Assembly: GCF_964355755.1 (NCBI RefSeq)
Contig: NC_092677.1
Location: 14,220,601 to 14,284,600 of the forward strand
DNA length: 64,000 nucleotides
Direction: 5' to 3'
DNA from: Antedon mediterranea
Lineage: Eukaryota > Echinodermata > Crinoidea > Comatulida > Antedonidae
In this document: positions 1-64,000 of the stretch, piece after piece
Layout: every line of letters begins with the position of its first letter
How positions within the stretch are numbered: the first letter of the stretch is position 1
Translations under genes and position numbers: made by a program
Notes under the pieces: generated by a model
Database searches by the model: none
Told to the model about the DNA's origin: nothing
Seen by the model: only the letters and a program-made list of their open reading frames with translations

Positions 1-1026
1 TATAGCGGCCTATTTCTATCTTTCCATATTTAAATGATATCCAAAACTGCTTAAATTCGTTGAAATCAAGTAACTTGTATGGAGTGGTGACGGACTCTCT
101 ATCTTTACAGTCTTGACATCTTCGAATGGCAGCCGTGTTGACCTTTTCTGAGTTGCCAATAGCAATCTCATACTGACTATTCGAGTCTCTTGCAACTGGT
201 GACAACATAATATAAGCGTATTTCATTACTTGTACTCTGAAATTAAAACTGGTTACCTCCGCTGCTAATTGTTTCATCGGATATTTGTATTTTCCTAATG
301 TACCTGTTCGGTACTGTTGACAATTTGTTTCTGCAATAAATCAATCAATAACAGTTGCAATTTATGCCTAATTGTATTATGAACACTGTGCATGTAGGCC
401 TACTGTAGGCTGATCCAGGAAGCAGGTAAGGGTGGAGACACCTAACTCTCCGTAAATTTTGAGAAATGCATTCATGAAGATAAATTATTAGGACAATACA
501 ATTTTACATCTTAAAATGTTTAGGCCTATAGTGCCTCCTACATTATTTAAAATTCGTGGAGCCACCACCTGTCTTACGTACTAAGGCCCTAACTAGGAGG
601 AAAATGATTTGTTTACCCATGGCTTTAACAACAAATAAACAATAATATTTAAACATACAGTACGTAGGTCCACAGTACACTAATATAGTAATACAAAATA
701 AGGAGACGACATTGACAAATCTCTCTAATTGTTGAAACGATCGGATATAGTATACAGTATATCATATTATAATACAGAGGAAAATAATAATAGATATATA
801 TCTATTATGTGTGTGTGTGTAATTTACGTATTATTAAAACCGTCTTTAGGATAGAGTTTTGCTTTAAAACGACCTCCAGAAAAGAGCTGTTCTAAACATA
901 GGCTTATGAACAAAAGGATTGGTAAAACTGAACAATTAACATGACCTTACCTGAACAATGTGAAAACGAGAATAATACTATGAAGATAATATTAATTAGC
1001 CAGTATTGTACAGCAATCACCAACAT
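1..1026 (-). CDS. Secreted FAMeT (Methyltransf_FA) domain protein, 5' part, runs off left edge
   Basis: Two coding exons on the minus strand: 1026-951 and 330-1, the second cut by the window edge. Exon 1 starts at the first ATG after an in-frame TAG. It encodes about 25 mostly hydrophobic residues (MLVIAVQYWLINIIFIVLFS then FSHCS), a good signal peptide, and ends in a CAG/GTAAGG donor in phase 1. Exon 2 follows a TTTATTGCAG acceptor and completes a GAA codon. It reads open for 110 codons to the edge. This part has the hallmarks of the farnesoic acid O-methyltransferase domain (PF12248): YEIAIG, then NTAAIRR, then FWISF and GKIEIGRY, in the family order and spacing. Despite the name, these domains in secreted animal proteins have no established methyltransferase activity and may be recognition modules; that is inference. 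The rest of the protein is not visible. Confidence 0.8.
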
Positions 1027-4007
1027 TCTCAAAGCTGTCTAGAAAATAGGAAATGAATCCAACGCGATGACCTAGCACATTCGCATCCATACATTCAGTG
1101 TATCACTGAATATCTATCAGCTATTGGGCGGGTGTGATATTAGTTTCATTGATTTTTCACGGTCCTGTCCGTAGAACGATCAATAATACGTGTAACGTCA
1201 ATGCAAATTTATTTACTGGAATAATACATATTAATCAGAGATAATCGATTCGACATTCCAACAGAGAATCAGGTACAAGGCCTACTCTACCAGTACAAAT
1301 ATCGTACACGTTTAATTAACGAACGTTGTGTGCATTTTCAAAATAAAATTAATCTTCTGCGATTAATAATAATTTGAAATATAATATTCAACATCGAGAA
1401 AAAAAATCTAAAACCATCAATCAGTCTTGTATGGAAAGTCCTGTTACAGTCACTTGACAGGAAACAGCCCCTAAGTTTATAGTCGCTAGACATGAGATTG
1501 TAGTATAATCGGTTGTTAAAACAAGTTCAAATACCAAATGCATAACCAGGGAAGACTACTCTTTCCTGGTATAACAATGATAAATTCTCCATACAAAATT
1601 CCATGGTAGAGCTGAAATATAAATGTTTCAACGTTTGTCCTGAAAAAGTGTAGTTTCTATACTACAGGCTAAACTATTTTGCTGCACAATAGCACCTTTC
1701 ACTTAGCTTGTCTGAACTTTCTGAATAACATTTTCGAATAAATAATAAAAAAGATCTATTCTAATAATAAACAAATCTACTAAAATACTGAAATATTTTT
1801 TTTAAAGTTTGTTTAAAAAAAACCCGTTTTACCTCCAACATTTATATTGAAAATCAAATCACATTTATTGACAATCATGGCAACTATACTAATTTTCATT
1901 GTTTAAAAATTAATGTCTAGCTTCGTTATTAATTGATAAAACACACGTAGGCTTTATATTTTATGATTTATTCATTTTACTCGTTCACACACGTGACTCC
2001 ATAACATGTGAGATTACTGAATAAGGCTTGCATTTTTACAAGGGTTCATTTTATTACAAGGTACGTAAAAAGCTATCGGCACATCCATATCATTACTCAT
2101 GTATGATTTTAAATCTTTATTAAATAATGTTTATCATACAATAACCGGAACTTAACGTGACATTAATACAACATGATGCCATAATATTTACAGCATAATA
2201 TGCCGTTCCGAGATCTAACCACATAGTGACAACATTAATTCGTACTTTTATTATGGGTACCCATACGTATTACGTATTTAAACCGTTATGACGTATTTAT
2301 ATTATTCACACATAACTAAGTTTTATCTAGGCATTTTTTTTTCGATCCAATTTTTGGTCAAAATGGATAAGTATATGTGACATTAAATGGCATATTCAAT
2401 TAAAAATGTTTTAAGAATTATTTTTTCAGGGGGACAATACATCTTTAAGAATTCATGAAACAAAACAAAAATCATGTGATCATATATTTAAATGAAATAT
2501 TCATAAATCAAGAAAGCGTAAAAATAATGAAATTTTAAGAACATAATCCTATACTTTTTATTTCGAATAAAGATATCTAAAACGGAAAGTTACCGCGGCC
2601 GTAATTACCTTTCCATGGAATCATCGTTCACCGCCGCAAACAAAATCAGCCGCCGTAAACGATAGACACCAGTTCTTTTACAGTGTGAATAATAACATTA
2701 TTCACGCGCGGCGTCAATTATACTTATTATGCGGATAATGTATACGACGGTCGTACAAAAATGCCGGTCTCATTATTTTCAAAGTAATGGAAAATAGTAT
2801 ATGAGAACCGGCCAATCTTTTGTACTAATCAAAGTCTATAGCCACTCAGTATAAGTATACTGAGTATGGAAAAGTGTACTTAAAGATGAATAGAGGTTTA
2901 TTGGTCATCCATCATCTAGCTACGTGACATTGAGTGCGCAAAATGCTCTTGTACAAGAAACACAAAAACACATCTGAGTAATTTTCTTCCACATTACCAA
3001 AGACTAATTAACCGACTATAACATTGTATTACGGTAATGTATAATTATTCTTTCCTTCCTTCCTAGGAATTGTTCATTTCATTATTTATATATATACATA
3101 ACAAACAAAAAACTGAAATTGGGGAGACCAGGGTATAAGTGAACTCAATCACTGTAGCTGAGCCGATTGACCCAAATCACTGTAGCTGAGCCGGTTGAAC
3201 TTGGAACAGTGCCTAAGACATTTATTATACATAGGCCATTGGCCCGAATACAACAATAAATAAACAAATAAATACAATTAAAATAAACTTAATAAAACTT
3301 TTAGTTTGGGACGTTTTGCTATGAAAGTTTGGAAATCAATTTTATTTTTATCCTCGGTTGTACAGTAGGGCGCAACTTTTAAAAAGTTCGCCGGTCTGTA
3401 ATGTAAAATTAAACATAAACTGAAAAGGTAATACTTATTACATTTGATTTGAAAAAAAATCCACCTTACTGACGCATGCGCACAGCACTATTCAAGAAAA
3501 TCCACGGGCTTAAAAAATATAATAAATGTGTTTTTGAAATGATTATCACTCTATTGAGTAAGCACTATACTACATAAATATTTTTCTAGTTATTATGACA
3601 GGTAGTATGCCATTTATCACCGGGAGCCATAATAGACAATATGATTAATTATCTGCAAGATTGCCTGTTTTGTGTTTATATTGTGTACTAGATATGACAA
3701 TATTTTAGAAGTTATTCTCTCAACGGGAAAAATCTAGAAAATTCAAAGATTTACATTAAATGGCTTCGATGGGTATTGTCGGTATGTTTTAAATCCTTTC
3801 CCAATTCATCATAACATTCTAAGCTCTTCGTTGCCACTACAAATATTAATCATAATCCATGGATTACTCTGATTACAAACCGGTCTGGATTAAAAGATAT
3901 ATGTGCACTTGAGGCGACATTAATGTGCCAGTGTACTTACCTGATTGATTCCAAAGGAAATCTTATTTTACTTTTTTTTCTTGTCAGTATTAAAATTATT
4001 TGAATGC
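1027..4007. other. Intergenic spacer, no gene seen
   Basis: AT-rich sequence with stops in all frames. It should contain the promoter of the minus-strand FAMeT gene, but no convincing TATA box stands out. The stretch 2590-2870 is richer in CpG than its surroundings and ends with a 22-bp palindrome (2844-2865), so it could be a regulatory element. A repeat fragment lies at 3130-3290. Confidence 0.5.
3130..3290 (+). repeat. 3' fragment of a LINE or SINE with AAATAAAC-type tail
   Basis: A 24-bp unit containing CACTGTAGCTGAGCCG occurs twice about 33 bp apart (near 3148 and 3181). It is followed by GGCCATTGGCCCGAATACAA and a tail of AATAAATAAACAAATAAAT type. Such short-period tails are typical of non-LTR element 3' ends. 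The family is not identified. Confidence 0.5.
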
Positions 4008-4033
4008 AAAAAAAAAAAAAAAAAAAAAAAAAA
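4008..4033. repeat. Poly(A) run of 26
   Basis: Twenty-six consecutive A residues. It may be the tail of an old retroposed copy, but no recognisable body is seen immediately upstream. Confidence 0.7.
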
Positions 4034-4567
4034 CAGAAAGAGGGGAGAATGGCGCCCCGGGAGGCAGAGCTAATTGTCCATACATAATATGGGCTTCCGT
4101 TATAGAATTTTCCATATTAGATATGGAGGGCGCAATATTGTGCACAAGTAATTCATTAATGATAAATTCAGTCGTCTGTCTTAAATTTCACAATATGTTC
4201 TAATCTTTTTATTTTACTTTTGAATTTAACTGTTCTACTGGACAGTGCATTGAGATGTTTTAATCAATTAAATAAAAGATGTGTTTAGAGTAAAATGTCC
4301 GCCATCTTATGTTCTATTGCCCACTGCCGTTGCCATGGTTTAATACTATACTTCTACTCAAGTTTGAAGGTGAGAATCGCATAAAGCTTGGTTCAAACTA
4401 GGGTCTCAGTGGTAACCAGGCTTTAAAGGGGTAGTGGTGGGGAATCAACATTGTAGAAATTATTTTAGTAAAGGTATAATATCAATGATAATTACATTAT
4501 TAAGAACATTGGCATGTATATATATATATAAATCAATTGCACATATATCTTTATATATATATATGTT

Positions 4568-7447
4568 ATGGTGTTGAAAAGATCACACCATCATCCTGAA
4601 CATGAACAAGTCATTCATAAGTTATGCCCTTCTTCAATTTATCTTCAATTTATCTTCAATTTATCTTCAATTTATCTGGATAACCATACATCGAAAGATT
4701 TCCAGAATGTAGTCGGTGAGTGTTATACGTACCTATTTACATCAACCAAAAAATTCTCGCATTATGATTATAATCTTCATCGGAACCCCAGACAGCTTGC
4801 ATGTAGAACTTTAATTATCTGCTTACTATGGTGTGGTGACATCGAATCCAATCCTGGACCAGCGAATGTACCTGTATCAAACAATTGTTGTGGTAAATGT
4901 CAACGGCGCGTCACTACCAGAAGCAGAGCCATATCGTGTGATGAGTGTAATAAGTGGACTCATATAAAGTGTACTGATGGTTTCATGACGCCCAAAAGAT
5001 ACAAGTACATTGTAAACAACAATACTGAATTTGATTATGTATGCGTGGAATGCAGCTGGAAACATCTCCCATTTGATTCCTGTGGAAATCATAACGATGA
5101 CATAGGATTAAGAACACCACCCCCATTATTTAATTATAACGTCGCTCCTGAAGACTTCATGCGGTTTAAACAGAAAGGAATACACATTCTACACTTAAAT
5201 ACAAGATCAATGATCCCCAAACTACTGGAACTGCGCGATATTGCATATAAAAGTAAAGCTGGCATTATCTCCATTAGCGAAACATGGATTGATGATTCGG
5301 TATCTGACAACGAAATTAAAATTGAAGGTTACTCAGTTCTACGAAGAGATCGCGACCGCAAAGGCGGTGGCGTATGTACGTATATAAGGGATGACATCGC
5401 GTTTAACCGGCGTTCAGATATTGAATCCGACGAAGCTGAAGTACTTTGGATTGAACTGATCCTGCCTAAAACCAAACCCATTATAATTGGAACATGTTAC
5501 AGACCACCAAAGCAAACGAACTTTCTAACTCTGTTTGAAAATATGTTATCTAAAATTGGAATGGACAGTGAATTAATTGTTGTTGGCGATTTTAATATAT
5601 GTACTTTAACAAAGTCATCTTTATTGAATAGCTATAATCAAATTCTAAGTATGTTTAGTTTAAGTAACAAAGTAACTGAACCAACTAGGATATGCCCTAC
5701 AGTTGCTTCATGCCTCGATCATATATTATGTAATAATGAGAATAAGATAAGCCAATCGGGTACAATCGCAACAGGTCTAAGCGATCACTTAATGACATTT
5801 TGTACACGGAAAACTATTAAACTTAAGTTCAATGGACATAAAAATGTATATATCAGATCACTAAAAAACTATACCGTTGATCAATTTAGAAACATACTAA
5901 TAGATATCGATTGGTCAGTAGTTACCTCTATCGGAGATGTAAATGAAGCTCTGTATAAATTTAATGCATTACTTTTGGCTGCTATTGATTCCATTGCCCC
6001 CCTTAAAAACATTAGGATGAAACAAAGAACGGAACCATGGTTAACTAGAGAAATATTACAAGACATTGAAACCAGAGATAAATTATTAAATATGTATAAT
6101 AAAAACAAGAATAATACCGACTTATTAATACAATTTCGCAAACTAAGAAATAAAATACAGCGTGATATAAATAAAGCTAAATCAAATCATTTGTTAAACA
6201 AGGCTGAAGAAAATAAAAATAACCCTAAAAAATTATGGAAAATGTTTAAAGGTCTAGGCTATAGTAATACATCTAAGGATAGTGCTAAAACGGTTATTGA
6301 CCTGCCCAATGGTACTAAATGTTTTGACCCAGCCAAAATTGCTTCTTGCTTCAACGAATATTTTACTACTATTGCAGCCAATTTGGTCAGTAAACTTCCA
6401 TCCCCTAAGAATGTGTATGACTGTACGTCGTCCAAACTTAAGGATTTCTATAGAACCGTTAGTGGCAATAACTTTATGCTCAACTCAGTGGACGAAGACT
6501 TTATATATAGTGAATTAAACAAACTCAATGCGACAAAAAGCACGGGTGTCGATAAGATACCTCCCCGCTTCATAAAAGATGGGGCTGAAATTCTAAAAGT
6601 TCCCATTACCTACATAATTAATTTATCAATTAGTACCAGTACAGTCCCAGAAGACATGAAAAAGGCCAAGGTCATACCTCTTTATAAAAAAGGTAGTAGA
6701 ACCGATATTGGAAACTATCGCCCTATAAGTATACTCAGTACAATGTCTAAAATTTTAGAGAAGGCTGTTTTTATTCAAATCGAAAAATACCTTACTGAAA
6801 ACAACGTATTGTATAAATATCAATCTGGATTTCGAGCTGCCTTCTCTACTGACACATGTTTGATAGACTTAGTTGATTCCCTTAAAACCCAAACTTCTAA
6901 GGGAAATTTCTCGGGTATGGTGTTGGTCGATTTAAAGAAGGCATTTGACACTGTAGATCATGACATTTTATGTAATAAGCTTAAATTAATGGGTATTGGA
7001 TCTATTGAATGGTTCAAATCTTACTTATCAATAAGAAAGCAAATAGTAACTGTTGATGATCATTGCTCTCAATCTTGTACTGTTACATGCGGGGTTCCTC
7101 AAGGAAGTATCCTTGGACCCCTTTTGTTCTTATGTTTTGTTAATGACATGGTAACTTGTATTGATCCTGATTGTAAACTCCTTCTATACGCTGATGACAG
7201 TGCAATTGTTTATTCACACAGAAATCCAGATATTATTTCTAAGAAGCTAGGGTCAACACTAGACTCCTTGTGTGATTGGCTTGTAGACAATAAGTTAACA
7301 ATTAACCTGGATAAAACTGAGTGTATACTATTTGGTTCTAAGAGAAAAACTAAAAATGTTAACAATTTTAATGTCTCAACAAATGGTAACAATATCAACA
7401 CTAGTAATTGTGTCAAGTATCTGGGTATTGAAATAGATCAAATTTAA
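4568..7447 (+). CDS. LINE ORF: 2A peptide, PHD finger, APE endonuclease, reverse transcriptase
   Basis: 959 codons. Residues 91-98 read DIESNPGP, preceded by a hydrophobic stretch and CG. This is the 2A ribosome-skipping motif, with the break expected between G97 and P98. A PHD-like finger follows (C108, C111, C124, C127, H132, C135, C159, C162). The APE endonuclease domain begins near residue 210, with SETW (237-240), VGDFN (339-343) and SDH (405-407). The RT domain shows the FDTVDH block, a GVPQGSILGP block and the catalytic YADD at 874-877. The frame ends early in a TAA at 7445 because of a frameshift. Near the N terminus the 11-bp unit CTTCAATTTAT is repeated about four times (4630-4679), which makes the exact upstream start uncertain. 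Protein made from this copy would lack the C-terminal region. Confidence 0.92.
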   Translation: MVLKRSHHHPEHEQVIHKLCPSSIYLQFIFNLSSIYLDNHTSKDFQNVVGECYTYLFTSTKKFSHYDYNLHRNPRQLACRTLIICLLWCGDIESNPGPANVPVSNNCCGKCQRRVTTRSRAISCDECNKWTHIKCTDGFMTPKRYKYIVNNNTEFDYVCVECSWKHLPFDSCGNHNDDIGLRTPPPLFNYNVAPEDFMRFKQKGIHILHLNTRSMIPKLLELRDIAYKSKAGIISISETWIDDSVSDNEIKIEGYSVLRRDRDRKGGGVCTYIRDDIAFNRRSDIESDEAEVLWIELILPKTKPIIIGTCYRPPKQTNFLTLFENMLSKIGMDSELIVVGDFNICTLTKSSLLNSYNQILSMFSLSNKVTEPTRICPTVASCLDHILCNNENKISQSGTIATGLSDHLMTFCTRKTIKLKFNGHKNVYIRSLKNYTVDQFRNILIDIDWSVVTSIGDVNEALYKFNALLLAAIDSIAPLKNIRMKQRTEPWLTREILQDIETRDKLLNMYNKNKNNTDLLIQFRKLRNKIQRDINKAKSNHLLNKAEENKNNPKKLWKMFKGLGYSNTSKDSAKTVIDLPNGTKCFDPAKIASCFNEYFTTIAANLVSKLPSPKNVYDCTSSKLKDFYRTVSGNNFMLNSVDEDFIYSELNKLNATKSTGVDKIPPRFIKDGAEILKVPITYIINLSISTSTVPEDMKKAKVIPLYKKGSRTDIGNYRPISILSTMSKILEKAVFIQIEKYLTENNVLYKYQSGFRAAFSTDTCLIDLVDSLKTQTSKGNFSGMVLVDLKKAFDTVDHDILCNKLKLMGIGSIEWFKSYLSIRKQIVTVDDHCSQSCTVTCGVPQGSILGPLLFLCFVNDMVTCIDPDCKLLLYADDSAIVYSHRNPDIISKKLGSTLDSLCDWLVDNKLTINLDKTECILFGSKRKTKNVNNFNVSTNGNNINTSNCVKYLGIEIDQI

Positions 7448-8025
7448 CGTGTTCTGAATATGCATGTAAAACCATTAAGAAAATTAATAATAGGCTTAAG
7501 TTTATGTACCGCCAACGTAAGATACTAAGTTGTAAGAATCGTAAACTATTATGCTCTGCTCTCATCCAATGTGTTTTTGATTATGCTGCATCTTCTTGGT
7601 TCTGTGGAACCAGTAAAGCTATCCAAAGAAAACTACAAATTGCTCAAAACAAAATGGTTAGACTCATAAAAGGAGTTGAACCCAGAAGACATATAGGTGC
7701 TGATCAATTAGACGATTATGGATTGTTAAATGTAAAATATCGAGTAAAGTTCTTGCAAATTAGCCAAGTTCATAAAATATTTATGGGCAGAAGTGCTTCA
7801 TACCTAAACGAAAACTTTCGTAGAGTTAATAACTTACATGGTCACTTCACTCGTGGTAGTAAACTCAATTTTGTTGTACCTAAAGTCCAAGGCATAGAAT
7901 GTAATACGTTCTATTTTAATGCAATCAGAGAATGGAATAACCTTCCTGACTATATTAAACAAATTTCCAACACATCTAAATTTAAAACTGAATTGAAACA
8001 ATATTACAAAATTAAACATAGATAA
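7441..8025 (+). pseudogene. C-terminal part of the LINE reverse transcriptase, out of frame
   Basis: Continuation of the LINE ORF in another frame, open for about 194 codons from 7441 to the TAA ending at 8025. The first in-frame ATG is at 7504. It contains the conserved C-terminal region of CR1/L2 RT proteins (YASSSWFCG-like block, QIAQNKMVRLI, then FYFNAIREWNNLP). The break lies in a short A/T run at about 7438-7445 and looks like a single-base indel. The fragment has no independent start signal and is probably not translated separately. Confidence 0.88.
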
Positions 8026-8335
8026 ATTATTATTGTGCCATTATATCAGATGTTTTGCTTATATGCTTATATATTTATGAACCCCGTCTTATAATGTTTG
8101 TTTTGTTAAAATTATAATTACTATCTTTTTAGGGACCACATTGGAATTAAGTTGTTTTACTTTAAACGACTTTATGTGTTTTCCCGTGCATCGTCAGACT
8201 TCATTAATCCCGCCATTTTTATTTGCTTTTTTGATGTACATGTATATTAATATTTAAGGTGATTTTATATTTTATTGATGTATTTTTTAATGTTATTTAT
8301 TGAGATGCCAAATAAATGAAAGAAAGAAAGAAAGG

Positions 8336-11300
8336 CATCATTATGTTATTAGACTCGGACATTATACACATGCGAATCACTATTAAGTGAATAACTCTAT
8401 TGAAGAATAATTAGGCCTAGTAACATTTATTTTCATGCAACCATAGAACTGAATACACTGTACTGGTTAAGTAGAGCTAACTGAACAAACGCAGAAGAAA
8501 TGAAACAGTTTGTGGAAGACATTTATATCCAGTGCTTCTGGAATGTTTTGATAAATGATTCCACCTACACTCCCTTTCTACTCGTCATAAAACAAACCGT
8601 TATGGGTTATTAATATAATGAAAAACGGTAAATTAAGGTACAACACGTTTTTAAAGATAACAACACTGATTTAATACCGAATGAATAAATGAGTCGAAAG
8701 AATAATGTCGTAAAGACGATTAATGTCTAATTGATTAAACGTCATGCAAACCAAACATTATCCGGAATAAGATTTATTGCAAGAATTCCTTATTTTCCGT
8801 CCAAGATTAATGCAATTGGTCGGTCCTAACTCTGGTAAAATTGGGTAATCGAGAATAATACCCATCGTTAACTGGACTCACTGAATGTACTAATGAATCT
8901 TGGTGGTATTTCAAATGACCTACTTTATAACCACAAATTTCCTTGAATATACTCATGTTCAGTAATCAACTCTGACAAATTATTACCTTCAGAATTGAAG
9001 AATGTGGATTACTTCAGCCAAACCAATAATATCCAGGGCTTTACAATAAAACATGTACGTGGCGATTACTTTATAAACAGGTTACCTTTTAAACTCTCGT
9101 GACGTAATTGTTGTCATTGATTTTTTTTTTGTTCGAATACGTACGCTACTAGTTTAAGTTTGTAATTATCAACGATAGTTAATTAAAGACATTCTACATA
9201 TTAAAAAACAATAGTGAGATTAATTGTAGGCGTAAGGGCGAATTGGCAACAAACACTAATAATTAGTTAATTGATATCCTAAAAACCTGGAAATGTCCAC
9301 ACGTAGAAAGAACAAAAATTAAACGTTCGTATTTAGAAATTATACTGCTTATTAATGATCAATGATAGGACTAATGGAATAAACAAAAGAATTGTCACGG
9401 ATTTAACACTAAGAATTAGGAATGTTCGTAACGAGTGTACATGGCACGTGCGTTTTTGAGAAACACGTCTACAAAAATGAAAGGATTTCATGTTCAATAC
9501 TCCAACTACTCAAATTGTAATCAACATAAATTCGGTTAAAGAATTATTAATATATAGAGTAGGCCGCAATTTGAAATTACAATTCTAATTTCCTATAATG
9601 GTATTATACCACTTATTCCTAAAGAAAATGCACATAATTGCCCGATTTGGTATAATTAAAATCGTATTCCGTACTAAATGACGTACGTGGCTAATGTGTG
9701 AGAATGGAGTCGTATGTTTTAGTTTAAGATTGATTCAGAATTCAGAGTAGGCCTACATACGGTAGCTAAATTGTTGATTAATACAAATACAGTCATGACA
9801 TGGTATTACTATTAAAAAATGAATAACTATGTAGGCCTATGCTTTATGGTAAATTGAAAAGCAATTACATTTTTTTTATCAATAACATCTTTGTTAATGT
9901 TATCAAACGTCGGAATTATTTTCGTCTCCACCTGTTGTATATTATAAACATAATGAATGTTTATGAGTTAGATGAGGATTTTTCATGAGTTGAAATATTG
10001 ACTGCCTGCTCTATTTAACGAGGCGGAGCCGGGTGTAATAGTCATTCTTTCAACGAATGAATATTCTCTCCATTCAACGAATACAAAACATTGCCTGCAG
10101 AGAGATTGTCACTGGCGGATATTGAGCGGAAGCTGTGGCCGTATTTACCATTCACACTTAGATAGACTAAGGAAATACTTAAAACCTTAACATTTAAAAA
10201 AATCTTATAAGGGAAATAAAAAAAAGAAAAATAAATTATTAAGTGAAATGAAATGTGTACCAACTTTGGACTGTGGAAGGTTAATTCTGGGGGATTTCTT
10301 CCCTGTTTCCCAAAGAACAAAAGCCTCTTATGCTGCAAGTAGGGCTTAATGAATTCGAGTATTAAATGTGTAAACATTTTTTCGGCTTCAGCACCGATTA
10401 ATGATTGTTTAGCTTATGTAGTATTATACCTAAACCTTCTTCACCTAACTATTATACATAACTTATATTTTAGATCAAACAGAGCAAGAGAGTTTGAAAG
10501 TAACGCGATACTCGTGTGTTCCAATGTAAAACAAGGCCATGTAATACGAGGCTGAAGTCGCGTGCTCAAGTTAGTGTTTACTGACCAACCGACCGACCGA
10601 CCGACTGACATAGTGAGTTGTAGACATACAGCAGCGTACATAAAGATACAAAGAGCGTTAGGAGAGAGTTTGACATTTATCTAAAAGGAAACAAATTAGG
10701 CCTACAGTATATAAATCAACACATATAATAATTATGAGTTGAATGAGTAATCATAGTATATACGCCAATGCTCCGAATCGCCATAAATCTAGGACACATG
10801 TCATATTAGATTGGAAATTATTTTAACGTAGGCAAAATTCTGATGAAGATTATATGAAGTCAAATTTCCTGCCACTTCATTGTATAGTGATTATTAATGT
10901 AAACAGGAAGACACTGCGTCTTCAATATTATTCCTATTGTTGCTTCGAAATGAATTCATTGATTTGTCTCAAGAAAGTACGTTACAAACTCATTACCGGT
11001 ACGTGTCTATCCATTTACAAAGATTTGTTTTTTGCATCAAATTCTGTATAGGTGCTACACTGTTTTTATGAACGAATTGTATGTAAATCGCTGATGTTTT
11101 CTGCTGTTATATCCATTCAGTAACTTTGTTTCGTAAATAAAAAAAAAACAATTATAGAAATATACAATATAAGATACACACTATATTTTATGTCTGGGTA
11201 TATGGATAGAGATTGACAACATTAGGTAATATGATATATCTCTATTATATTACCTATCGAGTCAATTCCATAGGTAATGTAGTAGAGATCACACTCATCA

Positions 11301-11738
11301 AACACCGCAACAGACACTAATGCCCACAGGGTAAATAAATAATGCATAACGTTCAAGAATATTAATAGTTTTTGCTTTCATATTTGAATAAAAGTGTGTG
11401 ACCAGAAATGGCCTTTTTAAGGAAATTTTAATTGGCGCATAGCTTTTAACTATGGGGCGCAATCTCAACAACAAAGTGGGTGTATTATTATCACATACTA
11501 ACTATTATTATTACTACTTATATAATGCATAGTAATACTGTTACTATAAATTATCTAGCAAAAAATAATTGCATGAACCTCCATGGAATACAACTGTACA
11601 CCAACGAGTACCGATCTGAAAAGGTATCGTTAGTGACGAAAATAATTAAATAGTAATTTGTAATTACTATATATTGGTGTATGATTGATTTTTATTTTTG
11701 AAAAAAAGATTTTCGTTTAATTGCAATTTTTCCTTCAG
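8336..11738. other. Intergenic or intronic DNA upstream of the unrecognised gene
   Basis: No gene is supported here. The 5' exon or exons of the gene at 11739-15089 must lie in this stretch or further upstream, because its first visible exon starts at a splice acceptor. Open stretches at 8500-8610 (plus), 10042-10377 (minus) and 10854-11051 (plus) lack family motifs or convincing splice context. A short GACC repeat is at about 10586-10605. Confidence 0.4.
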
Positions 11739-14700
11739 TTCACAGGTGAAATTATGCGAAGTATTTCCAAGAATCAAAATAAGAAACTTGGTATGATAGT
11801 TGTCTGCGACGGTGTACGCGGAGACACAGCGTCACTGCTAGGTCTCAGTGACGAATACATCCTTTGCTCTTGCAATGCATATGGTGCTATGGCTAGCCTG
11901 GACAGAATGTACCACAAACACGTTGCCGTCCCAGAGACTTCCAAACATAACTTTAAGCTAGACTTATCAGCGTTTGGTTCCGAGTATCGCCAGCCAGAAC
12001 TGAGTAAGCCTACGTTTAGGTTCAAAATATTTGGAACATATCGACATCGATACCTTACCTTGTCTTGTCCAAAGAATGGATCAAACGTTCTTCGTCAATT
12101 AAGGATTACCTCCGATTCATCAGTAAGTATTATAATCGACGTTATCAATCATTAATTGGTTTATATCTGTGCATCTCTTTCTATTCACTTTTCATAGATC
12201 TGAAGAAAAATGGAACACAGTTGTAACAGCTACAAGCGCCACAAATATAGAATGGCTTAAAACTCTTTTTAGTTAGAAATCTATACAATACATATTTTAA
12301 AAATAATAAGCCTACACAGCAAACAATTATAGATACAATTGGCAATTTCTACATAGTTGGTACTTTCCGTAATGATACCTCTATTTTCTTTTCACCATAC
12401 AGTAGGCCTATAGGCCTACATCATTTATAAAAGAATCATGATTTGTAAATGCACCGTTTTTTAAACCGACTTTTGATGTCACGTATATCTTGAAAATTTA
12501 TAAAACCAGTGACATAGGCCTATGACATTTTTTTAATCCTAATCTTAAAATAATGTCATATTTTATAAGATAATAATGTATTCATATGTTGTAAATATAC
12601 TATTATGTAAACATAGATGTTGACATTTGTACTTGTTATACTTGTTATTGTAAGCTGATGTAATCCATCTCCTTCTCTTGTTAATTGCCCCATGAGGGAT
12701 GAGAACATAGAGTTAATAATGATACTGTATAACAAAAAATTCGCATGATACTGAAGTAGATAACGGAGGCGCATGGCCGATAAAATGATTGTTTTTATTA
12801 TTGTTACTGTAGGTCTCAATGCAGGTAATTAGTTAGTTTAGCATACTGAAGACGAAACCAAACAAAATGTATATATGGACATAATACGAAATGAAACAAA
12901 CATTAGGCCTATGTAAAGTACAGATGTAGTTTACTTTCTTCAAGAACGATAAGATTCGTTTAAAAACAAGAACAATACAATCAAATAAACAAATAATAAT
13001 GAAAATTAACATCTCTTTACAGGTCATACGACATATCTTTCAAGAATCTTTCAATAGCTACAGAACAAAACACGAGAAGAAAATTTCAGATATGGAGGCA
13101 ATTAGTATGCACTGCAGTCGACGTATGACGGAAATCAAACTGTCGTACAGAAGGGAAAACGTAGCTCTTATTGAAGACGAAAATCTAATCGTGTCTGTTG
13201 AGGGCGACGCGACGCGCACAATTAACTTCCATACAGGTGAGTAAATTATTATTTTAACGGTATTTTGTCACGTGAATCTTTCTGACGTGCCAGATTGCAC
13301 ATACCTACGCGTTATTATTTTCTTACAACAGAAAATGTTGCCCTATGCTATGCATAATCATTCTATAAACATTATTAGCAAAACCTACCCAGAAACAATA
13401 CCCGAGTATAGGTCTATTACCTATAAATGACTATGGCTATTGAATGGCTTCTGGCCCGTTTTTATCACCATTAAAAATATAATACTATATTAATAGGCAT
13501 AACTATGCCAACAACACTGCTGTATATGGCTAAATACACGACGTCTATAGACAATTAAACGTCATTCACAGCCAGCATTTCTATTTTGCGTTGCTTATGT
13601 CTATAATGGTAAGGCCATTACGGCGCAATCTGATCAGAGTTCTGACAAAATTCGTTCTATTAAAAAGACCTCAACTAATAAGGCCATACATTATGATTTA
13701 GTTTATAGAAAAAATAATATTACTTGGTAATGTATACTGTATTTCACCTTTAGATTCATAGGATTGATGACAACTAGGCTCGACCTTTTTGGGGAACTAA
13801 CGCGGGTGAATTTGAACTCAAAACGCATGCTCAGTTAAATATTTTGTTAGCGCCACCAAAGAATAGTACGAACTCACTTATTTGTAAAATGGTTGTTGGA
13901 TGAACATGTAGGCTACAATTCAAAAACTGTAATTAACTTTTAACAGTGATATATACATGAACAAGCAAATGATCAACGACACAGATATAAATTACGTATA
14001 TCTAATTATAAACATTATCTTCAACTAAAATTATATACAGAATACAAACAGTGGTCAAATAATTGCAATAATACTTTTCTTGAATCATCGAGTTACATAC
14101 ATTTTATGGACAAAGATGATTGAAAACAAGCGTTAGTAAGATAAATATTGATAATCTGTTATTGTGACTGTCAATTTACTGAGGATAATGCAATGTCTAA
14201 TTTAATTATTTCTTTTGACGAGTAATTTTTTCCTACTTGTTTACGTTATGTATATATCTCCTATGCAGATGTACCATACCTATCTAAAGATGGTATATGG
14301 ATTTGCTTTAGCGTGAAAGAAGGTTATAAGTTAGATTAATGGGTTAAATGCTAAAGATTTTAATACGATTTACTTTCAAATACAATAAGCGCATTAAGAC
14401 GTATCAGTATCAGATAAAAATCTATAATAAATGCGTTTTCCTAATCAAAAGTTCAGCTGAAACATCAGAATCATACGTCAATGAATGAAAAACTACAGTA
14501 TTTTATTTAGAGTTCATTGAGATGACAAACAATTGTACGTATGAAATGTGCGTCGACCAGCAACTTTGGAATTAAAACTATACTAAAGTAGTTAGTGGAT
14601 TTTCCGAGAAGACTTATTGACTAAAACATGGACATAGGCCTATACGCGGTGCTTCCTGAAATCATCTGTATTGACCCATAATATTATTATTCAAAATACT

Positions 14701-15089
14701 AGTAAAAAAATGGCAAAATGTTGTATTTTGATATTACAAAAGTTATCGTCCTGTTTATCGTCTATTAATTTCCAGAAAATCAAACACATTGGTGACGTCA
14801 CAAAAGCTGAAATCTCGAGTTATCTATCTTGGTTATGTGTGGGAATATTCCAAAAGGCGCCCTCTGTCAGTATCTGCAATTTGTTTTTCATTATTTCTTT
14901 TCTTTTACAGGGTTTGAAGTAAATATGGGATTCCGAGGTTTAGAGAGTATACACCAGTTTATAACAGATATAACCATGGCCAACAAAAAAGACTTGCTTA
15001 TTGAAACACTCACGCAGAAAGTACGTCATTCGCAAAAAGTCGTAGATGAGTTCCTTCGGAATGGACTGTCAATACCGATACACGGATAA
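11739..15089 (+). CDS. 3' coding part of an unrecognised protein (three exons, 258 aa)
   Basis: Three exons joined in phase: 11739-12122 (384 bp, phase 0 to 0), 13023-13236 (214 bp, ending phase 1) and 14911-15089 (ending at TAA 15087-15089). Acceptors are TCCTTCAG, CTCTTTACAG and TTTTACAG. Donors are GTAAGTAT, GTGAGT, then the stop. The joined frame gives 258 residues without a stop. The upstream part (GMIVVCDGVRGD, then a Cys pair in ILCSCNAYGAM) looks globular, with KPTFRFKIFG and RYLTLSCP reading like beta strands. The last 60 residues look helical and charged. I do not recognise the family. No transmembrane segment or signal peptide is visible in these exons; the N terminus is missing. 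In-phase joining and preserved frame argue for a real gene. Confidence 0.7.
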
Positions 15090-15982
15090 ACGTTTATGAT
15101 CACAACATTTGTATTATAAACTATTTAGTAGAGTATTATTTTCTTAAGTATGAACTATTAGTACAATATTTGTATAATTTTATAAACTATCTAACTATAG
15201 CGATGCATTTTCCTATTATAAGTCTGTCACTAATACAGGAGCAAGAGTGGGTGTTGGAGAGATGGACTAGGATATGTAAAATTATACAGTGTTCAGGCCT
15301 ATGTTGTGTTGTTCTAGTGTTCTAGTGTCCAGCCAGTGGTTTTTAAAAATCATGACACAAGGAATACAATGTTTTTAGATGCATTGGAACTTGGGGTTAC
15401 ACGAGTTTAACTTTACACACAAATTCAACACAAGAATATTGGGACGTTCAGAACAAAATTAAACTAAACTAATTAGCATACGGCAACTATTAATTGTTTA
15501 TGTCACAGTATGTCACAAACTGGTCAAATACAAATGTGACTATAGGCAGCTTGCGTTGCGTCATAGTGGGAATCAAACTTTATGTAGAATACTTTTGTTC
15601 TGTTATACGGTAATGTCAAATAATATTTTACACGATGACGTATAAAATGACGTGTTACACATAAATTGCAAATTTCGATTGTACGACGTGACGTCGACCA
15701 CAAGGCCTACAAAGTAAGAAGGTGACGTCATGCAATTAAGAAGTACCTATAGTTATGATTAGTCAGTGGTGAATAATGCACGTTATATTAGTATTCAATC
15801 CATACTTGTAATACTGCTTCACAATTCAAATCACGCCATGTTTATTACAAATTGACTTGTTCATATCAAAAAGAAATAGTAAAACAGTAGGCCTAAACAT
15901 GTCTACATTTTTATTTATGCACAATTAATTTGATATGACACGCTTACGCATTTTGGCGTACTAATGCCTATGTATTCCACTC

Positions 15983-16172
15983 GATAAAGCGTGGTTCCCG
16001 CTAGCGACGCAACACAAGGACGTAACGGCAACACGCAAGTGAATTGACCAATCACAAGCGATGGCTTATTCGCTTGTGATTGCTAACTGTCTATAACTTC
16101 GCTTGTCATTGGTTAAAAGGCTTGCGTTGCGTTTACGTCCCTGCGTTACGTTCTAGTGGGAACCAAGCTTAA
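15983..16172. mobile_element. Fold-back (MITE-like) element of about 190 bp
   Basis: The two ends are imperfect inverted copies. The left arm begins AAAGCGTGGTTCCCGCTAG and continues through GACGCAAC and GGACGTAA to a CAATCACAAGCGA block. The right arm, read on the minus strand, begins AAGCTTGGTTCCCACTAG and runs through GGACGTAAACGCAACGC to an AATGACAAGCGA block. The arms span roughly 80 bp each. A related partial end lies at 15548-15585. Confidence 0.75.
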
Positions 16173-17764
16173 TCAGGCGATTTGCCGAATCTTTATACTT
16201 TACATGTACATTACGCTATATGAGATTGGCTAAAGGCAACGTTATATTACAATGTTATATTTTATGTAAAGATAGATAAAATAGCATTCCAGTGTTTATT
16301 ACCAAAAATAGTATATATTTGTCCTAATTATGGTTTGACAAGATCATTTTTTGCACATTTTCACAATATATCTTTGATACAGCCTATATTTTATAATCAC
16401 AATAATGGTGCAATATTGTATAATGTTTAGATTTGATAATTGTGATATATTTTGAAATAGTATGAAACGGTACAATTCCTTTATAATATATTTGTTCTTA
16501 GGAAAAAAAACACCTATTTAAGCTTGTTTGTAAGCACACGTTGTCGTTTGAATATATATTTATCGGTGACGTATTATTTGAAACTTTTTAAGAATGTAAT
16601 TTTCCGTTAACACCACATTAGTTAAATGTCGTATAATGCATATGTTACAAGGAAGTTTTAAAATTGTAGATACTAAATAACTGTCCTTATATCTTTATTA
16701 TTTTGTTACAACATTGTCGAGTTCTGATTTTTACATGACCTTTTTGTAGAAGGTTAGCTGTATGTTTAAACTTTGACATTTCAATGTTTTCAAAATATTA
16801 GCCAGTATAACACGTGTACATTTTTAGATACAGTATCTTGAATTGCATTCACCTGGTGATATATCAAATTTTGTGACGTAGTATTTGTCTCAAAATTTGG
16901 AACTGATAATAGGAGTTACAAAAAGATTGCATTGAATAAAGTTTTTTTTTTTCATTATCGCAAGTTTTTAGTTTAAATATTTGATATTCGAGTGTTCCTT
17001 GAATTCATTGAATATTTACAAATATTTAAGCCTATCTCTTAATAATTTGTTGTCTCGTTTTTAATTTCGATTCATCATATTGTTGTAAAATCTTCATTTC
17101 ATGTTGGTCATTTCTTTTTTATTTGTTACAACCCAAAGTAGTTGAACATAAGGTTATATTGTTCCTTAATCTCATGATATGTGTTTCAGATTTTCAGTAA
17201 GTCTCATCAAAGATGGATTGTCAGACTAAGTAGGCCCGGTGGTGCTATTTAAAATAATGCTTGTGTAAAATGTTTATTCATTGTTATTCCTGTTGCCATA
17301 GTTAAAATATTTGACGGATCAAAGCATACTTAAATGTTGTTTGATATTTGTCCGCAAAACGGGATGTTTACGTGAGATTTATATTATTGCTTAATAAAAA
17401 AAAATATTTCGAATGTGTGTAAATCATTTTCATTATTATGAGTATGCGAGATAAATAACAAAGTCCATGTATAAGCCAAAACATTCCATTAGTAGTAGAT
17501 GAATTTTGTATGCGTTTAAAGAATAAATACGCGTTGTTATGACCGGCTTTATCAACTAATCCAAGTAGGATAAATCATTTTGAGTGGACGTTTTTGGATT
17601 AAATTAAAACGTGTAGACACAGGCGCGTGTAGGAGGCCTACTAATTACACGATGGAAAGCATCCATATTTACCTTCACTTCACGTAAAGTATTAATAACC
17701 ATTACATTTTGTTCTCAATTGTGTAAAAAAACGCACCAGCACAGACTGAAAACCAAGAGCAATC

Positions 17765-17885
17765 TAACATGAGCTCCGGAGATCAAATGCTTTATCTGCG
17801 GCTGCGTCAAAATCAGTTCAATGCCTCTCGCCGCAGAGAATATGTACATTGTATAGTACCGTACTGTTCCTATCTTGGCAAGCAC
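17765..17885 (+). repeat. Dispersed repeat, copy 1 (partner at 53020-53215)
   Basis: Shares GGAGATCAAATG, then TTTAT, TG(C/T)GGCTGCG, AATCAGTTC, CGCAGAGAAT or CACAGAGAAT, and TATCTTGGCAAG, in the same order with the sequence at 53020-53215 inside an MBTPS1 intron. This indicates an interspersed element of about 120-190 bp. Its class is not identified. Confidence 0.65.
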
Positions 17886-19582
17886 AAGTAATTTTAAATT
17901 GGTAAAACTGTGATTACATTTCTCTATACAATGTCTATAAATCGAACACTAATTTACATACTGTATAATATATGTTTGTAGACAACTTTTTTTGTTTAAT
18001 AACCTTATTCTGTGCGCGATGAAATAATCTAGTAATCTATGCTTTAATAACACATCGTAAATGAAAATTAAATCTCCGAATTTGCGTGTATTTAGTATCG
18101 AAAGTGTAATTCGTTAAGGTCGGTAGAAGTCAGATCATGAATAAAATTAATAAATACTTACTTTATCCATGGTCAGATATAATGAATGCTTAAAAAATAG
18201 GCCTACTGACGCAAGATCATCGGATAACTGCTTACTAAAGAAAAAAAAATTAATAAGACGATAGCAATCAAACCTCGCTTCAGGTATTAATGTGTAGGTT
18301 ATTGCCCAGACAAACAAGTGGAAATAATTATAAAATGAACTATTTTGGTACAATCTTTCATGAACTCTAATGAATATTTGTATACGATTAATAGTCACTT
18401 ACTGTTACTTGCAATTGTTGGTATTGATCTTGACCATTGATTCATAACTTATCAACAGCATATTGAACCGTTTTAATGTTTGGTTTGTTTTCAGAAGATT
18501 CTCGTCTGTCCTAATAACACACACAGCAAGGACTCTCTTTGCTAAGATTTAGATGACAATCTACTGTATCTATTTCATTTTTAATATACCTTACCATTTC
18601 TGTTTATTATTTTGTATTGTATTGCTATGGAGGAAAATGTCTTTTTGAATTGAAAAAGCAAAGCAAGAAAAATCTTGTGTCTCCTTATAAAACTTCGTTC
18701 AAATTGTAAAACATTTTACACCCCTACACTGTACTAGGCCCAGTCCATGCCCAGCTAACAATGCTATGTCGAAAAAACGTATCTGGTTTTGAAAATGTTT
18801 TAATATTATACATTTTAAAGACGTGCGTCTTGACTTTGCTTATTCGACACAATGAAAAATGTTTATTGAAATTTACCTGTTCAACTATGTTTGGTCAATG
18901 TGAACATGTGACTTGAACAAGTTTGTGGATGTCCATGAGCATAACACTGCGATTATGCAAATGGTTTATTCCATATGCCATTTTTTATGCATAAAACCTA
19001 CCAGACGTTGATGATGATGAATGTGTACAATTTGCATTAATAAAAAGATCTTGTAGACAAATAACAAGCACGAATGTGCGATACTCGGGGTATCGCAAAA
19101 GAAGCTGTAATAACGTCATAAGATAGGATGAGACATCACATACACATCAATAACCTCGGTACCAAATACGGCACCATCTTCAAAATGTCATATGGCATCC
19201 GGTTTGAAATAAAAAAAATCCGACTCTATAGCGTTGAGGACATGTCCCTGTAGTATATTCATGCAAAATCCCAGCTCAATACTACAACGAATAAGGAAGG
19301 AGTAGTACTTTATAAATCGCAATTTTTACTCAATAGTGTCGGATGGAGAAGATGAGAGAGTCCTGTTTTAAAAGCTGTTTAGTTAAAAATGTGTATACAG
19401 AAAAAAACGTTAGAATAGCGGCCGATTTGCAGGTAGTGGCTACAAAATAATTTGTAAATGTGTGGATAATTCCAATGTATTCTGTCTCTTGCTCTACAGA
19501 AATACAAACAAAAAATATTTAAAAAAAAAGTATTTAAATTTGAACTGTTGAATCAATACAATACAAGATATTAAGTCAGACA

Positions 19583-19779
19583 TTAAGTTATTAATTCTGA
19601 CTTGGACTGCAGTCGTTGCTTCGCTTGTTTTTGTTTGGTCTTCCATCTCTTCTCTTTCAATTCATTCTAAACACAATCCTTTCTTACATTTGTATGCTTG
19701 AAAATACTAAAAGTTGCATGCTTACACTTTCATCAGGATGGGTCCGAACATAAAACATACAGTAGATACATTCTTGCAG
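19583..19779 (-). CDS. Candidate terminal exons downstream of RPL13
   Basis: Two possible minus-strand exons: 19779-19726 (18 codons after TTCTGGTAG, ending before GTAAGC) and 19666-19583 (27 codons plus TAA, after TGTGTTTAG). Both are phase 0, and the join reads YVRTHPDES then NELKEKRWKTKQ, a composition like real coding sequence. They lie beyond the RPL13 poly(A) signal. They could be an alternative 3' end of RPL13 (exon 3 also ends in phase 0) or the end of a gene enclosing RPL13. The intron between them would be only 59 bp, which is short compared with its neighbours. I do not recognise the product, and chance is possible. Confidence 0.25.
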
Positions 19780-19995
19780 CTACCAGAAAACGTTGAACAA
19801 CATTTGTATAACACTTAATTTTACACTAAACATATTTATAATGTTTTGTATTTTTAACCTAAACTTTAAATGCTGAAAACTCGTTTTGATTCTCTTTGAA
19901 ACACTGAAACAAGAAAGTACTACAACATAATAATAAAAATAAAGTACAATTAAATAAAACTCAACATGATAACTCTGTTCTTTCCAATTTGCAGG

Positions 19996-20001
19996 TTTAT
20001 T
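19996..20001 (-). terminator. RPL13: Poly(A) signal of RPL13
   Basis: AATAAA on the minus strand, 35-40 bases after the RPL13 stop codon, matching the short 3' UTR usual for ribosomal protein genes. Confidence 0.8.
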
Positions 20002-20035
20002 TTGAGTGAAGCATAAAATTTACAAATATACGAGT

Positions 20036-23000
20036 TTACTTCTTCTTCGTTTGTTTCTCTGCCTCAGCTTCTGCCTTTGCTTTAGCACGTTTAGCCCTGA
20101 TTCCGTGCAGCTTTGCGTTGGATCTTGCCATTCTTAGTGATTGGTACACGCTGTGTTTCTTCTCATCCTCGGTGACAGCACGTCGTTTCTCTCGTGTGAA
20201 AGTTTCTTTTATGGGCATAACTGGGCCATCAAGTTGTGTGGCAATCTTCAGATCAGCCTCCTAAAAGAAAAAGTATGAATATGGTGGTAAAGGCAAACAT
20301 ATTACACATAAACCGATACAAATTCACGTATGGTGCAGAGGTTGACATATAACATAAATACAAAAAGACACTTAGCACAAGGATCTTGCAGAAAGTGGCA
20401 TGCAAGAATGTTTTTGCACAAATTTGTGAACTTATGCACTTCATGGTCATTCAAATAGCACACAGTTCACCACATAATTTACATTACATTGTTTTTTGTT
20501 GTTCTTAATGATACATAGGTTGCAATAGTCTTTTTGTAAAGATCTGAAATCTGCAGAGTTTTAGTGTAAGCAAATAGAGATGTAGATGGGCCCTTTTTTC
20601 CAAATAAGAAGTCTGTTCAGTCTAGATGCGAGGCCTAGCTAGAAAAGTATATGCAGGCTATGGGATGTTAAAATAAAGTATTATAAATAAAAATCCATGT
20701 TCTTGTATTTTCTATCAATAAAACAGTTGCTGCTGCAAGAGAAATGCACATGTGTAGCTTGTCTCACAGCCTTGGGTTAGTGGTTTGTTAAATTGCACCA
20801 GGCCTCAATGTAAGAAAATACAGTTTACTCCACCTAAGTCGAATCTAATAGAACTGGTATAAAAATTTGAGCTATGCGAACTTTGATTTACAGATTTGTA
20901 AAAAATGCTAGGCCTAGAGCTATGTTCACTCACTAGCCGCGCTACGGCTAAACCTACTACAGTAGTAGACCCGTCGCGATCGGGGCCCATACGATGAGCC
21001 TTCTTGAATTGAGTTTTCTTAGCTAGGCCTAATAAATGCTAAGCCTCCTTTATCGGCATTGACAAACTGTATTTTTTTTATGGTTTAAGCCGTAACAATA
21101 AGAAAACGTAAAATAAATACATTTGACGGTTCTTATTCGAAATTCGAACAACTCACAGATATAATATACTAGCTCGAGTTATAGGACGCCGCCTATACTA
21201 TACAACCTGCTTGAGAGAACCGATATGGTCCCACATTATCACCTCTGTCGTTTGTTTATTGAATTAAGCTTTGTCGGCTTTTTTAGCGGGTTGTTGCCGC
21301 ATGATTTGTGACTTCGACTTATAGGATATAAATCACTAAAGATTGTATGTATTCAGGCCGCAAAAAGATGTTGACTTAGATGGATTTCGACTTACAAATA
21401 AAAATTACACAGGAGAGAATAAAAATTTGACTTTCGCGATTTTTCGACTTACCCGAAATCGACTGCAACACTATTTATGTAATAACTTTCTAAAAATGAT
21501 GACGTCATCGGTAATTTTATGAGTGCATACATTTTAGGAAACGTAAAATCAGGGTACTTAAAACAAAGGTTCTATTGTAAAACTGTAGTAAAAATGTAAA
21601 CATTTTATAGCCGTATACTAACCTCACTGTCTCCCTTCTTGGTAACTCCAGCCTTCCTTGGGAAAACGATCAATTTAGATCTATATTCCTTAAGGCGTTG
21701 TACATTGGCTTGCAGACCTTCTACAGACTTGTTTCGTCTTCTGTGATCTACAGAAATTCCTAAAGAACGAGCAGACTTCTTGTAGATTCCTGCAGCCTGT
21801 CAAAAAACATTTGGTGGTTAAATAAAATACATGTTTTCTGACAAATACTATGGATAACTACAAAGATAACAGGAAAAAGGCCACACCAGAGAGGGCTCAA
21901 TACTTGTACTAGTTTGCTACAGGATTTGCAATAACATTGGCATCTAGTTATCATTGATTCAAAGATAGGACCCCTTTAACAATTGGGCTTTGCATTCAGT
22001 ACAGCTAAAATTGTGGGGTGTCTAGAAAACTCAGATATATGAGTTTTCTAGATCTAGAAAAGTCAGATATCTGACTTTTCTAGATCTAGAAAACTTGGAT
22101 ATTTATTTGAGATCCGAGTCTAGAAAACTCAGATATATCGGAGATCAGAGTTTTCTAGACACCCAAAATTGTGTGATGAATCGTGACTTTTTACACAGGA
22201 CGGGTCAGAAAAAAAAATATACCCATAAATAAAACACTTTTGCTACCAGGCCCACGAAAATATACCCTGTAAATGTGGCAACTCCCCATGGAAATATGGG
22301 GAGGTTGGTTGAATATTAATATTAACCAACTCATATGGTTTAATGAATATGAACCAGGTAGCCTGGTTTCCAGTGGACGCAAGACTTGCTTCCGCTTACG
22401 TCGTTTTCTTACGATTACGCTTGCGTTCCGATCAGTTGACCAAAAACTAACGTCGATAAAAAATTGTCATAATCGCGTTGGACCGCAACGATTAAGACTA
22501 TTACATGTGCTGATTTCGTCTTTACGAAAGTTGAATTTATCGCAAAGTCTGTCCTTTACGTCGAGTTGAATTTTTTTTCTTGCAATTACGATGCATGACG
22601 CGGAATATAGGAATTTATTCTGATTGATTCTCAAATTCTGTAGATGATGGCATCTTGTGAAACGATTTCCACATAAAAACTGGACGGGGTAGGCCTACAT
22701 CCGCATTGTAAAATTGAGCAAGAAAATACCTTAATCCTTTGATTTGTGAAATAATTGAAATGATATGATACTAATCATTTATTTTCATCATCAAACATCA
22801 AATTATAATAGGCCTATACATTCGTTTAGATTCAAGAAAACTTTCATGAATACTGAATTTGTAGGTCTACATACAATTGCTTATTCCAACAATACTGTAC
22901 ACTACGGTGAAGAGTCAATAAATATTTATTATAGGCCTATTATTAATATGTTATCCATCCTGTCTGCATTCTATACAATAATTCCAACAATACCGTACAC

Positions 23001-24222
23001 TACGGTGAAGAGTCAATAAATATTTATTATAGGCCTATTATTAATACGTTATCCATCCTGTCTGCATTCTATACAATAATTCCAACAATACCGTACGCTA
23101 CGGTGAAGAGTCAATAAAAATTTATTATATTATTAATATATTATCCATCCTACCTTCATTCTACAATGAAAACAAAATTCATTACGTAATTCTTCCCTCT
23201 TATCTGCTATACGAGGCTTTTGAGTGCAAACTTTGTTAGTTGAATCGTATTTTTATCCAATTCTTCTTATATGTCACTGTTCTCTAACCATTTAATATTT
23301 TAGCTGGCCATATTTTAAATTGTTTTGATATTTTAGTAGCATTTGCATGTTATCCTATTAGTGTGGTTTAGCCTTATTTTACCCATCATGTTATCATTTT
23401 TCTATTTTTTTAATTCATTATTTCTATAAAGTGATAAGCAAGACTTTATAGTTCGCAGAGCTATTTCGTAATATTGTGCTTTATAATTATTATTTAGGCC
23501 TACGTATTATTTTATAATGTATATTCCCATATACAGTACTTCCTCATTGCCTCTTTGTACTGTATTTTACCTATGGATGCTTGCCAACATCACATAATCC
23601 CCGTCACTGATTGGCTAGTTCTTACGATCGTTGGGCTTGCGCTTACGAAAGTTAGACTTCAAGCCAACTTTCGTAAGCGTAATCGTAAGGGTGTAAAGTC
23701 GCATCGTAAGGCATGTTCATCCAGAAATTCACCGGTTTCCTGTCGAACCGTCGAATATTACGCAACAGACGGAAGCTTCAGTCACCGGTTTCCTGTCAAA
23801 GACCTGTACTACGACGATTTTTACTTGCGTTGTGTCGTTTTGACATTTAGCCTTTTTTCAATCGGTTTCCTGTCGATTTTCAATTTCCAATGTAAAAACG
23901 ACGCAATCGTAAGAAATTCAAATTTCTTACGTCGACTGGAGACCAGGCTTTACTAGTTTGCATTTGCTGTGCTTACCTTAAGTTCTTCAAGTGAAAATCC
24001 TCGGCCAGTCCTTACTTTTGTGTGATATTTGAAAGTAGGACATCGTACTGCAGGTCTCAAGGGGCCAGCAGCTGGTCTTGGTGCAACAACCTTAGCCTTC
24101 TTGATTCTGTTGTTGTGACGACGTTGTTTACGTGCAGGCTGGTTAAACCAAGTTTTCACCCTGTTAGCCCAGTCCTTACGCAAATGGATGTTTGGAATGA
24201 CATTATTCCTTTTTTTAGCCAT
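20036..24222 (-). CDS. RPL13: Cytosolic 60S ribosomal protein L13 (eL13)
   Basis: Three coding exons on the minus strand: 24222-23977 (82 codons), 21796-21623 (58 codons) and 20260-20036 (74 codons plus TAA), all phase 0, total 214 aa (human 211). The protein is a component of the large ribosomal subunit. Diagnostic stretches are [20 protein letters not shown], then [22 protein letters not shown] and GRGFSLEEL in exon 1. Exon 2 has RRRNKS and [16 protein letters not shown]. Exon 3 has [20 protein letters not shown] and a lysine-rich end. The ATG sits immediately after a TTTACAG acceptor, so the 5' UTR is in at least one upstream exon, as in vertebrate RPL13. The large intron 1 between coding exons contains several repeats. 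No box C/D snoRNA was recognised in the introns, although RPL13 hosts one in vertebrates. Confidence 0.98.
22016..22163. repeat. Nested palindromes (fold-back element) in RPL13 intron
   Basis: The outer ends are inverted copies: GGGTGTCTAGAAAACTC at the left and GAGTTTTCTAGACACCC at the right. Between them are further inverted units built on TCTAGAAAA(C/G)TCAGATAT and its complement, several joined by TCTAGATCTAGA. The whole 148 bp could fold into one long or several stacked hairpins. Confidence 0.8.
22356..23951. mobile_element. Possible non-autonomous transposon with about 25-bp terminal inverted repeats
   Basis: The left end AGCCTGGTTTCCAGTGGACG and the right end (minus strand AAGCCTGGTCTCCAGTCGAC) are inverted copies. 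Both subterminal regions are rich in CTTACG/CGTAAG words, including an internal inverted repeat at 23640-23690. No transposase is encoded. The interior carries the 98-bp tandem repeat. It may be one 1.6-kb element or two related elements bracketing other sequence. A target-site duplication was not found. Confidence 0.5.
22883..23170. repeat. 98-bp tandem repeat, about 2.9 copies
   Basis: Units start at 22883, 22981 and 23079 with ATTCCAACAATAC, each followed by TACGGTGAAGAGTCAATAAA and a TATCCATCCT block. The first two units are nearly identical and the third is degenerate. Confidence 0.9.
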
Positions 24223-26095
24223 CTGTAAATAATTTAAGAAACATAATCAATGCAGGATATATTTTATTGTAACACATTAACTATAAATATAATATTAAAG
24301 TATTAAACAAAAATAATCCAATTAAACATCATAAACTATTACTAACGATACGTTCCTAAATAAAAAACTTGTTCCTAAATATAAAACTTGTCCTAAATAA
24401 TAAAACTCGTCCTAAATAAAATAAAAATTATCAGAGAATAGATCCCGCAAAGACTAGGTATTAACATCAATGCTTTCATAGTGCCCTCTATAATTACCGT
24501 ACCTTTAGAGTTTATAAGTATGGATAAGATTCTGTCATGGCGATGATAAATAATGAATGCAGTTATACTCTACAGTATATTCTAAAAGGTACAGTAACTA
24601 TTTAGACCTAGTCTAGGCTTCCTCTGCAAGTCATTTAAAAAGACAGATCTGATAATACTCTCACTGCACTAGGCCTAGCACTAGTAGGCCTAGAATTCAG
24701 TCTAGACCTACTACTAGGCTGGTGGTAAACAAAACTAAAGTACTGCTGTAGCCTACCTTTTCTAGGTATTCAAATTACCTTCCATTCAGGCTTAGGCTAG
24801 GCCTAGTTCAATGTAAATATAAGACTAGGCCGACACACGCATGCATATATACTTAGTTAGTAGGCTAGGTCTAACTTGTATACTATTTATCGAGCAGGTC
24901 TCCAAGACCAGGAATACCCAGAGCTGGCAAGTAAGGATTTCCTCACTCCATAATCCCTTTCCACAGTACAGTGTAACCAAACGAGAAACAAATGATTTTC
25001 ACGTACAGAAATTATATAATAACTAAAATAAAGCTTAAAATGTATTCTAAAATATATATCAAATGAGCTAAACCTATTTCTAGCACATGATTATGTATAT
25101 GAATGTAAGAAAATCTAAGATTTCAGGACCAATATAAAATCACGATAATAACCTTTAGGCCTTAAAGTTAAAAGAGGAAGTACATTAAGAAGAATTGTGG
25201 GTAGGTCATTTATGTAAATATAAAAATAAAATTACAATCTAATAAGGATTTTTAAATTCTAAATATTTATTCAATAATAAATATTAAATAGCATTGAAAA
25301 TAATTATTTATAAGTATGTATTGTGTTATAAACATTTAAAACTAAGACATTAAATTTATATAAAAATATATTATGTTAGAGCCTAAACATGGCGGCGCCC
25401 ATGTGTAGGATGAAAACATGAACATATTTGAAAATTGAATTAAAACGTACGGTACGCAGTGTATTGGTTAAAAAATTTACCAAATATAATCAAATGCATC
25501 AGGATTAAAGTGACATAATCTAATTATTTAGTGTCAAAATCAATAAATAGTAGGCCCTAGTACAGGCCTCTCTAAATAAACCTACTAGTAGGCCCCCTAC
25601 TAGTAGGCCTAGCTAGGCTATAATATATAAAATTAAAAGAATACTAACTAGGCTAGCCTACTATTCTAACTACGTAGAGTAGAGTAGAGCCTAGCTAGAC
25701 CTGGCCGACGATGCCTAAGTATAACTGTAATAATGAGCTAGGCTCTAGTTTTAGGCCCTACTTTTAGTATAAATATAGGCCTAGGCCTAGTTCATGTTCT
25801 TATTTAATCGTTTATAAATAAAATGTTTATTCAACATATTCCATGGAAACCATTATTTAGGCCTATACAATATTCATAAATAATGACATTACATCTATTC
25901 TAACATAACAGTATTAACTATCTATTAGTAACCCCACCAACTCTTTAGTCAGACCTATTTTATGACCTAGTAGCCTAGGTAATGCCCAATCAACCACTGC
26001 AGACATCTTATATTAACTACAAAAGGTAATAATAATATTTTAAACAACATATTGGTTTAATTTCTTTTGAAACAGAAAGTGAAAACGTTCTACAA
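24223..26095. promoter_or_regulatory. Head-to-head intergenic region between RPL13 and LARS2
   Basis: About 1.9 kb separates the two start codons, and it must hold the 5' UTR exons and promoters of both genes. A GC-rich ATGGCGGCGCCCATG motif at about 25389-25403 (YY1-like ATGGCGGC) is the best core-promoter candidate. LARS2 may have an upstream non-coding exon, since TTTTGAAACAG precedes its start codon by about 20 bases. The stretches 24600-24860 and 25540-25800 are very dense in TAGGCCTA/CTAGTAGG words. Transcription start sites cannot be fixed from the sequence. Confidence 0.5.
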
Positions 26096-34814
<8,719 letters not shown>

Positions 34815-35371
34815 TCAAAATCCCAATGTGATGTAACATTTGAAAAACTAAAACTTTTACATTGAATATTTGTAAGAAGGGGACTTTTCATGAAAAATCT
34901 TCATCTAGTAGTAGATACATGATCTATTAGATTATTTTAAATATCATAGTTTCAAGTAGGTTCGGCGTAATACTTTACTTTTATAAGTGAAATGAGTTTT
35001 GTTGGTCAGGGGTTTAGCCGAAATATAATTGGACCACTTGCGTCGATTGTTGTTTTTTTGTTGCAATTGTTCTCAATGCACATAGTATCCAGTACAACTC
35101 AACACCGTAACTTAGTTTTAAGTTTACCCTATACAAATACAAATTAACATACTGACACTGGAAAACAGGTTACTGTACAACAAAAATAAATGTTTTTAGT
35201 TAAATTATCATTCATCCACTAGAATGTCTAACGGTTTCAAAGTTAGAAAGAGAACATTATGGACCATTATGGTGAATATATTCACGCGAATCGAACATTT
35301 GTTTAGTTCTGATTGGCTATAATTTTTCACATCACAGAAAGTAGATGATAATACGTATGCTCGTTATTCAA

Positions 35372-35610
35372 CTACAGTTGAACCTCCGTAAGCAGCCACC
35401 TCCCGTAAGCTGCCACCTCCCGTAAGCAGCCACCTCCCGTAATCTGCCACCACGGCCGTATTTTCAAAAGCCTGTTTGTTCTTCCTATTAAGTGCATTTG
35501 GTACCTCCCGTAAGCGGCCACCTCGCGTAAACGGCCCCGGCAAATTTTTTTACTAAACATTTTTTGTATGATAAATTACCGTAAGCGGCCAGTCTCTGTG
35601 GTTCTGCCAA
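35372..35610. repeat. Cluster of 18-bp CCTCCCGTAAGCGGCCAC-type repeats, transposon-end-like
   Basis: Starts with ACAGTTGAACCTCCGTAAGC, which resembles the end of a pogo/Tigger-type element. It continues as at least four variants of the 18-mer CCTCCCGTAAGC(A/T/G)GCCAC in tandem, then two more copies at 35508-35532 and one at 35579-35592 after a 50-bp and a 45-bp interruption. Confidence 0.65.
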
Positions 35611-37449
35611 TACAGGGCAAACATTATCCAGGTAATCTTTTATTGTTTGAGATCAGGTGGTTTTGTATTATTTATGATTTTCAGACAAATTCTAAAAGCT
35701 TTTATTATATGAAAATGATCAGTCAGAATCTGTGTAGTTTTCTCATCTAAAAAACATAGTGTTCAGAAATGTTTTTAAAACCGCTTCGAATAAGCACAAT
35801 AAGTATCAAAATTGTATTTTTGTTGTCAAAAGTCAATACGATTTTGTTTAGGTTCATCTGTATTTTGATTCGCGCCAATAAATTCACTTAATAAAAAAAA
35901 GACTTAAAGAAGGGCAACTTAGACAATGAAATGCGGAAAACTTTGATGTTAAAAAGATCTGTCCAGCCAGTAGATCTCCTTAACTAAACTATATCGTGTA
36001 AAACAAAACTTAAATATCATAGTACATTAACGCACTTTGTTCTGTCGCTGATTTATATTTATGTCATAACCTTTTAAAGTTGTTATATACAAGTGTTATG
36101 TTGTAATAACCAAAACCATCGATCCGAAGAATTAAACCTTTTTTTAAGATAATGGCCATTTACTATGGATAATTCCATCTAGTAATCTTAAGTTTATTTG
36201 CATGGTGTTTCTTGACCACCTAATTACCTTTTGAACTTAGCTAAGTAGACGACAGTTTGTACTTAAGTGCACAGGTCTTACCCCATCTAAATGCCAGTGA
36301 CAGAAATAATGTAAAATGGCATTTCATATCAGATAGGCCTACAAACTGTTTTATTACGTCTGCTACTGATTACAACACCTGATGTTCAAGAAAAAAATGA
36401 CGTGTAAGTTTTATGAAAATATTCTTCTTGATAAAAATAATATATTATATGTTGTTTGACTGTTTAAATAGAAATACAATAAAGTAGTAGATACATTAAT
36501 CAACCAATTGGTAACATCAATTATGAATATATCGAAAAATATATAGGCCTACATTCGATTTATAATAACTGAGATATTTCCACGACGGCCGTGTCTTGAA
36601 AACAGAACAGAATTCCAAGAAGCCAAAACGTGTAGATACAGTAAATAAAAAGACGTCATCACTTGTTTAGTGCAATTATAACACATTCTAAAGATGTTTT
36701 CCCAAAATGTTAAGGTCGCCAAATAAATTGATCTGCCCAAACAGTAAATAAATCTAAGCATGATAGTCACGTTTTTAAAATGTTTTCCCCAAAACTTAAG
36801 TTTTTAAGTCGCGCGAATGAGCCTAATTACTAGAATAGTACATAAATCTAAGCTCAGCTAGCTTAACCTAATGTTTTGAGTATGTTGACATTTCTATCCC
36901 ATGACATTCATTTACATTTGACATCAACGGTGTCCTAGATTTTTAAGACGGAAGTGAGCGGGTGTTGGTGTTTAATTTTACATCACTCATAAATTCCACC
37001 GTCACAGTATCTGTAATTATAGCCATTACTGGTAATTCCCATTTTGAGAACACACTGTTTAATCGTCTTTGCCGAATTTATCATTGTAATTGCCATAAAA
37101 TAATGAGGCATTAACAAAATATTGTTTGAAAAGCTCTTATCAATATTTCAGTTCCATTGTTTATGTTTTTTAAACATTTTGTAGGTATAGGCCTTTTCTT
37201 AACGTTTGGCTGTACGATATTTTATTTTTTTTTAAAATTTTATTTCCAAACCCAACAAAAGAGCAAAGGAAATTCGCCAATAAAAGGAGGATATCTTGAT
37301 TTATCAGAACAACTCTAGATATTACTGTAGCAATGCAATAGGGACAAGAGGACGAAAGAATGTTTTTCTAATACTTCTGACCACAAATGAAACACAATGA
37401 CTTCGTAGCATCCACAATAGGGAGAGCACACATACTGGTATTTAAAGTG

Positions 37450-37500
37450 TGTTCATAATTCAATTCAATTTCTTTTATTTCGGAAATTTCATCCATATCA
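37450..37500 (-). repeat. Non-LTR element tail
   Basis: Read on the minus strand it ends GAAATAAAAGAAATTGAATTGAATT, a short-period 3' tail of LINE/SINE type. The adjoining 37200-37440 may be more of the same or another element, with a degenerate reading frame. Confidence 0.45.
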
Positions 37501-37974
37501 ACAAAAGCACAAACAGAAAAAGAAAAAGCTTAAATATATAGGATACTTCTCCATCTACAATACATTTTTGAGTTATGGAGCATATATTTGCAAACACAAG
37601 CAACAAGAATATTACAACTATTCAACATACGTTGCATGCTTGATTTCTCAGCAATTGTTATCACGAATCATAATCATCTGAAAAAAATGTTGCTTGGAAC
37701 TTCCAAATAAAATCAATGTGGTTTTTATTCTTAATAATCATGATGTTTACTTGTTAATGTTGCATTTGTACTTTAAGGTTTACTCTTATGAGGTATATTT
37801 ACCAAGCCTTAACAAACTACGGTGATCAATTTTTAATACATACACGCCATTGATATTTGAAAAAATATATACATGTGAAGTAAGCAAAGTGACGATCATA
37901 ACGACTTTTCTAGTATATCACTTGCTGGGGTAGTTACGATTTATAAATTGCCATCATTACATATAGAGCAGGAA

Positions 37975-38340
37975 TAAAATTTTATTTATTTATTTATTTA
38001 TTCGGTATATAAAAATATATTACAAAACGACAGTCAAGGACTGAAATGAAATGTATTACAAATGACTAAAAATTAGTTAAAATTGCTATAAAAATAGAAA
38101 CATCTTAATAAAATTAGATATCGTACCATACAATTAAAAACATACATGAATAAAACACCTTAAAACATTCACTTATTACATATCTAAAAAAGAGCTAGTG
38201 GTGCCTATTAATTATATCCACCATGGTGGGAACTGGAGACGACCTAAGTCTGCTGGTTTTACAATGAGGTACTTCTAGAAAGCGGTTGACTCTGATAATA
38301 AGTCTTCTTGTTTTATCCATTCATAGAGAGTATAATTAAA
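37975..38340 (-). mobile_element. 5'-truncated LINE remnant with (AAAT)n tail
   Basis: On the minus strand, an open segment ending at TAG (near 38200) reads KTSRLRSSPVPTMVDIIN. This matches the pattern that closes many LINE ORFs (Arg, Ser-x-Pro, then a hydrophobic run and Asn). About 200 bp of 3' UTR and a tail of five to six AAAT units follow at 37978-38003. Only the last 40 or so codons remain. Confidence 0.65.
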
Positions 38341-41300
38341 TTAAAAGAATAATGTTGATTCAATCATGCTGATGTAGTTTGATATGATAAAGCTACTACT
38401 GATGATGATGACATATTAAAGATGATGATTTAATTGCTTATTAATTTAAGATCGTTATTAATGTTAGTAATACTGATGAATGTTAATAGGCATTGTTAAT
38501 GATGACGATGATGTTAATTATGCATTCAAAAAAACAAAATATTTCACCTGAACTTAAGAACTGATTTAACAGAAATGGAAATTTCATTAATATTTGTGTT
38601 AAATTCTGTATTGTATAACATTTATTTTCTTCAAAATCTTTAGTGCGATGCTAACAGATGGAAAATTAGCGGGGGAGGGGTAATTAAATTGAACATACAA
38701 TTCTATGTCGCACTGCTCTATATTATCACAATGAATGTTCCGACGTCGACAAAGTTGACACGGTAACCTCTAGAATATATTGCACTTTTGTTAAAAGGAG
38801 TTAAATCCCCCACGTCCCCCTTAGTTGGATTAATAGGTTATTCAAAAATGCAGATAGAATCAGTTGTTTACATTATGACAGAAATTAACCCGTCGTGGTA
38901 AGAAGAAAATACTGTAAAGTGTTTTTATGAGGAAAGAAATCTAATTTCGAGAAACGAATTATTGTAAAATACAATCTGAACTTTAGTACGCACTCTGAAA
39001 TAGTAACTATACCTATCTTTCTACGAAATGCAGCGTGCCTAAGGTCCAAAGTACAATGAGAAAATAACAATTTATCATGTGATTGAATTGTATAGGCCTA
39101 ATAATACGTGATATACGCGCGCGTGATGAAACTAGCTTGCATACATTATTAAATGTTGATTAGTTTACAGGTGCCCTGGTTGTAGATACATTCTGATTGT
39201 AGGAAGGTAGTAACGTCCGCTTTGTATTAAGCATTTCATTATATCTGGGTATCCTTTGAATTGAAACAAACAAAAAATAATTAAATTGTGAATGGATTTT
39301 TATAGATAACGCTATAGATTACGAGATTTAGAAAGGTTTCCCACAGGACAGTCACTTATCGACGATAGAGGCTACTGACCGTTTGACTTTTTCAAGTTGT
39401 GTTGTTGGGGGCACTAATGGGATACCCTATGGGATACATGAACTTTCTAACCTAACTAAATCAGGTGTTTTACCATTAGGCTGAAAATATCATTTTTGTA
39501 ATATTTAAATTTGTTTAAACAAATACGTGGTTTGCAGTCTGTAAAATCTAAACTTCTTGTGAAGGATTGTTCAGACCAGGTAGTATTGGATTAAAATTAC
39601 TTCACTATTGATGCCAGGGAAGAATGAAAAAGAGATAGGCCTATCGCATGAATCACGTTAAAACACATAGTTTTAGGAACTGTTTATAACTCAAATTCGA
39701 CCTGCTCTCTGATATGTCTATATTTTAATCTTTCATGAAAGTGCTCCACTAGAAATAAATGTGTCTATTGAGATTTTTAAAAAAAACTCAAATGAGAACA
39801 TTCATCATTTTGAACATTTGACAAACATATGCTTAAACAAATGTTTAATAGCAATAATGTATTCTCTAAGAGGCAACATCTTAAGAAACACTATATGCCT
39901 ATACTACATGAAGAGTTTCTTGTTTGCACGGAACTGTGGAACCTGCAAAATTAACTAAATCTTAAATGTGACAATTGATTTTTAATTTGAAAAAAAAAAA
40001 TCAGTGGTTGGCTCTAATAGGTTGACACATAGGCCTAATAACATTATGCACTTTATTGTTGTTGCAACGCCTAACGCATGTACAACCCGCATGATGTAAA
40101 TATTTGAGATTATTATAAACTATACACATGTGCCTAATGGTGCTGAAAAAGTGGCTGTGCACTCTGGTTAACGTATTTGGCAATGTATTGTATATTTTTA
40201 ATGAGAAATGGTATAGTCAGGAGATAAAGTCATTTTATATTGAAAATATGGAAAACACAATTACGTCATTGTTACTGAAGCGTAAATAGGCCACTTCTCC
40301 ACGCGAGCCATTTACCCACATTCAGTAGCGTAGGCCTACTAATACTATTCCCAAGTCCACTCTTGTTAAAATTATTTTATTTAAACTACTAAGTTTTCCA
40401 AATATTATACAGCAACTTCCACAAAAACAACCTACAATATCTAAAATATCAATTTGCACCAACGCTGATGATCTATAAGCCTTAGGCCTAATGAAATAGG
40501 CCTACTTGCTACTCGAGTTGAGTTGCCTAGACCCTGAGAGAGGCTTGGTTGTTTCGCTGGTTGACACTGCTTTGTAGGCCTACAGTGTTTTGAGATAGGG
40601 AAATTTTGATTTATTTTGACTTTAAAATGTAATGAGGCAATGTTACCTGAAAAACGAAAGTACCTAAAATAAAACATCTGTTAAAATTAACAGTGAAATT
40701 GAAATCATTCAGGTTTTTCTTAGCAAAACAAAAATACACAGTTTTTTTTTAAAAGAGAGCTTGATTTTCTTGCTAAACTTTCTATTTTCATAAGGTAAAT
40801 TAAATTGAATGTCACCTTTTCTTCAAAACTACAGATTTATCGTTCGTTATACAAACAGTGTACATACAGGTACAGCCTTTTTTCTTATGGACGTTAATTT
40901 TGATATCTAGTGCTACTAAGAAGAAGAAAAAAAATTATAAAAACATTTTGACGAATCAAACAATAATAAAACCAAATTGTTTTTTATATCATTAACATGC
41001 ATCAATATTTTCTTAATTTAAAACACGAGGATCACATGAGCTTTAATAGATTTATTAGAAAATTAAATACGGTAATAATTTAACTACTTAGGCTACAAGT
41101 AGCAAAGAAGTCATTTAACGTCATTGACCATGGTGGACATAAATGAAACAAAAATATAAAAGGAAATATTTAAGCTCGGGAAGTTATACATTTTCTGTTT
41201 ATACAATTTTATTTTCAGAACCACAGTTCTCAGAAGAAAAGAAAAGGGGTTAACGGCAACTATACACTTTACTCCAATTACATTATAAGGGGTAAAGCTA

Positions 41301-41463
41301 ATTGAGTAAACTACCGTGACAAATTATGACCACCCTATTTACACAAAAAAAACACAAGATATAAAAGAAATCGCAGAACTATAAAAATCCGTGGGAATTT
41401 AAAGTACCGATATGACGTCAGAGTAAAACGTCACACTGTTAAAGGTTCTTCAAAACGGGCAGA

Positions 41464-41504
41464 CCAATCATAACTTATCTTAGCTGTTGACTTCGACATA
41501 AAAG
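41464..41504 (+). promoter_or_regulatory. CCAAT box and TATA-like element of the CAP gene
   Basis: CCAAT at 41464-41468 and CATAAAAG at 41497-41504, 70-110 bases before the start codon. The spacing is what a TATA-driven gene with a short 5' UTR would show. Confidence 0.5.
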
Positions 41505-41572
41505 AAACATCATTATACCTACCTGCATCATAACACAAGTTTTCATCTTGAAGCTAATATTAATAACGCAAC

Positions 41573-44500
41573 ATGCTAGGATTACATTTTCAAGTTTTAT
41601 TTATTTGCGCTTTAAGTGTTTTTGCAGAAGAAGACATTTTAGAGAAAAATATAGCAAAAAGAAATGAAGATATACGGACAATGCTAAATGATAATGTCGA
41701 ATTTGTAAGTTATTTCAAATATTATTTTATTAGTTGATCACAGTTTATACGTTCAATGATGGTGCTTATTTCTTTTTTCATTTTAGAGTCTTGTACTGGC
41801 TATACTATACTATACTACTGTATATAGATTTATTTTTTACAAAAAAAGCGTCTTGTCTTAGAGTCTTGTACTGGTTTAAATAAAGACAGTTAAGAAGTAA
41901 CTGATTCAAAACGCTGAGGCTTTATTGTCACTACATATACTACTTTATTAGTGGACTTCATTATCTAAAATATGCAAAAATGGGTGTGCTAAAAGAATTC
42001 TTGACTCCTAATGCCAACATAAAGTCATGATACTCTGAAACTTCCTGTAGCCTTACCGCTTGTAATGTTTCATCGCATGGCCTTTGTCATTGATTTGCAA
42101 TTGTCTAAAGAGTGTGGAATTAGGATAGAGTAAATTTGCAAGTTTACTCTTCCTGGTGGAATACAGTACAAAGGTATCCTTGCTTTGAATTTAGGGACAG
42201 TCTTTACGCTAAATTATAGAGGAAACTGAATCTGTTTTTCATACAAAATATAGTGAGTGAGAGCAGATCTACTTTTTAGATACTAATCATTATACAGTAA
42301 TCCAATTAGGTAATACTTAATGCGTAGTTTAATTAACCTAATTTAAAATTGACCTGATAGATATATATCATTGATAATGCCATGTGACCATATTTGGTTA
42401 TTGGTTAAATAAATAGAAATCATCGTTACTATTTTACTGAATGTTTACCGGTTATAATACGAGTAGTGAAGAAATGCTATTAGTTGAAAAGTGTCTTTAA
42501 GATGGCACTTACTTAAATTCACTATATCTAAATACAGAAGTTAGTTTAATTAGGCAAATGCCGTTTTTAGCTGGGAGGAGTGATTACAATATCGCCTTTT
42601 CCTTGTTTTGACTGACTTAAATACTGCTTTTATGGAAAATCAAAGCAATTAGAACAAGTAGAGGCATATTCTATTTTCTTACATGAACTATACAGTTTGC
42701 ACGGACTTCAAAATCTATAATTTATCTATCATTGTGTTTGTTTACCAATAGGATTCCTATCATTTTATATCAATCATTTTATGTTTGTTTAAGGGTGACG
42801 TTGGAGGTGATGTAGTTAAGCGACGACGATCATCAAAGAAACGAAGAGGTCTATCTAGTAAAACACAACAGGCTTTGCTGAATATTCATAATAAATACAG
42901 GGCTATGGCTGATGGTCCTGCCTCAGATATGGAAGAAATGGTAATAATATGAGTCTTTCCGACAACAATAAAGAACAGTAATAGTTAAAAAACACAGCAT
43001 TCCTAACAAACCTCATGACATCTTACAAATCGTAATAACTTTTCTTGTTAATTAGCCTAGAGACATTTATATATGAGTAATCGTTATTTCCAAACATTTT
43101 AAATGTTAAAATACAATAGGTATAGTGGAAAAGGATATCACACAACAAGTTGTGTTTTAAACATTGGACCTACACAACAAAGTATATAATACTGAATAAA
43201 AAAACATTTTTTTAAGAATACCATTTGAGGATAACATTACATACCGTACTCTGTATGTAAAAATCTAGAGCATCAAATTAATATAAATCGTAGTAAATAA
43301 GATGGTATTTGTAATGCATATTACAGGTATGGGACAATTCATTAGCTGAGATGGCTCAAAAGTGGGCAGATAATTGTGTATGGGAGCATGGTAACCCACC
43401 GAATACTTCACCATACTCAACAGTTGGTCAGAATTTGGCATTTGGAACTAAAAAGATTAAAGCCGAATTATTGGCAAGTTGGTGGGTTAGGTGGGAGAAG
43501 CCTCATTGGAATCTGGCTGATAACACGTGTGCAAAGGGAAAAGTTTGTGGACATTACACACAGGTACGATACCCATTTAGGCCTACGATACTGAATTATT
43601 TATATTGTTTATTTTGCAAATAATTATTGTGGGCCCCTGCATTAAAGGGACATCTTTAGAAACAAAGTTTCTCTCATAGAACTATAGCCATAGTGGCTAA
43701 AACATTGTGTCCTCTGAATAGATTCAAGGAAAAACATGTATATGTAATGGATAGAAACAATACAGACTACTTGTTTTACAGCTAGCATGGGCCCAGAGCA
43801 AGTACGTTGGGTGTGGTGTTAATGTATGCAAGAAACTTGAAAACTCAGGAAAGAAGCAGGATGCTAAATATTTAGTTTGCAACTATGGACCAACGTAAGG
43901 ATAATCTAATCCCCTCTAATTCCACCACTGTTTTTACATAATATTGAAGAATACAGAGCTGTAGGTTAGTGGTTTAGATGCTCGGCTACTGGTACGATAT
44001 TAAATTATTGGGAGGCCGCCTTTATATTATTAGCCACAAGCCTTAACGGCTATGTGGCCTCTCCAGGAGACTTGTCTCCAAACTGTCTTAACAAAAATAC
44101 AGGGAGTGTTGAAATTAGAGTTGTTTAACCAGGAAACCCATTGGAAACCGTGCGGGCTTATAAGAGTCTACGTAAGTAGAGATAACAAGAACCGACGATT
44201 ACGAATGTGCATGCGAACGCAATACATTATGACACAAATAGTAGTATAGGTTTGAAGGGCCCGCCATAACAAGTTATCTATTCTTATTAATTTCAGTGGA
44301 AACATACGAGGCATGCGTCCTTATAAGATCGGTGATCAGTGCTCAGAGTGTGCATCGGGCAAGGGAACGTGTCGCAATGGATTATGCAGTAAGTTTTAAT
44401 GCAGTCAACCAAAAAAAAAGAGAAACAGGTCGGCGAGGACCGAGATTGTTCATCACGGGATACAACATGATCCACTTAAATAACCGAACTTAGAGTATGG

Positions 44501-47246
44501 TCATAATACTATAGCCTAGGCCTACTACTATTCTATACATAATTTTAACATATATTTTAGTATAATATCAGTCGAATATAAACTTATGAAGGTTTGAATT
44601 TAAAGTTCGGTTTTCTCTAGTAGTGTATTTACAATTACTACTTTGTATTTCTCATTTTCAGGTACATGTGATCTTTCACAAAATGACTGTGGTAAGTAAC
44701 AATCATATTAGCCTATTTAAAAGAGAAAACAATTGCCGAGTATAAAATATAAATAAGGATAGAATCAGCAAGAAAGACTACACACCAAGATATAGTTATC
44801 AATAAGACGTGGTCAATCTAGTTTAGTTCTTCATTACTCTAGTTTGTGTTTCTATTCTTTAGAGTGTGCCATCAAGAAGTGCGAGAATGGAGGTAGCTTT
44901 AACAGACGTGATTGTTCCTGCACTTGCCAAAACGGCTTCATGGGGGCTACATGCTCAGGTACATGTATGATATTTAAAACGAAAAAAAAAATCTTAATGA
45001 CTTTTTTTTTGGCGTTGTGTTATATGAAATACTGAAAAATATTCCAAGGTCCTATAATTAGGCTACTCCAGTTAACTAAAATAAACACATTTTGTTTTTA
45101 TAGATACTTGCGGAAACTTTGACGACAGATGTGCTAACGGATGGCCACAGCAGTGGTGTTTCAAGAAAGATGACAATGTGAATGTAGAATCGTTATGCCC
45201 CGCCCTTTGTGGGCTATGCCGTAAGTACAATAGGATATTCGTTTTTTCATTAGCTTACACATTCAATGTAGGCCTAAGTTAAACTTTTTTACATAACGTT
45301 TACGCTTTTCTATTAAACAGAATGTGAAAACACTCCTTGTGAGAACGGCGGTGTAAGAGACCCAAAGACTTGCAAATGTAAATGCAAAGCAGACTGGACT
45401 GGTGAAACTTGCTCAGGTATGAATAATGTAAGCACTTAGGTTTGGTGATGAATGGAAATAGTTATAGTCGAAACAATGGCCTACCATCCAATCTAACTTC
45501 CGATACAAAAAACAAACCTGATCTAACTAGACAAGACGAAGGAATGCACATCTCTGCCTACTTTGATTTACAGTACTTTTACTACAGTACCTCTATTTCT
45601 TATTTTAGAATGCAATTTGGATTGTGGTAAGGGGTCTGTAAACAGGAAGACGTGTCAATGTGAATGTCCAGGCGGATCGTTTGGACCAGACTGTAATGGT
45701 AAGTAAAATGGGCCCGTCTAGAAACTCGGTAGAGGTTGAACAGGCCTTGCATAACCTAATAGACCTTCATTTACAATAAAAATAGAAAAGATAGTATTGG
45801 CAGACATTTACACAAGGGTGTATTAATTGTGCAACTATTTAAATTCTATATAAATTTATTGCTGCTTCTGTGAACGGTCAGATCATGATTGTTAATATTT
45901 ATTGTATACTTTCTTTTGCTCAGGAGTGTGTGAAAATAAAGACTCGACTTGCTGGACTGGCTGGTTCCCGGACTGGTGTAATGACGAATACCCGTATGTA
46001 CCTGAAAACTGTCCAGCAATGTGTTCATTGTGCGGTAAGAAAATGATAATTTAAATACATGTGCAATCAAAGGAGGATTCAAATGATCAACAAAACATCT
46101 ACCAAACAAGCAACTAACTAAAATAGAAACACAACAAACAATGTAACAAACGTTAAATCATTGAAGATAATTCCACAGGCAACCAACAATTAGCTGCTAC
46201 TATAAACCAACAGAATACGAACAAATTAATAATTGTTTCACGATTATTTTTTCGCCAATACGCATCCAAAAGCGAGAAACTCGCAAATGTTAAGACGTAT
46301 AAAATAGGATGCTACAATGCTTATACACCAAGTCTCATTTTAGGCTTTTTAAAAAGAGTGGAGAGTTATGCCTGGAACATTGAACTCTGGATTGGATGAC
46401 AAGAACATTAACCACAGTTCCACTTCAATGTTCTGAGACGATTGTCTAGTTTATAATAACCTATTTTTCCTTTCTTTCGCAGATATTTCTAAACAACAGA
46501 AAACAAGTAAGTACTTGATATGTGGGTAGTGTATGTGTAGTATGCAATACTGTTCTGGTGCAAAATGTCTTAAATGCAAACAAGGGCCTACCTAGCTCAT
46601 TTAAACCTTGTAATACTTTCCTATCTAATAAACTTGTCTTTGCTGTCGACCACTAAATAATACTAAACACACTGAGGCCTAACTCTGCTATAACACAAAT
46701 CCCGTGTCCTAAGCAGGAAATTTAATCACGTCGTGATGAAACTGTATTGCACAAGTACCGTAACAGTTTATACCGTAACTAACATGATTGATTACTACCT
46801 TTTTTACAGAAATTTCAAAATTATCAAAAAATAGTAAGTACTGTATTGTATTATCTAACTTTAATAAAGCAGGATTAAAACACGAACATAGACCATGTAA
46901 CCAATTACATTTACAGTTATTGTAGGCCCTTACCTTTGAAAATTGAAGATACTGTAGATATAAACACAAAAAACATTGTAGAAGAAAAAAAGATGGAATA
47001 GGCTAGTTACATCCGTTTAAAAAAAAGGAAATAAAATGAAGTTACGCTATACAAATGTACTTATCATATTATGATTACTAAATAATACAATTACTAAATA
47101 TTGTTATGCTTTTACGTTGAGTCACACAATTTCTTCTCTGCATAGAATGCAAGGACAGCGATGTATGCATGTTCTTCGGCAACAGTTACTGCAGCATTTC
47201 AGACTACGCCTTCAACAAGTGTCCAAAGACGTGCAAAAAGTGCTGA
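41573..47246 (+). CDS. Secreted CAP-domain protein with EGF-like and ShKT modules
   Basis: Fourteen exons: 41573-41704, 42794-42940, 43327-43563, 43782-43894, 44297-44388, 44662-44691, 44863-44958, 45104-45220, 45321-45416, 45609-45698, 45924-46034, 46483-46506, 46810-46833, 47146-47246; all in phase, 469 aa. Signal peptide about 1-18 (LFICALSVFA). A basic stretch KRRRSSKKRR (53-62) looks like a proprotein-convertase site before the CAP domain (about 68-210), which shows HNKYR, GHYTQ (168-172) and YLVCNYGP (202-209). GQN stands where many members have GEN, and WWVR where many have WYxE. The tail is a Cys hinge, EGF, ShKT, two EGFs, ShKT, two 8-residue linkers and a final ShKT; each ShKT has six Cys. 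Probably extracellular or matrix-associated; the specific role is unknown. From exon 5 on, most exons are symmetrical phase 1-1. Confidence 0.94.
43958..44140 (+). repeat. SINE-like fragment in CAP gene intron 4
   Basis: Begins GAGCTGTAGGTTAGTGGTTTAGATGCTCGGCTAC-like sequence, an A-box segment similar to the head of the SINE at 55395. No matching B box follows, so it is a partial or chimeric copy. Confidence 0.4.
46325..46435 (-). repeat. tRNA-derived SINE fragment in CAP gene intron 11
   Basis: The minus strand has GTGGTTAATG and CCAGAGTTCAATGTTCC, A- and B-box-like. Same family as the copy at 32262-32392. Confidence 0.6.
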
Positions 47247-47400
47247 GAATGTCAAATTGTTCTCAGGCTGAATGTTAAAAATGTAGAGTTACCGTACTAG
47301 TTTTAAAAACACCGAAATACGGAAAACAGATCCCATACATGTTTCCGTAAGGATTTGTGGAATGTGTAGTTAGTAGGCCTACCAATGTGTATAGTTTTCA

Positions 47401-47415
47401 AATAAATTTAATAAA
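47401..47415 (+). terminator. Poly(A) signals of the CAP gene
   Basis: Two AATAAA hexamers (47401-47406 and 47410-47415), about 155-170 bases after the stop codon. Confidence 0.75.
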
Positions 47416-47624
47416 GTGGAGCAAAACGTCGATGGTTATGTTATTGATCAAAACCACAAAGAACTGATTTCCTTTCCAAATATAATTGTATAAGCGTACA
47501 GAAAATGTTTATCAAAAGATTAACACAAAAGTCCTATGGTAATTATTTGGTTTTTAAAAGTTACAATTAGGCCTATAATTGTTATTCCCTGATTATTCTA
47601 GACTATAACAAAAGTGTAATATGT

Positions 47625-47705
47625 ACCAAAATATGGTAGTGGTATGACATTGTGTACATATATGGGCAAATAACATTTTTTTGTTTTATAGTGTAGGCGG
47701 AGCTT
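47625..47705. repeat. Partial MITE copy (family of 61469-61635)
   Basis: Contains TATGGTAGTGGTATGACATTGTG and ends TATAGTGTAGGCGGAGCTTTA, matching the right part of the MITE at 61469-61635 (TAGTAGTGATATG ... ATAGTGTAAACAAAGCTTTA). Confidence 0.5.
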
Positions 47706-48379
47706 TAGAACATTCTATAATTTATAATGTGTAGGCCTATAAATCTGTATTTTAGCTATATTTAGTCTGTTTATGTTTGTATAGGCCTGCTATATATTTG
47801 TATATATAGAATAAATTTCAGAGAAGATGGTCCAATTTTAAATAGTGTAACGTACTAGTGCATTTTCAAGGAAGAGTAGGCCTACGGTACAATATCACAC
47901 TTTGATAATTATATAGGCTTACTGTAGTTTTTCCTAATCCGGTATTAAACCTTTGTACTTCTATTTACGGGTTGAATAAAGTAACCGACTTAGATTGTTG
48001 TAATTAGTACGATATCATATAAGAAGGAACTAACAGATCATTATCGCCTCATCTTCGTATGATGTCATAATTAAGCTCTTTAAAAATTGTTTTCGTTTAT
48101 ATTTGTGCAAGATTTTCACAAGTGACGGTGCTTATGGGGTAATTTATTCACTGATGTGTACATCGTATGTCTTTATGGTGATAACCCATTAAAATATGTT
48201 TGTTTATTGTACTTAATAAGTTTTGTGATGTCTGAATAACTGTAATTATAGAGAGAAAAAGCTACTAGATTTTAAATATTGACCTATAATTAGTACAATG
48301 TGACGCAAAAGGTATATAAAAAAAGTCAGGTTAGTCTGTTGACTGTTTAAGGGTTTACAATGAACATGGAACATAATTG

Positions 48380-49110
48380 ACAGGCTTTAATTACCCACTA
48401 ACGATCGTAGAACTCGACGAAATGACTACAAAATCGATGAATACAGACAAATTAATGAGGACCAAGTTCTATGCAACAGACACATTTATAAAAATAGACA
48501 CATACTCACTAAGAGAGTTATTACAATATGGAATCAATATCACATATTACTCGACAACCCTAAATGATGAAAACACTCTCAAAACATGATAATCGGTCGT
48601 GTAAGACGCGCGATAAGTTGATAATCGTCTGCCTACTGAAAATATCTAACAATCGTAGAACTCGTCAAAAAGACTACATAAATCGATGAAAACACAAAAA
48701 ATAACTTGAGTAAAAAGTGGTATACAATAGACACATTTGGAAAAAGACTACTGCTTGCTAAAAGACGATATTGAAATTTATGGAACCAATATCATAACAC
48801 CAACAACGCTAAATACTGAAGACGACACTCAAAACGGTGATGCGATAGTCGTTCGTGTACATGATAATCGTGGGATAATTGTGGTCCTGATGATAACTAA
48901 CGATCGTAGAACTCGACGAAAAGAATACAAAATCGATAAGAACACAAAATAATAAATGAATGAGGAGCAAATTTTATGTAATAGACACATTTTGAAAAAG
49001 GTACCGTAAATGCTCCCTAAAGACGATTATTGATACATGTTAGTTCGTGTAAAAGACGCGATAAATGTGTATAAAACGCGATAACCGTATAAAATACGCG
49101 ATGATCGCGT
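48380..49110. repeat. Tandem repeat of about 250 bp, nearly three copies
   Basis: The anchor CTAAC(G/A)ATCGTAGAACTCG occurs at 48398, 48646 and 48897 (spacing 248 and 251). It is followed each time by GACTACA/GAATACA, AAATCGATGA, GACACATTT and further shared blocks. Unit ends carry GTAAAAGACGCGATAA-type words. Divergence between units is substantial, so the array is old. Confidence 0.85.
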
Positions 49111-50812
49111 GGTTTTTTGAAAAAATGTCAGAATAGGTCTACGTTGAACGGTTTATCGTATTACACCGATGCGGCTTTGAAATAAAAACTGTGAATTGTA
49201 TAAAAAATATATATTTTTATAGCATTTAATATTTCAACAATGAAATGTAATGAATTTGTATTTTCACCAAAATTGTCATAATTGTTAATCATGTAGAACC
49301 CTAAAATGTACACAATTAAAAATAAGGAAAGAATTCATATAAAATAAAATACAAATATTCATAAAAAATTACATTAAAATTAAAACATACTACAGGGACG
49401 ACATATTCATGTTCTGTACCTCATTACACTACAACGCCCTAGTTTTCATTTTATACACTACGGTATTCTTATTACATTAACTGTATTAATATTCATGAAA
49501 ATCCAGTATTTCCTGATTAAACCAGATAATCTGATAATTTTGTTAAATGGTGATGACGTTTACATTTAATTTGTTTCCTTTCACTTGACTTGCAATCTTT
49601 CTATTGTATTGTACTTCTCAACTTCTTACAAATTATATCTTCTGATGAAATTCGCTAACAGTTGCCATGTTCACAATTCACACTTGGGCTAAGTAATATA
49701 CTGTAAAAACAACTTAACTGAAATCCTTAACTATTTATTCACTTAAGTGAAAATAGAAATATCTCGCTTATAGAAACCTCACCATCATCGGATCTTTGGG
49801 TGGCTTTAGTAGATTATTCTTGATACACGTCATTTACTAAAAAATCTAAACTATAAATTTGACATATACTGTACATTGAATTGAAAATATAAAATTGGGT
49901 AAATGAAATATATTACTAATCATAACAAATACGTAAGTTATACACACTATTTACAAACAAAATATTGAAAGCTCAAATTTAATCTGAATACATACAAACA
50001 ATTGAGTATAAAAAGGTCAACAAATTATACCTTCTTCATTTTGAATAAGGTCCGAATTGGGATTCCCTGTAGTGTAGAGACATTAACGATATAAAATGTG
50101 TATTGAATATCATACATACAATGCAGCATAAATATGAAATCTAATCTTAATTATTAGAAATAAATTATTCAAGCAAAGAAATGATTGATGTTGAAAGGAT
50201 AATTACGTACATCCGGACTATGAAATGATGATAAAAATATTCGCATTTTATTTACGCTTTTCATTAGACACGACGTCAACTGTACCGATAGAAAAACAAT
50301 TTTACATGCACAGTTGACTGTGAAAAGTGCGGTTCTGAATGTGGTTATTTTTTTTTTTCAATGAAAATTGAACTACGCTATATAAAAGTATTAATAATGC
50401 ACTCATTTTCACATTGTGGCTAATCAACATTTTGTACGAGAAAAAAAAACCTGTTTGCATTTTATTATCAATACATTTCCAATAAAAAGCCTTCGTAATA
50501 GTTATTTCGATATTTGCAATATGACAGACATTGTGAGATAATATTTCAATTTAATGAATATAAACATGAAAACGGAAGGCAAGACTACTGAAAAAACAAA
50601 TATAAATATTACCATGATTATATCAGGTTTATATTTCAATTATTAAAAAACATAGTATTTTTTTTACATAATATTTTTTAACATTATGTTCGGGAAATCA
50701 AAAACAGTATAAAAAAAATGTAATTCATATTGGCATATTTATCTTATAAAAGATACATTTATAAAATCCTTAAATAAATATTAAAAGAAGTACAAAAAAA
50801 ATATTAGTTATT

Positions 50813-50818
50813 ATTTAT
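50813..50818 (-). terminator. MBTPS1: Possible poly(A) signal of MBTPS1
   Basis: AATAAA on the minus strand about 40 bases after the stop codon. Other A/T-rich candidates occur further downstream, so use of this site is uncertain. Confidence 0.45.
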
Positions 50819-50857
50819 TTACATGTATTATTATTATTATTATTATCAAGAGTTTTA

Positions 50858-63206
<12,349 letters not shown>

Positions 63207-64000
63207 GTTCTAATTCAGCCTAAATGTTTGTATCTATAAAACCTTGTGTTACCTATTGAAACAAATTGTACCTTTCCTCCTCTTCATTTCACAAAGTCTA
63301 TACAGTACACTCAATATTAATGTACAAAATGTTTTTAAAATTATATATTTTTATTACTGATCATCGAAGGATTATTTAATGATGTAAGTGCAGTATTGTT
63401 TAATCCAAAGATCTGTAAAATATAATGTCGGTCAGAGTAAATTACTAATCTACAAACTGAAATATGGTAAGAACATTGATGAATACATTGTGATATAAGG
63501 ATCCTACATACTAAAACACACTCGTTGATCCTGGCCTGTAACATATTTCATACAGTCAATACTCCCAAAAAAAATTGATTTTTACATTGATGTGGCCTAA
63601 GATCCGTGATAAACAACATAATTTTATTACAAATTTAGAAAAACAATATGCCTTTTTCAGGAAACGGAAGACATTTTGATCAATGACAAACAATGCTGTG
63701 CAACAGAAATAACATACAGTAGTGTTTTCAGGGGATTTCAGGACACCATGTTTTTGAGGGTATTACTGTAAAACGATTGGCCATGATTAAAAAAAAATGT
63801 TGATTGCCTAAAATCCAACACAAAAAAGAAACAGTGTTGAAGCATCAAGGCATACTGTCTACACCATTTTATTTATTGGTGCATATGCTATTATACTGTA
63901 CACTGTGTTTTACAATACAAATCATTTTTTTTCATTTCTTTTTTAATAATACATAGAGAGATGTAGGCCTAGGCTAATATTTTAGGAACATTTTACAGTA
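63207..64000. other. MBTPS1: Upstream region of MBTPS1
   Basis: AT-rich sequence 5' of the MBTPS1 start codon; it probably contains the 5' UTR and promoter. No CpG-rich core is evident. The ORF at 63341-63544 (minus) lacks any family motif and is not supported as a gene. Confidence 0.4.

Follow-up and report, generated by a model that had tools for sequence, protein, structure and literature searches.

The window, that is, the whole 64,000-nucleotide stretch of DNA analysed here, carries on its plus strand a 5'-truncated LINE copy of ~3.8 kb that runs from leader codons at ~4560 to a (GAAA)n tail at ~8334 (both ends approximate). Its ORF comprises 959 codons from an internal Met (4568–7447), and the stop arises through a frameshift near 7440, beyond which coding goes on in another frame to 8025. 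A hydrophobic tract, RTLIICLLW (residues 80–88), and the dipeptide CG (residues 89–90) occupy 4805–4837, directly 5' of the 2A/StopGo core DIESNPGP, which is read in the ORF translation as residues 91–98 (4838–4861). Downstream of the core, and also on the plus strand, lie a PHD finger at 4889–5053 (Pfam PF00628, residues 108–162, 7.3e-5), an APE endonuclease domain at 5201–5788 (Pfam PF03372, Exo_endo_phos, residues 212–407, 1.8e-10) and a reverse transcriptase (RT) domain at 6686–7435 (Pfam PF00078, RVT_1, residues 707–956, 2.4e-36). The PHD match scores 23.2 bits and thus falls just below the Pfam curated cut-off of 24 bits. The remaining ORF, a C-terminal region in the other frame (7504–8025, plus strand), was read from its translation and gave no Pfam match at 0.001. 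A search of the 64-kb window against Rfam returned no match.

This layout agrees with a sequence-only reading of the same DNA, which had placed the motif, the hydrophobic leader with its CG, and the PHD, APE and RT domains in this order in a LINE ORF. The same reading had noticed an 11-bp repeat in the leader and held that its copy number changes the frame. Four units, TTCAATTTATC, are indeed present on the plus strand at 4633–4676, where each of nine other copies has a single unit, but the net gain of 33 bp leaves the frame intact. The presence of APE and RT in one ORF with a 2A upstream is the arrangement of APE-type LINEs with 2A. The order of the domains and the (GAAA)n tail are consistent with a CR1/L2-type label, and on these two features we provisionally call the element CR1-like.

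A 661-base query consisting of leader and 2A was searched against the genome and returned 11 matches, the window copy included. Ten of these (the window copy and L002–L010) take in the motif, while L011 covers query positions 556–661 only. Homology between the window copy and the others begins at ~4560, inside the leader codons. Seven copies (L002–L008) have a common 5' end, near locus position 833–855, which in L003 lies ~628 bp upstream of an earlier in-frame ATG that opens MAGSMNGIFLALSLYVMVLKRSHHH. The Met at 4568 is therefore internal. The leader of full-length copies has 102 residues (103 counting the Pro) beginning MAGSMNGIFLALSLYVMVLK, and its start is 16 residues upstream of the Met from which the sequence-only reading had counted. 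The leader of about 97 residues that was expected to be released from the window copy cannot be upheld for this copy, which is truncated and without the family start codon. The 5'UTR of L003 contains eight upstream ATGs, with uORFs of 9–34 codons, which leaves some doubt about the start codon used. Between the 5' end and the leader frame there is no stretch of 70 open codons in L002–L006, L008, or L010, so that an ORF1 is not apparent. In two other copies 1192 codons are open from stop to stop, and L002 shares 99.9% identity with L003 across 968 aligned bases in the 5' part; the family has therefore moved recently. On the 3' side, two of the three other copies fetched match the window copy as far as the GAAA repeat, past which the sequences differ (the stretch of the third copy, L101, stopped short of the end of the element). 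Dispersed 5'-truncated copies with a common 3' end are thus found in the window family, and the window copy is a truncated, frame-broken descendant of it.

The motif ICLLWCGDIESNPGP is kept in all ten copies that reach it. A lack of NPGP in other copies had been named as an observation that would speak against a 2A; this possibility is rejected for the window family by the ten copies, and the search of more distant relatives by their APE domain, described below, agrees. Within the family, the 15 codons of the 2A show no non-synonymous and one synonymous singleton, too few substitutions to show selection, and the leader shows 24 non-synonymous to 10 synonymous singletons at 208 to 56 sites, which indicates little constraint. 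The APE part was misaligned through broken copies and was left unused in this count. DIESNPGP matches in frame the 2A core (D/G/C/N)(V/I)ExNPGP, and the upstream context LIICLLWCG is L-rich, with (A/S/C)G before p12=D.

Throughout the genome, the DNA pattern for D(V/I/M)ExNPGP occurs at 97 sites (49 plus, 48 minus), and the reversed control gave 0. At the base composition of the window, the pattern is expected 2e-5 times per 64 kb and 0.11 times per 354-Mb genome, which refutes a chance match in random AT-rich DNA. Gly stands at p11 in 94 of the 97 sites. Among 41 sampled loci, which are not all independent, p7 is L, I or V in every case, a position that lies outside the search patterns; p10 is A, C, or S in 35, and a YYxN-like motif is found upstream of the 2A in 20. 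Conservation beyond chance is therefore seen in the ten copies, in the 97 sites against none in the reversed control and in a codon test of eight further families (below). By these sequence comparisons, DIESNPGP in the window is a genuine 2A (StopGo) site, and the single-ORF, CR1-like LINE family that carries it was active recently. Given the family resemblance and the selection on the core, ribosome skipping at the 2A of the window family is very probable.

To sample the surroundings of the core elsewhere, 31 further sites were retrieved: most of the distinct 26-base cores are represented by one site each, and three sites lack the Gly. LINE coding (APE, RT, or ORF1-like) was found within the same 3.8 kb at 30 of them (tblastn, 1e-4), and at the remaining site, L038, the start of an APE was recognised by eye. 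The link is looser at L027 and L042, where RT alone was found near the 2A. At L012, L018, and L024 the 2A precedes not APE but a coiled-coil protein of ORF1-like kind, a label that for L012 is our assumption by eye; the L012 protein gave nothing above the Pfam curated cut-off and no PDB match. No host gene with a 2A was seen among the 31 sampled sites. The motif is kept across families whose sampled APE domains are ~27–33% identical to that of the window.

For an unbiased search, the APE domain of the window, which lies downstream of the 2A, was compared with the genome. Of 1487 candidates 150 were scored, and the counts are lower bounds. At least 118 APE matches starting at query residue 1–4 were tabulated against 2A-like sites up to 700 bp upstream. 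Among the matches listed, a Glu core is present in 9/9 at ≥90% identity (window included), a core is present in 42/58 at 41–76% identity (Ser 25, His 9, Glu 4, Ala 3, Gln 1), and a core is present in 3/51 at 30–39% identity. As 48 of the 51 relatives listed in the last band are without a core, such LINEs can do without one. The 16 coreless relatives at 41–76% identity were read individually: 12 have lost the 2A position through truncation or rearrangement downstream of it, L087 starts inside the core, and the cores of L086 (GDISPNLGP), L094 (GGVSLNPGP), and L096 (frame-broken) have decayed. No copy with a recognisable leader and without a recognisable core was seen among the 58 APE relatives listed at 41–76% identity.

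The core Glu is not general. The pattern GD(V/I/M)xxNPGP occurs at 176 sites genome-wide (reversed control 0), with Glu at 94 and absent from 82. The p14 codon begins with C or T at 70 of the 176 sites (37 His, 30 Ser, 2 Gln, and 1 Cys), and the 30 Ser sites have four main cores. Twelve sites remain, and the ten of these that were listed have Ala (6), Asp (2), Lys (1), and Gly (1). When p16 is left free, p14=His is found at 57 sites (reversed control 0), 37 of them with Asn at p16; the other 20, examined by hand, have His (13), Cys (4), Glu (2), or Arg (1) at this position. Lys (L080), Gly (L081), and Cys (L082) at p14 occur in short-framed copies and may be decay.

Twenty families without D(V/I)ExNPGP were hand-picked from the APE search and read upstream of APE. 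Eight have a variant core (GDVSLNPGP, GDISPNPGP, GDVHPCPGP, GDISSNPGP, GDVHSNPGP, GDIHTNPGP, GDIHPHPGP, and GDVSPNPGP), and no core was seen upstream of APE in the other 12. At six core codons (p11, p12, and p16–p19), the eight variant families have 103 synonymous versus 13 non-synonymous differences, and all 13 of the latter fall at p16, the sole varying residue among the six. In the 20 codons upstream of the core, the same families have 44 synonymous and 487 non-synonymous differences. These counts come from 28 non-independent pairs of eight families that were found through APE, with the 12 coreless families left out. By this codon comparison, the rest of the core is under purifying selection in the eight non-Glu families.

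The history of the Glu was followed on trees of the APE domain. The first tree contained 40 sequences, 12 of the 52 loci having been dropped with fewer than 110 aligned APE residues, and on it the Glu label needs nine changes, seven of them forced by well-supported forks. This tree included one-off residues (L080 Lys, L079 Gln) and short-framed single Glu copies (such as L026), which are possible decay. On a strict tree of 28 rows without these, Glu versus non-Glu needs six changes, of which four are forced. The Glu label is clustered on the strict tree (4/500 shuffles as low) and forms a single clade in 0/200 bootstrap trees. With four forced exchanges, a single loss of Glu is excluded, and the APE trees of the strict set indicate that Glu was exchanged at least four times. 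Both trees contain the sister pairs L065 (His) with L066 (Ser), supported at 100/99, and L025 (Glu) with L069 (His), supported at 100/99 and 99/97. In the strict tree, the window family (Glu) falls together with the Ser families L063 and L070 and the His family L067 (94/90), and in the first tree with the same three families and the Glu copy L026 (98/97).

The prevalence of a non-canonical p14 in many families could also mean that the need for skipping is relaxed, and that the sites are leftovers from an ancestor or an ordinary protein motif (e.g., a processing or membrane segment) at which nothing is skipped and leader and enzyme stay fused. However, the residues under selection are precisely those by which StopGo is defined, their codons turn over synonymously while the adjacent p15 is free to vary, and the motif persists across the divergent families described above. 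Moreover, viral StopGo variants with p14=His and with p16=His, both of which are present here, are reported to skip at >95% in reticulocyte lysate (Li 2026, PMC12846837). We therefore regard a relic or plain protein motif as highly improbable.

The LINE cores resemble the viral StopGo sites described in PMC12846837: His variants occur at p14 and at p16, the upstream context is an L-rich (A/S/C)G, and p12=D follows p11=G. Unlike in viral StopGo, where p14 is described as almost exclusively E (PMC12846837), 82 of the 176 GD(V/I/M)xxNPGP sites in this genome have another residue, and the variants that the accessible text of that paper names for viral StopGo include neither p14=S nor p14=A. We propose that the p14=Ser and p14=Ala cores may be active, because the rest of the core stayed under selection. 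Skipping at these cores would mean that the accepted motif is drawn too tightly and that many StopGo sites in cellular genomes have escaped scans for D(V/I)ExNPGP (82/176 here).

The leaders upstream of the 2A begin in a signal-like manner. Leaders shorter than 70 aa or without Met were dropped, which kept 21 of 52 loci. Kyte-Doolittle hydropathy was averaged over 13 residues at a time, and the maximum within the first 35 residues was compared with that of the shuffled leader. The median N-terminal peak of the 21 leaders is 2.45 versus 1.05 for the shuffles, and 18/21 leaders reach p<0.05; L013 (p=0.11) and L078 (p=0.07) fall short of significance. The N-terminal peak is above the rest of the leader in 20/21, the exception being L023, which has no hydrophobic start. 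By hydropathy only, the leader of the window family has a peak of 2.47 versus a shuffled mean of 0.67 (p=0.002).

Several known systems provide precedents for a function of such leaders. StopGo nascent chains are reported to inactivate the peptidyl-transferase centre and to release the upstream protein at Gly (PMC12846837), a short 2A signal sequence is described as either being released or directing its protein into the exocytic pathway (PMC4981915), and Ty1 RNA is reported to be translated at the ER via SRP (Doh et al., 2014, PMC3945221). From these precedents we infer that intact copies may release a signal-bearing leader at NPG and yield a free PHD-APE-RT protein. In full-length copies, translation probably starts at MAGSMNGIFLALSLYVMVLK, which is hydrophobic and signal- or anchor-like. 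The ribosome would make the 102-residue leader, and the nascent chain LIICLLWCGDIESNPG would stall the peptidyl-transferase centre. The leader would then be released at the Gly corresponding to 4856–4858 in the window, and synthesis would resume at the Pro (4859–4861) to give free PHD-APE-RT, with a minor unskipped fraction staying fused to the leader. The leader may bring the translating LINE RNA to the ER membrane, and StopGo may keep the PHD-APE-RT enzyme off the secretory path. ER targeting by the leader is speculative, and we would give it not quite an even chance. Should the leaders prove to be signal sequences, a directly testable purpose would follow for StopGo in LINEs, namely ER targeting or a membrane product without sending the reverse transcriptase there.

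Signal-like leader starts are also what would be seen if skipping were partial by design and some fused PHD-APE-RT entered the secretory path, as in the sea-urchin NLR proteins, where a short 2A signal does so with about 80% recoding (Roulston 2016, PMC4981915). Such dual targeting is compatible with StopGo, but it is not evident what an endonuclease/RT would do in the secretory path, and four StopGo upstream motifs, one of them L-rich, are reported to skip at 92.7% to almost 100% (Li 2026, PMC12846837). The geometry also differs: the sea-urchin peptide is described as a single 26-residue signal and 2A on an immune receptor (PMC4981915), whereas the signal-like start of long-leader LINEs lies ~50–120 residues before the 2A. 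About 75 residues separate the hydrophobic start from the 2A core in the window family, and the two do not form one short peptide of the SpNLR2A type. We consider dual targeting unlikely.

Somewhat less unlikely, and equally compatible with StopGo, is a leader without a membrane role, in which the hydrophobic start would be a by-product of composition and StopGo would trim an N-terminal extension. The window is AT-rich, the middle of the leader is variable, and none of the four leaders searched against Pfam gave a match. The hydropathy controls are also weak. Among 12 related families without 2A, five have no Met before APE, and the ORF starts of the other seven all have low peaks (−0.46 to 0.80), with Met-to-APE stretches of 8–98 residues and true starts that may lie elsewhere. 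Against a mere effect of composition, the peak is N-terminal and exceeds both shuffles of the same leader and the rest of the leader in most of the 21 cases.

Like the sea-urchin NLR 2A signals (PMC4981915), the LINEs combine a hydrophobic, signal-like segment and StopGo at the N terminus of an ORF, and Ty1 offers a precedent for co-translational ER targeting of a retrotransposon RNA, although Ty1 is an LTR element in which Gag is concerned and no 2A-released leader is described (PMC3945221). That 2A occurs in APE-type LINEs was already known, as the sequence-only reading had stated: it is described for APE-type LINEs (Odon 2013) and the trypanosome L1Tc (Heras 2006), as cited in PMC11512398 and PMC12846837, and 2A in LINEs is mentioned in PMC4981915. 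By title and citations, the window LINE is like these elements in having an in-frame 2A. StopGo in APE-type LINEs is therefore in print, and the variant cores and the leaders are the part that could be new. Among the titles and beginnings of abstracts listed from the open literature, there was no description of signal-like LINE StopGo leaders or of p14=Ser/Ala cores, and the profile-HMM survey of viral and cellular 2A by Rao (2025) may contain them. Taken as a whole, and tentatively, with the odds somewhat against it, these LINEs may represent a natural StopGo mutagenesis series, in which Ser, His, Ala, or Asp repeatedly took the place of Glu under continued selection on G-D-(V/I)-x-x-N-P-G-P, the Ser and Ala cores are active, and a signal leader first tethers the translating RNA to the ER and is released co-translationally afterwards. 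Among the LINEs, it is the L012 type, whose leader has 45 residues (core included), that is closest to the sea-urchin NLR 2A signals.

The StopGo (2A) motif also precedes a coiled-coil protein, which by eye we take to be ORF1-like, in LINEs at other loci of the same genome, namely L012 (positions 1001–1729, plus strand), L018, and L024. In this arrangement, the APE and RT domains are located further downstream of the ORF1-like protein, and the leader, with the core counted in, comprises 45 residues in L012 and 65 residues in L018. The full ORF1-like query was matched at 99–100% by seven L012-type copies.

Based on loci L043–L048, L057, and L061 and on genome-wide pattern searches, the core Glu is replaced by Ser, His, Ala, or Asp in some LINE StopGo cores and, rarely, by Gln or other residues. 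Double-variant LINE cores (GDIHPHPGP and GDVHPCPGP) are also present.

In the window (1–64000), the only two ORFs of at least 150 codons are the two halves of the frame-broken LINE, and an Rfam search of the same stretch identified no family at or above its threshold. In L003, a copy of the window family with a full 5′ end, the 628-bp 5′UTR contains eight ATGs upstream of the leader start, all of which open short uORFs of 9–34 codons. A tandem array adjoins this full-length copy upstream (L003:2786–3569, minus strand in locus coordinates) and, whichever of the three frames is read, encodes repeats of a NMGVTRIWVSPEYGCHQ-like peptide.

At another locus, L025, the frame is open for 334 codons upstream of the 2A (upstream of position 1000), reaching a putative Ty3/gypsy integrase region. 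The L025 LINE looks as if it had been inserted in frame into a Ty3/gypsy integrase-like region.
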